Of a stretch of DNA of 64,000 nucleotides, positions 1 through 64,000 are shown piece by piece. The position numbers were made by a program, and so were the translations under genes. Every line of letters begins with the position of its first letter. Position 1 is the first letter of the stretch. The notes beneath the pieces are model-generated. The model did no database searches, was not told where the DNA came from, and saw only the letters and a program-made list of their open reading frames with translations. Origin of the DNA: Naegleria lovaniensis (lineage: Eukaryota; Heterolobosea; Eutetramitea; Acrasida; Naegleriidae); contig NW_025407840.1 in the NCBI RefSeq assembly GCF_003324165.1, forward strand, positions 604,385-668,384, read 5' to 3'.

Positions 1-564
1 GTTGCTGTCTTTGTCTTGGCTAATTTATTCTTAACTCGACAAGATATTTTGGCGAATTTAGGTGTTTCATTGGATAATATGATGCATGGTAAAATTCATA
101 CCTTGTTGACAAGCATGTTTACACATATTGATTTACTCCATATATTTATGAATATGTATGCATTGAGTCAATTGGGAAAGATGATGCCCATGACTCGGAG
201 ATTGTTGTGGCCAGCTTACATTTTCTGTGGATTGGTTGCTTCTTCTGTTTATTTGATCGATAAATGGATTGGAAGTACGGTCTTGTCACGACCTCATGAA
301 TACTATACCACAGGTATTGGAGCAAGTGGAGCCATATTTGGAATTTTAGCGTTTGTGACACAAGTACATCCTTTCATTCCAGTCGGTATATTCTTTTTAC
401 CTATTCAATTCAAATTAAGGAATTTCTTTTATGGTGTGCTAGCCATTGAATTCTATCGTTGGTACACTCATAGAGATTCATCAGTAAGTGCGAGTGGTCA
501 CTTGGGAGGAGCTTTGGGAGGATACTTGTTTTACCTATTGAATCGAAAGAGACTTCTCTTTTAA
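1..564 (+). CDS. Rhomboid-family intramembrane serine protease, 3' part
   Basis: The reading frame is open at the left edge, so this is the C-terminal part of a larger gene; no start codon lies in the window. Rhomboids cleave transmembrane segments inside the membrane with a Ser-His dyad. Both expected motifs are present: the GASGAIFG block that carries the catalytic serine, and the SGHLGGALGGY block that carries the histidine, about 65 residues apart. An upstream HIFMNMYAL segment matches the usual conserved HxxxN helix. At least five hydrophobic helices are visible. Mitochondrial (PARL-like) and secretory rhomboids cannot be told apart without the N-terminus. The family call is firm; the substrate is unknown. 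Confidence 0.88.
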   Translation, partial: VAVFVLANLFLTRQDILANLGVSLDNMMHGKIHTLLTSMFTHIDLLHIFMNMYALSQLGKMMPMTRRLLWPAYIFCGLVASSVYLIDKWIGSTVLSRPHEYYTTGIGASGAIFGILAFVTQVHPFIPVGIFFLPIQFKLRNFFYGVLAIEFYRWYTHRDSSVSASGHLGGALGGYLFYLLNRKRLLF

Positions 565-898
565 TTTGGGACATTTGGAATAATTTGTGTGTATTTCCAG
601 AACAAAGATTTCAATAGTCGAATTTCTCTCCAATGATTCCAATACGAATGTGAAAATTAAAAACTCGCAATAAGCTTACTCACACACAAGAAAAACATTC
701 ACAATGCTGAGGTGCTGTTGCAGAATTATTCTGATCAAAATAATGTATGATCCTCCTGCACATGTATGTACGGAATTCCATTCTCTTTTCCAATTTGGTC
801 CAAAACGAATCGAAAGAACAACGGTTTCCGTACGATCAGTTCAGGAGTCCTTTTGAATTTTTTTCGAAAAATCTTACAAAAAAAACCACAAAAAAAAA
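565..898. other. Intergenic spacer before the CIAO1-like gene
   Basis: AT-rich spacer between two co-oriented genes. It ends in A-runs that touch the ATG at 899. No RNA gene or repeat was seen. Confidence 0.5.
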
Positions 899-2389
899 AT
901 GAATCTTTTTTGGCGGCTCCAATTAGTGGCCACTCTGTGCGATCACGAAGAAAGCGTTTGGTCCATTTCGTTTCATCCACAATTCAAACATTTATTGGCA
1001 ACGTGTTCCTCGGATAAGACGGTACGGATTTATTATGTACGGAGTGAACGGAAGGAAGTGAAAGACTCTTCGGGATGTTACATGATGATGAATCAACAAC
1101 AACAACCAAATATTAATTCATCATCCAATCATTTTAATTTCAAGACCATGATCAAATGTTTAGATGTTTTAGAAAATCAGCATAATAGAACCATCCGAAG
1201 AGTGGATTGGTCTCATCCCAACGGAAATGCTTTGGCTTGTGCAAGTTTTGATGGAACGAGTTCTATTTGGATTTTGTTGAAAAACAAACTCGTATCACAT
1301 TTGAATGCACTTGATGAAGAATTTGTCAAACAACAATCTCTACAACACAATGACTATTATGAACATAGTAAGAAGAATGGAATGTTTAGTTCGTTAAAAC
1401 TTTTGAAGTGTGTCTCTACTTTGGAAGGACATGAAAATGAAGTGAAATCCGTAGCTTGGAATTTCAAAGACGTTTCTTCTTCGAGTAATACTGAGATGAA
1501 TGATGATGAAGAGAGTGAATTTGGAGCTGACTGTGGATTGTTGGCAACATGTGGTCGAGATAAAACTGTTTGGGTTTGGGAAGCAATTGATAAGATTGGA
1601 TTTTCAGATTTTGATTGTAATTCTGTGTGTAGTGGACATACACAGGATGTGAAATTTGTGGCTTGGCATCCATTAACTCGAGAAAATATGCCATCTCTAT
1701 TATTTAGTGCATCCTACGATAACACCATTCGTGTTTGGAAAGAAGGTGGATTTAGTGACGACCATTCAAGTCATCATGATTTTTCACGCTCTACTGGAGG
1801 AGATGAATGGAAATGTGTTGGAATTTTGAGAGGTCATACCAGTACGGTTTGGGCTCTTGCATTTGAACCTCATCTTGTGCTTGCGAATTCAATGATGAAA
1901 AATCAAATGACAGATTCTTCTGTTGGAAATTCTGGTAGTAGTAGCAGTGGCAGTGGCAGCAGTAGCATTAATACGAACACGACGGTCACTCCTCTCGATT
2001 ATCCTCAATTTATGGTCAGTGTTGGAGATGACAAATCCATCATTGTGTGGCGAGAAGATGTTGTAGGAAATTATCTTGACATGAATATGACAGCTGTTCA
2101 GACCATTTCTGACGTTCACACTCGAACGATATATCATGTCGATTGGTGTGTGTATGAGAATCCATACAGACCCGGAGAAGCGATTTCATTGGTAGCTACT
2201 GCTGGTGGAGATAATGCTATTGCAATCTTTGAGTGGAATAGAGTTGAACAAAAATTGAATTTATTGACCAAGATTGTGAATGCTCACGAAGCAGATATTA
2301 ATTGTTGTATATGGAATAAGAATGTTTTTGGAGAGTTGGCCTCTTGTTCAGATGATGGTGTTGTGAAACTATGGAAGTTAGATTTGTAA
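899..2389 (+). CDS. CIAO1: CIAO1/Cia1-like WD40 protein, cytosolic Fe-S targeting complex
   Basis: A single-exon gene of 496 residues. CIAO1 is the WD40 propeller of the CIA targeting complex, which delivers Fe-S clusters to cytosolic and nuclear apoproteins. Family-typical phrases occur in order: a TIRRVDW blade, SFDGTSSIW, GHENEVKSVAW, CGRDKTVWVWE, GHTQDVKFVAWHP, ASYDNTIRVWK, GHTSTVWALAF, and a terminal SCSDDGVVKLWKL. Seven blades can be traced. The protein is longer than the roughly 340-residue animal form. The extra length lies in low-complexity inter-blade loops, including a Ser/Gly run near residues 345-360. The ATG directly follows a run of A. Other WD40 families are less likely because the blade signatures match CIAO1 closely. 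Confidence 0.9.
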   Translation: MNLFWRLQLVATLCDHEESVWSISFHPQFKHLLATCSSDKTVRIYYVRSERKEVKDSSGCYMMMNQQQQPNINSSSNHFNFKTMIKCLDVLENQHNRTIRRVDWSHPNGNALACASFDGTSSIWILLKNKLVSHLNALDEEFVKQQSLQHNDYYEHSKKNGMFSSLKLLKCVSTLEGHENEVKSVAWNFKDVSSSSNTEMNDDEESEFGADCGLLATCGRDKTVWVWEAIDKIGFSDFDCNSVCSGHTQDVKFVAWHPLTRENMPSLLFSASYDNTIRVWKEGGFSDDHSSHHDFSRSTGGDEWKCVGILRGHTSTVWALAFEPHLVLANSMMKNQMTDSSVGNSGSSSSGSGSSSINTNTTVTPLDYPQFMVSVGDDKSIIVWREDVVGNYLDMNMTAVQTISDVHTRTIYHVDWCVYENPYRPGEAISLVATAGGDNAIAIFEWNRVEQKLNLLTKIVNAHEADINCCIWNKNVFGELASCSDDGVVKLWKLDL

Positions 2390-2508
2390 TGCAAGTATAA
2401 TCGGCAGCAAGTTCAATTCTTGCCATTTTTATTTATTTCAAGCTTGACTTCAATGAAAGTGATGAACTGTGTGTTTATTTACATATTGTTGTTGATTTTG
2501 CACAGTCG

Positions 2509-4477
2509 TTATTGTCTTCTTGTGACCAAGACTCGCAAATTCGATGAAGGTCTAGCAGTGATGCCAGGAACATCCACAACTACATCCTCCTTCTTACTTT
2601 CATCGTTCAATAATGTGAATTCATAAAACTGTAAAAGACGACACAAGATCATGCAAGTTTCAATTTGACTGAACGAGTAGCCAATGCATTTTCTAATTAT
2701 GAAATGTTGATTAATGTGATCAAGTTCAATTATTGTACTTACCGGTTACCTGCAACAATACAATATCCGAATAATTATTTCAAAATTAAATATTAAATAT
2801 TGGCTTGAATAATGATCATAAGGAAAGACATACCTCCTGAAAATGGGAACCAACTAACGCTTGAAATGACCTTTTGTTTGAAATCCTTATCGAGGAATCG
2901 TTCGGGTGCAAAATCTGTTCCCTTATAAGTTTCATTATTGAAATCAGGAGACAAGGTGTGACATGCCTTGGCATCGAGATACATGGTTGAACCTTTTGGA
3001 ATGGTGTACTTGCCAACTTTGGTGGTCTTGCAACATTCTTTAACAATTGAAACAACAGGAGGGTGCTAATTTTGAAAATTCATAGAGTGACAATGTAAAC
3101 AATAATTTCCATAACTTTAAAAAACATACCAATCGAAGAGATTCCATCATGGTAGCATGAATATACTCCATGTTTGCATAATCTTCAAAGTTAGGAGCTC
3201 TCAACTCAGGTCCACCTATTCTTAACGCTTCTTCTCTTGCTTTTTCTTGAGCTTTTTGATTCTTTGACAATTCATACATGAGCCATTGTAATGTTGTACT
3301 GAATTGAAAATTACAATTAGTAAAAAATTAGTAAACTCTTATTCACAAAATGTGCACAAAATATTACTTACCTTGTTGTTTCATGTCCTGCAATGACAAA
3401 AATATATGCATTACTCTTCAACTCATCCAATGTCAATTTGTGATTCGATAACTCTTCCATATTTGCCTTCACTAATTGTGACAATAAATCATTCAACGAT
3501 TTCTCTGGATCTTGTTTGAATTCTTCTTGTCTCTGTGAAATGTATCGATTCAAATGTTCGCTCATTAATGCTAGAGCCTTATCAGTTTCAGTGTAACGAG
3601 CTAACAGTTTTCGAACAAGTCCCTGTCCAAAGAAGAATCGTTGATAATAATCGTGCTTGATGACATTGGTCAGAGCTTCTCTAAATTTCTTTCCATCATT
3701 TGAAGTTTCAGAGAAAATTCCAAAGTCAATACCAAAACCTGCTTCACCAATGACTGCCAAAGTGACATCTGAATAATCCTCCAAATCCAACACAAAACCC
3801 TTCTTTTGCTCTCCACGATTACCTTTTACAGTAATTGTCTCAGATGACTTGTCCAACAATTTCTCCCATTTTGTTTTAAACAATGCATCTGTTGCTTTGA
3901 TTGCCGATTCACACATATATCTCAAATTATTTGTAGAAAATGAAGGAGAGACGACTACATGATGATTCTTCCACACAGGTCCGTCGGGAGCTGTCAAAAT
4001 CGAACTTGCTGTCTTGGAAAAGATGTTAAATGGTTCATAGAAGGCATCTACTGGTTTTACAAAGCTCGACGCTTTGGTGAGTAGTACTTCCTTGACTGAA
4101 TCTTTATCGGCAATGATAATGTTGTTTCGGTGTGGAGTCGTGACTCGAACACACAATTGTTGAGAGTTGTCATTGTCGTTTTTGTGTTTTTCTTGTTCTT
4201 GTCGCATCAATCGAATCACCACATCGGAATTGCCATGGGCAATGTACGGTGAAAGAATAGGAATTCGAACAAGTCCTTCATTGAGAATTTGCCAATATCC
4301 CGGAATGTCTTTTCCTTTTGCAATGTTTCTTCTCAAATTCACAATGATTTTTAACACGTAGAATATGATCAGAGCCACACCAAAGGTCAAGACAAGAGAC
4401 CATAGATCATAGGAGACAAGTAACAACGTCGTGTCGGTGGTTGTTGTTATGCTGGTGGTGCTTTCTGTTGCGGACAT
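2509..4477 (-). CDS. Cytochrome P450, five exons including a 7-nt microexon
   Basis: A membrane-anchored heme monooxygenase; the substrate is unknown. Exons: 4477-3372, 3298-3130, 3065-2834, 2749-2743 and 2692-2509, total 1698 nt, 565 residues. Phases are 2, 0, 1, 2 and all donors are GTAAGT or GTATGT. An N-terminal hydrophobic anchor lies near residues 20-45. The I-helix AGHETTS ends exon 1, the K-helix ExxR (ESLRL) ends exon 2, and the PERF motif is in exon 3. The heme loop reads FSGGNRKCIG with the proximal cysteine at about residue 507. It can only be formed if the 7-nt exon is included; direct joining of the flanking exons breaks the frame before the cysteine. The C-terminus after the loop is normal for P450s. 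The subfamily is not assigned. Confidence 0.85.
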
Positions 4478-4780
4478 GTTGTGGGTGGATCCTCACTCTC
4501 TAATTGAATCTCTCTCTCTGAAAACAATCGTTTTTGTTTTGTTTTTTCAAACACAATCAAAAGTTCAAGTTTGGACTTTGATGGAGCGCAATAATCGCCC
4601 TAGTGAATTATTTTAGCAAGTCCTTCATGCGATGAGTGCGAGAGTTGATTTTTGGTTATCCTCGAACGAAGGGAGTGCGCATAATTTCAAAATCAATGTC
4701 AATTGGATTTCACAAGCACAACTACAGTTCGTCTCATGTGAAAGAGGACAATACCATGGATACAACAAAGAATGGATTGT

Positions 4781-7402
4781 TTAAGGATTGTTTTGAGGAG
4801 ATGACTCTTCCAACGTTGGTGTTGGAGTGGAGGTAACACTATCACTTTCTTCATGAGTTTCGTTCGTGGCTGTTGAAGATTGCAGTTCCTCTTCCTTTTT
4901 GGTTATTGTGAGATTATCTCCTTCATGGTCTTCATGAATGATTGGATCCTCATTCGTTGTGTGGTGTGATGACTCTGGCACTACGATTTCTGGTTCTTTT
5001 GAATGAACTTGTGGATCCACAGATTCGGGTGAATGAATTTGAGAACTAATATCAGAATCTTCTTCCAAAATCAGCTTTCGTGCATGGGCGGAAGCCAATT
5101 CAAGATTTTGTTTTTCCAGCTCTTGGAATGAGAGAGTTAGTTCTTGAAGGGTGAGAGTCAAATTACTGTTCTGAGTAGTGAGTTGTTGTGTTGTCAATTG
5201 GCATTCCTGGAGATGGCTTGTAAGGTTGGAAATTTCTTGTACAAGGTTAGAATTTTCATCACTATTCTGTGAAAGTATCTTGTTCATTTCTGTCAATGTC
5301 TCGTTGAGCTTGAATTCCAATTGCTCTACATTGTTTTTACATATCTTTTCTTCTTCCACATGCTCAAGTTTGGTTTCAATGAGGATGGATGATAGTGTGG
5401 TCGATTTGTCTGAGCACTCTTTGAAGAGTTTTTCCAACTCTGTAACATTAGATGAACATTCTCCAACTCGTAAAATTAATTCTTGCTTTTCATTGCTCAA
5501 AAATTCAATTCGTTTCTCCAGAGAGGTTAGTTTAAGGATTAACTTTTCCACTTGTTTGTCTTGAATGATTTTTGTCCTTTCTTCACGACACAAGCTCAAG
5601 GCAGAAAAACATTCACGTTGCTCCAATTCCACATGATGCAACTTTTTGGTTAATTCTCTTGTTGTTTTCTGGCATTGTTGTTTCTTTTCCAATTGATCTA
5701 GGAACACTTTGAGTTGGCCTTTGATTTTTTCATTCTCTTCGTTGATGGTCTCATTAAACTGTCCCATGTAGTTAGAAATCTGCGCAATGTATTGAGCAGT
5801 TTGCTGTAATTGAGCCGAATGTTTCTGTATTTCTTCCTTTTCAGTCATTACTACACGCAATGTTGTTTGTTTCAAAGTTTCAATCTGCTCGAATTGTTCA
5901 GATTTCTCATGTTTTAGATGAGTAATCTCCTTTTGAAGACCTTCTATCAAATCTGCTTGCTTTTTGATTTCTTCTTGAAGAGCATTTTGCTGTGAGACTT
6001 TTCGTTGTTCTTCAATTTTTAAATCATTTTGCAACTTCGTAATTGTGTCTTCTTGCATTGTTTTCACAAGAAGCATTTCCTTGATTTGCTGATCTTTCTT
6101 TTCGATAATGCTGATGGTTGTGATATTTAGGGTTTGTAAATAATCTTCAAGCAGTGTCAAATTCTTTAGCAGTATTGAATTTGTAATTTTGTTAGATTCG
6201 ACAGTCTCGTTCAACGAGTGTACTTTCTCTTCAAGCTCTGAGATTTTCTCTTTGTGATTTGAAATTTTAACTTCCTTATCCAACAATTGTTTGTTCAATA
6301 AAGTAATTTCCTCATTCTTGGATAGAATCGTAATTTTCAATGATGATTCTGTCTCTAGAGCACTCGCCATTTGCATTTCATTTTGATGTTTCAGTTGTTC
6401 TATTTGCATGTTCAAGTTAGCAATGTCCTGTAATTGCTCCTCAATTTTGTTATTTGTAAGTCGATCGTTAGAGAGTTTGAGTAAAATATTCTTGCCTTGT
6501 GGTGTTATTGAATTGATTGTCTCCAATTTTTCACTGACTTTGAACAGAGAGTATAAATCGTTCGTAATCTCCTCTGATATTTGTGGATACTCTTTCAACA
6601 TATTGTGTGATTTTTTGATAAGGGAGCTCGATCGTGAGCAATGTGCCCTCAACTTGAGGCTCAAGTAAAAGTTGACACCTTTCTCCACACCAGGAATTGC
6701 ATAAGCTTTCGAAATTGAAATCAAAACTTCCCTCGCAATCAATACTTCCACCATGGTTTTGGCACAATAAGGTTCAGTATCTGAATTTGAGTTCACTTCA
6801 TCCTCAATTACGTTTTCTATTTTTTCAATGAGCTCACTGCTCATGAGAAACTGTTCTCTCTTACTTATCAACTCTTCTCTCGATTTCAATTGAATTCCCA
6901 AGCTCCACAATGGTATTGTATGATTGTTACCACACTTATCAGAGGTAGAGTTCGAATACTCGGCAGTGAGGTCCTGCACGATACGAGAAGCCTTTTGTTC
7001 ATGCTCCGTTTGAGATGCAGCATTGGATAATAAACTAGAGTAAAATTCCGAGGCATAGTTCAAAGCAATGATATGTTTCACGAGTTCTTGATGGCATTGG
7101 GTATTGTTATTGCTCAAGAATTTAGAGATGAGAAGGGATGTTGAATTGTTGGATGTTTTGCTTTCATTCATGGTTGGTGGATGATGATCGGGATTGGAGT
7201 TTTCCATCATCATCGGGAATGTAAAATTCTGTATGGCTCGTAAATAGAATTCCACTCGTTCATAGCCACGTTCATGAGAATGTTTCAAAAGAATTTGAAT
7301 CATTTCATTTGGTACTCGCTCAATAGGAACCCTGAATGCCAAATAGAAGGACAAAAAGGCGACCAACACAAATAAAACTCCACGAAGAAAAAGATTGCTG
7401 GG
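4781..7402 (-). pseudogene. Signal-anchor coiled-coil protein gene, start codon severed by a transposon
   Basis: A long open frame of about 870 codons. The N-terminus is hydrophobic (FVLVAFLSFYLAF), a signal peptide or type II anchor. A stretch with several N-x-S/T sequons follows, then a heptad-rich coiled coil from roughly residue 250 to 770, then an acidic Ser/Thr/Pro/Glu tail ending in NNP. No family was recognised. The frame has no in-frame ATG before the hydrophobic segment; it runs straight into the transposon inverted repeat at 7405. The missing ATG lies at 9826-9824, on the far side of the insertion, where removing the element with one TA restores an 875-residue protein. The next in-frame ATG (7303) lies after the hydrophobic segment, so initiation there would lose membrane targeting. 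The frame is otherwise undamaged, which suggests a recent insertion. Confidence 0.8.
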
Positions 7403-7404
7403 TA
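7403..7404. repeat. TA target-site duplication, left copy
   Basis: The TA dinucleotide directly abuts the left inverted repeat. The matching copy is at 9821-9822. Confidence 0.85.
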
Positions 7405-7438
7405 TTGTGATTTTCGAAAAAGTGCGAAAAAAAATCGA
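7405..7438 (+). repeat. Left terminal inverted repeat
   Basis: The first 22 bp are identical to the reverse complement of the right end. After that the repeat continues as an A8 run and TCGA, where the right end has AATAAAAAA and TCGA, a one-base length difference. Confidence 0.9.
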
Positions 7439-7536
7439 GTAAAATCGAAAACGACTTGCTCAAATTCGGTCAACCATCATTTTTTGGACGTTTCTTCCCG
7501 AAAACGATTTTGCTTGATGTTGACGAGATACGATGT

Positions 7537-7671
7537 TGATGCTATTCGTGCAAAGTCGAAAAAATCGATTACGATCGACCTGAATCGATTACCTCAACAC
7601 GATTCATTTCTCAACGTCGATGTTTTTCGTCCAAAATCGAAAAAATCAATTATGATCGACCTGAATCGATT
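7537..7671. repeat. Subterminal direct repeats, 54 bp with 81-bp spacing
   Basis: Positions 7537-7590 and 7618-7671 match at 47 of 54 positions by eye, including the shared core GATCGACCTGAATCGATT. A weaker third echo (AAAAAATCGAT) lies near 7691. Subterminal repeats of this kind are often transposase-binding sites in Tc1/mariner relatives; that role here is inference. Confidence 0.7.
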
Positions 7672-7713
7672 TTCTTGATCGTCAGAGTTGAAAAAATCGA
7701 TCATGAAGAACCT

Positions 7714-8378
7714 TTAATCAAATAAACTCTGATAATTTGCTTCTATTTGATTTTTCTCCTCTTCCTCTTTTTGTCTAATCTTCTCTTTCTTTACCTCAAT
7801 CAATTTTGCAACTTCATTCACCAATTTGGTCAAAGGTTTTACATACTGTTCCTCTTGTTTAGCAATATCTTCTTCTTGTTTTTTAAATCTCTCAAGTAAC
7901 TCCTCCTTTTCTTTCTGAATTTTCAATAATTGATCTGCAATAACTTTTGAATTATTTTCTTCCATGTCTTTCGATCTGAATGTTCTGATTCGCTGTCACT
8001 ACTGTCACCTTGAATTTGTGAAGCCAATGATTGTTTTTTGTTGGAGTGAGCAGAAATCTCTTTTTCAATCTCGTTAACAATCCATTTCTTGTTTTCTTGA
8101 ATGAAAGTATCAAAAAAATCTTTCACACGTTTGTCATCTTTTGGGGCGTTGCATGTTGCTGGTAAACCATCTTTGTATTTTCTTGAACCTTTAGCAGTAG
8201 GAAATGTGAAATTTGTATTTTTTTTTGTTTCTAATTGGAGCTTCTTGAAAACTTTGCTTGCTGCTTTTGAATTTGTCATTCCATGAGAATAGAGCTCATT
8301 TGAACAAATAGGTAATGTGGTTGCGAGTATTTCGCAAAAACGATCAAACGTGTTCCACTTTGTTTTGTCTTTGCCCAT
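7714..8378 (-). CDS. Transposon accessory protein, two overlapping frames (function unknown)
   Basis: Two minus-strand frames overlap. The upstream frame (8378-7923, 151 residues) starts at an ATG with MGKDKTKWNTFDRF and carries an acidic Ser/Asp patch (SDSESEHSD). The downstream frame (to 7714) holds a strongly charged coiled coil ending in NYQSLFD. They overlap over 7923-7965, and the upstream frame ends soon after the overlap starts. Joining them needs a one-base shift; no adequate GT-AG intron is present. So this is one protein with a frameshift (decay or sequence error), two proteins, or programmed shifting without a canonical slippery site. No family was recognised. The location inside the element, divergent from the transposase, suggests a role in transposition or regulation. 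Confidence 0.6.
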
Positions 8379-8594
8379 TTTTTTTCAGTGAGAAAACCGT
8401 TGTTATTGTTTTTTGACGTTGACACAATCGCACAAAAAACAAGACGCCGTTGAGTTTTTTTTATTCCAAAGCAAATCAACGTCGTTCAATTCAACATTTT
8501 CGATATGACAACATTAAACAATTCAACATAATCGAGCAGAATTGTTTTTCTCAACAATTTCTTATCAATTTTGCTCGAAAAAATCGATTTCCAC

Positions 8595-9665
8595 ATGGTA
8601 AAAGCAACGCAACATCGATTCACAAACGATGAAAGACGAGTTTTCAAACAAAAAACAGGTGTCCAAATATCTCAAAAACTAAGACCATATATCCAAGGTC
8701 AAAAATTAGCCCCAGAACAAATTGAGTTCATTAAATTGGTGTGTGGAAAGTATGGAGATAAACCAAAGGTCTTGCAACAAATTTTACCTTTCGCACCTTC
8801 AACGATTTACAAATATTGCAATGAAATACAAAAAGAAAAAGCTCTCGGAAGGCCTCCACATTCAGGTAAATCAACCCACCTCTCTGTGTTAAGATTTATT
8901 GATATCATATTCAGTGAATATAATACTGTTAATTATGCAGAAGTACGTCAAATAGTTAAAGATTATCTTGATGTTTCAATTTCCATATCTCAGCTCTCCA
9001 AAATAACGACAAAATATTTGTTCAGGACATATAAGAAATGTGAAAAAGTATCAGTATATCGAAAAAGCCCAAGAGTACAATCTCAAAGGACTGTGTACAG
9101 GCGAACTATTCGAACCTACAAAACAAGAATCATGTTTTTTATTGACGAATCGCATTTCTGTTATGACCATTTGATTAGAACAAGGGCTCACATCAAAATT
9201 GGCAACACTTGTCAAAACAGTGCGCACAGAGTGAGTGGAAAACGTTTTTCATTATTGGCATGCATTAACGAGAGAGGAGGTTTGGTTTACTGGGAACTTG
9301 TCGATACAACTAACAAAGCAATTGATGCTGATCGATTTAATATATTTCTGACAACATTGAGCAAATTGATCCCAAAAGATTGTATTTTAGTTCTTGACAA
9401 CGCATCCATTCATAAGGAAAAAGAAGTTCATAGAATAATGAATGGCCAAGGTATTAGTGTGTTTTGGCAAAGCCCATACTCTCCTGACTTCAATCCCATT
9501 GAATTGCTTTTCGGATGGATGAAAACACAGTTGAAAAACTATGAACATTCGGTTGACTCTCTCGAAGAGATAATGGAGCAGGTGTTTGATCAAGTTACAC
9601 CCAAGTTAATCAAATCGTTTGTTCATCATTGCAAGGAAATCTGGCATGATGAGACAAAAACTTAA
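8595..9665 (+). CDS. DD34E transposase (DDE superfamily, IS630/Tc1-like)
   Basis: Cuts and joins the element at its inverted repeats. The ATG at 8595 is the first in the frame and gives 356 residues. An N-terminal helix-rich part (about residues 30-150) resembles a paired helix-turn-helix DNA-binding region. The catalytic domain carries FFIDES (Asp about 184), LVLDNASIH (Asp about 268) and SPDFNPIELLFGWMK (Glu about 303). Exactly 34 residues separate the last two acids. The IELLFGWMK ending is usual for DDE_3-type enzymes. The frame is undisturbed, so the enzyme may be active. The stop at 9665 lies 155 bp inside the right end. Confidence 0.92.
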   Translation: MVKATQHRFTNDERRVFKQKTGVQISQKLRPYIQGQKLAPEQIEFIKLVCGKYGDKPKVLQQILPFAPSTIYKYCNEIQKEKALGRPPHSGKSTHLSVLRFIDIIFSEYNTVNYAEVRQIVKDYLDVSISISQLSKITTKYLFRTYKKCEKVSVYRKSPRVQSQRTVYRRTIRTYKTRIMFFIDESHFCYDHLIRTRAHIKIGNTCQNSAHRVSGKRFSLLACINERGGLVYWELVDTTNKAIDADRFNIFLTTLSKLIPKDCILVLDNASIHKEKEVHRIMNGQGISVFWQSPYSPDFNPIELLFGWMKTQLKNYEHSVDSLEEIMEQVFDQVTPKLIKSFVHHCKEIWHDETKT

Positions 9666-9785
9666 TAAATTTCGAGTTTGATCGAAATCGATTTTGAAGG
9701 ATTTCGATGTTAATCAACATCAAGTCAAAACGACAACGCATCAATGTCGCTCATTTCGATCTCGAAAAAAATCGCGAAAAAATCG

Positions 9786-9820
9786 TCGATTTTTTATTCG
9801 CACTTTTTCGAAAATCACAA
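9786..9820 (-). repeat. Right terminal inverted repeat
   Basis: Reverse complement of the left end. The outer 22 bp are identical and the inner part differs by a short A-run change. Confidence 0.9.
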
Positions 9821-9826
9821 TAACAT
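9821..9826 (-). other. Severed start codon of the interrupted coiled-coil gene plus TA duplication
   Basis: On the minus strand 9826-9821 reads ATGTTA. The ATG follows an A-run like other starts in this window. The TA of the second codon is the target duplication (9821-9822), and its partner TA at 7403-7404 continues directly into CCC-AGC of the host gene in the right frame. Confidence 0.85.
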
Positions 9827-10004
9827 TTTTTTTGATTCGTTCTGCAAAAAAAAAACATCCCAGTTGATTTCAAAGAATTCTATGAGACACAACATTGATT
9901 GGACGAAAGAGATTGTAATATATGAGGAGGACACGTTTAAAGTTTGTACCAAAGTGTAAGCTCATTCGATGCCCGAATGAATTTGGAAAAGTGTTACAAA
10001 AAAA
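9827..10004. promoter_or_regulatory. Shared divergent spacer: coiled-coil gene and TBC gene
   Basis: 178 bp between the original start of the minus-strand coiled-coil gene and the plus-strand TBC gene. Long A/T runs touch both starts. It was the promoter region of the interrupted gene and is now separated from its body. No defined box was identified. Confidence 0.45.
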
Positions 10005-11965
10005 ATGCGAAGATCATCCAATACGAATAGGGAAGGTCGTACCGTTGAGCAAGAAGAGAGACAACATCCAACCACTTCGGATTCCAACATGTTTTTAGAT
10101 TCATCCTTTGGATCATCGTCGCCTACAACAACATCACCATCACCGTCCACTCATTCAACATTTTCTAGTAATGTTGTTTCGGGAAATGTATATTCTAGAA
10201 ATTCAAAAACCGTTAAATTGGAACAAATGATTAAAGAGATTCAACAACATACATATTATAGAAGGCTACTGGATCAAGCGGAAAGGATGAATCGTAACGG
10301 ATCAACAACAGGAACATCATCGGAAATTTCATCCCACTCCATAAATGATGATCCAATTGGTGAAAATGAAGATGAAGATAAACAATCATTCACTCAGCTG
10401 CTACATAAATTGAGAAGACTTATTCTCTCGTCTCCCATCACACTCGGATCTGGAGATTATGAAACCAATCTTGGATGTATCAAAGACTCACTCCGTCAAT
10501 TTATTTGGCCTCTTCTATTGCATGACTCGGATCATTTATGTAGAGATAAAAGTTCAGTTTTTCATATCATCAAGAAAATTGACAAGCAACACGAACAATA
10601 TGAACAAGTAGAAAAGGATGTGGAGAGGTCAATGTTCAAATTTTTAGCTCCATTCTTTGGCAAATACAACAATCAAGTCATTTATGTGAATACTTCGAAT
10701 GCCAGCAGCAGCAGCAGTTTGAATGGAGGTGTCTCGAAACATACAGGATCAAAAACCATGAATCTTGAGCTGAGTTACAAGAGAAGAAATTTAAGCTTGG
10801 TCGTCAATTCAATCCTCCAACTGTACAAACGATTCCAAGATCAAGCTGAAAATTCCAATTTTTCAGAAGAAATTGTTCCACTCTACTATTTTCAAGGTTT
10901 TCACGAAATTTGTTCAGTTATGCTTTTGACATTCCAGGACAATTTAGAAACAACGTTTAGATGTTGCTATCGACTCGCAACCAACCATTTTTACGACTCT
11001 ATGCATTCTCCTAATTTAGATGAAGTCATCAGAAAATGTGCAATGATAATCACAATTTTGGAAGAGAGTGGTCATCATGACATTTGTGAAATTTTGAGAG
11101 ACAGTGGAATGGATCAGGGTCATTATGCACTGAGTTGGATTTTAACATGGTTTGCGCATGTTATTGAACAGGATTGTGGAGAGGACCATGAAGACTCGCC
11201 GTACAGCACGACGAATATTGCCTCTGAAAATTGTAGGTTTTTTTCTAATTTATGTAATTTTGGACCAAAGTTATCCATGAATTTTGTCCATGTGATGACT
11301 CGTATTAATTTTCAGTTACATCCACAGTCCCAAGCCTTTTCCTTGTACAAACGTTATTTGACGTATTTTTGGCTGTTGGAAACCCATTCTTTGTGGTGTA
11401 TGTTGCTGCAAGTGTAGTTATTGAGCGAAGAGAAGAATTATTAATTTTAAAAGAAGGAGGTTCTGCAACAACAGTTCGTCAAAAGTTAGCAGCCGTGTCT
11501 GGAGGAAGAACTGAAATTGATTTTCCATTCTCGGCAGATGAAGACGACGATGACATTAATTACATTGAATTTACTGTGATATTTGGCTTGTTAAATAGGT
11601 TTCCAAAGAATATTACTCCAAAATGGTTGGAACGAGTGGTGAAACGAGCGCTCAATCTTTGGAAGCATCATGATTACCGAAATTTGTGCTCTCCTGAAGA
11701 GTTCACCAATCCATTCCCATTTTCTTATTTATGTGAGTGTGAAGACTTTTCAAATTATCATGAATCGGTCGCTGATTATTGGAGAGATGAAGAAGAGGAA
11801 CGATTACTGCGTGAGGAAAAGGAGAGAGAGGAAGCAGAAAAGAGAAGAAAGGCTCAACAACAGCAATTATCAAAAGCATTCTTTTTGGGAGGTAGCATTG
11901 TGGTTGCTGCTGCTGCATTTTACTTTTCTGCTCAATCTTGGTTTTTTCATGCCACGTTCAAGTAA
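10005..11965 (+). CDS. TBC1D20-like Rab GTPase-activating protein, tail-anchored
   Basis: Stimulates GTP hydrolysis on a Rab; TBC1D20/Gyp8 relatives act on Rab1/Ypt1 at the ER-Golgi. Two exons: 10005-11232 and 11316-11965, joined by an 83-nt intron with donor GTAGGT and acceptor TTTCAG, giving 625 residues. Both catalytic fingers are visible: VEKDVER (IxxDxxR type, Arg about 208) and YYFQGFHEI (Gln about 297). ALSWILTWFAHV and, after the splice, LFDVFLAVGNPFFVVY match the TBC1D20 group. A charged coiled coil is followed by a hydrophobic segment (FFLGGSIVVAAAAFYFS) near the C-terminus, as in TBC1D20. The N-terminal 60 residues are Ser/Thr-rich and disordered. Confidence 0.85.
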
Positions 11966-12199
11966 GGGAGTTCATTTTTTTAAGGGCATTAGTTGTGCCG
12001 AGTGCTTGACTTACTTGTGCAGAACACACCCAAAGAATATTCCATTAAGGATTGTTAAATGGGTCTTCGATTTGTTCTCACGTCACAAGTGACACAATTC
12101 GAAGAAAAATTCCAAACTTGGAATATTTCTTGAAATGATTCATAATCATTAAATTCAACGACAGCAATACAAAATTTTCTAACAAAAAACATCAACAAG

Positions 12200-12493
12200 A
12201 TGGTGACCAACGATCACAAGATGCATTTTCACGGGATATCCCGAGACTTGCTTATCAAGTGGAAATTTCCATTCTTACTTGGCCTTTCAACCTTTGGGTT
12301 CTTCATGTTTGGCATGATGGAAACGTATCACTTCAACTATAATGCGAATAAATTCAGATATGATAATTATCATGAACATAAATTCAAAGGATTGCAACCT
12401 CCTTACATGACAAATTATTCTCGAGAATTATACAAATCCAAAGATCCAACACTTAAAATTGATTGGCATTCATTCAGAGAGGATGTGCAGTAA
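12200..12493 (+). CDS. Small single-pass membrane protein, 97 residues
   Basis: ATG start and one transmembrane helix (FPFLLGLSTFGFFMFGMM), followed by an aromatic, basic, Tyr/His/Asn-rich tail with conserved-looking PPYMTNYSREL. This size and layout fit accessory subunits of mitochondrial respiratory complexes, but no subunit was recognised. It lies between the TBC gene and the convergent RidA gene. Confidence 0.6.
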   Translation: MVTNDHKMHFHGISRDLLIKWKFPFLLGLSTFGFFMFGMMETYHFNYNANKFRYDNYHEHKFKGLQPPYMTNYSRELYKSKDPTLKIDWHSFREDVQ

Positions 12494-12672
12494 AGTAATC
12501 ACACAACTCATTGTGGGTTTAAAAAGATGGTCGCTTTGTGACTATCAATTTTATACTTTCAGATTTTATACTAAAACTCGCATTTCTATCAATTAGGTAC
12601 TTGAATAAATTAATCTGGAGCTTTGTGAATATGTATGACCTGTGTTTGCATGACATGTCTATGCATAAGAGT

Positions 12673-13264
12673 CTATTTCTTATAGGCAATTGCCTCAATT
12701 TCAACAAGAGCATTTCTTGGTAATTGTTTGACTGCAAAGCAGGCACGTGCAGGTTTGTTATCAACAAAATATTGCTCATAAATCTTGTTCACTATTCATG
12801 TCATCCATTTGAATGAATTTTATGAATTTCCCATCAATTGATCGATCAGTAATATTCATCATCATTGACAAACATAAAAAGAAATATATTATTATTCAAA
12901 AACAAAAAACCCAAAGCTTACCTTCCGCAAAGTGATCCATAGTGGTCAATAACACTGTGGTTTTTACGACATGACTAAATCCTGATCCAGCTTCATTCAA
13001 AACATTTCCTAAATTTTTCAAAGTTTGATGTGTTTGAGCCTTCACTGTTTCTATTTCATCATTCTCATGGGTTGTTGGACCTCCAGACACCAATTGACCT
13101 GTTTGTGGATCTAATCCAATTTGTCCACTCACAAAAATCAATCGTTCATTGAAAATACAAGCCTGAGAATATGGGCCGATCGCTTTTGGAGCTAACTCGG
13201 TATTAAATTGTTGATGATGATTTTGGAAAGAAGGAGTGGATGATGATCGATCGGATTCTGACAT
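12673..13264 (-). CDS. RidA/YjgF/UK114-family enamine deaminase
   Basis: RidA proteins hydrolyse reactive 2-aminoacrylate and related enamines made by PLP enzymes. Two exons: 13264-12922 and 12791-12673, donor GTAAGC, acceptor AATAG, phase 1, total 153 residues. The family signatures are present: [20 protein letters not shown], and, in exon 2, [22 protein letters not shown] split across two views: [11 protein letters not shown] with the substrate-binding Arg, then ALVEIEAIA. The frame is open further upstream but has only a TTG, preceded by TGA, so the ATG of MSESD at 13264 is the start. The first 25 residues form a Ser/Gln/His-rich extension; it is not a clear mitochondrial presequence. Confidence 0.88.
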
Positions 13265-13457
13265 TTTTTGTAAGAGAAAGTGTTGTTCATGGGGGTGAAA
13301 CGGTTGTGATGAAAAATGTGAGTTTGTTCGTGATGATGCAGGCAATCATTGATCAATTAAATTACGTCATCTAATTTGATGGTTTAGTACGCATTACAGT
13401 ACATACACCACACAGGTGGTTGCTTTGTAATCAACTTTGAAGTTCCTATCATCTTCC

Positions 13458-13724
13458 TTATGAAGAGATCTTGTGTTGGTCATGATGATGTAAATAAAAG
13501 GCTTCCATCTCGAAAAAAAGCGAATCTCTCACCCTCATCATTTCTTGATCATCATCATGAACGGTCCGTTTATGCTCAATCTCACCAACACCACCAATTG
13601 GTTGGAGTTTATTCATGATCGTATTGGCTATTTCAGAAAGGAAAGAGAAGCCGAAGAGCAGAACCAGGATGCTGAATTGGACGGTAGTAAGGAGAGTAAG
13701 TAATTTGAGTGATTGGATCATCAT
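13458..13724 (-). CDS. Possible small single-pass membrane protein, 88 residues
   Basis: From the first ATG the frame has a hydrophobic stretch (LLTLLTTVQFSILVLLFGF) followed by a polar His/Asp-rich tail. It lies between the RidA gene and a divergent ankyrin gene. No homologue was recognised. It could be chance. Confidence 0.35.
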   Translation of the reverse strand: MMIQSLKLLTLLTTVQFSILVLLFGFSFLSEIANTIMNKLQPIGGVGEIEHKRTVHDDDQEMMRVRDSLFFEMEAFYLHHHDQHKISS

Positions 13725-13907
13725 GTTATATTGATGATTCTCATCATTTTGAAACTTGTTGAATGTGAATATATTCACGTATGATGATTAATATTGGGAA
13801 GTTCATTGTGTGTTCATCCGATGATAGTCGTAACACCACAGCTCAGAGAAGAAAAGAAAGATTATGAAAATTACTTGAGCTCTTACTATAACAATGGCTT
13901 TGGCAAG

Positions 13908-16900
13908 ATGCCAAAAGCAAAAGCTGTATGTTGTTGTTGGTCTGTTGTTGTGTGAATTCATGTGAAAACTTTATAATGTCGTTGAATCATAACGATTGAA
14001 TTATGAAATCAATAATTTCAAAAAACATTGTTTTTAGGTCGAAAATAACAAGTACTCTGCTGGTTACGATTTCACTGCTGCCAAAGGAGATAAATTGACA
14101 CCATTGGCACGAATTTGGGTCGATCGAGACAAGAAACAAAGAAAACAAGCCAAACTGACTGGTGCTTCCTCTGCCACCGACAGTAAGGAAGAACAAGAAC
14201 TCGAGTCATTGTGCTTTTTGATTAGAGAACATTTTGATTTTGAGTTAAAATTCCACATTATTTGCATGCTTCCAACCTATACTGAGGTCAGCAACAGACG
14301 CGACTACCCTCACAAGAAATTGTTCAGCACTTACTTTGGTGGAGAGGAATCAACAGTCTACAGTATTAGGCGAGATCCTCTTTTGGTCACTTATCACAAA
14401 TATCGTCTCATTTCCAAGAGTTTTAATGTCAGAATGCAACATTATTTAATGTCATCACATAATGGTTGTGATGAATTGAACATGGCAAACATGTTTATGC
14501 ATTTGTACAATCAAAGAACAAATCAAATGGAAATAGAGGGAGATTTCAACTCCTTCATGTCAAAGATGGCTTATTTGTTGTGCTTTATCCACACCAAGAA
14601 GCTGTATTTGGCTAAAAAAGTTCTTGACTTTGAGCATACAAGCATTTATAATGAGTTCCCTAAGGTATTCAATTGCTTAAAGTCATGCTGGAATGAGCTG
14701 TATAGATTGAAAACTGATATGGATTTGGGTACCTTTGTATTGAATGGTTCCATTCCATACTACAGAATGAATTACTATCAAAGTTTAATAGATTCCGATA
14801 GTGAAGATGAAGAGGAAGATGGAAAGGAAACGAACAACAAGGAAGCTTCTACCACTGAGCAAGATACCGAGTCAGATGCAACAAGCAAAAAAGTTGAGCA
14901 TGACGAAAATCTATCTCAAGATGCCTTGAATGATGGCAGTCTCAGTGTGAATCTAAGAGAAGATGTTGGCGTCACTTCTGAAACTTTGGACCTCATTGAT
15001 GACGAAAGCAAGATGGCTGTTGCCAATAAGGGTCTCATGCAAGATGATGACATCACTACTGAACAAGATAATGGTTTTTTCGATGCAAAGGATAATGCGA
15101 CTGCAGATAATGAAGAGGATGAAGAAGTAACCGAGGAAACTCTCATGAACGAAATCGACACAAGAGCCACTTCGAACACCCTCTCCACCAATATTTCATT
15201 CAACAGATTATTTCTCAACTCTTCTCAAAAACAAGATTTGGAGTACCAGAGAATCCAAAAGCAAATGGCCAAGAAGTTCAACGGTTTACAAGTTGAAGGT
15301 AAGTTTAGTTTGAAAACCACACATATGTGTCTCATTCATGAATGTAGATGGAGAATTTAAAGTTGATTTTGAAAACAATGACTTGAAAGTACGTATCAAT
15401 ATCACCATTTTTGCTGATAACCAAATTGTGACAATGTTACCTATCATGATATTTTCTGCTCAATCGATAGGTCGTTAATCCAAGAGAATTGTACAACCAA
15501 TTTTTCCATAAGGCAGGAGATATACCAGCAGTGTATAGATACGAAACCTACTCATCATTGAGCACTTTCTATCAAACCATTGCTCCAATTTATTCGTATG
15601 AGACATACTTGTGTGCTCTTTTGAGACTCAAATTACGCACAATACTTCCAGCCTTATTCAATAGCGATTTTTATGCTGACAACTATCAAATCTTCCGTTC
15701 TTTGACTTTAGTGAACTTGACTTATTGCAATTCTTTCAACAACTTGTTACTTCATATTTTACTTGAAAATGGAAAGGAAGTACCAAAAGATGTCACTATC
15801 AAAGAGAATGCTACATTTACCTCAACATGTGGAATTCAAGAGTTGTCTTTTGTTAACTTTACGTTTGACCAATTGTTAGTTATTTTCAGCAATGATCGTT
15901 CCTACTACCCCTCATCGGTAAGTATTCGATTTGTCATGATTGTTTACCTTATCGTATACTTGAAATTCATAATGGAAAATCATGTAGAGCAATTATGATT
16001 CTCCAACAAAAGATCCATGTGCCCTTAAAGGCTTGAATATTTTCGCCAAAATGGATGAAGCAAAGAAAAACTATATTTTCTCTTCTCTTGGAAACACTGT
16101 TTCTCGTGTGAATTTATACTTTTATGGTGATTACATTTACACACTTTCTCCAGAGACATTCTTATTCTCCAATTTCACACCTAACGTAACCGATCTCAGA
16201 ATCTCTGCAAAGACCAGAGAAAACAGCACTGTTGGTGCTCAAGTGAACACTGTATGCAATTCGTGTGTGGGTGAATTTAGTGCCGAATATTTCCAGAAAC
16301 GTTTCAAAAAAATCATCATGTTGGCAGAAGGAAAGCCTCAAAAAGAAGTGAATTGGAAAGCTGGTAATGACGTTTCTTATCAACAAGATGAGGAAGGAGG
16401 TTTGAATAATGTCCTATTCAATCCAAAACTTCCTGTAGTTGAGGAAGACGCTGTGCCTTCTAGCTCACCAACTCTCACTCTCAGAATCATGTTGATGTGT
16501 CAAATGACCAAGGATCTTTTGAATACATTCCTTGAACATTCGGGATTGATTTTCGAAAAGTTGCCAATATCCAACTTCCTTCTTACTCAATCCAACGGTT
16601 TCCCAATTGCTCAAAAGAAGGCCTTTATCGACACATTATTGAATGATCGCAAGCTTCCATTGAATGCCATTGATACGTTTTCCTATGATTTCACTGAAGA
16701 GAAACGTATCCTTGAAGAGTATTTGGTTTACCTTGCCAACAGCAACGATGGCCGTTTGTTAGGTCTAGAAAATATCTCTGGTGATTCCACATTTACTTGG
16801 TTGATGACCTTAATGTATTATGGATGGGATTTCTTGAAGGATAATAGAGTATTCGAAGAATTAATGTTGGGTGCTCAATTGAGTTGTGGTCGGCTCGGAA

Positions 16901-18069
16901 ATAACAGTACTGAAGGAGAATCTTGCGCAGCCCTTACAGAGCTTTTTATGGCCAAGATGTTTTATGAGAACATGGACAAGAAATCATTTATTGACTTTTT
17001 GCTCACCAAATGCAAATTCAACTACAGTGGAGACATGGAACAGTTGTTGGAGCAAGTAGAAACTGAGTGCTCTCAACAAGACTTCCAACTTTTGGAGAAG
17101 TGCGAAACTGAGGACGATCAAACCAAGAGAAATCTTCAGCTATTCTTTACTTACATTACTCGACCAAAGAAAGATGTGGCTACTTTTGAAAGTCAAGTTC
17201 TTCAATTAACCCCAGATAAGCTCTTTGTCTTGTTGATTACTGCAGTGTCAGACCGAGATTTGAAGAAATTTGACACCATCTTGACATTGGGGCATTCGAT
17301 CAAGGACTTTAATCAAGTTTTCGACAAGACTACTCGCATGCAAATAACAAATAGATATAGCCAAAATGATAGCTATGCGCTCTCATTACCATCCTACAAA
17401 TACACATCCTCTGGTGTAGACAAGGTTGACATTGTCAATTCCAAAGCACTTCAATTGAAGTTCAGCAGAAGAAAGCAGGCTTTAAGAATGATTTATGAAC
17501 AAGGACTTCCATTGGATCACACATTCTCCATTGCTGAACTTGACAATACCATTATTGACACAGAGATGGATACCCTTGAGGTTACTCTTTTCCACTACCT
17601 ACTCGTCTCAGCCAGCGTGCCTAATAGCGTTGTCCTCACTGTTCTTGAACGATTAAGCCCAGAACAATTATTGTTCCAAGATACAAATGGTAATAATGCA
17701 CTCCACCTTTCTGTGATGCAATTATTCACTTATCAAGAACTTTATTCTATCATGTTGAAGAAACAACCAAAGCTTGTCAACATGATGAACAATGAACTCA
17801 ACACCCCACTCCACTTTGCTTGCTATCAAAGTGTTGATACTTTATTCATTGTTGGTAAACGATTGGTACAAGAATACAATGGCAGAACTGACGTGGTAAA
17901 TGGCCTCGGCTTGACACCTTATGAAGTGGCTGCCGCAAGTATTTTGAGAGATGTATTGAGTGGTGGAAGCGGTGTCTCTGGTTGGAGTCACTTTGATTTG
18001 AGTTGGCTTTTACCTCCAAAAGGACAAACCAAAGAGGAAATGTTTAAACAGATGCTGCAAAGAAAGTAA
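13908..18069 (+). CDS. Large protein with C-terminal ankyrin repeats, five exons
   Basis: Function not recognised. Exons: 13908-13925 (only MPKAKA), 14038-15298, 15348-15388, 15471-15917 and 15988-18069. Phases agree throughout and give 1282 residues. The N-terminal 220 residues are a novel helical-looking region. An acidic Asp/Glu/Thr-rich linker (about 235-390) follows, with DSDSEDEEEDGKE near its start. A further large domain runs from about 420 to 1100. Ankyrin-like repeats sit at about 1150-1245: NGNNALHLSVMQ, NELNTPLHFACYQS and GLTPYEVAAASIL. The first exon is tiny but needed, because no other ATG in phase precedes exon 2. A scaffold role is possible; there is no enzyme motif. Confidence 0.75.
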
Positions 18070-18203
18070 GGTTGGGGCCAAGCTCTTTCAGAATAATATT
18101 GACTATTGTGAGCCCAACAGGATTTCTTTTGTAAAAAATCACAAAGCTGTGCATTAAACATTTTTTCACTTCCTGTGAAAGTTGGAAGTGCACACCAAAA
18201 AAA

Positions 18204-21200
18204 ATGCCTTCAAGCTCGCCTGTTATGGACGATGACGACTCCACTGTCGATATGATTGATGAGGAAGAAGATCATCATCCTTCTTCCGTTCAATCAAAAG
18301 CACAACATACATCTAAAAATTCATCTGCATCATCATCACATTCCGAAACACTTGCTCGGGATGTAAAGGAATTGATGAAGATTGCGAAAGGCTTGTTAGA
18401 GTTGAAACAAAAAATCCCTTCGGGATCCAATCTAACCAATCAGCATGTAGCAAAATTGTACAAATATTTGGACGATAACAAACTGAACAAGTCTTTGAAA
18501 GAACTCAAACTCATTCTCTCCCAATATATGGCAAAATCTGATTTTGATTCCTTGTTCAGTTTCGTACAGACATATTTCTTGGCTTGTAGAAATTTGAATG
18601 ATTCCGAAGCATCGTATCATTTGAATGGCTCTTCTGGAGGATCTTCCAGTTCTGGCTCTTCGTTTTCTTCTGATATTGAAAAATTAGCTCGTGAACGAAC
18701 ATTTATTTTGAAATGTTTGGTGAGTTGGATGTTTGAAGGAAGAATTGAAGGAAGAGTTGCAAAGAATGGGCTTTTTATCATTTATGAAGAACTGGACTAT
18801 ATACCTGATAACATGCTGATTTCACTCATTCAAGTAATTTACAAATTATTCAAGGATGGCTCCTGTGCATTTGACGAATTTTCTCCTGTGAATGGATCCC
18901 ACAATTTTGACAATGTTGTTGAGAATAGTGCAGGACTCGTACTGGATGTATGGTCCCAATGCATTTCTACAGTCATGTCAAAAGATGAAATTGAAATCAA
19001 TGCAAAATCAAAGAAAAAGAAAAAAACAGACGAGTACAAGACGACCGTCATCAAGGACATTTGTTCTTGCGATTGGTCTCAAAAGGTACTTGCCTTTGCC
19101 AATGCTTTCAAAGATATGCCATTAACGGAAGTAGAGTTGGATATTGTATTGGACAAGTTACTATGCTATCTTCAAAAAATGAATCTCAACGATTCAGCTC
19201 CTCTCATCTATCAATTGCTACTACTCTCCTCAAGAGGAAAGAAACAAAAAATCTTGCAAGGCATTATTTCATATTTTGACAGTATCGAAAAAGAAAAGAG
19301 AAGAAATTCACTTGGTTACAACGAAGATTCTATTCTCAATTTAGAGGGAACTGTTCTGCATTTCATAGATTATGCCACTAAACAAAATCAAGATTTAGCC
19401 TCTGAAATGTTGAAGCTTATCAAGAATGAGCCAAGTTCAGCTCTTAATACTTTCAAAGTCTCATTTCTGTTGATTATTTCAAGTTTGACAAATTTCGAAG
19501 AAAAAACATTCAAGCTGTTAAAGTCACTGGTTGAGGAAGACTACAGACATTCTTCAAAGTCTCGAATTTTCATTACAGAAGAGGAACAAACGTCATTAAC
19601 AATCAGTGCTACCTCAAGCAAAGTCATTATGGACACCGTCAAAAAGTGTGGAAGAGGGCGAGATTTTATGGTGAAATCTGTAGTTGATTTTGCATGCTAT
19701 TTACTGGACTCAAAAAAACCAAAGACCGAAGATGCTACGGCGGTAACATTAAGTACTCAAGCATTGCATCCTCACTCGCTAGGTTTAGAAATTTTGGGCA
19801 AAATTTTCGAGATCAATCATGTAGTTCGATCAGACATCCTATCGAGGATATTCAATCGTGTGGTGACAAATTATGGTAATATTGAAAAGTATATCGAATT
19901 ATTGACAAGCCTTGCTTTGAACCAAACATCGTGCCTCTTGGATCATATTTCCAAGCTGAAGGAGACCATTGAGTATCTTTCTACCATGCCAACGGACATT
20001 GCTAAAGCTCTCCTCGCTGCAGTACAGCCACTCTATAAGACCAGTCAAGAATTTCAGGATCAAGTAGTTCTCGTTCTTCGAAAATCCATGTACAATCGAG
20101 AGTTGGATTCTAGACAAGTGGCTCTAAGCGGTTTTTTACAAATTTTACTTTCTTATGGTGAATTAGATGATGTGAGCTCTCATAGAAATGTAGGAAGTAG
20201 CAGCAGCAGTAGTAGTAGTAGCAGCTCCAATCATTCAAAACCAAGCTCTGTAGATTTGGAAATTATTGGTTTTTTACGAAGATGTCTCAGTATGCAAACA
20301 CCTATAAGACAAGCACTCTACCGTGGCCTTTCTCGTGTTGTACAGAAAAAACCTTACGTTCTGAAAGAGATATGTCCAGTGGCTATTGATCAATTTAAAA
20401 AGTACGTCTCCATGAACGATGACAATGAAGTTGATGGCTTCTTTTTAGATAGCTGCATTGATTCAAAGACGATGACCATTATTGAACCAATACCTGATTT
20501 ATTAATGCTAATTGCTGATTGTTCGTCGCCAGAAGATGGAGCTATTTATGATATTCTTCTTGGCTTCATTCAGTTTTTCCTTCATAAAGGACTTTCTGAC
20601 TTTGGAATTGATTCTCCTTTTGATGATTCACACGAAGGTAGAAAGAATAGGTTGATAGCAACTCTTTACGTAGGCTGTATTGAATCTATACTTTACTTTG
20701 CAATAGTGATTATGGTTAATGATAAGGATAACAACAATTCAATTCCAGATATAATAGACCAATGTTGGGAAAAGTATTCAAAGGTGTTGGAGAATTTAAC
20801 CAAGAAGAGTGCTTCTAAAAAGAAAACAACTGAAAAATTTGACTATACAGAGTTCCTTCCTGAACTTAGTTCTATATTTTGTAAAAATATATTGGAGGAA
20901 GCTGCAAGAAAAACTGAGAAATCCAAAGAGAAGAAAGATGATCATGCATTGACAGATAGCAAATTTCACATGTACATTTTCAAACTGATAACAAAGAAAA
21001 TCAAAATGGCAAAAAAGGGACAACAGCCTCTTGAAGATAAGGACATGCTCGATTTATGCCGTTCTGTTTACTCGTTTTTGATCAGAATGTCAAACGTTGT
21101 TTCTAAAACCAGCAGCGAGAGTGATTCATCTAAAACCAAGGAAGCAGAAAAGAAAGAAAAAGTTACTGCTCTTGCTACTGAATCCTTTGAGGATTTAATC

Positions 21201-22499
21201 AAAATGAAATTTCAGTCAAGCACCCAAAGAGAAGCTGTTAAATTTTTAGAAGGATTTATCTCTGTTGGAAAAAACACTCCCCCTATGGAGGATGATGATC
21301 AACGAATTTGTCATTTCATGAGATTCTTACAAAAGATAGCTACCAATATGATTCAACAGAAGTCCTATGTGACTGCAACATGTTTCATACGTCTTCTCAC
21401 TACGCTGGCACATTTATTGCGAAACAAAACAATGTTTTTGGAAAAGGAAGGTCACTATCAGTGGATTACTGATATATGCAAAACGAAAGAATTTGAAGAC
21501 AAGGAATTAGGAAGAGCTCTCATCAATCATCTGGTCTTAATAGCATGCATATTTTCAGACATGACCAAGATTCATGAAATAGCTTCAGATGTTCTTGGAA
21601 AAGTTGGGCACTTTGAAAATTCTGGTGTATCATCTGTCTCTAACATGCTTGTAATTAATTGCCCTTCTGAATCAGCAGATGTTTTGATTTCATATTTTAA
21701 TGTCATTGTGGATGATTTAGATTGGAAGTTCCAACGATTGGAAAGTATCAAGAAAGAGCTAGATGGATACGAAACCATGAAACACAGCATTTTTCATCAA
21801 GCTGCTGTGTTAATTGATTCCATTGAAAAGCTAGCGAGTGCAACTCTCCCAATTGAAGTGAGTGACAAGCTCTTCACTCCACTCATCAAGTATTTTACCT
21901 TAATTGCATCATTTACAGATACATATTTAAACGCTCCCAAAGATACAGAGCTGCCTGAAGAACTTGTGGACTTACTTGATCAATGTGGCCGTTTTACAAG
22001 CTCGTGCTATTCATTTATTAATTATCATAATGGTGAGGAAGAGGTTTCCTCCATGAAAGCTCTTAGAGAAGCAAGAAATATTCCAGAACTCGTCTTTAGA
22101 ATGGAAACGTCTGAAAAGAATTTAATTTTACTTTCCAAAAATTTGAATGTGAATCTGTTGACAAATTACAAACGTTCTCAGGTTCGATCTTTCATCATTG
22201 ACCAGCACAAGATCGATGTTGCTGGCGAAGAAAAGAAGAAGAAGAAAAAATCAAAAAAGGAGGCGGATGACGATGAAAATGATGGTGACAACCAAGAGGA
22301 TGACATGAAACCAAAGAAGAAAAAATCAAAGAAAAAGAAAGCAGCAAATAATGATAGTGATGTCGACATGGAGGAGCAAAATGAGGATGAGAACGAGTAT
22401 CGTGAGGCGAGAAAATCTTCGAAAAAGAAAAATCCAGCTACAAAACGAAAATCTGCCGACTCCTCTACCACCAGTTCAAAGAAAAGTAAGGCGAAGTAA
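18204..22499 (+). CDS. FANCI: FANCI homologue, Fanconi anaemia ID-complex subunit
   Basis: FANCI pairs with FANCD2; the monoubiquitinated clamp acts in interstrand-crosslink repair. A single exon of 1431 residues, close to the roughly 1330-residue animal protein. Recognition rests on the central helical block: GLEILGKIFEINHVVRSDIL, IFNRVVTNYGNIEKYIELL, TIEYLSTMPTDIAKALL, AAVQPLYKTSQEFQDQ, and above all VLVLRKSMYNRELDSRQVAL followed by SGFLQILL, which parallels the human LVLRKAMF...LDARKSAVAGFLLLL region. The N-terminus is acidic and Ser-rich. The C-terminus is a long Lys/Glu/Asp tail with several KKKKK runs, suitable for nuclear import and DNA binding. A Ser run lies near residue 675. The ubiquitinated lysine was not located by eye. 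Confidence 0.85.
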   Translation: MPSSSPVMDDDDSTVDMIDEEEDHHPSSVQSKAQHTSKNSSASSSHSETLARDVKELMKIAKGLLELKQKIPSGSNLTNQHVAKLYKYLDDNKLNKSLKELKLILSQYMAKSDFDSLFSFVQTYFLACRNLNDSEASYHLNGSSGGSSSSGSSFSSDIEKLARERTFILKCLVSWMFEGRIEGRVAKNGLFIIYEELDYIPDNMLISLIQVIYKLFKDGSCAFDEFSPVNGSHNFDNVVENSAGLVLDVWSQCISTVMSKDEIEINAKSKKKKKTDEYKTTVIKDICSCDWSQKVLAFANAFKDMPLTEVELDIVLDKLLCYLQKMNLNDSAPLIYQLLLLSSRGKKQKILQGIISYFDSIEKEKRRNSLGYNEDSILNLEGTVLHFIDYATKQNQDLASEMLKLIKNEPSSALNTFKVSFLLIISSLTNFEEKTFKLLKSLVEEDYRHSSKSRIFITEEEQTSLTISATSSKVIMDTVKKCGRGRDFMVKSVVDFACYLLDSKKPKTEDATAVTLSTQALHPHSLGLEILGKIFEINHVVRSDILSRIFNRVVTNYGNIEKYIELLTSLALNQTSCLLDHISKLKETIEYLSTMPTDIAKALLAAVQPLYKTSQEFQDQVVLVLRKSMYNRELDSRQVALSGFLQILLSYGELDDVSSHRNVGSSSSSSSSSSSNHSKPSSVDLEIIGFLRRCLSMQTPIRQALYRGLSRVVQKKPYVLKEICPVAIDQFKKYVSMNDDNEVDGFFLDSCIDSKTMTIIEPIPDLLMLIADCSSPEDGAIYDILLGFIQFFLHKGLSDFGIDSPFDDSHEGRKNRLIATLYVGCIESILYFAIVIMVNDKDNNNSIPDIIDQCWEKYSKVLENLTKKSASKKKTTEKFDYTEFLPELSSIFCKNILEEAARKTEKSKEKKDDHALTDSKFHMYIFKLITKKIKMAKKGQQPLEDKDMLDLCRSVYSFLIRMSNVVSKTSSESDSSKTKEAEKKEKVTALATESFEDLIKMKFQSSTQREAVKFLEGFISVGKNTPPMEDDDQRICHFMRFLQKIATNMIQQKSYVTATCFIRLLTTLAHLLRNKTMFLEKEGHYQWITDICKTKEFEDKELGRALINHLVLIACIFSDMTKIHEIASDVLGKVGHFENSGVSSVSNMLVINCPSESADVLISYFNVIVDDLDWKFQRLESIKKELDGYETMKHSIFHQAAVLIDSIEKLASATLPIEVSDKLFTPLIKYFTLIASFTDTYLNAPKDTELPEELVDLLDQCGRFTSSCYSFINYHNGEEEVSSMKALREARNIPELVFRMETSEKNLILLSKNLNVNLLTNYKRSQVRSFIIDQHKIDVAGEEKKKKKKSKKEADDDENDGDNQEDDMKPKKKKSKKKKAANNDSDVDMEEQNEDENEYREARKSSKKKNPATKRKSADSSTTSSKKSKAK

Positions 22500-22668
22500 T
22501 ATGATTCTTTGTTTGCGAGCTCCATAAGACGAATGATGAACAAGCTTGTGTTGCTCACTTTCAAGAGTTGTGCTGGTTGACTAGCAAATTCGTCCACATT
22601 TATGCTTTAAATCTGAAAGAAAATTGAAAGTTTTTAATGATGAACTCCTTAAAAGAACCTCTTAAGAT

Positions 22669-24867
22669 TTACAATTTAGAATCAACATAATCTGGCATGT
22701 AAACATAGCTATTCACAAGTTGTGCCCATTCCTCATCAGTTTTTGGAATTTCATTGGCATCCAATTGCGACATTCCTTCTTTCACACTTTGTTTTCCAAC
22801 TTCAACAGCAATCTTTTGAGCAATAGGTCTAATGTTTGTCAAACTTGGATACAAGAGACCCTTTTGCAATCTTTCTTCATCGGTGAGATCAGACAAAGTT
22901 TGTGCAGCTCTCAAAATCATATGATCGGTCACATGACGAGATCTCGACACCACTGCTCCCAATCCAAGAGCAGGGAAAATATACAAGTTATTTCCTTGAC
23001 TGAGTTGATAAGTCTTTCCATTATATTCCACATCATCAAATGGAGATCCAGATGCAAAGATTGCTCTTCCATCCGAATATTCAATAGCTTCTCTTGCAGT
23101 GCATTCTGAATTCTTGGTTGGATTGGACAATGCGAAAACAATTGGTTTTTCATTCAATTTGGAAACTTCCTCAATGACTTCCTTTGTGAACACTCCAGAT
23201 TGACCACACAATCCAATAATTGCAGTAGGTTTCACTTTCCTAATAATTTCCAACAAGGAATTGGATTGGAAATTACCCAAAGTTTCATCTCCCTTCTTGG
23301 CATACTTTTTCTTATGGTGTGGCATGTCATTGTAATCAGAACGAGTTTGTGTGACCAATCCTTTGGAATCTACCAAATAAACCCAATGTTCAGAGTCAGC
23401 TTCGATTTGTTCTTTTGGAACTCCATCTTGTTCTGCTTGAATTTTCATGACACCGAAACATTGATCGGCAACTCCGGTGGCAGCTGAACCAGCTCCCATG
23501 AAAAGTAATTTGTGTTGATACGCTCTTTTACCAGTAATTTTGGCAGCATTCAAAAATCCAGCAACTGTTGTGTGAACGTTGTAGTAAAAAGAGTCATCAA
23601 AAAATTTCTGAAATTCAAAAACATACCAATCACAGCTCCAGTTCCTTGAATATCGTCATTGAAACACAATTGCACATCTCTGTATTGATCCAATAAATCA
23701 AAACAAACATCATTAGAAAAATCTTCAAATTGTACCAAACAGTTAGGCCATTGCTTTTTCACACTACTCATAAATTCAGACATGAGCTCATAAAATTCAG
23801 GTCCTCTTACTCTCTTTCTTCTCAATCCCAAGTATAATTCATCAGCCAATAATCCTTCATTGTTCGTTCCAACATCGATCAAAATTGGAAGAGTTTTTTC
23901 TGGATGAAAACCAGCTGCAGCAACATAGAGATTGAGTTTACCAATTGGAATACCCATTCCATTGGCACCCAAATCTCCGAGACCGAGAATTCTGGAACCA
24001 TCCGAGACGACAATAATGTCAGGTGTCTTGTTCCAGTTTTTGAGAATTTCTGGAATGGATCCCTTATCTTCGAGAGAAATGTACATTCCTTGAGCAACAC
24101 GCCAAATTTGATCAAATTGGAGACAAGCATCACCAACCGTTGGTGTGTAGACTGTAGTATAGCATTTGACAGTTTGAAAAGTTGTCAAGAATTCATTTTG
24201 ACATTCAAATGCAAAAAAAATTAATGAAATGAAAAAATCATTCACACCACTTACCAATAGGCAACATTTCAACCATATTGTCCACTAACAATCTGAAAAA
24301 CAAGGTCTGATTTCGCATCTGCAAACTCATCAAATAAATATATTTATCCAAAGGATTCTTAAAAGAACGAAATTGTCGTAAAGCTCTCACTAATTGATGG
24401 GTAATGGTTTCCACACGAGGTGGCAATAAACCTCTCAAGCCAAATTTCTTTCGATCTTCAATGGTAAAAGCAGTGTCCTTGTTAAGGGCTGCACTGTGAA
24501 GAAAAACATGATTTTGAGGTTCCATTAGTATTAGTGGTTGTTGTTCTTGATAATTTCTAAAAATGGTATTGTCAGAATATTGTGACAAGGTTGTTTGGAA
24601 ACCAACATTTCGAGCAAGCAGATTCGACGATAATACACAACCACAACACGGGCATGAAAGAGTGGAAGTTGTAGATTCATTTAAATGACAAGTAGTGGAA
24701 TTGTTATGAATGGCCATGACAAATTTCGTTGAGGTTGATTCCGAGATCATCAAGATGATGAGCCAAGTAACAGAAAGAATACACGTAAGAGAAGCCATCA
24801 TGATTGAAAGGGTTGAGGGAAAAATCGTTAATTTGGAATGGATGGTAGTAGTAGTAGCAGGGATCAT
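22669..24867 (-). CDS. NAD(P)-dependent malic enzyme, three exons
   Basis: Oxidative decarboxylation of malate to pyruvate. Exons: start to 24255, 24151-23627 and 23564-22669, donors GTAAGT and GTATGT, phases 1 and 1. Signatures: LNKDTAFT, GLRGLLPP, then VYTPTVG right after the first splice, the catalytic Tyr block; GERILGLGDLG-type sequence SDGSRILGLGDLGANGMGIP; RVRGPEFYELM; FNDDIQGTGAV; GAGSAATG; FALSNPTKNSECTAREA. Length from the first domain residue to the stop is normal. The start is uncertain. ATGs at 24867, 24801 and 24717 are in frame, and the first would give a roughly 100-residue extension including a hydrophobic stretch (LTCILSVTWLIILM) ahead of the enzyme. Cofactor preference was not determined. 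Confidence 0.85.
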
Positions 24868-25115
24868 GATCGGAGAGAGAGAAAATGAAGTTCCGAACGA
24901 GAAAGTAGTGGATGGGAGGATGGCATTAATTTTAAAAGAAGAAGAACAGCACGGATGAACCAACACACGTGGAGAGAAATAAAGAGTGGAATGTGTGAGA
25001 GTTGAAACAGCACCATTCGTTCAGTTTCAATATTAATTGGGACAATGCACATCAACCAAGACCATATTTAGAAATAAATCCAGAATTGAAACATTGTCGA
25101 TGAAGTACAACAAAG

Positions 25116-25349
25116 ATGTTTCAATGGAATGATATGAAAACACACACGGATCAAATAGTAGATGCACAAGAGAGAAGGATGGAACCATTCACACCCAAGA
25201 AATGGATGTATCAACAATATGAATTTTCATCATCATTACGACGAGCCAAACAAATGTATAAACACCAAATCATTATAATATTATTACTGCACTCTGTTGT
25301 CATCATGATCTTCACCTACCTCTCTGTAGAGTTTGCAATTGCGAAATGA
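25116..25349 (+). CDS. Possible small tail-anchored protein, 77 residues
   Basis: Starts at an ATG and ends in a C-terminal hydrophobic helix (IIIILLLHSVVIMIFTYL) after a basic, aromatic stretch with PFTPKKWMYQQYEF. It is divergent from the malic enzyme gene. No family was recognised. Size, topology and basic matrix-like N-side would fit a mitochondrial inner-membrane accessory subunit. Confidence 0.45.
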   Translation: MFQWNDMKTHTDQIVDAQERRMEPFTPKKWMYQQYEFSSSLRRAKQMYKHQIIIILLLHSVVIMIFTYLSVEFAIAK

Positions 25350-25897
25350 TTTTTTTTCAAAATCCTTCCGCTTCACGATATGATGAAGGCTCATTTCGCA
25401 CATCGTTCTTTGGATCAGCACAACAGAAAACTGTGAGGAGCGTGCGTACTCGAAGAAGGTTCATATTGTAAAGTTGAGCTCAGCTTGAAGATGGTTGTTG
25501 CTAACGGCTAGTTGATGATGAAAGAACCCGTGTTTATTGCAATGATCATTTTCTCTGTCAAATTCCCAAAAGAGGCTATGGTTTTGTGGTGATGCTGCAA
25601 ATGAAAGCTCTCCACGCGTAGGATATATAATGGTTGTACAAGTATTAAATGAAAATAGGAATACAAATAATAATTAATGCATTGATGATCAGAAGAGTCA
25701 GAGAGTGCCACGACATGATTGCATTACAATACAAGTGGTTAAATGTGATACATGGTATGGAGGATCAAGAATGATGAACGGTTAAGCTAAATGATCATCC
25801 TGTTGATCAAATCTTGCGGAATCGGTTGATGATGGCGACGTCTCTGTGAATCTCCTGATCAATAATGAATACGAGATCGTGTTGATCTCTATACTTC
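25350..25897. other. Intergenic, no gene seen
   Basis: No coding frame or RNA gene was recognised in this AT-rich spacer. Confidence 0.4.
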
Positions 25898-25999
25898 TTA
25901 ATGCTTCTTGTTATCCTTTGGAGCTGTAGTAGTCCAGGTGATGGTAGCCACAACGACACTGAAGGCACCGAGCACGACAGCAGATCTTGGAATGAGCAT
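25898..25999 (-). CDS. Possible 33-residue hydrophobic micropeptide
   Basis: ATG to TAA encodes MLIPRSAVVLGAFSVVVATI followed by a Trp/Thr segment and a Lys-rich end (KDNKKH). One membrane helix with a basic tail. Codon use is like that of neighbouring genes. It resembles the very small subunits of respiratory complexes. Chance cannot be excluded at this length. Confidence 0.4.
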   Translation of the reverse strand: MLIPRSAVVLGAFSVVVATITWTTTAPKDNKKH

Positions 26000-26179
26000 G
26001 GTTGACGTAGACAGGTTATGTAATTTTTTTAAAATAGGAACGGAAAGATTTACAATCAACCAGGCTTGATCAAGAGCGGTTGACCAAATGCAATTAAATT
26101 AAGGTAAATTTCATGCACTTTCGAACAAAATCATGGTGGAACCTTTGTATTTACATTTTCTCTCAAAGGGGATATTATT

Positions 26180-28741
26180 TCATTTCTGTTCTTCTTCTTT
26201 AGGTTGAGAGAAGGATTGCAAAATATTGGGTGAAGAAAAATTATTTGGGTCCTTACCAAGGAAAGGAGTGTTGGAGATTGGGAAAATTGGATCAGAGCTA
26301 TCGAATATCTTGAAAACACTAGGGGTACTGTTTTGTGACTCCACATTTTGAATGATAGACGGAATGCTAGGAAGACTTGGTGTTTCTTTTTTAGAGTCTG
26401 CTTGCACTTTTGGTATGTCTTGACTGAACATGTCAATTGGGAAAGGTTTGAAAACAATAGAGGAGGGATTGTTCGGTGTTGTTGTTGTTGATGCTGTGGC
26501 TGGCTCTCCCACAGAAGCAACACTGCTACTTCCTGATGACGTTTTTGGAGTGGAGAAGAACAAACGGTCAACATTCGGTGAAGTGTGAAGCATTTCGTGG
26601 AGCGTGTGTGGAGGAAGTTGAGTTTGATGTTGTGCTGTTGTTGACGTGGATTGTGCCGAATGATGGGTCTGTGAAGGCACTTGAAGTGTCATTGAGGGCG
26701 AAGTGGATTGCTGATAAGATGGCGATTGTTTAGACATTCCATATCTCAATATTATTTGCTCGAGTTCATGAACTTTTTCCTCCAAAAACTGTACTCGTTG
26801 TTTCAATTCTTCATATTGACCTTGCTGATGTTGTTCATTTCGATATGAATGAGCTGAGGATGCCACATGTTCTGAAGCTGTTGTGGTCATGTGATGAGAA
26901 GGATGGTGAGGCGGCATGTAATGAGCAGTTGTGTTGTTGAGAACATTAGATATCGGAAAATGTGAAGGATGACCAGCTGTAACTGCATTGTTTGAATGAT
27001 GTGCATGATACATGTTGGGATGCGAGGAAGGGAAATTGCCAACTCTGTAAGGGCTTGGAATTTCCTTGCTAATACTATTGCTTGTTGTTGTGGCCACAGT
27101 TGGAACATTGACTGGACTACCATTTCCACGTCTTTTCTTGGGAGGTAGTTGTTCTGAGGTATTATTGGGTGAAGAGTCGTTAGAGGGAGAAGCAGCAGGT
27201 TTGACATTGGGCCAATTCAATGACACTGGTTGTGGCGGTTGTTGTGAATTGCTGTCATGCATGTTTGAAGATGAGGCTGATTGTTTTTTAAATTTTCTAA
27301 CCTCCATTTCAGTTCTTGTTCTTGATCGAATCCAAAATAAATCACTGTGTATGGAAACACGAGAGTCGGCGAATGTTCATGTGGTGTGAAATAATTTGAA
27401 TTAAGGGAATGTACCAATTTGTGTTAGGAATGAATTAACAAAAATGATAAATAAATTATTTTGCCAAATGGTTCACGAAAAGTGTCACATCACAAGGGAT
27501 TTGATTATATATGTGAAAAATATAACATACCTCACTGCAATAATTTGTTCCATTTCCGGATTTCCCTTAAATCGAATCACTTGAACCTGACCTGTCTTGG
27601 TTTTGCAATCCCGTCCTCTCACTCTTGGTACCTTAAGAGATGCAATAATTTTACTTTTTGGCATATTTTCTTGACATGGTTGCTCTGAAAGTAATTCAAA
27701 AGATTCCAACATTCCAGCTTGTGTGAAATCGGTTGCTTGAAAATCCTCACTCACATCATCTTGATCTTTCTTCTTGTTCTTTTTCTTTGGCTTTTTCTTT
27801 TGAGTATCATCATTTTGGTCATCCTCTGACGCCAAATCGTCAGCATTGGTATCATCATTTTCATTATCACCACCTCCGTCTTTCTTCTTCTTTCGTTTGT
27901 TTGAAGTGCTTGTGCTGCCTCCATTGCCCAACAAATGAACCAATCGCGCCGTGCAGTTTTGAAATATTCCAGGTTGATGATTGCCACTCACCAAATCGCA
28001 GCTCACCACCAAAACATCACTCACGTACACACTATGTGTTGTTTGTGGTGCTCCACGTCTGTCATTGGGTTTGAAGCCATGTGGCTCACATGTTAAGCTT
28101 GCCGAATCCATGGTGAATATCCCTTCTGGCGTTTTGAGTAATGAATTGTACACTCGAAGTTTGGGTTCTGCCGAATTATTGCTCATGTTATTATTGCTGT
28201 TGCTGTTGTTGAAATTCGAGTGTGGTTGCTGTGAGACAGAAGGTGAATGCTGGGGTTGTGAGGATGTACTATTGGAGGTTGTTTGGGGAGGATTGGGCTG
28301 TGCTGATTGAGAGTTTGTTGGGTAGGAGGAGGATGTGGGAATGATAAAGGAAGACGGATGTTGATGGTTTGGTTGTTGTTGTTGTTGTGATGATAGATGA
28401 TGGTTAGAAGAGATTGTTGGAATCATGGAGTGTTGTTGAGCTGGCAATGATGATGGTATCACTGATGATAGTGCAGCACCTGCGCGTGTTTGGGGATGAT
28501 AAACCGATGATGAATAATTGTTGTTATGAGAAGATGGATGATGATGATTCACCAGGAGAGGAGCCGTTGATGAGCTTGGAAGAAGGATGTTCCCGCTTGA
28601 ACTCGTGGAGGATAAAGCTGCAATACCTACAGGTTGCGGGTAATGATGATGATTGGAATAGTGATACTGCTGCTGGTTCTGATGATGCGGGTTGCTGTTG
28701 TGGTGATAATTATTTGTTGTTGTGGTCGTTGTTGAATTCAT
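26180..28741 (-). CDS. Q/N/S/H-rich probable nuclear protein with a short coiled coil
   Basis: Two exons: 28741-27531 and 27344-26180, donor GTATGT, acceptor ACACAG, phase 2, total 791 residues. The N-terminal 190 residues are His/Asn/Gln/Ser low complexity. A folded-looking region follows (about 190-280) with TPEGIFTMDSASLTCEPHG and TTHSVYVSDVLVVSCDL. Then come a lysine-rich acidic linker (KRKKKKDGG) and a second ordered block, KIIASLKVPRVRGRDC. The splice joins it to SDLFWIRSRTRTEMEVRKFK, which is very basic. Farther on, a leucine-zipper-like stretch (LKQRVQFLEEKVHELEQIIL) precedes Ser/Thr/Gln-rich sequence. A transcription regulator is plausible; no named domain was recognised. Confidence 0.75.
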
Positions 28742-30168
28742 TATGTGCTACTTGGTGGATGACTTATTGTAAATTATTTACGGCAACGATCCCAAAGTAC
28801 TGTATTAGCAATGTGAAGATTCTGTGTTTGTTTTACACCGCGGTTCAAGGAGAATTTGATTGCGGTGAGCTGCTACTTTCTAGTGCTGATGTTAGTGATG
28901 GTTACTTTTGGATTAACTTCGGAGTGAGTGTGGTTCGGTTGTTGGTTATCTTTTGTTATTGGAAGAGAGATGTAACAATTTCTCGATTTGTGAATGAATT
29001 GTTGATGGTAACAAATTAAAAGGTGGTAGTGGTGTGATGGACTACTTTCAGAATCCTTTCATTGGAACACACAAAATTGAACACAAGCGAACGGAACTTT
29101 CAAAAAGTGATTGTTGGGTCGTTCAAAGAAAATCAAAGCGCTATTTTTTTTTGAAGACCATGCGAATTATGCGGGTTTTCTTTCTAAGGGTGCTGTTCGC
29201 AGTGGTAGGGTAAATTCTTCTTTTACAGCCTTTTCGCCCGAATGGTTGCATAGAAGTAACAGCTCTGTGAACTCCTTGTTTTGAACTTTGGCAAAGGTAC
29301 TTGGTTGACCAGACACAAAAAATTGCTCACTTCACTTTCAAATGTCGGAATTTGTTGCCAATCCAGCATTGCATCATCAAACGAGTTCATCATAGTCGTC
29401 AACAGTGAAAATTCCTCACGAGTACTATCGTTACGACGACGTCTCGCACTTGTTATGAGACCGCTGATGGACTTGTATATTGTTTAATTAAACTATTCAT
29501 CATATGGAAAAACAATATTCAAGTCGGAACAGCCGTATAATAGAGTTGATAATAGACCTGCTCATTCACTTTAATCTCTGCATCATCAGAGAAAAACCCA
29601 TTGCAATACCCTTTGACTCCGACGAATGGAAAGGCTCTCCAATTTTCAAAAACATCATTCCGATAAATCAGTTCGTTTGATCTCGTTATAGACAAAAAGA
29701 ACAAGGTGTTGAGTTTCAAATTATTCCTGATTTATTCCTGAAAAGGGAGTATACGACCACAATTGTCTTGTCAATACATACCCAATGTTTACAGGAATTG
29801 CAGATACTGTAAAATCTCGCCCGTAAGCAACAATCGAGGGTAAATGATTGTTTTGGCAAAAAAAGTGCTTATGTTCACCTGCATTTCTCAACATATACAC
29901 ATTTAACGGCTATTTTATTAGCGAAGTTTGATGTTGATATCACAGAGGAGAGTTCCGATTTCATCGTAACACATTCTCTAAAGTGATGAGAAGTTGATTG
30001 AATGTATTAATAAGCTTTATTTAATACTCTGATCATCAGAGCAATCAATGCTACACTGCTAGCGCTGTGCGTGAGGTAATTGAGAGATGTGCTATTTTTT
30101 TGGGTGCTACGGCAACGTTCTACAGTCGAGATTTACAGTAAATGTCGATGAAACAAGCTCACTAAAAA
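28742..30168. other. Long intergenic region between divergent genes
   Basis: About 1.4 kb between the Q/N-rich protein gene (minus) and the cyclase gene (plus). One minus-strand frame (29719-29519, SNELIYRNDVFENWRAFPFV) looks somewhat protein-like but has no ATG and no context. Otherwise nothing was recognised. It may hold the two promoters and long leaders. Confidence 0.45.
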
Positions 30169-33100
30169 ATGCTTCTCCATTCCAGCCTCAATCCAGTAGG
30201 AATGAACACGACAACTGGTAGTAGTGGTGCTACGCCAGCCTCTGCTCAAACCAACAGCAATGCTCCCAACCTGGTTGTGGTTGAAAGTAGTAAGGCAGCA
30301 CAACTTGGGGTCATGATGCCAGTCTCTGCTCGAGGCGGTGGTGGAAATGTACTATTTGTGAGCGACTCTCAGCAACAACGAAAACGATCCAACTCGTTAG
30401 CACCCAATGCGAATGTAGATTCCATACTCCCTCCGTCCTCTTCTTTCAATAGTACTAGTAATATTTTGATTAATACTAGAATGTCCACGGGGTCTTTAAA
30501 TGAGGCCGTGTATGGCCAAGAGGATGGAACAAAACAAGCACATTCTTCAGGCCCATTGAGCGTAACCATGTCCCACGGATTACGTTCGGAAACGGGCACC
30601 TCACGATCCTATTCCTCTACACGATCCTCACTCTTGTCCTCGGAGGTGTTGAGATCATTCGAGGAGAACATTATTACGTTTGTGGTCAGTTTGCAACAAA
30701 ACTGCTTTTTTAAGGCTTCCTCTGCACATAACCAAAAATCAGCATGGAGTTCAAAAAAGAGGCTTTCTAGCTCATTTTCACGATTTCTTACTTGGAACAA
30801 TGTTGGATATGCTCTGTTTTACTTGTATCTCATGATTTCAACGTTGAGTCTTTCCGTGCCTTATGAAGATCGAAGTAGTTATCATTGGGGAGATTGGGGA
30901 GTTTATATCATGCTGGTAAGTTGGTTTTCTCGGGAAATAGTAACAATCGATGTACATCACTACTTGATGCCTTCAATTTGTGCTCAACAATACATGACAG
31001 GTATTTGGATTCTGCAGGACGTGGCTCATGGAGATGGTTCCCTATATAGGAATTATTGTGATCAGTGGCGCTTTGCTGCTTATTATTGCAATCGGATCCA
31101 TCTTGTTTTATGTGCTTTATAGGCTTTCCAAAAGCGGATCTCGCTATACCAAAACACTACAGGCAATCACAAACGTTCTCTTTGTCTTTCTCACAGTCAT
31201 TCATCTTCCTTCAACTCACATCCTTACATCGTTTTTTAATTGTGATTTTAATACCATGACTTTGGTAAGATTTAAACCTGAAAGTTGTCAAACGACCACA
31301 AATTATGTGCTCATTATTCTTTCTGCGATAACTCTTGCACTTCAACTAATTATTACTCAATTTGGAGTATTGTTTTTTATTGATTTGAGCCCTCTGTCAG
31401 ATACTTTTTCCAATATATCCAACCCTATACTCATAATGTATCTGGTATTAACAAACCAGATTTATTGGATTGCTGTACAGTTAGTTCCATTTCAGTTCAG
31501 TTTTGTATTGCCAATTGTATCCATACTCATTTCACTTATTTTCATAATCTACTTGTTCTATAGCGTTCCTTGTTTTACCAGGTGGGAAAATTCTATTTGG
31601 GCAGGTTTTGGGTTTGCAAGACTTGGTTTCTCGATAGCTACTCTTTTATTGACTACAATTGGAACAGGAATGAGACAAGATGACGCAAACATTCTTGGAG
31701 TGTCGATTGCAAGTTCATCTTTTATATTCGCACTTGTATTATTTGTTATTGGATTTTCAATTATGGAAATATATACAAGACGTGTCTACAGTTCGATCAG
31801 AGATTTAATTGCTCTGTACTTGGTAACAGATGACAACATGAATGGATGGAAACAAGCACCTGAACCCCACTTGATTTCTTCTCTTTGCCAAATCATTGAT
31901 GAAGAAAACAAATACAGGAATGTCAACTTATTTTTGAGGTTTGTCATGCCTCTGGGAAAACATTCATCATTGGTTTATAAGCATCCAGATTTCAATTTAG
32001 CATTATACTTTGTGAAGGGATCAATTTCTCAAAAAACATTTCATGACATTGATTTGTTTATTTCTGCAGCAACTTTACTATCAAACTTTGTTCAAGATGA
32101 TATCAACATCTCTGTTTTCTCTTCCACCTTGCTAAACAGAGCGTTAAAGTTACACCCAACTGTTATCAAACGATACTTTATTCATTTAAGGATTAAGGAA
32201 ATGGAGATTCGTTCTACACAATCACTGGGAGGAAAAAAGAAAGGCACTTTAGAAATGAAAACAATTCTTCAAAAGTTGGAACACAAACAGCAAAAATTGA
32301 AACATTTACACAAGTTATTTTGGAAAGAATTGATGAACGAAATAATTTCAGAGTCGAAAATTATTTCCATTAACCAGCAAATTGAAATTGTAACAGATGA
32401 ATGTGAGGTTTTGTTTAGCACTCTCATGATTAATTTTGGAAGCGACAAATCCGCAATTAGAGGTATGTGACTTAAAAGGATTTTATTGTAGGCTTTTTCT
32501 CACACTTATCTGCTGTTTCATAGCCTACGCTCAATTCTTGGATAACTTTCTCTTTCAAAAGGAAAGCGCAGCAGAATTGTTCAACGAAGCAAGTTTAATT
32601 GAGGAAGAAGAATCAAAAAAAGCAGTCCAATCACGAAGACCAACAGTGAAATCAAATAGAATCATGCCTCTCCCAACTACTCACGCTGACGAGCTTAGTG
32701 AAAAAAAAGTTGAGCGCGAAGACTTGTTTGATGAAGAAATTGATGAAGATAGCTTTGGAGGATCTTCTGACGTTATTCCATCATCTCAGAAAAAGGAAAT
32801 ACTTTTCAGAAGGTTTGTACACTCGTTTGCATCATTCAAGTTGGACTAATTATGACTTTTTAAGTGCTTTATTGTCGAGAGAGGATCACAAAATAGTTTA
32901 CATCTCTTTGTTATTGTTCGTTGCCCTTTGTGTTACAATGCTCGTTGTTGGATTGGTGATTAATATTACATTCTCAAATGAAATTTCCTCCAAGGTGTTT
33001 CTTGTGAACCAAGGTATGTAAATTTCTATTGAACAGAGCCTTGTTGAATATTTCATTATGTATATGGAAATTGATTTCAGCCTGTACCATGAACTCAGTT

Positions 33101-36100
33101 AGCCACTTAATTGCATCAGGTATTCGCTCGCTACAGTCTACCATAAAATACAAAGGCATCAATGACACAGGTTTGATGGTATCATTCAGAGCACACAAAG
33201 ATCGGCTAATAGTCCTTCAAGACAAGGCCAAAATAGTTCAAAGTTTATCCAAATCTGTTGGTATATTTACAACAGAAATGAAGTATGATTTTACGGCAGA
33301 TAGTGTGTCGTTGAAAATGCCAATAGTTGCCAAGACTCAAACTCTCGAATATGAACTCAAAAATACTTCGCTGTCTGAGACAACCAAGTTGTTAGTTACA
33401 AATATTGACACACTACTTGGATCAACCATTCAACAGTACAATCTAACACATGAATCCTATGTATTCTTATTTTTTTGGTTGAACAGAGAGCCCTTAAAGG
33501 ATGCTTATGAAAAGTTTTGTGTCAATTTTATTGATAGGAATCAAATTGTAGCAATGGAAAGAAGAATGATCTACATTATTTTAGCTGTGTGTATTAATGT
33601 TATAATGTTGCTAATGAGCGCTTTATTTTTAGTTGCCATCAATATTCACCTTCGTAAAATATTTAAGGTGGTAAGATTGTTTAAACATATTGATAAGGAT
33701 CAAGTAGGTGCAGTCTTTCATAAGCTTGACACGAATACCAAAGACAATATCCAAAAGATTGACAGTGCAAACTTTACACCTATGAAGATTATTCTACTCG
33801 CAATATTGGCAATAGTGATTTGTTTCTTCTTGTCATCCTCATTGATTATGGCCGAATTTTTTTTGAACTTGGACGATTCCTACATAGCCATGTTGAACGT
33901 TGCTGAGGCTACACGAGTATTAATGCATAGCCAGGTCGTAAACTTTGGTTTGGATGAGATTGTGTTTGACCAGAATATGCAACCAGGAGAAAATGAAATT
34001 TATTTTGCGAGTAACAAGGTCTATTTGGCTAAATCTATAGATGCATGGAATAATTTGATATATGGAGCTGCCTTTAACGGTCACCGTTCTATTCTTTCTG
34101 AAAATATAGACTCAGTAATGTCGCACAAGAATTGTTCGGCAACTGACTATTCTTGCTTTGGGCTGGATCAGCTGCTTGACCTATTATCATCACAAGCAGA
34201 TGAAATGAACAATCAAGCCTATCACCGGTTGTACAGTCCCCCTATTCTTTTTGATAGATTCATGCAATTTTATAGTGCGAGCAAAATAATGGCCTACAAG
34301 CTCTATGCATTTATTGATGCGTATGTTGCGTTACACCAAAGCCCCTCTCGTGTACTTACAGGAATATTTGCAACTTTTGGATTTGTTTCGTTGCTTGCTC
34401 TCACATATTTTACTAACAGTCAATTGCAACAATATTGGGGTCAACTTAATCAACTCAGAGCATTGTTATGCTATGTGAATTGGGAGACATTAGATAACAA
34501 TGACCAACTCAGAGAATATGCTCTACATTTCCAATTCGCCACCAAAAAGAGCACCTCCAAAAAAGGAAAGTTTGGTAGATTATTTTCCTTAATATCTCCA
34601 GTCTCAGATAATGAGGATGAGCAAGCATTTGCACAAGTTAAAGCTGTATTGGATAGTACTGTGGAGGGATCAATCATTTGTAATGTCGACGGATCTATTA
34701 AGTTTTTCAATCAAGCAGCTCAAGATATGTTCGGTTTTCGACAATCAGAGGTAAGTCAATTATTTCCCCAGTTTTGATTGTAATACTTTGACTTTGTCAG
34801 GTGGTTGGAACGAAAATTTCAAATCTCTTCTCAAAGAAACAAGTTATTGAAAAAATAGAAGCAACTATTGAGCGGATGAAAAAAGCAACAACTAATTTTG
34901 GAGAGACTTTCGAAAAACTAAAGGCAAGAAGGAAAAATGGAAAAACTTTTCCTTTGAGAGCAAATTTTTGCGTGAGCGTAATTAATGGAGACAATGAAAA
35001 AACAAAGAAATTAATCATTAGCTGTTTTATGAAAGACATCACAACAGAATTGAAACATTCAATACTAATCGCACAGGAGAAAGCTAAATCTGAGGCTTTA
35101 TTGTTGAATATTTTACCTCTTCCTGTTGCAAATCGTCTGAAAGCAGGAGAAAAGAATATCTATGAAAATATTAAGGTGAGTGGGTGATGATGGTCAACTA
35201 TTTTAATATTGATTTTTGCTACCATTTTCAAAATTATGAACGATGAATTTACACCAATTAGGATGTCACTTGTTTATTTTCAGATATTGTCGGATTTACC
35301 AGCATGAGCAGCAAATTAGAGCCTAATCAAGTTGTAGAAATGCTCAACATTATTGTTAATCAATTTGACCTTTTGTGTGATCGACTTGGCTTGGAAAAGA
35401 TTAAAACCATCGGAGATGCTTATTTCTTAGCAGGTGAGTACTTACGAGGTTGACCAATGTATATTTCAACTTATTATAAATCGCAGGTGGTTTACATAAC
35501 AAGGAGACAGATCATCCTGAGAAGGTGTTACTATTTGCATGTGGCCAATTCTCCATTCTTTACAATTACAATGTAAAACGAAATGCAAATCTGAATGTTC
35601 GAGTTGGCATTCACACTGGAAGGTATGTTCTTTCATTATGGGCAACTTTGTAATCATTTTTCTTTTTCGCTACAAATTAGTGTTACGGCTGGAGTGTTGG
35701 GTTCTTCAAAATTCAGCTACGACTTGTGGGGTGGTAAGTTGATTGATATTTCCTCCAATTATTGGTGATAATATTATTTTGAAACTGATCTGTTAAATAG
35801 ACACTGTGAACACAGCGTCACGTATGGAATCAACTGGTATTGGTGGTAGAATTCAAATCTCTCGTCAAACCTATGAGCGAGTATATGATTTGTATGAATT
35901 TGAATCAAGAGAAGTGGAAGGTAAGTTTATCAGCGAGTGAATGTGAATTTATCTAAATTGCTATGATCTTTTTGAATCTTATTATTAACATGTGACGAAA
36001 AATTGCAGTCAAAGGAAAAGGTCTTCAAACGACATATCTACTCATGCAAAAGTATCACCAAAATCCAGATCCTCAAGCTGAAGCGTTCAATGCTGACAAG

Positions 36101-36220
36101 TTACTCGGTTTTGAACTTGCTGAAAATCAGGAAAATTCAAACTTGAGCAAGTATCACTTATCGGTAGAGCCTTCTGAATTTGATGCTTCTGAAGTTGAAG
36201 ATGAAGAGAAGAGAGAATAA
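30169..36220 (+). CDS. Multi-pass membrane PAS-domain adenylate cyclase, 11 exons
   Basis: Makes cAMP from ATP. Exons: 30169-30915, 31001-32462, 32524-32812, 32865-33013, 33081-34750, 34801-35175, 35262-35433, 35487-35622, 35681-35733, 35801-35920 and 36009-36220. All phases agree; 1794 residues. A Ser/Thr-rich N-terminus is followed by about seven hydrophobic helices (about 220-540), then a cytosolic helical region. A second set of helices encloses a probable extracellular segment. A PAS domain (EGSIICNVDGSIKFFNQAAQ) lies near residue 1410. The class III cyclase domain begins with DVTCLFSDIVGFTSM (metal Asp about 1572) and IGDAY (Asp about 1616). Lys in KIKTIGD and Asp in YDLWGDTVNTASR are the adenine-specifying residues, so adenylate rather than guanylate cyclase. 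The general plan recalls TmcB-like amoebal proteins. Confidence 0.85.
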
Positions 36221-36394
36221 AGCATTACATTGTCCTTAAACAAGAAGAAGATCTTGTCGAACCGAGTTCCAACTCGAGTTGCAAATCCTTTTCTTGCTGT
36301 TGAAGTTTGACAACATTGTTGTGTGTCAGTGAACCTGGCCGGTGTTGTATGGAAGGAAAATTGATTTCAAATTAAAAAGAAAGAACACACAAAC

Positions 36395-36538
36395 ATGACC
36401 ACACCCACTCTTACAACCATGTCTCATGATCTCGATCAAGATGCAAAGCCACACCCAAGTCAACAATTTTTGTGGTTTGCTGCATTCAATGTTGTGGCAT
36501 GGCTTGCTGTTGTCATTACAGCCACAGCTGCTCATTAA
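36395..36538 (+). CDS. Small single-pass membrane protein, 47 residues
   Basis: ATG to TAA. A polar N-terminus (TTMSHDLDQDAKPHPSQQF) is followed by one helix (FAAFNVVAWLAVVITATAAH) at the C-terminus. It starts 174 bp after the cyclase stop with its own A-rich leader. Length and topology fit small respiratory-chain or translocase subunits; none was recognised. Confidence 0.55.
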   Translation: MTTPTLTTMSHDLDQDAKPHPSQQFLWFAAFNVVAWLAVVITATAAH

Positions 36539-36751
36539 AGAACGAAACAACCCAACTGTTTCATCCGTCTAACTGTTCAGTCTTACTGATGAGATTCATT
36601 CTCTGTTGTAAAATATACTTTCTCCTAACTCGTGTGTGTACATATAAAAACATTCAAATCATTCATTCGAAAATTATGGATTCAATAAAGATCAGCTATT
36701 TATTGGACAACAAAAAAGTCGAACCAATCGTCCTTTTCGATCGAAACATTG

Positions 36752-37630
36752 TTATTCCTCTTCCTCCTCACTAGATGCTGCAGCTGCATCGCCTCCAATT
36801 TCCTCTTCCTCTTCTGAATTCTCTTCCTTGTAAGGTCCCAACGGAGAGGGTGCTTGTGGTGTATCCAAAACACTCGGATCGAAACCATCACGAATCATGT
36901 CTCTTTCCAATTGCACTCTTGGTACTCCAACTTTATACAATAATCGGAAATATCGAGCGAGACGAGGATCTTGTTCGCATGTTGGAATGTTTGAGGAGGA
37001 ATTTTCAACCTGCTGGTCGACGGCATCACGAGCCAACGAAGGTAAATGTTCTGTATGATTGCTGACACCTGTCACAGGAAGTGGAGGAACCAAAGAAGCT
37101 GCAGCTACTGCTGTTCCATTGGAGGTCATTGGAGGAGGAGGTGGGACATAACCTTGTGTGTTTTGAGGAGAACCAAATCCTGGAGGTGGAGGAGGAATAT
37201 TTCCTGTTGTTGTTGTTGTTGTCGGAGGAGGTGGAGGAGGAACATTTCCACCAAACGATGATGATGACGTATCGACAGGTCCTGCTGCTGCTGTTGATGT
37301 ATTTGTTGTTGTTGTTGTTGTTGTGGAAAGAAGGTTCGAAGGATTATTTTCAAATTCTTTCATTTTAGCTTCCATGCCATCAATGGATTTTAATTTACTT
37401 TCGAGAAGGGAGAGTGTAATTTCGATTCGAACCAGATCGTGTTGTGCTTGATTGAGTTTTCGTTCACATTGAAGTGAAAAATTATTTAATAAATTGATGG
37501 TTTGAATGCAAAAAGTGTTGACCATGTCGAGAGTGTGATAGAATTCAATCGGAGTGTTTTCGATTTTTCGATGGGAGGCTGATGGAGTCGTTCGAAACGA
37601 AGACGACATGTTTCGAGGTGTTTGAGACAT
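36752..37630 (-). CDS. WASHC3: WASH complex subunit 3 (CCDC53)
   Basis: Subunit of the endosomal WASH complex, which activates Arp2/3 for retromer-dependent sorting. A single exon of 292 residues. The N-terminal coiled coil (about 25-95: TLDMVNTFCIQTINLLNNFS onwards) matches CCDC53. Proline-rich repeats (VPPPPPP, IPPPPPGFG) follow. The C-terminal block RLARYFRLLYKVGVPRVQLE with MIRDGFDP is the family's hallmark, close to the formin/WAVE-type short motif in CCDC53 proteins. It ends in an acidic Glu run. It is longer than the roughly 194-residue human protein because of Thr/Ala spacers. The ATG directly follows an A-run. Confidence 0.87.
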   Translation of the reverse strand: MSQTPRNMSSSFRTTPSASHRKIENTPIEFYHTLDMVNTFCIQTINLLNNFSLQCERKLNQAQHDLVRIEITLSLLESKLKSIDGMEAKMKEFENNPSNLLSTTTTTTTNTSTAAAGPVDTSSSSFGGNVPPPPPPTTTTTTGNIPPPPPGFGSPQNTQGYVPPPPPMTSNGTAVAAASLVPPLPVTGVSNHTEHLPSLARDAVDQQVENSSSNIPTCEQDPRLARYFRLLYKVGVPRVQLERDMIRDGFDPSVLDTPQAPSPLGPYKEENSEEEEEIGGDAAAASSEEEEE

Positions 37631-37768
37631 TTTTTTTTTAAATTGAAAAAATCTTTATGACATTTGGCATTTTCACACAAATGCTGTAATCTGCAAATTT
37701 CAAATAATGAGCTGCTGTAAAACCATTCAAAAACCAGTCATGATAACCTCAACCACTAGTATTTTGAT

Positions 37769-38616
37769 CTATTCCTCTTGCAATTCATCCTCTGCATAGT
37801 ATTGTTCGTCAACTCTTCGTCTCCTCTCATCCGAATGTGCAAATTCTTCCGATGATGCCATTAAGGTTTTTCGATCTTGGTAAAATCGATAAAACATTAT
37901 GATTGCACACACTCCGCAAATAATACTTCCAATAGCACTAATAATTCCAATAATTTTCCAATGCGAAGAAGCTGGTGTGTAAATTTCATAAGAGACCCAA
38001 AGTCGATCTTTTGGATTTACAAAACAAGTAGTTTCAAATCCTTCTGAATAAGTGTAAAATATTGTGGAATCTTCAAAGCGAAAGGTTGTTCGAGTGTTAG
38101 ATTGAGGACAAGATTTTTGTTGGTTGATCATGGTTGATTGTGGAGTGTTGAGTGAATGCAATGTGTTGACAGTTGACGTGGAATTCTTGATGACATTATT
38201 AAGGCAAACAATTGCTGAACAATATTTCGTTTTCCTTTTTCCATAAGACTGTTCACATTGTACCAGAGGTGAAATGACTGTACAATTCGTTGGTACGGAA
38301 TAACTTTCTGCATCGGAACTGAACATGAATGGAAAATAATAATTGAAATTAAATACATAGGAGAATTGTTGTAAAACCATGACGATCAGTCGGAAATGAA
38401 TGTTGTATGGAAGTGTTATGCCCATTATTGAAAATTTCAGAATGTTGTTGTTTTGATTTCAATAGATCGATTCCGATGAGTGATTATTGAAACATACTTG
38501 ACAGAAATTCCAAAAAATACTCCAGTTAATACAACAAAGATGAGAGAAGCCATCGAACACACAACTGCAACTGCCAACAAGACCATTCCAGGCCTAAGAA
38601 TTTTCTTCAACAATTT
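37769..38616 (-). CDS. Two-pass membrane protein with Cys-containing loop
   Basis: Exons 38616-38498 and 38318-37769, donor GTATGT, acceptor GTTCAG, phase 2, total 222 residues. The first ATG in the frame is used; upstream only GTG is available. An N-terminal helix (GMVLLAVAVVCSMASLIFVV) is followed by an extracytosolic region with about seven cysteines and several sequons, then a second helix (IGIISAIGSIICGVCAIIMF) and a charged cytosolic tail (DERRRRVDEQYYAEDELQEE). No family was recognised. Confidence 0.7.
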
Positions 38617-39122
38617 CATATTGTGAATTTTTTTAAGAAGTTTGCGTTGGTTTATTGTAAACACGCAATTCCATATTTTTTTAAAAAAATATTTTTACGA
38701 AATTGTTGGTTATCCGCTCAACCAAGTTGTTCAAGTGTTGTGGTGTTCAAACCGTAAGTACTTGATGCGAGGTCGACCATGATGATCCTAATGGTGTGTG
38801 TCTTCGTTGGATCATATCATTTTAAAAATTATTAAAATAATTTTATTCGTGATGATTTAAATATTTAATATTTTTTAAATTTATGAAATTCGTGATGATC
38901 AATGAAAACGAATGGATCGACAATACTACAATGCATGGACTCGATACCAAATCATGGATCATTCCAATGATATATGAACAGAGTTCCACTTTATATTCCC
39001 CTCGAGAACACAACAACAAAAAGGTAAGTGATTTCTCTCCGTCCCGTGTTGCAACTTGTGTTCCTTACTTTGAAAGGTTCAACAAGACCATATAAGAGTG
39101 AATTTTCTGTTTCTCTCTTCCT
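38617..39122. other. Intergenic spacer with an upstream ORF
   Basis: Very AT-rich around 38815-38880. An ATG frame at 38883-39095 contains a good donor (AAAAAGGTAAGTG), but it cannot be spliced in frame to the gene at 39123: an in-frame TGA precedes that ATG and no usable acceptor lies between. It may be a leader exon or regulatory uORF. Confidence 0.4.
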
Positions 39123-40979
39123 ATGACTCCCGAAGAAACAACAACTGCCCTAAACCCACAACAAGTCGTTTATCAAGATCTTCCAAAAAAGCACAAGTTT
39201 AAGGGAGAAACGAAACAACAATTGTCGAATAATAATAACCATCTTTCAGGTACTTCTATGATTGGTAATCCCATGTCAGCAACAACAACCTTTGATTCCC
39301 AAATTGGAAATGCAACTCAAGCCTCCTCTACTGCAACCATCAAACCTGAAGATATCAACACCATGGTTGATGAATTAGATTACCTGATTGGAAATGCAGC
39401 TTCTTCAGGTGCAAGCTCAACTCCTCAACAGCAAACGTCGACTGCCTCAAGAGGAGGAACAGTTTCATTTCTGTCTTCTGAGGAAGAGGAAGAAGCTGCC
39501 ATGCAACTTGGAAATCAAATTGGACATGCTTCTCAAATTTCAACACCTGCAAGCTTGATATCTTCATCTGCAAGTAACAGTGATGATTTGTATTTGGTTA
39601 TGAATACTCTCAAATCAGATTATGACAATGATTCACTCAAATATGAATATGATTACTTTCCAAAAGATATTGTCAATAACTTTCAATTGACGTTACAAAG
39701 AATGCCATTCAAGACCATTCAACACATTGCTGCTAAGAATAATTTGACGAATACAGATCCTGTCTTGAAGAAGGGCAAAACTCTCACGGATGAACATCGA
39801 AAGGAGTTTTTAATATTTGAACTTGGAAAGAAGGCAGTGAGTGTCAGTGTGAAACATTTTCTAACTGAACTCGATCGAGAAGATATGAGAACGGCATTGA
39901 AGGATTTACTTCATTATGATGGAGCTATTCGTGAGTTGGAAAAAGCATCTCATAAGGAAATTGATCCTGACTTTGCTCTAACAGCTAAAACTGTTCACAC
40001 ATTGAAAAAATCAGGTTTGAGAGCAAACTTTAAATTACTTTTCGAAAAATTGAATGCTGAGACTTTACTGGATAATCTTCAAGATTCCACACTCATACTC
40101 TTTTTACAGGCATTGGAAATTGAAGAATTTGATACGACACATTCCAACTTGGTGGATGCCATTCTCGAAGAGATATTTCTCTATGGTGCTAAGGAAGTTT
40201 TATGCAAATGTAAAAAGAGTGTTCTCAAAGAAGCAGCAGAAGCTTCAAAATATGATCAAAAGAAACAGGTATTTGATGCTTCTCCAACTAAGGAAATGCT
40301 CGCTGAGGTCATTCTTGTGGATGAATATCCTCACGTGGCTGAAGATTTAATAGTGAGATTGAAAAAGAAGAAACCACACTTTTTTGAACACTCCAAGAAA
40401 CCACACTTGTTTGAACACTCAAAGAAAGCTGCAGCCATGACGGATGTTACTTCTGATGATGAGTATGGAAGTCCTTCACCATCCTTTAGCTCTCCAATTG
40501 GTTCTTCCTATGATGGAGATTTGAGTTCTCCAAATTCTAAGAGTTACAAAAAGAGAGGAAGAAAGAGAGTAATCAACACTGAAGGTGAGAGACCTCAAAT
40601 TGAAAAAGGAATTTCCTTTGAAGATCTAAGAGACAAGTATTTGGTTCAAGAATTAATTGCCTTTTGTCAATCGAAGGGCATTAAATATGTGGGTGTGAAA
40701 AAGAATGATCTCTGTAACAGTATTCTCAAATATTTGAATGGTGAAATTGTTGTCTCTGGTCAAAAGAGAGGTAGAGGAAGACCTCCAAAGAAGAGAAAAC
40801 AACAAGAATCTGTTGGTTCCAGTAGTGATGTTCCACATGGAACTGAATCGAATGAAGCTGGAGCTCACGAAGAGGATGACGACGCCATGATGGTAGGTGC
40901 TGGCTCTGAGCAGCTCGTTCAGGGAGGAGAAGCATCTATGGAACATGAAGATGATGAAGAAGGTGTTGATCATGAATAA
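39123..40979 (+). CDS. SAP-like and AT-hook chromatin protein
   Basis: A single exon of 618 residues. The N-terminal 150 residues are disordered (Ser/Thr/Gln). A helical region of unknown fold runs from about 160 to 430. Tandem KKPHFFEHSKKPHLFEHSKK lies near 420-435. Near the C-terminus a SAP-like module (EDLRDKYLVQELIAFCQSKG, then VKKNDLCNSILKYL) lies at about 498-540, followed directly by a perfect AT-hook (RGRGRPPKKRK). A weaker hook (KKRGRKR) lies upstream. Both bind A/T-rich DNA, so a nuclear scaffold or chromatin role is likely. The acidic tail recalls HMG-type proteins. The identity of the middle region is unknown. Confidence 0.75.
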   Translation: MTPEETTTALNPQQVVYQDLPKKHKFKGETKQQLSNNNNHLSGTSMIGNPMSATTTFDSQIGNATQASSTATIKPEDINTMVDELDYLIGNAASSGASSTPQQQTSTASRGGTVSFLSSEEEEEAAMQLGNQIGHASQISTPASLISSSASNSDDLYLVMNTLKSDYDNDSLKYEYDYFPKDIVNNFQLTLQRMPFKTIQHIAAKNNLTNTDPVLKKGKTLTDEHRKEFLIFELGKKAVSVSVKHFLTELDREDMRTALKDLLHYDGAIRELEKASHKEIDPDFALTAKTVHTLKKSGLRANFKLLFEKLNAETLLDNLQDSTLILFLQALEIEEFDTTHSNLVDAILEEIFLYGAKEVLCKCKKSVLKEAAEASKYDQKKQVFDASPTKEMLAEVILVDEYPHVAEDLIVRLKKKKPHFFEHSKKPHLFEHSKKAAAMTDVTSDDEYGSPSPSFSSPIGSSYDGDLSSPNSKSYKKRGRKRVINTEGERPQIEKGISFEDLRDKYLVQELIAFCQSKGIKYVGVKKNDLCNSILKYLNGEIVVSGQKRGRGRPPKKRKQQESVGSSSDVPHGTESNEAGAHEEDDDAMMVGAGSEQLVQGGEASMEHEDDEEGVDHE

Positions 40980-41164
40980 TAAATGAAGTGTGAGAGTCAA
41001 CATGGAATGTTTTACGCGTAGTATTCTCCTCTATTTCTTTCGTTGCGTCGTCAATGTGAATTGTACCTTGATGCTGCAACACAAAAAAATTGAGAGGGGG
41101 TGTTTTGTTGGAAGTATAGAAATGTTGTCTTTGCCAGGCCACCAAACCTGTAGAAGATGTAGTT

Positions 41165-41236
41165 GGGACTGTAGTCTAGTGGTATGATACCTGCTTAGGG
41201 TGCAGGAGGTCCGGGGTTCGATTCTCCGCAGTCCCC
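41165..41236 (+). tRNA. tRNA-Pro (anticodon AGG)
   Basis: 72 nt, no intron. The acceptor stem GGGACTG pairs with CAGTCCC, with C as discriminator. The anticodon stem CCTGC/GCAGG encloses the loop TTAGGGT, anticodon AGG at 41197-41199. The A box TAGTCTAGTGG fits TRGYNNARNNG exactly and the B box is GGTTCGATTCT. The T stem contains one G-U pair. CCA is not encoded. Confidence 0.93.
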
Positions 41237-41240
41237 ATAA

Positions 41241-41246
41241 TTTTTT
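41241..41246 (+). terminator. Pol III T-run terminator of tRNA-Pro
   Basis: Six T residues four bases after the mature 3' end. Confidence 0.8.
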
Positions 41247-41488
41247 CCGTTTTTCTGTCGTGCATCTCTGTAAAGTAAATCTTGTATTGAGAAGCATGTT
41301 TCAAAGCATGACTCAACGTAAAATACTGAAAGTCTTTAGAATGAGATGGCAGTATTGAGCTGTCTCTAAATGTCTAGATTTGGAATGTACCAACGAACAA
41401 ATATCGATCGTTACTTTATAGAATACAAGGATGAAAGGAGTTTAATCTTACTTTGAAACTTTTTGAAACACAATTCAACAACAACGAC

Positions 41489-43609
41489 TTAAAACTGATT
41501 CGACTGATGAATGGAATTGAGAAACGAATCCAATTCATCTTCTATGGGTCCACTAGTGGGAGGTGTTAAATCTGTGGACATGACATGATTATTTTCTAGA
41601 GTTCCATGGTTTGTGGGAAATTGTGAATTCTTTGCTAAATGAGGCGAACTTGAAGTGGACATTTTTGGATGGTGTTGAACATGGACGATCGAGATTGGTT
41701 TCCCAGTTGTTGCATGAATCAAGGAATGATCTACTGTCGAATGTTGTTCACCACCACTTGTTGTTACATTTTCATTAGGATTGAAAATATCATCATTGAG
41801 TGTTGACATGTGAACAAATCTAGAATCGAGAAGATTCACATTGCTTGTTCTTGGATCCTTATGATGGTGATGATGACGCTGGTTATGAAACGCGACTTCG
41901 TCTTGTCCATGAGGAAGTGTCTTGTCCTTTCTTGAATTGTGTTTTGGATTCATGGTTTCTTCCACCTCATTCTCTTCCTCTTCTGGATCATCATGTTCTT
42001 CCTCTTCATCATTCATTTGATGTGTATTCGTGGATACCATCAATGTGTTTGGAGAATTATTTTGAGAATTTTCAATACTCGAGCTTTGAGAATTCAATCC
42101 ACTGTTTTCACTACTGCTAGACGACGAAGTTCCAAAACCAAATAAGGTATTAGGAGAAGATCGATTCAGTTTTCGTTTTCTCTTTCCAGATTTACTATTC
42201 GATACTCCTGAAAACCATTGATCTTCTTCCATGGTGGACATATCATGTGTTTCTGTTGTCTGAGCAAGAATATTCCCCGAATTCGTTGTTGTATGAGGAT
42301 CTTGACCCACTGGAATGTCATTCGAAGTAGTTGTCACATAAAACTCATGACTCGTCTTGTTCACATAACCTTGTTCTAATTGCTGTTTTTGGAGAGTGGC
42401 CAAAGCACTCGAAAACAATTCTTGAGGAAAACTTTGTGAATGACTCAATCGAGTGTGAGCTCCTGTCGTTGAAGATGAATTGTTTGCATTGGAAGGTTGT
42501 TGTGAGAGAATGGTTGAAGAATCCGTAGGAGTGGTCAATGTGTAAAATTGAGTTTGACCATTCGAATTTGTCACAATAATTGGTCCATTCGGATAGACAC
42601 TCACGGATGGAACATTTTGTTGACTCTGTGAAGAGAGTGCAACTGCAAGATTGGAAATTCCTTCTTTCGATAAAAGGAATGGATCGACCATACTCCCTCC
42701 ATGAGTGTTGTTGTTGTTGTTGGTGCTGGTACTCGAGGATTGAGTCGTGCCAACAGAAGCCAATGCAGAATTCAATAAGGCTTGTTGTTGTTGTTGATGG
42801 AGTTGTGTGGCCAATAGTTCTTCGTCGAGAAAGAGGAATGGACCACCGGCAGGATTCGAACCTTGGGCCTGACCAGCGTTGGACAGCATCACATTCGAGG
42901 GAGCTAAGGCGTTTAAGGTCGAATGTGTGGTTGTTTGGTTATTCGGCGGTTGAGAAAGGAATGAAGTCAACGTGCTTGGTCCAGTATGAGAACCCGTGTT
43001 GGTCAATAGAGATTCATTGAAGGTATTGACCATGACGGTTGGAGTGGCAGATGCCGAATGGACCTGTCTTGGTTGTTTTACAAATCGACCATTCACTCTC
43101 GGCACTCCTGAAGTGTTGTTATTCCAATCCGAAGGATATGGAACAGACAATGGATGAGCTTGAAATGCTTGATTCGGATATATCGGATTCGAATCCATTG
43201 ATAGATAGCTCTCTGTTCCATACATCGACGAGGAAGGTGGAGGTACTTGTTGCTTTTCATTCTGTCCTGCTTTGAATATGAAAAAGTTGTTTTGAAATCT
43301 CTTATTGTATCGAAATTGTTTGTTCACTTTGAGAGATTTATCACCCTTGTGGCGAGTTTTGAATTCAACGTCTTTGGTCATGTCGACAAAGTTGAATTTG
43401 GCACTGTTAGTACCAGAAGCAGCAGTGGATGAATTCCCTGAGGATGAAACAGAGTTCTGAAGACTTGAGGAAACATACGAAGAAGCTTGATGAGAAGTCG
43501 AGACGGAATTGGAAAAACTTGTGGTCGGACTCGAATGGTCCTGTTGTTGAACCATACTCGTGGAGGAGTGATCTACGAGAAAGTTGTAACTTGATTGAAT
43601 GGGATCCAT
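41489..43609 (-). CDS. Low-complexity Ser/Asn/Thr/Gln-rich protein, probable regulator
   Basis: A single exon of 706 residues from the first ATG (MDPIQSSYNF); upstream the frame has only TTG. An ordered-looking basic block near residues 70-110 contains KFNFVDMTKDVEFKTRHKGD and KQFRYNKRFQNNFFIFKAG. The remainder is Ser/Thr/Asn/Gln rich with Q5 and N5 runs, a nuclear-localisation-like GKRKRKLNR, an acidic patch (EEEEHDDPEEEENEVEE) and a C-terminal EDELDSFLNSIHQ. No named domain was recognised. It looks like a transcriptional regulator with activation-type tracts, which is inference. Confidence 0.7.
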   Translation of the reverse strand: MDPIQSSYNFLVDHSSTSMVQQQDHSSPTTSFSNSVSTSHQASSYVSSSLQNSVSSSGNSSTAASGTNSAKFNFVDMTKDVEFKTRHKGDKSLKVNKQFRYNKRFQNNFFIFKAGQNEKQQVPPPSSSMYGTESYLSMDSNPIYPNQAFQAHPLSVPYPSDWNNNTSGVPRVNGRFVKQPRQVHSASATPTVMVNTFNESLLTNTGSHTGPSTLTSFLSQPPNNQTTTHSTLNALAPSNVMLSNAGQAQGSNPAGGPFLFLDEELLATQLHQQQQQALLNSALASVGTTQSSSTSTNNNNNTHGGSMVDPFLLSKEGISNLAVALSSQSQQNVPSVSVYPNGPIIVTNSNGQTQFYTLTTPTDSSTILSQQPSNANNSSSTTGAHTRLSHSQSFPQELFSSALATLQKQQLEQGYVNKTSHEFYVTTTSNDIPVGQDPHTTTNSGNILAQTTETHDMSTMEEDQWFSGVSNSKSGKRKRKLNRSSPNTLFGFGTSSSSSSENSGLNSQSSSIENSQNNSPNTLMVSTNTHQMNDEEEEHDDPEEEENEVEETMNPKHNSRKDKTLPHGQDEVAFHNQRHHHHHKDPRTSNVNLLDSRFVHMSTLNDDIFNPNENVTTSGGEQHSTVDHSLIHATTGKPISIVHVQHHPKMSTSSSPHLAKNSQFPTNHGTLENNHVMSTDLTPPTSGPIEDELDSFLNSIHQSNQF

Positions 43610-45276
43610 CGTTCTTAGAATATTAAGCAGCAATAACAATTTGAAATAGTTGTGAAATCAATATGTTGTTGACGTCTGATCGAAATTCAACGGTGTGGAA
43701 TGAAACGTGACGGTTTTCAGTTGTTGTTGTTGTTGATGTCTGTTCTCAACGAATTCAGTTGTTGCTACCAAGAGTTGCGGCTGTTGTTGTAGCAATTTTT
43801 TATGACTCTCTCTCTAAAAATCAATTCCAAACCACAGAAAGAATGTTTTCTGCGTGCTGGACGAGTTCTTTAATGAAAAAAAGAAAATGTGATGATAGGC
43901 TTCTGAACGATCGTTTCAACCATTTAGGGGATATTGTAATTAGTGCCGAAACGCTTTTAGTGGATTTAATTTCAAATTGTTTTTTTTCTAAATTGGATTA
44001 CTAAATATGGAGTGATGGCTGCGATGGGAACGTCCAATGTGCCACTGGAATTAGAATTGTAGACCATTACAGTTTGTTGTCAACCTAATATTGAGTATCA
44101 AAATAAGTTTTCAGCTCGATTTAATTCTTTTAATCTTTTACAAACATTTGACTTCCATATTAAGGTCTTGTTTCAAAATTGAGCTCTTGTACGTGGCGAA
44201 TAGTGTTTTTCATCTTTTAGAGGTGTTATTCAGGTTTGATTTTTCGCTCTAATTAATTGAATCCAAAGAACCAAATTTTTGGAGTGACCTTTTTCAAAAT
44301 GTGACCTACTAGTACTTGCACTTCCATGGAATTATTCAAGACAATATGAGATTGAGCGTGATAATTCCTGGGAATTGAAATCGTGCTACGACTGAACGGT
44401 TGCAAAGTCTCTAACCCTTAATTATTGAAACTGTCCATTGCGCTGCATGCCATTTCAATGAAAAGGTTTCTTTCAGAATTCTAAATGTAAATGGAAGGTT
44501 TTGATGAGATTGATTTTACAACCACTTTACAGTCCATTAGCGAGACTAAAATTTCTCTCAATTCATACAAGTCGAGATTTGTTGTGGAATGATCGTCTTT
44601 GAGAGTATCAATCACTCACGGATAATAGTTGAAATAATCCTCACATTCTCCTCTTGAAAGAGGATCGAGTTGAATCATGGTAATTATGCAACGTCCGAGA
44701 ACATTTTTCAGTATCCAAGATGGATCAATGTGAAAATTCAATTCATGATACAGGGCGTGGTGAAGTTCGAATTCTTCATGTGTGGTCAGTGACAGGTGAA
44801 AATAATTCCTCCCACCTCAGAAAAGAAGGATATAGTTCCCACCGTTTGATTATCAGTCGTTCCATGGGTCATAAAATTGGGATTCAACGTCAAAGGTTGA
44901 CCTGTTAGAATTTTAAATCGTGACTCTTAGTGAATCCAAGAAGGCAATGAAATGACACTCGTTATTAATTTTTGTTTGAATTTTGTAAGACCATTAACCA
45001 ATAATTGTTTTCATGTTGCTATTCACAAGCTCCTGTAATGAAAACAAGTATGGAAATTGCCGTGCATTTCTCCATTGATTACAAACATGAATATGTGATC
45101 CAGTGACCGTTCGTGTAGATATCCAGTTTGAAGCAACAAGTTGTGTAAAGGAAATTGTTGACTCCACTTGTCACACGTTGCTTTCAACTGTGACTAACGA
45201 AATGTAAAAAAAATCATCGTTGTACCACCCGCCTAAAACCACTACAACATTTGTTTTATAAAAAAAACCTCAAACC
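43610..45276. other. Long intergenic region, nothing recognised
   Basis: About 1.67 kb between divergent genes. Short frames only; one at 44720-44908 has an ATG but no other support. No tRNA or repeat seen. Confidence 0.45.
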
Positions 45277-46287
45277 ATGTTATCTGCTGCTGAAGAACCT
45301 CGTACACCCACTCCGAGTCATGGTGGGGACATCCCTTTGAATGCATCGGTTGCAATGGATGATCTCAATGTGAGCGCTATTCAAAATTCATCCATGAATG
45401 GTTTGGATGCATCGGCAATTTTAGATCCTTCTCAATTGGAATCAACAACAGCATCATCAAGAGTGCCTCCATCCTCCAGCAATGCAAATTCAAGACCCAG
45501 TACAAGTGCTTCCGTCATGGGCGGAAAACAATCATCCTTGGGTTTTGGAAAGGGAGAGGAACTAAGCCCCGAAACGATCAAACGATATACGGAGGCCTTT
45601 AAACTGTATGAAGCAAAAAAGACGATAAAACCAGGAAAAGCCCCTGCAGCAGATGCAGATGATGGCAAAACCAAGAAAGATGGAAAGGATGCCAAAGCCA
45701 AAAAACCAGATCCTAAAAAAACAAATTCAAAAGACGCGAAGAAATCTACTTCGCCACAACCAGAAACTCCACCAACCCCTCCACAACCTCAAATAACAAT
45801 TTTGAAAAATCATGTACTTTTATCAGATCTCATTATTTTAATGAGGGCTCTAATGAAAAATCCGAAAGAGAAAGATTTACCTATTTATTTAAGTGTACTT
45901 CCAAACGCTGAAGAAGTGACACAAAGAGGACAATTAACTTTGGACGAATTCCTCAAAATCATGCAATTAGCCTCGCTTCCAAACCAAGACGATCATTTCA
46001 AAATTCTAGACGCTTTTGAAACCTTTGATACATCAAATTTCCAGGGAACCATCGAACCTGAAGAACTGAAAAACATTTTATTAAATTTGGGTGAAAGTGA
46101 TTTGATGACTCCGGAGGAAGTTCAGGAAATAATTCAACAATTCACGGACCCTGAAACCAAGATGATTCGATACGACGATTTTCTAAAAACCTGTCTCTCG
46201 AATACAGACATTCATGATCCTCCACCACCAAAGCCAAAAACCACAAAAAAGAGTTCCAAAGACGGAAATAAATCCTCTGCCAAATAG
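45277..46287 (+). CDS. EF-hand (calmodulin-fold) protein with long disordered N-terminus
   Basis: A single exon of 336 residues. The first 170 residues are disordered: Ser-rich, then a Lys/Asp/Pro tract (KKDGKDAKAKKPDPKK). The C-terminal half has calmodulin-like helices: ILMRALMKNPKEKDLPIYL, LTLDEFLKIMQ, then a degenerate pair FETFDTSNFQGTIEPEEL and DPETKMIRYDDFL. Both loops lack the full set of acidic ligands, so calcium binding is doubtful. The last pair resembles axonemal EF-hand proteins such as DRC8/EFCAB2, which would suit a flagellate, but myosin light-chain-like proteins look similar. Confidence 0.72.
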   Translation: MLSAAEEPRTPTPSHGGDIPLNASVAMDDLNVSAIQNSSMNGLDASAILDPSQLESTTASSRVPPSSSNANSRPSTSASVMGGKQSSLGFGKGEELSPETIKRYTEAFKLYEAKKTIKPGKAPAADADDGKTKKDGKDAKAKKPDPKKTNSKDAKKSTSPQPETPPTPPQPQITILKNHVLLSDLIILMRALMKNPKEKDLPIYLSVLPNAEEVTQRGQLTLDEFLKIMQLASLPNQDDHFKILDAFETFDTSNFQGTIEPEELKNILLNLGESDLMTPEEVQEIIQQFTDPETKMIRYDDFLKTCLSNTDIHDPPPPKPKTTKKSSKDGNKSSAK

Positions 46288-46309
46288 GTGTTTATCACAA
46301 CATAAAAAA

Positions 46310-48489
46310 ATGGGACAAGTCATCACAACACAATTTCAACAAGCATGCGATGAAGACAATGTCGAAGCCTGTCGGAATTTACTCCTTACCAACGAAGGAA
46401 GAGAATTGTTTAAATATGAATTTGAAAATGTAAGATTCTATGCGCATATATATGAACAACGATAAACCCTAATAACGCACATCGTTATACTCTGACAGTC
46501 AAGGACGTTATTAATGGTTGCAGTTCGGAGTGGAGCCACTAAAATCGTTCGAATGTTATTCACGGATTTCCGAGACCGAACCGTTTCCATGATCGATCAT
46601 GTAGATGTATGTTGTAGTTTTAATGTACGAATTTTCGAAAGAATGTGAAAAAATGTTTTGTTATGCCAACAGTGGGCCAAATATGTGAGTTTTCAATTTT
46701 GAAAAGTATTTAAGATCCATGTAATATTGCAATTCACTACTTGATTTTGAATATTCACAAAGACTGCGTTGCATTGGGCATGTTGGATTGATCATGTAGA
46801 AATTGTGAAAATTCTAATTGAAAATGGAGCCAACGATCAGATGGTCAATGTGAGTAGTGTTATGAATTTTCGCACATGAAATGAATGTTGAAAAATGATA
46901 TAGGAAGAAGGAAAACGAGCTATCGATATGTGTAATTATGGTAAAAAAACTGGAGAAACATTTGATTACCTTAATTCCATGAAACCTTCTTTTTTAGAGT
47001 TGTAAGTGTGATGAGTCGCTAGTTCTGTGGATTTCTAAAATAACGTTAAATTCAAACGTATTGCTTGAACAATGAATGGTCGCTAGTATGAAGAAAGCCC
47101 TACAACCGACAAAATACAATCATTCAAGTTATAAACCTGGAGAGAAAAATGAAGATTATACCATGAAAGACTTGGACGATGGGTGTGTATCAGAATTTTT
47201 TCAAATTTTCTGCTTACCACTTGTTTCAATGACAATGAATGTTCAACACACAGATTTGTGGAAATTGAAAAATTAGATTATTCAGAAATCTCTTCAACAG
47301 ACATTGGTAAAAAAAATCCGCAACAAGGAGTGGCACTTTCATCTTTTGGAACACAACAACATCCCATGTTCTCAACCCTTACCAAGCAACAAATGTTTCG
47401 AAACATTACACAAAGTTTTCGAGGTGGAGAATCATTAGTGAATCAACAACAAGACTCTGAATTTCATCCATTAGAAAATTTATCCTCTCGACTACGATGT
47501 ACTTCACTCGATAGTATTGAATTGGGAAATTTTGTTGGAAAAGGAGGAGAGGGAAGAGTTTATTCTGGACGATGGAAAAAGTCGCAAGTGGCCATTAAGG
47601 TCATTTCACATCCATACATGACAAGAACACTCGCAAATCATCTCGATCTCATTATGAATATTTCGAATAGTTATTGCATTCCACATCATGCCTATGCTTA
47701 TGACTCGGAAAATTCAAAACTGTATATAGTCATGGAAAAGATGGATTGCAGTTTGTGGGAATTTTTGATTGAAAATAAGAAGCATTTGAGTGTAAGAGAA
47801 AAGGTTGAGATTTTGTTATGTATTTCGAAAGGAATGTTTTATTTGCATGACATGAAACCTCCTATTTTACATTTGGATTTAAAGTTGGAAAATATTTTAA
47901 TGAATATTGGCCAGAATGGAAAACCAAGTCATGTGAAATTAACAGATTTTGGACTTGCTCAATTTAAAACTACGGATTTATTGGTGCTGGATTGTCCATT
48001 GGGAACGTTACGTGCCATTAGTCCTGAAATTTTACGAAGTGGAGAATGCTCTGAAAAGTGTGACGTGTATTCATTTGGTAGGTCATTGTTGAAACTCAAA
48101 GTAATTGGGTTACTTTTTTAACTCAACCCTTGATTTGGATGGTATCTTTTTTGAACAATATTTACACATCATTTCTTATGATCCAATCAACACAAACTCG
48201 AATTTATGATAATATAGGAATTCTCATGTATGAGTTGTTATTTTCCAAAGTTGCGTATGTGGAAGAGGAGGATACTAACGACGGCAATGAAATGATATTA
48301 ATGGCTGTTGCCAACCAAAACAAGAGACCTACAATTCCGCTCGTTCGTGACTTGTATTGTGACAATGAGCAAGAACTATCCATATTTGACAAATTATTGA
48401 GATTGATGCAAGATTGTTGGGCTGGATCGGCGAGTGAGAGACCAAATTTTGATAACATTATCTCAACTCTGGAGAAATTGTTGCTTTAA
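46310..48489 (+). CDS. Ankyrin-repeat TKL-type protein kinase, eight exons with a 12-nt microexon
   Basis: Exons: 46310-46429, 46499-46606, 46673-46684, 46763-46849, 46904-47001, 47087-47182, 47254-48077 and 48218-48489; 538 residues, all phases consistent. Ankyrin repeats occupy residues 1 to about 145: ACDEDNVEACRNLL, then TLLMVAVRSGATKIVRML, then TALHWACWIDHVEIVKILIE. The 12-nt exon adds WAKY and places the D-x-x-x-x-TALHWA motif in correct register. The kinase domain (about 250-535) has GKGGEGRVYSG, VAIKV, HLDLKLENI, DFGLA, SPEILRSGE and DVYSFG. The HRD arginine is replaced by Leu, so it is a non-RD kinase but keeps the catalytic Asp, Lys and DFG. The last exon begins inside the FGILMYELL helix. 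Confidence 0.82.
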
Positions 48490-48626
48490 TCAGCCTAGGT
48501 AATCCAACAGTACAATGAAATGTAATGCATTCGTATGGATTTGTCATCTTTTTTAAGAATTGCACAATTTACCACATATACCTGTAGGATAACGTATTCA
48601 CAGCTGTTGCAAAATAACCCTTTTCA

Positions 48627-49211
48627 TTATTTCATGAATAAATTTACAATGGCAGGTCTCGACATTCTATCCACAGTTTTTCTTCCTTGTCTCACTTCAG
48701 ACTCTAGATCGTACATTTTGTCTTGTATTTGTTTGATTTTCTCTGAATGTTGTCGAACCGTTGCTGCTGATTCTTGAGCAATTTGCTCTGTTTCGTTCAA
48801 TACTTTATCTGCCATCTCTAACGTTTTTGAGGAATTTTTCAAAATTTGTGTCGAGTTTAGCATTCGTTGTTTGTGGTCATCCCCACTCGTGGAAGAAATA
48901 TCCATTGCATGATGATCGGTCTTCCCATTGAACGACGAGGAGCCAGACAATAAATTTGATTTTTTCAATTCTTGTTCCAATTTTTCAACTTGTTGCTTGT
49001 AATGATTAACTTTTGTTTTCAATTCTCCTTTTTGTTTTACATTAGTGATGCTTTGTATCTCGATATTCATTTGTTTGATGAGATTTTTAGCTGTATTGAT
49101 ATTCTTCAGCTCGGAAGAAGTCGATCCTTCCGATGATGATTGTACTTGGATGGCAATTTGAGAAAGTAGTTTTTCGAGATCGGACTCGTAACTATTGAAT
49201 AATTCGGTCAT
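48627..49211 (-). CDS. VTI1: VTI1-like Qb-SNARE without a visible membrane anchor
   Basis: VTI1 proteins are Qb-SNAREs of Golgi, endosome and vacuole fusion. 194 residues. The N-terminal three-helix (Habc) region starts LFNSYESDLEKLLSQI, and KVNHYKQQVEKLEQEL is the third helix. The SNARE motif follows from about residue 115: STQILKNSSKTLEMADKVLN, ETEQIAQESAATVRQHSEKI with the central-layer Gln, and SEVRQGRKTVDRMSR. VTI1 normally ends in a tail anchor. Here the frame stops 10 residues after the SNARE motif (PAIVNLFMK). Possible splices at GTAAAT lead only to a non-hydrophobic tail or a stop. Confidence 0.8.
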   Translation of the reverse strand: MTELFNSYESDLEKLLSQIAIQVQSSSEGSTSSELKNINTAKNLIKQMNIEIQSITNVKQKGELKTKVNHYKQQVEKLEQELKKSNLLSGSSSFNGKTDHHAMDISSTSGDDHKQRMLNSTQILKNSSKTLEMADKVLNETEQIAQESAATVRQHSEKIKQIQDKMYDLESEVRQGRKTVDRMSRPAIVNLFMK

Positions 49212-49725
49212 GATGTGAATGTTGTACCAGCAAATTTGGTGATATTACTACTACAGGTTTCGAGTGATTGTTTTAAACAATTTACAAATTATTAATAACT
49301 CAAAGGTAAACATCCTGCTGCAATTTTTTGGAACTTGACACACAGTTACCGTTGCAAGGAGTTGAAACGTCACAGCAAAAAAACGTTAACAAAAACCTTT
49401 TTGTTAATACTTCTTGTTTGATTCAAATGACACAAATCAAGATAACAAGACCAAACGTCAGAGGGTAGTGCATGATATTTGAAAGCTCTTCACATTTTCT
49501 TCAGAAGGCTTGGGTTGTATAGATGTATCATCATTCAGGCAATCAAAGAATTACTTGCAACCTGTGCTGCTCATAACTCGTTAACCTCCATTTCAGAAAT
49601 TATGGGAATGAAAAATATTTTATTGTTGTGTTGTACCAATGAACGTCCTCCTTTTTATGAATTCCCTTTGAGGTATGTTAAATGCAGTTAAATGATGGAT
49701 GCAAGTAAATTTGAATCTGGTTGAG
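49212..49725. other. Intergenic region with an exon-like stretch
   Basis: Plus strand: an open stretch (about 49540-49675) flanked by a CATTCAG acceptor and a GAGGTATGT donor encodes AIKELLATCAAHNSLTSI and onwards. No partner exons are found. It could be a relic or chance. Confidence 0.35.
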
Positions 49726-50538
49726 TCAATCATCGCCAATGTTGTTGTGATTCATTTGTTTAATAATCCTCTCCAAATTCGTCTTTGTTTGCATGACCAA
49801 GTATTTCGAAAACAAGTTATGCAACGGCATGGACACTCGAAATAGAGGATTCTTCGCTAAGCGCTCATTCTTCAACACACCACTTCCAAAGTTGATTTGA
49901 ATTTTGTTGTCATCTTGTTGAGGTTTTGAAATTTTAAACCATTCCAGAGTTCCAAGTGGTGTTCTCATCAATATTTCACTATCGGTTCGTTCAATGACTT
50001 TGAAAATGGAGACATGATCACCTACTTGAAATTTCACCTTGTTGATTTCATCTGGTTCCGTATTTCCATATGAAGGTTCTCCAATTTTCAGCATTCGACT
50101 CTCCAAATAAAATAAATAAGATGTAAAGAAGGATAGAGCTAAATGAGAAACGTCCACAATGTTGTTGTTGCCATAGTTTTTGATTTGTAGTGATGATGAC
50201 GACATTTCGGAATGATTTGAATCTGTCAACAATATTTCATTCGGTTGAGCTGTTAACTTTGGAGAGTCAGTGTTGGCTTTGACTTTGGGAGGTAATTCAA
50301 TGATTGTTGAATAGTGATCTTGAAAAACCAATTTCTCTCCGAACTTGGATTCAAAGGATTGCAGTAATCCATGAATTCGTTCATTGTTTCCTTTCATGAA
50401 GATGGTTTTACTGTCTCCATCCCTGTGTTCATATTCTTCATATAATTTATCAATTTTGTAAATATGTTTTGTGAGAATGTAATCGGCAGCCACCGACAAG
50501 ACGACGACAGAACCTCCCAATGTTTTCCAGTTGACCAT
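49726..50538 (-). CDS. Single-pass membrane protein of unknown function, 270 residues
   Basis: The ATG follows an A-run. The N-terminus (TLGGSVVVLSVAADYILT) is a hydrophobic anchor. The body is mixed: a KLVFQDHYSTIIELPPKVK segment, an Asn/Ser-rich spacer, then an ordered part with VGDHVSIFKVIERTDSEILM and TPLGTLEWFKISK, probably beta-rich and resembling a small ligand-binding fold of the helix-grip kind. The C-terminal helix is amphipathic. No family can be named with confidence. Confidence 0.7.
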   Translation of the reverse strand: MVNWKTLGGSVVVLSVAADYILTKHIYKIDKLYEEYEHRDGDSKTIFMKGNNERIHGLLQSFESKFGEKLVFQDHYSTIIELPPKVKANTDSPKLTAQPNEILLTDSNHSEMSSSSLQIKNYGNNNIVDVSHLALSFFTSYLFYLESRMLKIGEPSYGNTEPDEINKVKFQVGDHVSIFKVIERTDSEILMRTPLGTLEWFKISKPQQDDNKIQINFGSGVLKNERLAKNPLFRVSMPLHNLFSKYLVMQTKTNLERIIKQMNHNNIGDD

Positions 50539-51695
50539 TTTTTTAAATTGGAAGGAGTTCTTCGATTACAATCATTAAGGCATCGGTCGGTTGAACTGAC
50601 GTTTTGTGAGAAAACCTTGATTGTCGTTGCGGTGAACAGAGTTTATACAAGAGTTCTCTCAATAATTGTAGATATTCATGTAAAATCCTTCTCGTAATGA
50701 TTGAATACACGTGATTTTCATCAAAATTGATTGGTTGAAATACGTGTCTTCTAATTTCCAAACCAAAACCATCTTGGAAAGAGCACTGGCAAGCAACAAT
50801 CTTCACCTGCTTTCCGATTCAATCAAGCGTACATTTGCTAATCATATCAACGCACATTTCTCACTATTGTTGATGTATTCATCGGAAACACTGGCTCAAA
50901 TTTAGTAAAATTCAGAATGAATACAATGATTCTTTAGAGCTCAATGGACGCACAAGAGACCATTTCCTGCACCACGTTGTTGAATACGTGTTTGGTTATT
51001 CCATAATCCTCATCTCAACGGCAATGCCTTTGCGATATGCCTATTAATATTCAATCAAATTCTCCTCAAGGATGTCCTCACAGTTCGTCAATCAGCTGGA
51101 ATTGGTAAATAATCAGGGGATGATGACCACTTCAATCTGTTCACGAGGTTGTTTATCCCTACATTGAGAGAGCACGCACTATCCCTGGTATCGTTTGGAA
51201 AGCCTCAAAACAGTGAATTTGTTGAAATAAAAAAGAAAAAAAAGAGTTCTTACTGTTGTGAGCAACAACAAACGGAAAATTGTTTGTCTGGGCACACTCA
51301 CTTTGTTCACACCGTTTCCCACGTTCTGTTTTGGTATTCCGTCCTTTTTGGTGGTGAACAAACATTACATGCAACTTGTTTTACGAATATTCTTTCGTCC
51401 TGCATGCATAAGCTTTAAGTTTAAACAAACCTTTCCAAGACGTAAACATTACTTTCAGCCAAATTCTCTCCTCTGTTGCCGAATTTAGACGCTTGCTGTT
51501 ATCTCGTTCTTCTCCAATTCAAAAAGCAAGACTATCCAACAAAAAAAGAATCACTCCTCCTCCATTTGCTTGCTGTCGAGTCTTCCCATCACTCACAGCA
51601 TTGCCATCCGATTAGGTTCCAAGAACGAACAAATCATCTACCAAACTATTTTCCTATTAGTACACACTCTCATCCTTTTCCAATAACAACCAATC
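50539..51695. other. Intergenic region with a possible gene relic (50711-51047)
   Basis: Plus strand 50711-50905 encodes a protein-like run (KTILERALASNNLHLLSDSI, then HFSLLLMYSSETLAQ). About 20 bp later, in another frame, follows NDSLELNGRTRDHFLHHVVE up to a stop at 51047. A one- or two-base shift would join them. The opposite strand is also open (50806-50543) without an ATG, so the case is ambiguous. The remainder up to 51695 looks non-coding. Confidence 0.3.
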
Positions 51696-54600
51696 ATGCC
51701 TAAACAACCTTCTTCTCACAACAACAGCAACCAAACCAATTGGTCCAAACGCTTTGATGACTTGTTTCCGTTATCTGCTTTCCAGAGAAGTCAGCAAGAA
51801 CAATCGCACGGGCTCCGTCAAAATCCCTATGAAAAACAAAGTTTTATGAATCATCATCAGCCGTTACCACAGCAGCAACAACAAGCACAGCATTTTCATG
51901 AAAACAAACAACTACAACAAGAGCATCAAGCAACACTTCTAGAGCAATACTTTACTCAACTACTCAATCATGAGCCCTCCTTTCATTCGTTATGGAATCA
52001 AGCTTCGAGTGGTGTAACTCCGGTAGTCCAAGTGATATGAATCATCATCATGCTCTACCTTCGAGCAGTGATTCATCATCTTCAAGCCATAGTAATACTA
52101 GTTTTCCTTCCACAAGTAATAACAACAATAATGGCTTTAACTACGTGAACAATAATTTCAACATTTCCATGAACGACGGTAGTGGAAGAATTTCCAATAC
52201 CACTACATCTCCTACCACCAATATCAACAACAAGAATACTACCAACACACCACTCTCATCCTTTTCTTCCAATTCCTTCCTTGCCCTGTCTACTTCTCCT
52301 CAGAGAAATTTTCTCTCCTCTCTCCCCAATACTTCCACTCCTCTTGCCGATAGCTTGTCGAGATATTTGGAACAATTCGATCAACAATTTGGTTTTGCTC
52401 CGAGCAGTACTGCTCAAAGTGGTTTGGATCCGAATAACACCTCCTCCGCAGTCACCACTCCTTCATCTTCATCCTCATCATCATCATCTATGAGATTGAC
52501 CACAAATGGCACTAGCAATGCTACATCAACATCTACCAATGATTCACCTGCCAGTAGTAACAAGTCAACAAGTCAAACAGAGAAAAAGAAGAAGAAGAAG
52601 ACATCCTCCAAAAAGAAAGACCATCACTCATCGGAAGATGAAGATGCTGAGGGACGTCACTCGGAACATTATGAAGAAAATACATCCCCAGGGTTTCATC
52701 CTATTGCATGTGTTCCATGTCGGCGGCTTCACAAACGATGTGACAAAAAGGTACGTCATTGCATACATTCACCATTGTACTTTTTTTACATTTTTGAATT
52801 ATACGTACGTAGTACCCTGCTTGCTCCAAATGTCTTTCACGAGGAGTTACCTGTGAATATAAAATTCCAAGAAAGAAAGGCAGGATTGCTAAACCAAAAG
52901 GACAACCTGTCACCACCACCGCAGAAAAGCAAGACAAAAACGAGAATACTGGTACCAGCACTCAAAACAACAAACAAGATCAAACTACAGAACCATCATA
53001 CGAAGACCTGGATGTTACTCTTTTTACCACAAACAATCACTCAAGCACCAATAAGCTCTTAACAAATATTGTACAGGCAGAATCAACCCCATATGCACAA
53101 GGTGCAACAAGAAATCAACCTGAAAAACATTTGGACAAGAGAAAAGTGTTGGATATTTATTATAACGTGTTTACTGAACATATGATTGTCATTGAAAGAA
53201 AGGAGTTTGAAAGTTACTTGTCGACTAGGACAAGTTCCAATTCTGCACGTGATGAAGATGAAGAGATTATTACCAACTTCAATGAAACGGAAGTCATGCC
53301 AAACAAGAAAGAAGTTTACGTACTATTTTTGTGTATTAAGGCAGTTTGTGAGCAAAGAGTTGGTCTAGTGGATTTGGCTGAAGAAACTGGAAAGAAGGCA
53401 CGTGACGCTCTCTCCAAAATCTTTGACGAACATTCCAACTTTTATGTTGCATGTGCATTTGCTTATTTGAGTATTTATGAAGCGGGCTGTGGTCGTCTTA
53501 AAACCGCTAAATATTATCTGAACTCTCTCAATTTTTACTTTGATGAACTTTCACAAGAAGAAGAAGAACACATGACACTACATCAGAAAAATTTGAAAAG
53601 ACTTAGAAGCTTCGCAAACATTTGTGCTAAAAATGACCAGGGTGTTTTGCAACTGTTAAAAGAGTGGCCAGGTGTCTATGAAAAACTTCTAGGAATTACA
53701 TTACCAACTGAATGGAAGACTTTATTGGCGCAAGACTTGACGATCAACAATTATATGGCTGTGATTAATGTTGTAGAGTCGTTGCTAAAAGTCGTTCGAT
53801 TACACATCATAAAATCTGGAACGGTCAAAAACTTGAAGGTATGTAAAACGATGATTAACTACCGAATGAATGATAACTATCATACATTTGAAATGTAATG
53901 ATGTTCAAACAATCATGTGCCACTGCTTTGTAATGGTGTCAACACACTGTTCTATTATTCCCAACTCAGATTTATGACATGGGACAAGTATTTGTTTCCA
54001 ACGGTATTAAGATTGGTATTCTCAGTGCTGTCAATCGTGGAAAAGAGTTAATTGAAGAATGTGCACTCAAGATTACATTGGCAACGGAATTAGAACTCTT
54101 TGTATTCGTGCCACCACCAATTGTAGCTCATTGTGCAGCCGCTGCAAAAGTACATTTACACATTGTAAAGGCCATTGAAAATGGAGAGCGTCAAAATCCA
54201 GAAATTGGCATGGTACCTTCTGTCAGTGGAGGAGAGCCAACACTGGGAACCATAGATTACTATGAAATATTGAGTAAGGATTTGAGAGCTCTTAATATTT
54301 TGTCTAAAAGGTATAAGAAAGTATCTCTTTTCCATAAATCACTGATGAACGAGATGGAGGACATTATCCAAAGAAAGCACATTATGAGCGCCATGACCAG
54401 AGTGTGTAGCTCATTTTCTGATGATTATCCACCCAACAATTTCGTGAGCGGTTTATTGAGCGACTTGGAGAAGATGCGTGCTACCACAAATGTTTATCCG
54501 TTGCCCTCCACACAACCATCCATTACAGATCTAGGTCACAACGTCACAATCAATACTAATGAAACAGCTCTTGAAAATAGTAACAACTTTTCGGATTCAG

Positions 54601-54863
54601 AAATGGATTTTTCTGAATTTGCAGGAGTACGAAATACCAAAGATTTCTTAACTACCGTAGTGTCAAACACTTCTTATGGTAGTAATGAACCACTGCAGGA
54701 ATTGATTAACGAAAGCTTTTTGGAATCGCTCAATTCTGGAAACATGAATCTCGAAGATAGTCTGAAAGATGAATCATTCTTTGAGCCATTCCTTAATAGT
54801 GAAGATATTCAAGAGTTATATGCTGCAGATTTCTCGCCACACGACTCCCCTCCTCAACAATAA
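51696..54863 (+). CDS. Zn(II)2Cys6 binuclear-cluster transcription factor (fungal type)
   Basis: A gene regulator binding DNA through a two-zinc, six-cysteine cluster. Confirmed exon edges: up to 52750, 52813-53838 and 53970-54863 (donors GTACGT, GTATGT; acceptors GTAG, CTCAG; phase 0). The cluster is assembled across the first of these splices: CVPCRRLHKRC, then DKKYPACSKCLSRGVTC, exactly CX2CX6CX6CX2CX6C, followed by the basic linker KIPRKKGRIAKPKG. Upstream are Gln/Ser/Asn-rich tracts and a KKKKKTSSKKKD run. The C-terminal half (KRKVLDIYYNVFTEHMIVIE onwards) is helical, as in fungal regulators. The 5' part is unresolved: the frame from 51696 ends at 52040 with TGA overlapping an ATG (52037) of the frame that continues. 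Confidence 0.82.
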
Positions 54864-55065
54864 CCCTACTCTAGAGAACCATCTTTGATGATGTGAGGAT
54901 TCTTTTCAAATAAATTAAGTCGAACATGCTGGGTTGTCACTCATAAGTGAACGGAGAATTTTAATTAGTTCATCCCAACGTCGCACTCATCCATGTCCCT
55001 TCAAAAACAAATTCTCACTCCATCATCAAAGATTTTCACCACACATCAAAAACTCTTAACTACGA

Positions 55066-56399
55066 ATGAAACAAACTCTTTGGAATTTATTCAATCAGCA
55101 ACAGTCTCATCCCGCTGTTGTATCCTATGCCCATTCACTCCTTCCGAGCTTGTTCTCTGCCGTGAATGATGATGACGGTACCATAGATATCGAAAAACTT
55201 AATCCCTATTCCGTTTTACAAACTTCCAACATGACACAACAACAAATCAATACGGGACGGGGAGTAACCATTGCTCTCAATGTTTTATTTCTTTTCGTTG
55301 CTACAAGTCTTTCAATACTCATTCCAATTATTTACTATTTTTGTGTGATGAGAAGATATAACAAACATCATCATACGAATAATGGTGAGCAAGTCTATTC
55401 CAACTCGGAACCAAATTTAGAAAACAATGCACAATGTGGATGCTCTAAAACGTCATGGAAAAATTTCGTATTCAGTCTTCCGTTTGGAAAACGCAATGCA
55501 TTGGCATTCATTAATGAAAATGGAAGTTTTGCATTGTTTCAATCGACTTGGTTTCATATTGTGATATTTAGAATTGGATGTTACCTGAATAGGAAACATG
55601 AAGAAGGTGAAAAGAAAATACGACTGTATAATATTGCATGCTGGTTATCTACTTTTTGGATTTTATTTCTAAGATTGTGTTGCGTAGCATTGGGAGTAAC
55701 GACGGCTTATTATGTAGGATCGAGATCGGTTGGAATTGGTGAATCTTGGCTCAAATATACACAATATCTCACCAATAATAGTTTTAATGTGTTTGTGGTT
55801 TTTATGACATTTGTGACTCTAACGCATGTCATTTATTTATGTTTTGTCATTGTTGCAGCGTTGCAAAGAAAGAGTTCCTTATTTCCGTATTTTGACAATG
55901 GAGCTTTACCAAAATGGTTGTTGAAAATTATGAATATTTATGGTGATATCTTGTGGATACTTGTCGAGTTGAATCTTGTGACATCTACAGTGGTTTCATT
56001 AGGATTTTGGCTCGTGCTTGCTCCAACCTCTAGCAATCCTTCCAATTTGGGAACTTTTAACAATCTCTCTGTGCACACCTTTACATGGATCATGTCCATG
56101 ATTGAAACTTTCAATTCTGATTTCTATCTCAAATTTTGGCACATTTTCCTGGTTGGAATGTTTTGTCCATGTTACTTGCTGTTCGTAATTGGATTGCGAG
56201 AAAACGGAGTTCACAATAACTTCCATATGGAACTTTATTGGATTATTATCAAAACACATTGGCGCCTGTCATGCATTTAGTGTTTATAATTGCTTATTAT
56301 TTTCTTTTTACAGTCTATTGGTCAGTATACACGGCTCTAAAGAAACAACTAGTGGTGTGGTTGAGTGATAAGGATATCAAGGAAATGAGGTTGAAATAA
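55066..56399 (+). CDS. Polytopic membrane protein, about seven helices, one frame break
   Basis: Unknown function. From the ATG at 55066 the frame gives an extracellular N-terminus with sequon, then helices such as VTIALNVLFLFVATSLSILI, WLSTFWILFLRLCCVALGV, VFVVFMTFVTLTHVIYLCFV and FLVGMFCPCYLLFVIGL. The frame ends at 56280 in non-membrane sequence. A second frame, starting near 56215 and open to TAA at 56399, supplies the expected last helix (PVMHLVFIIAYYFLFTVYW) and a charged tail (KKQLVVWLSDKDIKEMRLK). No AG acceptor lies between, so splicing cannot fix it; a missing base near 56210-56230 would. Either an assembly error or a recent mutation. The layout resembles a seven-helix receptor but no motif confirms it. 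Confidence 0.65.
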
Positions 56400-57430
56400 T
56401 TATTTCTATGAGAATAGCGAAATCACGAAAACGTTTCATTGAATATTTTGTCCAGATCCTTTCTAACTTGGTATACAGAAATTGTGGAGAGGTGCGAAAC
56501 TGTAATTTCTGTCCTCCCGTTTTTTGGTGTTGCAACGTTGAAATATTGGTGGCTTTTGAGTAAAACAAATGAATGATCATGAATATTTTGTGCTTGAACT
56601 GTTGAAAATTCGGAATGACGCTCAAAGGAGAAGGAGATGACTGCGCTAGGACCATAGAGAAATAGTTGAAATTGCAAAGATTGGTGGTTTAGAACTGCTT
56701 TCTAATGAAGTTGCATACTTTCACAGAGCCAAATTGACTGCTAATATGCCTCGAGCCATTGAAAAATACATTTTCTGATGATCAACAGTTAACAGAGTTG
56801 GCTGAGTATTGGACAAGTTGCCTGTAGACAGAAATGCTTCCTATCAACGTCTTCGAATGGATGTCAACTCAAGTTTGGTTATTTCAAAAGTGAGAATGGA
56901 GAAAAGAGTTGATCCTGCTTAATAGAAAGGGAAAAGATTAAGGCATTCTCCATGAGTAGCAACCTCCAACGTCAACGTTGTCATACCCATACATGAAGCA
57001 ACAAACACCTGGCTCCAATGCAATATATTCCTTTCTGAGTTCTTGTGTGTTGGACTTGGGTAATCCTTTAGAAGAAATATAGTGTCATATTCATAGAATT
57101 CAAATCTCTAATGCAACAAGATTCATGCATTCACAGAATTAGAAAATGTTAAAATTATCATGACGCGTATTGGAATCCAACTTTTGGAGAATGTCAAAAA
57201 CTAAGATGTGAAGATTGTCTCGAACTCTTCCAAGATTCATCCATTTGAAAGCAAAATCAAGTTTATCAAGGTTTCTGTTGTAAATCAATCCCAAACAATA
57301 TTGTTCACAAAATTTGCTGGCTGAAATACAAGAGGTTGATATGGTTCGCATTGTTGCAAGTTCACAACGGACTTCGGCTTCGATTTAAAAAAAAATTGTC
57401 TTCACTCCAACAAATACTTGTACCGTTAAC
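56400..57430. other. Intergenic region with ATG-less coding-like frames
   Basis: Two minus-strand frames look protein-like: 56680-56423 (FLYGPSAVISFSFERHSEFS, no ATG) and 57351-57139 (ATG; KFCEQYCLGLIYNRNLDKLD, upstream codons also open). They are probably gene relics. A run of A precedes the next gene at 57431. Confidence 0.35.
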
Positions 57431-58315
57431 ATGAGAAAAATCCCTTCTCTATCTGTTGAATCAACATGTTCACCATCAACAACTATCAATGACAGTGCTG
57501 AAACAGATGATTTCTCTCCAACAAATTCCAACAGACCATTCATTGATGATATTATTTTTGAAATTCTTCATTTTCTTGAATCATTGTTTATTATTCAAGT
57601 TTGTATGAAAATTTCAAAACAATGGAGACAAGTATCATTTCAAATTCCTCTCTCATTATCATACGAACTAAATAGCTCCAAACAAGTTCGTAAACAAATC
57701 AAACTTTTAACTAATTGTCAATGTTTGAAGAATTTGACTTCTTTGAACCTGGAAAACAATCAAATTGGTAGTGAATGTGTAAAATATATTTCTGCGAGTG
57801 GATATTTGAAGAATTTGGTTTCTTTGAATCTGTTCGCCAATCTACTTGGCAATAAAGGAGTCAAATATATTGCCAATAGTGAATCTTTGACGAGATTAAC
57901 TTCTTTGGATCTGAGGTACAATCAAATTGGCAATGAAGGAGTCAAACACATCACTACGAGTGAAGGTTTGAAGAATTTGACTTCTTTGAATCTGTATTAT
58001 AATGATATTGGCAATGAAGGTGTCAAATATATTACTACAAGTTTAAAGAGTTTGACTTCTTTGAATCTGTGCTACAATAACATTGGCAATGAAGGTGTCA
58101 AATATATTGCTAATAGTGAATCTTTGAAGAATTTAACTTCTTTGAATCTAGGACATAATAACATTGAGATTGAAGGTGTGAAACACGTCGCTAATAGTGA
58201 ATGTTTGAGGAATTTAACGTCTTTGAATCTGTTCTCCAATCACCTTAGCAATGAAGGTGTCAAATATATTAAGACAAGTGAATGGTTGAAGGAATTGGCT
58301 TCTTTGGATCCTTAA
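57431..58315 (+). CDS. F-box-like/leucine-rich-repeat protein, truncated by a frame break
   Basis: 294 residues. After a Ser/Thr-rich start, an F-box-like helix pair (FIDDIIFEILHFLESLFIIQ, then CMKISKQWRQVS) is followed by about eight 27-residue repeats of the type LKNLTSLNLYYNDIGNEGVK. Such LRRs make a curved protein-binding surface, and with an F-box would select ubiquitin-ligase substrates. The frame ends at SLDP inside the next repeat. A one-base slip there would continue with an LRR-like phrase (LKDNEID), so the gene probably ran on into the array at 58434. Confidence 0.7.
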   Translation: MRKIPSLSVESTCSPSTTINDSAETDDFSPTNSNRPFIDDIIFEILHFLESLFIIQVCMKISKQWRQVSFQIPLSLSYELNSSKQVRKQIKLLTNCQCLKNLTSLNLENNQIGSECVKYISASGYLKNLVSLNLFANLLGNKGVKYIANSESLTRLTSLDLRYNQIGNEGVKHITTSEGLKNLTSLNLYYNDIGNEGVKYITTSLKSLTSLNLCYNNIGNEGVKYIANSESLKNLTSLNLGHNNIEIEGVKHVANSECLRNLTSLNLFSNHLSNEGVKYIKTSEWLKELASLDP

Positions 58316-58663
58316 AGATATGAAATTGATAATTTCATCCAATCTCGATTTGCGTATGTCTTGTTGCTAGGAGCCATCGCGCAGTAACAATTAACCCTTA
58401 ACTTGTGTCCCACTGGCTGACTGTTCGAAAAATTTGACTTCTTTGAATCTCAGTAGCAACAGAATTGGCAATGAAGGTGTCAAATATATTGGCACAAGTG
58501 AATCGTTGAAGAATTTGACTTCTTTGAATCTCAGTAGCAATAGAATTGGCAATGAAGGTGTCAAATATATTGCCACAAGCGAATTCTTGAAGAATCTGAC
58601 TTCTTTGGATCTCAGTAGCAATAGAATTGGAAATGAAGGTGTCATGAACATCGTTATCCCATT
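57731..58663 (+). repeat. 81-bp tandem repeats encoding 27-residue LRRs
   Basis: Repeats at 81-bp spacing, for example AATTTGACTTCTTTGAA at 57731 and its variant at 57812. The three units at 58430-58663 are nearly identical to one another (AGCAATAGAATTGGCAATGA), much closer than the upstream units, which suggests recent expansion or gene conversion. Confidence 0.8.
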
Positions 58664-58670
58664 TCATTAG
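58434..58670 (+). pseudogene. LRR gene fragment without start codon
   Basis: About three 27-residue repeats (SLNLSSNRIGNEGVKYI type) ending in GVMNIVIPFH and a stop. The frame begins after a TAA with no ATG before the repeats and is out of frame with the LRR gene 118 bp upstream. The intervening segment resembles neither. It is either the detached 3' end of the upstream gene or a duplicated piece. Confidence 0.65.
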
Positions 58671-59459
58671 GGGTATTGCTTGGCACGCCTCAACTCCTCG
58701 ACCAATGAATCCAAGTTTGTTATTTGGAGTCGTTCCGCTGACTCCAGTCGATGAAAATCTTCAACCTCGTCGTGCTCCCATGTCCTCTTAGAATTACCTC
58801 GTACCGATCTTGCAGTACTTCCATCCCAAGCAACCACTTCTCCTTTGAAATTAGAAAAGTAATTTAGAAATACTCGTTCAAGGTTAATATCTACACCGTC
58901 TTGAGTGGCAAATGGAGAGCTGGTTGTGGCTACTTATTTAAATTTATCTTATCCTTCCACTCTATTTCAGTGATGGCAAAATACATACATTCTAAGTATT
59001 TCCTGGTAAATGGATATTACGTACATGAGGCCTAAATCCAGACATATCGAAACAGCAACTGTTCACGCCCCAGTTGAGCAAAAAGCTTGAATCGTGGATA
59101 GTGAAAGTGCTTGGGTCGATGAGTCCAGTTTTCAGAATTAGCAAAGGATTTTCCATTAAAAAGGCCAAAGTTTTTTATGAAGGAATGGGATTGGTTGAGG
59201 AATCCCTTTTCCGTCGGGTTACATGCAAGGAAAAAATGTAATAATACATGCTTGTGGCAAGTGAGGGATATCACGGTTCAATATATTTGAAAATTCCAGC
59301 AGAGGAAATTATTGATGCAGTCCGAAATCAATCGAATGAAATAAGTCAATCTGAGCGGTAGGCAATCATTTACTAATTTTTACTATCGACCAAATTTCTG
59401 AAATTTATGGATGTACGATATGATTTCACGAATAATCATGTATTACGTTTTCCATAGGA
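58671..59459. other. Intergenic region with short coding-like remnants
   Basis: At 58705 an ATG opens a short frame (MNPSLLFGVVPLTPVDENLQ) ending in TAG; the next frame continues LELPRTDLAVLPSQATTS to a TAA near 58860. Together they look like a broken gene piece. Nothing else was recognised. Confidence 0.3.
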
Positions 59460-60278
59460 TTAATCTTTTTTTGTCTTGCCTTTGGAAGATGAATAGCACA
59501 ACCATACTAAACCAACAACAATAATAATTGTTAAAAATAATGTCAAACAAGTAAATCCAGCTAAAACATAACTAATCATCTGTTTAACTCCTGGAGAAGA
59601 AGATAAATCAATCCCAATAGCCTTATAAAATGACTCTGGAAAGTTTGAAAAATCTAATTGCCTCCAAAAATCTTTGACATCCTGTGTGTAATCAACTATC
59701 ACTACTTGACAAGCACTCTTCTTATTTCCATTTGCGACTGTAATCACAATTTCTCCTTTGACAGAATTAACAGGAACAGAATAAAATTTCTTTTGTAAGT
59801 TCACAATGGGTGACAGTGATGGTAAATTATGATTGGAGAAAAAAACAACAACACCAGCATCTCCATCTGTAGACATTAAACTGAATCCAATATTCCCAGA
59901 AGAGTAATAACAGTCGTTAATTATAGGCTGTACATCACTATGTTTAAATGTCACAGAAAGCCTTTAAGAGCGGTTGATAATGCATTCCCTCCATCTCCAC
60001 TGTAGCCACTTTTACCGTTTCCTGCAACTGTAGTGATGATACCATTTGCATCAATTTTTCTCACACGATTATTCCCGTACTCTGTAATAAAAATTTCTCC
60101 TTTTGATGATACATCTATACCGTGAGGAAATGACAACTTTGCGTGAATAGCTAATCCATTATCTCCACTCTTCTTGACAAGTTCCTGCTATTGTGGTGAT
60201 AGTTCCGTTGCTGAATATTTTTCTCCATGCTGTTACCCCCTGCAATGCTTGATATTTGATAACGAAAAATAGATTCAT
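59460..60278 (-). pseudogene. NHL-repeat membrane protein gene with two frame breaks
   Basis: NHL repeats form beta-propellers. The frame starts with ATG at 60278 (MNLFFVIKYQALQG) and leads into NGTITTIAG, then breaks near 60165-60185. The next frame gives SFPHGIDVSSKGEIFITEYG, NNRVRKIDANGIITTVAGNG and stops at 59951. A third frame carries the ectodomain end (VTFKHSDVQPIINDCYYSSG) and a C-terminal helix (FTCLTLFLTIIIVVGLVWLC) with a KGKTKKD tail. Only about two repeats remain, compared with five or more in complete members, so it is both truncated and frameshifted. No splice signals explain the breaks. Confidence 0.75.
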
Positions 60279-60296
60279 GGCACACAAGAGCAAAAA

Positions 60297-62138
60297 ATGA
60301 GAAAGTTCTTTCACCGTTGTTTTGTTGGTGTTAATGATGAACAAGATTTAATCAACACAAAGCACAACACAACAATCATCAAAATTGGTGATGAAATGGT
60401 GTACTCATCGTTTCTTTTGAAATTGAGTGAAGACGTAATTTCTGATCAAATAATTCCATATTTTGATGCAAAAACTCTCATTTCATTTGCTGGTGTTTGT
60501 TCGGAATGGAGAAGAATTGTCAAATCAACCAAAGTGAAAGGTGTCCAGTGTATCTCTGTTCAATATAATGCCTCAAACCTCATGTTTCAATCTCTGACCG
60601 AGACACAAATAAGTGGGTTGACAAAAGGCGACTTGAATGAAATATTTTCAGAGTTCTCCTTTGACGGACATATTGGGAGAAAATTTAAAGAAAATGTAAC
60701 ATTTCAACGACCAATGTTTAAAAGATTGTTCAATTCGAAAAAGATTGAATCTTTGACATTACAATCAACCAATATCATTACCAAAGATATTCCTTCCAGA
60801 CATATTTCACCACTCACCAGTTTGAAATTGATAGATGTTGATGTGAAGATTGAACAGTTGAGAATCATATGCAATAGATTGGATAATCTAACAGAATTAA
60901 CATTGATTGGAACTAATATTGACAAAAGAGCAGGACAAATTATTTCCAACTCAAAATTGAAAAATCTGACACACCTCACCATTGGTGATAATATTGGAAG
61001 CGAAGGAGCTGAGTATATATTGAACTCCAACAAATTGAGAAATTTGAAAAAACTGGAATTTGTTGATGTCATGAGGGCACTAAAAAAACTAGAAAAATAT
61101 TGCTTGGTTAATCATGTTTCACCAATTGACCCCACAAAGTTTCCAATACTTTGCAGTTTTACCTCAAATAGCCATTTTTTATCTAAAGAAGGAATAATGA
61201 ACGTGTTAAACAGTGGAATTTCATGGAAAGAATTAACATTTGTTTCATGTACGAGACCGTTTGATGACAATTGCCTGTTGTATATTAACAAAATTACTTC
61301 AATTGAAAAACTATGTTTAGACAACCCTTATCATATGATAAGTAGCTCAACATGCAAATACTTGTCATCCTTGCAAAATTTGACTCACCTTGAGATAAGC
61401 GTGGATAATGACGGTTTTATTGAGTTGTGTAATATTGAGCCCAACAATTTGAAACATTTCTGCAATTATGGTTCAGAAACCTCTGAAATCTCTGAACATA
61501 CTATTCAACAATTTTGTGACACATTTCAAAACCTAACTTTTTTGAAATTGAATAACACCAAGTTGGGACCAGGTTGCATGTATCACATCTCTCAATTACC
61601 AAATTTGACGGATTTACGATTAGAAAGAACGAATGTTGATACGGAAAGCATCAAACATATTTCAAGTATGAACCTTCTGAAATCACTTACTCTTGGCTCT
61701 GCCGTCTCATGTGAAGAATTGCGGTATCTGTGCCATGGTAACCTCATCAATTTGAAAACTCTAATATTTTCATGTTTACGGCCCGCCGCTTCACCCGAAA
61801 TTAGAGCGTTTGATGGAATGGACGCTGCATATTTGTCTGTTTCAAATTTTCCAAAATTGACATATTTAAGCATAGAATATGGACTCTTCCAATACAATAA
61901 CTTTATGAAAAATCTTGCTTCAGGATCATCTTTGAAACATTTGAAACATTTAGAGTTGTATACTTCCCGTTATGATGAACCATCATTACTTGCCATTATG
62001 AACAATTTATGTCCTCAATATTTGACGATTCTTCGCCAAAGCAATTTGAATTATGAGAAAATGCGCAAGAAAACAGCATCTCCAACCAAAATAGTTTTTT
62101 ATGAAGGTGTGGCAGACAAGTTTATTTCCCTTCAATAA
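60297..62138 (+). CDS. F-box/leucine-rich-repeat protein, 613 residues
   Basis: The ATG follows an A-run and lies 18 bp from the divergent ATG of the NHL gene. An F-box-like region at about 40-85 (LSEDVISDQIIPYFDAKTLI, then CSEWRRIVKST) is followed by irregular leucine-rich repeats to the C-terminus: LTSLKLIDVDVKIEQLRII, LTELTLIGTNIDKRAG, LTHLTIGDNIGSEGAEYIL, LTDLRLERTNVDTESIKHI. F-box/LRR proteins recruit substrates to SCF ubiquitin ligases; that role is inferred from the layout. The repeats are more diverged than in the LRR array upstream, and the frame is intact. Confidence 0.75.
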   Translation: MRKFFHRCFVGVNDEQDLINTKHNTTIIKIGDEMVYSSFLLKLSEDVISDQIIPYFDAKTLISFAGVCSEWRRIVKSTKVKGVQCISVQYNASNLMFQSLTETQISGLTKGDLNEIFSEFSFDGHIGRKFKENVTFQRPMFKRLFNSKKIESLTLQSTNIITKDIPSRHISPLTSLKLIDVDVKIEQLRIICNRLDNLTELTLIGTNIDKRAGQIISNSKLKNLTHLTIGDNIGSEGAEYILNSNKLRNLKKLEFVDVMRALKKLEKYCLVNHVSPIDPTKFPILCSFTSNSHFLSKEGIMNVLNSGISWKELTFVSCTRPFDDNCLLYINKITSIEKLCLDNPYHMISSSTCKYLSSLQNLTHLEISVDNDGFIELCNIEPNNLKHFCNYGSETSEISEHTIQQFCDTFQNLTFLKLNNTKLGPGCMYHISQLPNLTDLRLERTNVDTESIKHISSMNLLKSLTLGSAVSCEELRYLCHGNLINLKTLIFSCLRPAASPEIRAFDGMDAAYLSVSNFPKLTYLSIEYGLFQYNNFMKNLASGSSLKHLKHLELYTSRYDEPSLLAIMNNLCPQYLTILRQSNLNYEKMRKKTASPTKIVFYEGVADKFISLQ

Positions 62139-62662
62139 ATTTGTTTTCGTCCTGTTTGATCAGTCTAAATAATATTGTTTTGATGATGGGTGTAACAATG
62201 ACCACAATAACATAACCACCCAGTCCAATGGACTCAAAAACTACTAATACGTTAACAAAAAGTGGGTATGTCCATGTTCCCTGAAAAACAACCAATCCGT
62301 TGAACAAAACAATAAATGTGACTATCAAAGCCACGTGAACCACTCCAGCTAACACAATGACCAAGTAAAGCAACACCATGACAATTCTTCTTGTTTTCTT
62401 GAAACTTGAACTTGTATAGTAGTCAATGCAACAACAAATCTGTGAGTGTCGCAACGAGAGAAAACCCTACAACCCTGACCACACTACTGCTCAGAAGACT
62501 CATAAAATTAGAAATTCCTCTTGATCCCACATACAAACCAATCTTTACATTAATATCATCACTCCATATGAAGGTGGAATTTGTAGTACTGTTACTCCCG
62601 TTTGTGTGATTAAATGCTGGGGTGCCATTGTTTACATCTCTTGTTGAGGATGAAGCTAGCAT
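62122..62662 (-). CDS. Multi-pass membrane protein, reading frame disrupted
   Basis: Two overlapping minus frames. The upstream one has N-glycosylation-type sequence (NHTNGSNSTTNSTF) from an ATG at 62662. A further upstream in-frame ATG (62716) meets a TAG at codon 7. The downstream one (to 62122) has three helices, including VMVLLYLVIVLAGVVHVALI, and a KQDENKFIEGK tail. Joining needs a shift over 62430-62560: a 34-, 64- or 91-nt intron with weak donors, or an indel. It overlaps the 3' end of the LRR gene by 17 bp. No family was recognised. Confidence 0.5.
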
Positions 62663-62716
62663 CTTTGCAAAATCTTGGGTTTGGTTTGGCTCCACCTACT
62701 CTTTTTTTTGAGCCAT

Positions 62717-63677
62717 TTTAACGACTTTACTATCAAAAAAAAATTTTGATTTCAATAAGTCCTGTCCACGGTCCGAAGTTAACTGGTGAGGACGAGATAT
62801 ACTCAAATCCTAGGCTAATTTTCATTTGCTTTCTAATGGTGTTGAAATTTCTAAGAGATGTGAAGTGGTTGTTGAGTTATTTCACTCTGAATTTTGAAGG
62901 TAAATTGGCCCAAAAAAAAATTTAATGTTGTAAATGAAGAGAGGATGATTATTTATTATCGGACTGGTATTTCAAACTGTAAAACCAGAGAGAAGCAATG
63001 AAATTGGAACACAAGGTTTTTGAGTACTTGGAAATTTTTTTTAAAAATATTTTGGACTCAAAAATTCCAAGTTCAAAATGATAGAGAGGTCCAGCGAAAA
63101 TATGAAATATAGCTCTTTTTCAATAAATACTGATCAGCTGTATCTCAAATTGATATAGGGTTTGGTTAGGTGACCGCCTTGACTTGTAATCTTAATTTTT
63201 CGACATGCTTAATGATGGGATTTTTAATTTTTATGAAATCGTCGGGGATGGAGGTATATCTATGTGTTGATATGACTTTCATCCTCAAATTAAGGGTAAT
63301 TATTGAACTGTATTCGCTTAAAGTAGACCTTTCGTGCATGGTCGGGGTTTTCGTCATCTTTGATGTTGAGCTTGATCCAAGCATTTCATTCGATAGATTT
63401 TGAAGAGTAGTACATTCGTGCTAGCGACATCATTGGATAGTGAGCTAAGTTGGTTGAGTAGTTCAACAAATGGTGACAGGTGTGATTTGTTCTGAACGTA
63501 GTGAAGGGCAGGAATGTTTCGATTGTAAACAATAAATGAGTTTGGTTGAGCATTCTCAAAAATTTTTATGCTCAAAAAATTTTCTGCATACTCGAGCTTC
63601 GTCTCTCATTGCTTTGCTTAGTGACTTTCTTCACCAACCGTTTTGCTCTATCATTGCTCATTGTCCTCATCATCATA
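62717..63677. other. Intergenic region between divergent genes
   Basis: AT-rich, about 1 kb. A minus-strand frame (63600-63354) without ATG reads like protein (NSFIVYNRNIPALHYVQNKS) and may be a relic exon. Nothing else was seen. Confidence 0.4.
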
Positions 63678-64000
63678 ATGGCCTCTCAACATCAAGACAT
63701 CGTACATCAAGATAACAATTCAGACGAGAGTCAATACATGAAATATGTGTTATTATCAGACAACAATTCTACATTGTCGAATTCTCCAACTCATCCAACA
63801 AAAACTCCAACAAAGAAAGTTGCTCTTGTCAGACACAAACTAGCTAGCAAGAAGAAAACTACATCTCCATCTGTTAGTGTGAATCGTCATTCACAACAGC
63901 CAATTTCTGAACCTGTTATCCAACCAAAAACCCAAACCGATGGTGGAGCATCACAAACACCAGACTACTGGCGCATGCTACTTCTTGAAGCATTCGAGGA
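63678..64000 (+). CDS. 5' part of an unidentified gene, cut by the window edge
   Basis: ATG at 63678, open to the end of the window (107 complete codons). Polar, disordered start (MASQHQDIVHQDNNSDESQY), a Thr/Pro/Lys stretch (THPTKTPTKKVALVRHKLAS), then Ser/Gln-rich sequence leading into YWRMLLLEAFEE, the possible start of a folded domain. Function not recognised. Confidence 0.6.
   Translation, partial: MASQHQDIVHQDNNSDESQYMKYVLLSDNNSTLSNSPTHPTKTPTKKVALVRHKLASKKKTTSPSVSVNRHSQQPISEPVIQPKTQTDGGASQTPDYWRMLLLEAFE

What the first reader, a model, noticed from the sequence alone, without database searches (positions are those of the whole stretch)
7403..9826. Transposon sits in codon 2 of a large coiled-coil gene and removes its start codon
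Seen directly: the minus strand reads ATG-T at 9826-9823, then TA/transposon/TA, then CCC-AGC in frame with an 870-codon frame. Taking out 7405-9820 with one TA restores ATG-TTA-CCC-AGC and a hydrophobic N-terminus. The host frame is otherwise undamaged, so the insertion looks recent, perhaps polymorphic. The next in-frame ATG lies beyond the signal anchor.
Basis: seen in the sequence. Interest (0 to 1): 0.85.

Follow-up and report, generated by a model that had tools for sequence, protein, structure and literature searches.

The report
Transposon splits gene from start codon
A cut-and-paste transposon of a common type sits right behind the start codon of a large, probably membrane-bound protein gene in what looks like an amoeba genome, so this copy of the gene probably cannot make its normal protein; it is a neat case of an ordinary kind of event.

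Summary
A 2416-bp element (7405-9820) lies between two TA copies, has near-identical inverted ends of about 34 bp, and carries an intact 356-aa transposase that passes the IS630 family cut-off and has a D,D34E catalytic triad. It splits codon 2 (TTA) of a minus-strand gene: ATG at 9826 on one side, an open 873-codon frame from 7402 on the other. New support that 9826 was the start: 6 of 2843 ATGs in the window follow seven A's; five open frames of 151-1431 aa, and the sixth is 9826, which now opens three codons. The element's end holds no in-frame ATG; the next, at 7303, lies past the hydrophobic stretch. The only splice routes found that could supply a start are weak. So this allele most likely lacks the full-length anchored product. 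'Recent, perhaps polymorphic' could not be tested: no genome is held and no relative of the host gene was found. The element's second, divergent gene changes frame by one base, so this copy may not be pristine. The organism is not confirmed. Kind of event: ordinary.

The parts
7405..9820 (.). IS630/Tc1/mariner-type transposon, 2416 bp
   Evidence: TA on both sides, inverted ends, transposase
7403..7404 (.). TA target copy, left
   Evidence: Read directly
9821..9822 (.). TA target copy, right
   Evidence: Read directly
7405..7438 (+). Left inverted end
   Evidence: 97.3% over 37 columns including TA; only two sites in the window
9786..9820 (-). Right inverted end
   Evidence: 97.3% over 37 columns including TA
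8595..9665 (+). Transposase, 356 aa, D184-D268-E303
   Evidence: Pfam DDE_3 96 bits, cut-off 28.6; NCBIfam transpos_IS630 122.3 bits, cut-off 100; triad invariant in six sequences
7714..8378 (-). Second gene of the element, function unknown; coding signal passes from the frame 8378-7923 to the frame 7995-7714
   Evidence: Open frames, codon scores, seven-A start context; no family above a curated cut-off
9824..9826 (-). Stranded start codon of the host gene
   Evidence: Seven-A context shared by 6 of 2843 ATGs; in frame with the host frame at the empty site
4781..7402 (-). Rest of the host gene: 873 codons plus stop, hydrophobic N-terminus, coiled-coil-like body
   Evidence: Open frame, hydropathy; no Pfam family above cut-off
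7322..7393 (-). Hydrophobic stretch, probable signal anchor
   Evidence: Kyte-Doolittle 19-residue windows up to 2.27
7301..7303 (-). Next in-frame ATG of the host frame
   Evidence: five A's of seven upstream; preceded by an overlapping ATG-AAA-TGA (read by eye)
9827..10004 (.). 178-base spacer to the divergent TBC-domain gene that starts at 10005; holds the host gene's presumed promoter
   Evidence: promoter role inferred

Best explanation
A cut-and-paste DNA transposon of the IS630/Tc1/mariner group inserted at the TA inside codon 2 (TTA) of a host gene, with the TA doubled as this group does. The presumed promoter and the ATG now lie on one side and run into a stop codon after three codons, inside the element's end; the other 873 codons lie on the far side without a start. 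Shown from sequence: the element, the doubled TA, the open host frame, the start-codon context, and the lack of an in-frame ATG in the element's end. Inferred: the transposition event, and that this allele gives no full-length membrane-anchored protein, at most a shortened one from the ATG at 7303.
For: TA copies and inverted ends; transposase above the curated cut-offs of DDE_3 and transpos_IS630; triad D184, D268, E303 with 34 residues between the last two; 9826 is one of 6 of 2843 ATGs behind seven A's, the other five opening frames of 496, 470, 1431, 292 and 151 aa, with 0.89 such sites expected and at most 4 in 100 simulated sequences; 0 of 314 internal in-frame ATGs have six or more A's; ATG in frame with the 873 codons at the empty site; codon score of the host frame -0.125 inside the element end against 0.21 for the host frame as a whole.
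Against: No empty allele, orthologue or transcript was seen. Codon scores near the junction are weak (0.056 for the first 20 host codons, -0.019 for codons 41-60), so they do not mark the edge sharply. Only 4 of the 33 first ATGs listed for frames of 180 aa or more have seven A's, so the context is telling when present but is not the rule. A T-run followed by GCAG lies just upstream of the ATG and resembles a splice acceptor, which would allow an upstream exon, although neither GTA(A/T)G donor found between 10004 and 7300 lies in the spacer.
Confidence: 0.87

Rival explanations
1. The allele is not null: transcripts that start in the element, or read through it, are translated from the ATG at 7303 and give a shortened protein of 840 aa without the hydrophobic anchor.
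For: The frame from 7303 is open for 840 codons.
Against: That ATG has a weaker context (five A's of seven) and an overlapping ATG-AAA-TGA just before it (by eye). No promoter in the element's left end was tested for.
Confidence: 0.12
2. Splicing from the element supplies a start: the second gene, read from an ATG at 7965, is joined from a donor at 7846 to an acceptor whose first exon base is 7397 and continues in the host frame.
For: Donor GTATGT at 7846 and acceptor CCCAG before 7397; the frame upstream of the donor that joins the host frame is open for 49 codons and holds an ATG. A second donor-like site (GTATGG at 9479) also joins in frame, with 19 open codons and an ATG at 9499.
Against: 7846 is preceded by A, whereas 10 of 10 GTA(A/T)GT donors among the 12 candidate donors are preceded by G; it lies inside a stretch with coding signal. 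The implied introns (449 and 2082 bases) are long beside the published 80-bp median for N. lovaniensis (passage of PMC6125883). Looser donor-like sites listed were not tested.
Confidence: 0.03
3. The insertion is old or fixed and the host gene is a decaying pseudogene.
For: The element's second gene has a one-base change of frame, so it has had time to take damage, unless the change is functional or a read error.
Against: Host frame open over 873 codons, transposase intact, ends differing by one base length only.
Confidence: 0.12
4. Assembly artefact: the element was joined here by mistake.
For: None beyond the fact that reads were not available.
Against: Both junctions carry the expected TA, and the two flanks form one frame with a start codon; a random misjoin would hardly give this.
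Confidence: 0.02

Closest known systems
IS630/Tc1/mariner DNA transposons (NCBIfam NF033545 transpos_IS630; Pfam PF13358 DDE_3)
   Same: TA target copies, short inverted ends, D,D34E transposase above both curated cut-offs
   Different: Carries a second gene on the other strand with no known family; the simple members that I recall, and those described in the passages read of PMC9977792, carry a single transposase frame. Copy number unknown.
Sleeping Beauty transposase (PDB 5cr4)
   Same: Weak match over residues 163-337, with the second D and the E aligned (E 0.043)
   Different: The match is below the usual threshold; the transposase passes a bacterial-type IS630 model instead
Gene-disrupting transposon insertions in general (recalled, no call)
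   Same: Separates the start of a gene from the rest of its frame
   Different: The position, inside codon 2, is unusually exact; the mechanism is ordinary

Membership tests
IS630/Tc1/mariner transposon | Insertion at TA with TA doubled | tested here: met
   TA at 7403-7404 and 9821-9822
IS630/Tc1/mariner transposon | Terminal inverted repeats | tested here: met
   About 34 bp, one base length difference
IS630/Tc1/mariner transposon | Transposase of the family with a D,D,E/D triad at about 34 spacing | tested here: met
   NF033545 122.3 bits against cut-off 100; D184, D268, E303 invariant in the alignment with five plasmid proteins; 34 residues between D268 and E303
IS630/Tc1/mariner transposon | N-terminal helix-turn-helix DNA-binding domain | tested here: inconclusive
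   No Pfam HTH match up to E 1; the IS630 model does match from residue 53 on; fold model too poor, mean pLDDT 39.5
IS630/Tc1/mariner transposon | Several copies in the genome | not testable with these tools
   No genome held; no second copy in the window
True start codon at 9826 | Start context of the window's genes | tested here: met
   Seven A's, as in 6 of 2843 ATGs, the other five opening long frames
True start codon at 9826 | Orthologues start at the same place | not testable with these tools
   No relative of the host protein confirmed in viral or prokaryote contigs; no eukaryote genomes held
Window from Naegleria | G+C and gene structure as published | tested here: inconclusive
   G+C 36.9%, against 36.9-37% for N. 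fowleri and N. lovaniensis and 35% for N. gruberi (passages of PMC6831594 and PMC6125883); short intron-like gaps. Fits, but identifies no species

The most novel reading that the evidence does not exclude
The insertion does not silence the gene but re-addresses its product: either a protein started at 7303 that has lost its membrane anchor, or a fusion in which the transposon's second gene supplies the first exon. A mobile element would then have turned an anchored coiled-coil protein into a soluble or chimeric one in a single step.
Probability: 0.12. Interest if true: 0.5.

Novelty: new member of a known kind. Interest (0 to 1): 0.28.

Why it matters
It is a clean natural allele, probably null, of an uncharacterised coiled-coil gene, with a marker (the element) that a simple PCR can follow across strains. 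It also shows an intact IS630-like transposase, next to an unfamiliar second gene, in what appears to be an amoeba genome. If the site proves polymorphic, it would point to present-day transposition in that species.

Tried and rejected
Other copies of the element: no genome is held for the window. Relatives of the transposase: none confirmed among 37 pattern matches in viral contigs and 20 in prokaryote contigs. Element-end pattern in viral contigs: 0. Host protein: none confirmed among 3 matches in viral contigs and 15 in prokaryote contigs; first part of the second gene: none among 12 in viral contigs. Fold models of the transposase and of the first part of the second gene were too poor to use (mean pLDDT 39.5 and 50.1), so no fold search was made. 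Solved-structure searches with two neighbouring genes, meant to hint at the organism, listed malic enzymes and RidA/YjgF-type proteins and settled no species.

Papers. Searches: Naegleria with transposon and mariner (11 papers hold the terms, 11 listed), with transposable elements and genome (60, 30 listed), with Tc1 (11, 11), with transposase (39, 25), with start codon and Kozak (4, 4); two of IS630-Tc1-mariner, protist, DD34E (35, 15). No listing title or abstract start that I saw describes this element or insertion. Only passages of four papers were seen (PMC6125883, PMC6831594, PMC11043551, PMC9977792), none was read whole, so this is no proof that it is not in print.

Rejected: that the open frame running 19 codons into the element's end is coding (score -0.125; no ATG). 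Weak hits not followed: host protein to Pox_A12 (21.5 bits, cut-off 25) and second part of the second gene to RacA (23.9 bits, cut-off 262), both taken as coiled-coil noise. A 23-base likeness to the element end at 46631-46653 and one at 16547-16569 (87%, E 0.45) were taken as chance. Flaws of my own: the third frame column repeats the first by a slip and was not used; the label 'outside first 60' in fact means windows starting after residue 41; one search lists 21 candidate joins at 12 donors that no transcript supports.

Full report
Observation. The element lies at 7405-9820 between TA at 7403-7404 and TA at 9821-9822. Its ends are inverted repeats: 24 bases identical, one extra base in an A/T run, then 9 identical; blastn counts 97.3% over 37 columns including the TA. 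A 23-base piece of the end occurs at these two places only, with up to 3 mismatches, and the largest count in 100 shuffles was 0. A scan for TA-flanked, exactly matching 13-base inverted pairs 60-6000 bases apart found this pair alone in 64 kb.

The element. The plus strand holds a 356-aa transposase at 8595-9665. It matches Pfam DDE_3 (96 bits, cut-off 28.6) and NCBIfam transpos_IS630 (122.3 bits, cut-off 100). tblastn found 626 plasmid records with a match; I aligned five taken from the 20 listed, 20-28% identical, and D184, D268 and E303 are invariant, with 34 residues between the last two. The best solved structure by sequence is Sleeping Beauty transposase, weakly (E 0.043). The minus strand holds a second gene that starts at 8378, also behind seven A's. 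Its codon score is positive in one frame in each 60-base block from 8378 to 7959 and then in another from 7958 to 7719; the two open frames overlap at 7926-7995. Neither of the two GTA(A/T)G donors found between 10004 and 7300 lies in the first part, so damage, frameshifting or a read error is likelier than an intron. It matches no family above a curated cut-off. The left end also holds two 56-bp repeats, 88% alike.

The host gene. The minus-strand frame 7402-4784 has 873 codons and no Pfam family above cut-off. Its most hydrophobic stretch begins 4 residues after the junction. The rest is rich in charged and leucine residues and reads as coiled coil (by eye; no predictor was run), with 17 N-glycosylation sequons. 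A membrane-anchored protein of the secretory pathway is an inference. In the other direction a gene with a TBC (Rab-GAP) domain starts at 10005, so the two starts share a 178-base spacer.

Was 9826 the start? Of 2843 ATGs on both strands, 28 have six or seven A's in the seven bases before them and six have seven: 899, 10005 and 18204 on plus, 37630, 8378 and 9826 on minus. Five of these open frames of 496, 470, 1431, 292 and 151 aa; 9826 opens three codons. Among 314 internal in-frame ATGs of the long frames, none has six or seven A's. A first-order Markov model of the window gives 0.89 such sites on average and at most 4 in 100 runs. The context is not the rule: 4 of the 33 first ATGs listed for frames of 180 aa or more have it, though some of those frames are spurious or later exons. 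With one TA and no element the ATG is in frame with the 873 codons, which chance would give one time in three.

Consequence. A transcript from the spacer would read ATG-TTA-TTG-TGA and go on antisense to the transposase. In the host frame the element's end is open for 19 codons from 7459 and holds no ATG, CTG, GTG, TTG or ACG; it does hold ATT, ATC and ATA. The next in-frame ATG is at 7303, past the hydrophobic stretch, with five A's of seven, and an overlapping ATG-AAA-TGA lies just before it (by eye). Two donor-like GTA(A/T)G sites exist on the minus strand of the element, 9479 and 7846; both could be joined to an acceptor before 7397 so that an ATG comes into the host frame. The better one, 7846, follows an A, whereas 10 of 10 GTA(A/T)GT donors among the 12 candidate donors of the window follow a G, and it lies within coding signal. 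GTA(A/T)GT occurs 54 times on both strands, 22 times after a G, so the hexamer alone means little. I judge that the allele lacks the full-length anchored product.

Age and spread. Near-identical ends, an intact transposase and an open host frame fit a young insertion. The frame change in the second gene keeps this from being certain. No empty site could be sought, because no genome is held and the collections scanned held no confirmed relative of the host gene. Whether the site is polymorphic cannot be told here.

Organism. G+C is 36.9%, as reported for N. fowleri and N. lovaniensis; the same papers give DNA elements as 1.12% of the N. fowleri genome and, for N. lovaniensis, DNA transposons as 1.25% and introns with a median of 80 bp (passages of PMC6831594 and PMC6125883).

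Verdict. As a phenomenon it is an ordinary insertion of a known kind of transposon in an unusually exact place; the second gene of the element is its least familiar part.

Noticed in passing
7714-8378, minus strand: Second gene of the transposon, divergent from the transposase, with no known family; its coding signal passes from one frame to another in the overlap 7926-7995.
   Followed up: partly
899, 10005, 18204 (+); 37630, 8378, 9826 (-): ATGs behind seven A's are rare (6 of 2843) and five of the six open long frames: a useful start signal for gene calling in this genome.
   Followed up: yes
7535-7590 and 7616-7671, with a related piece at 7683-7713: Repeats (56 bp, 88% alike) just inside the left end of the element, possibly transposase-binding sites.
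   Followed up: no
9840-9860, minus strand: T-run followed by GCAG just upstream of the stranded ATG resembles a splice acceptor; neither GTA(A/T)G donor found lies in the spacer.
   Followed up: partly
9827-10004: Short 178-base spacer between two divergent genes, presumably a shared promoter; the transposase also reads towards the TBC-domain gene at 10005.
   Followed up: no
46631-46653 and 16547-16569: Short stretches 87% like the element's ends over 23 bases (E 0.45); probably chance.
   Followed up: partly
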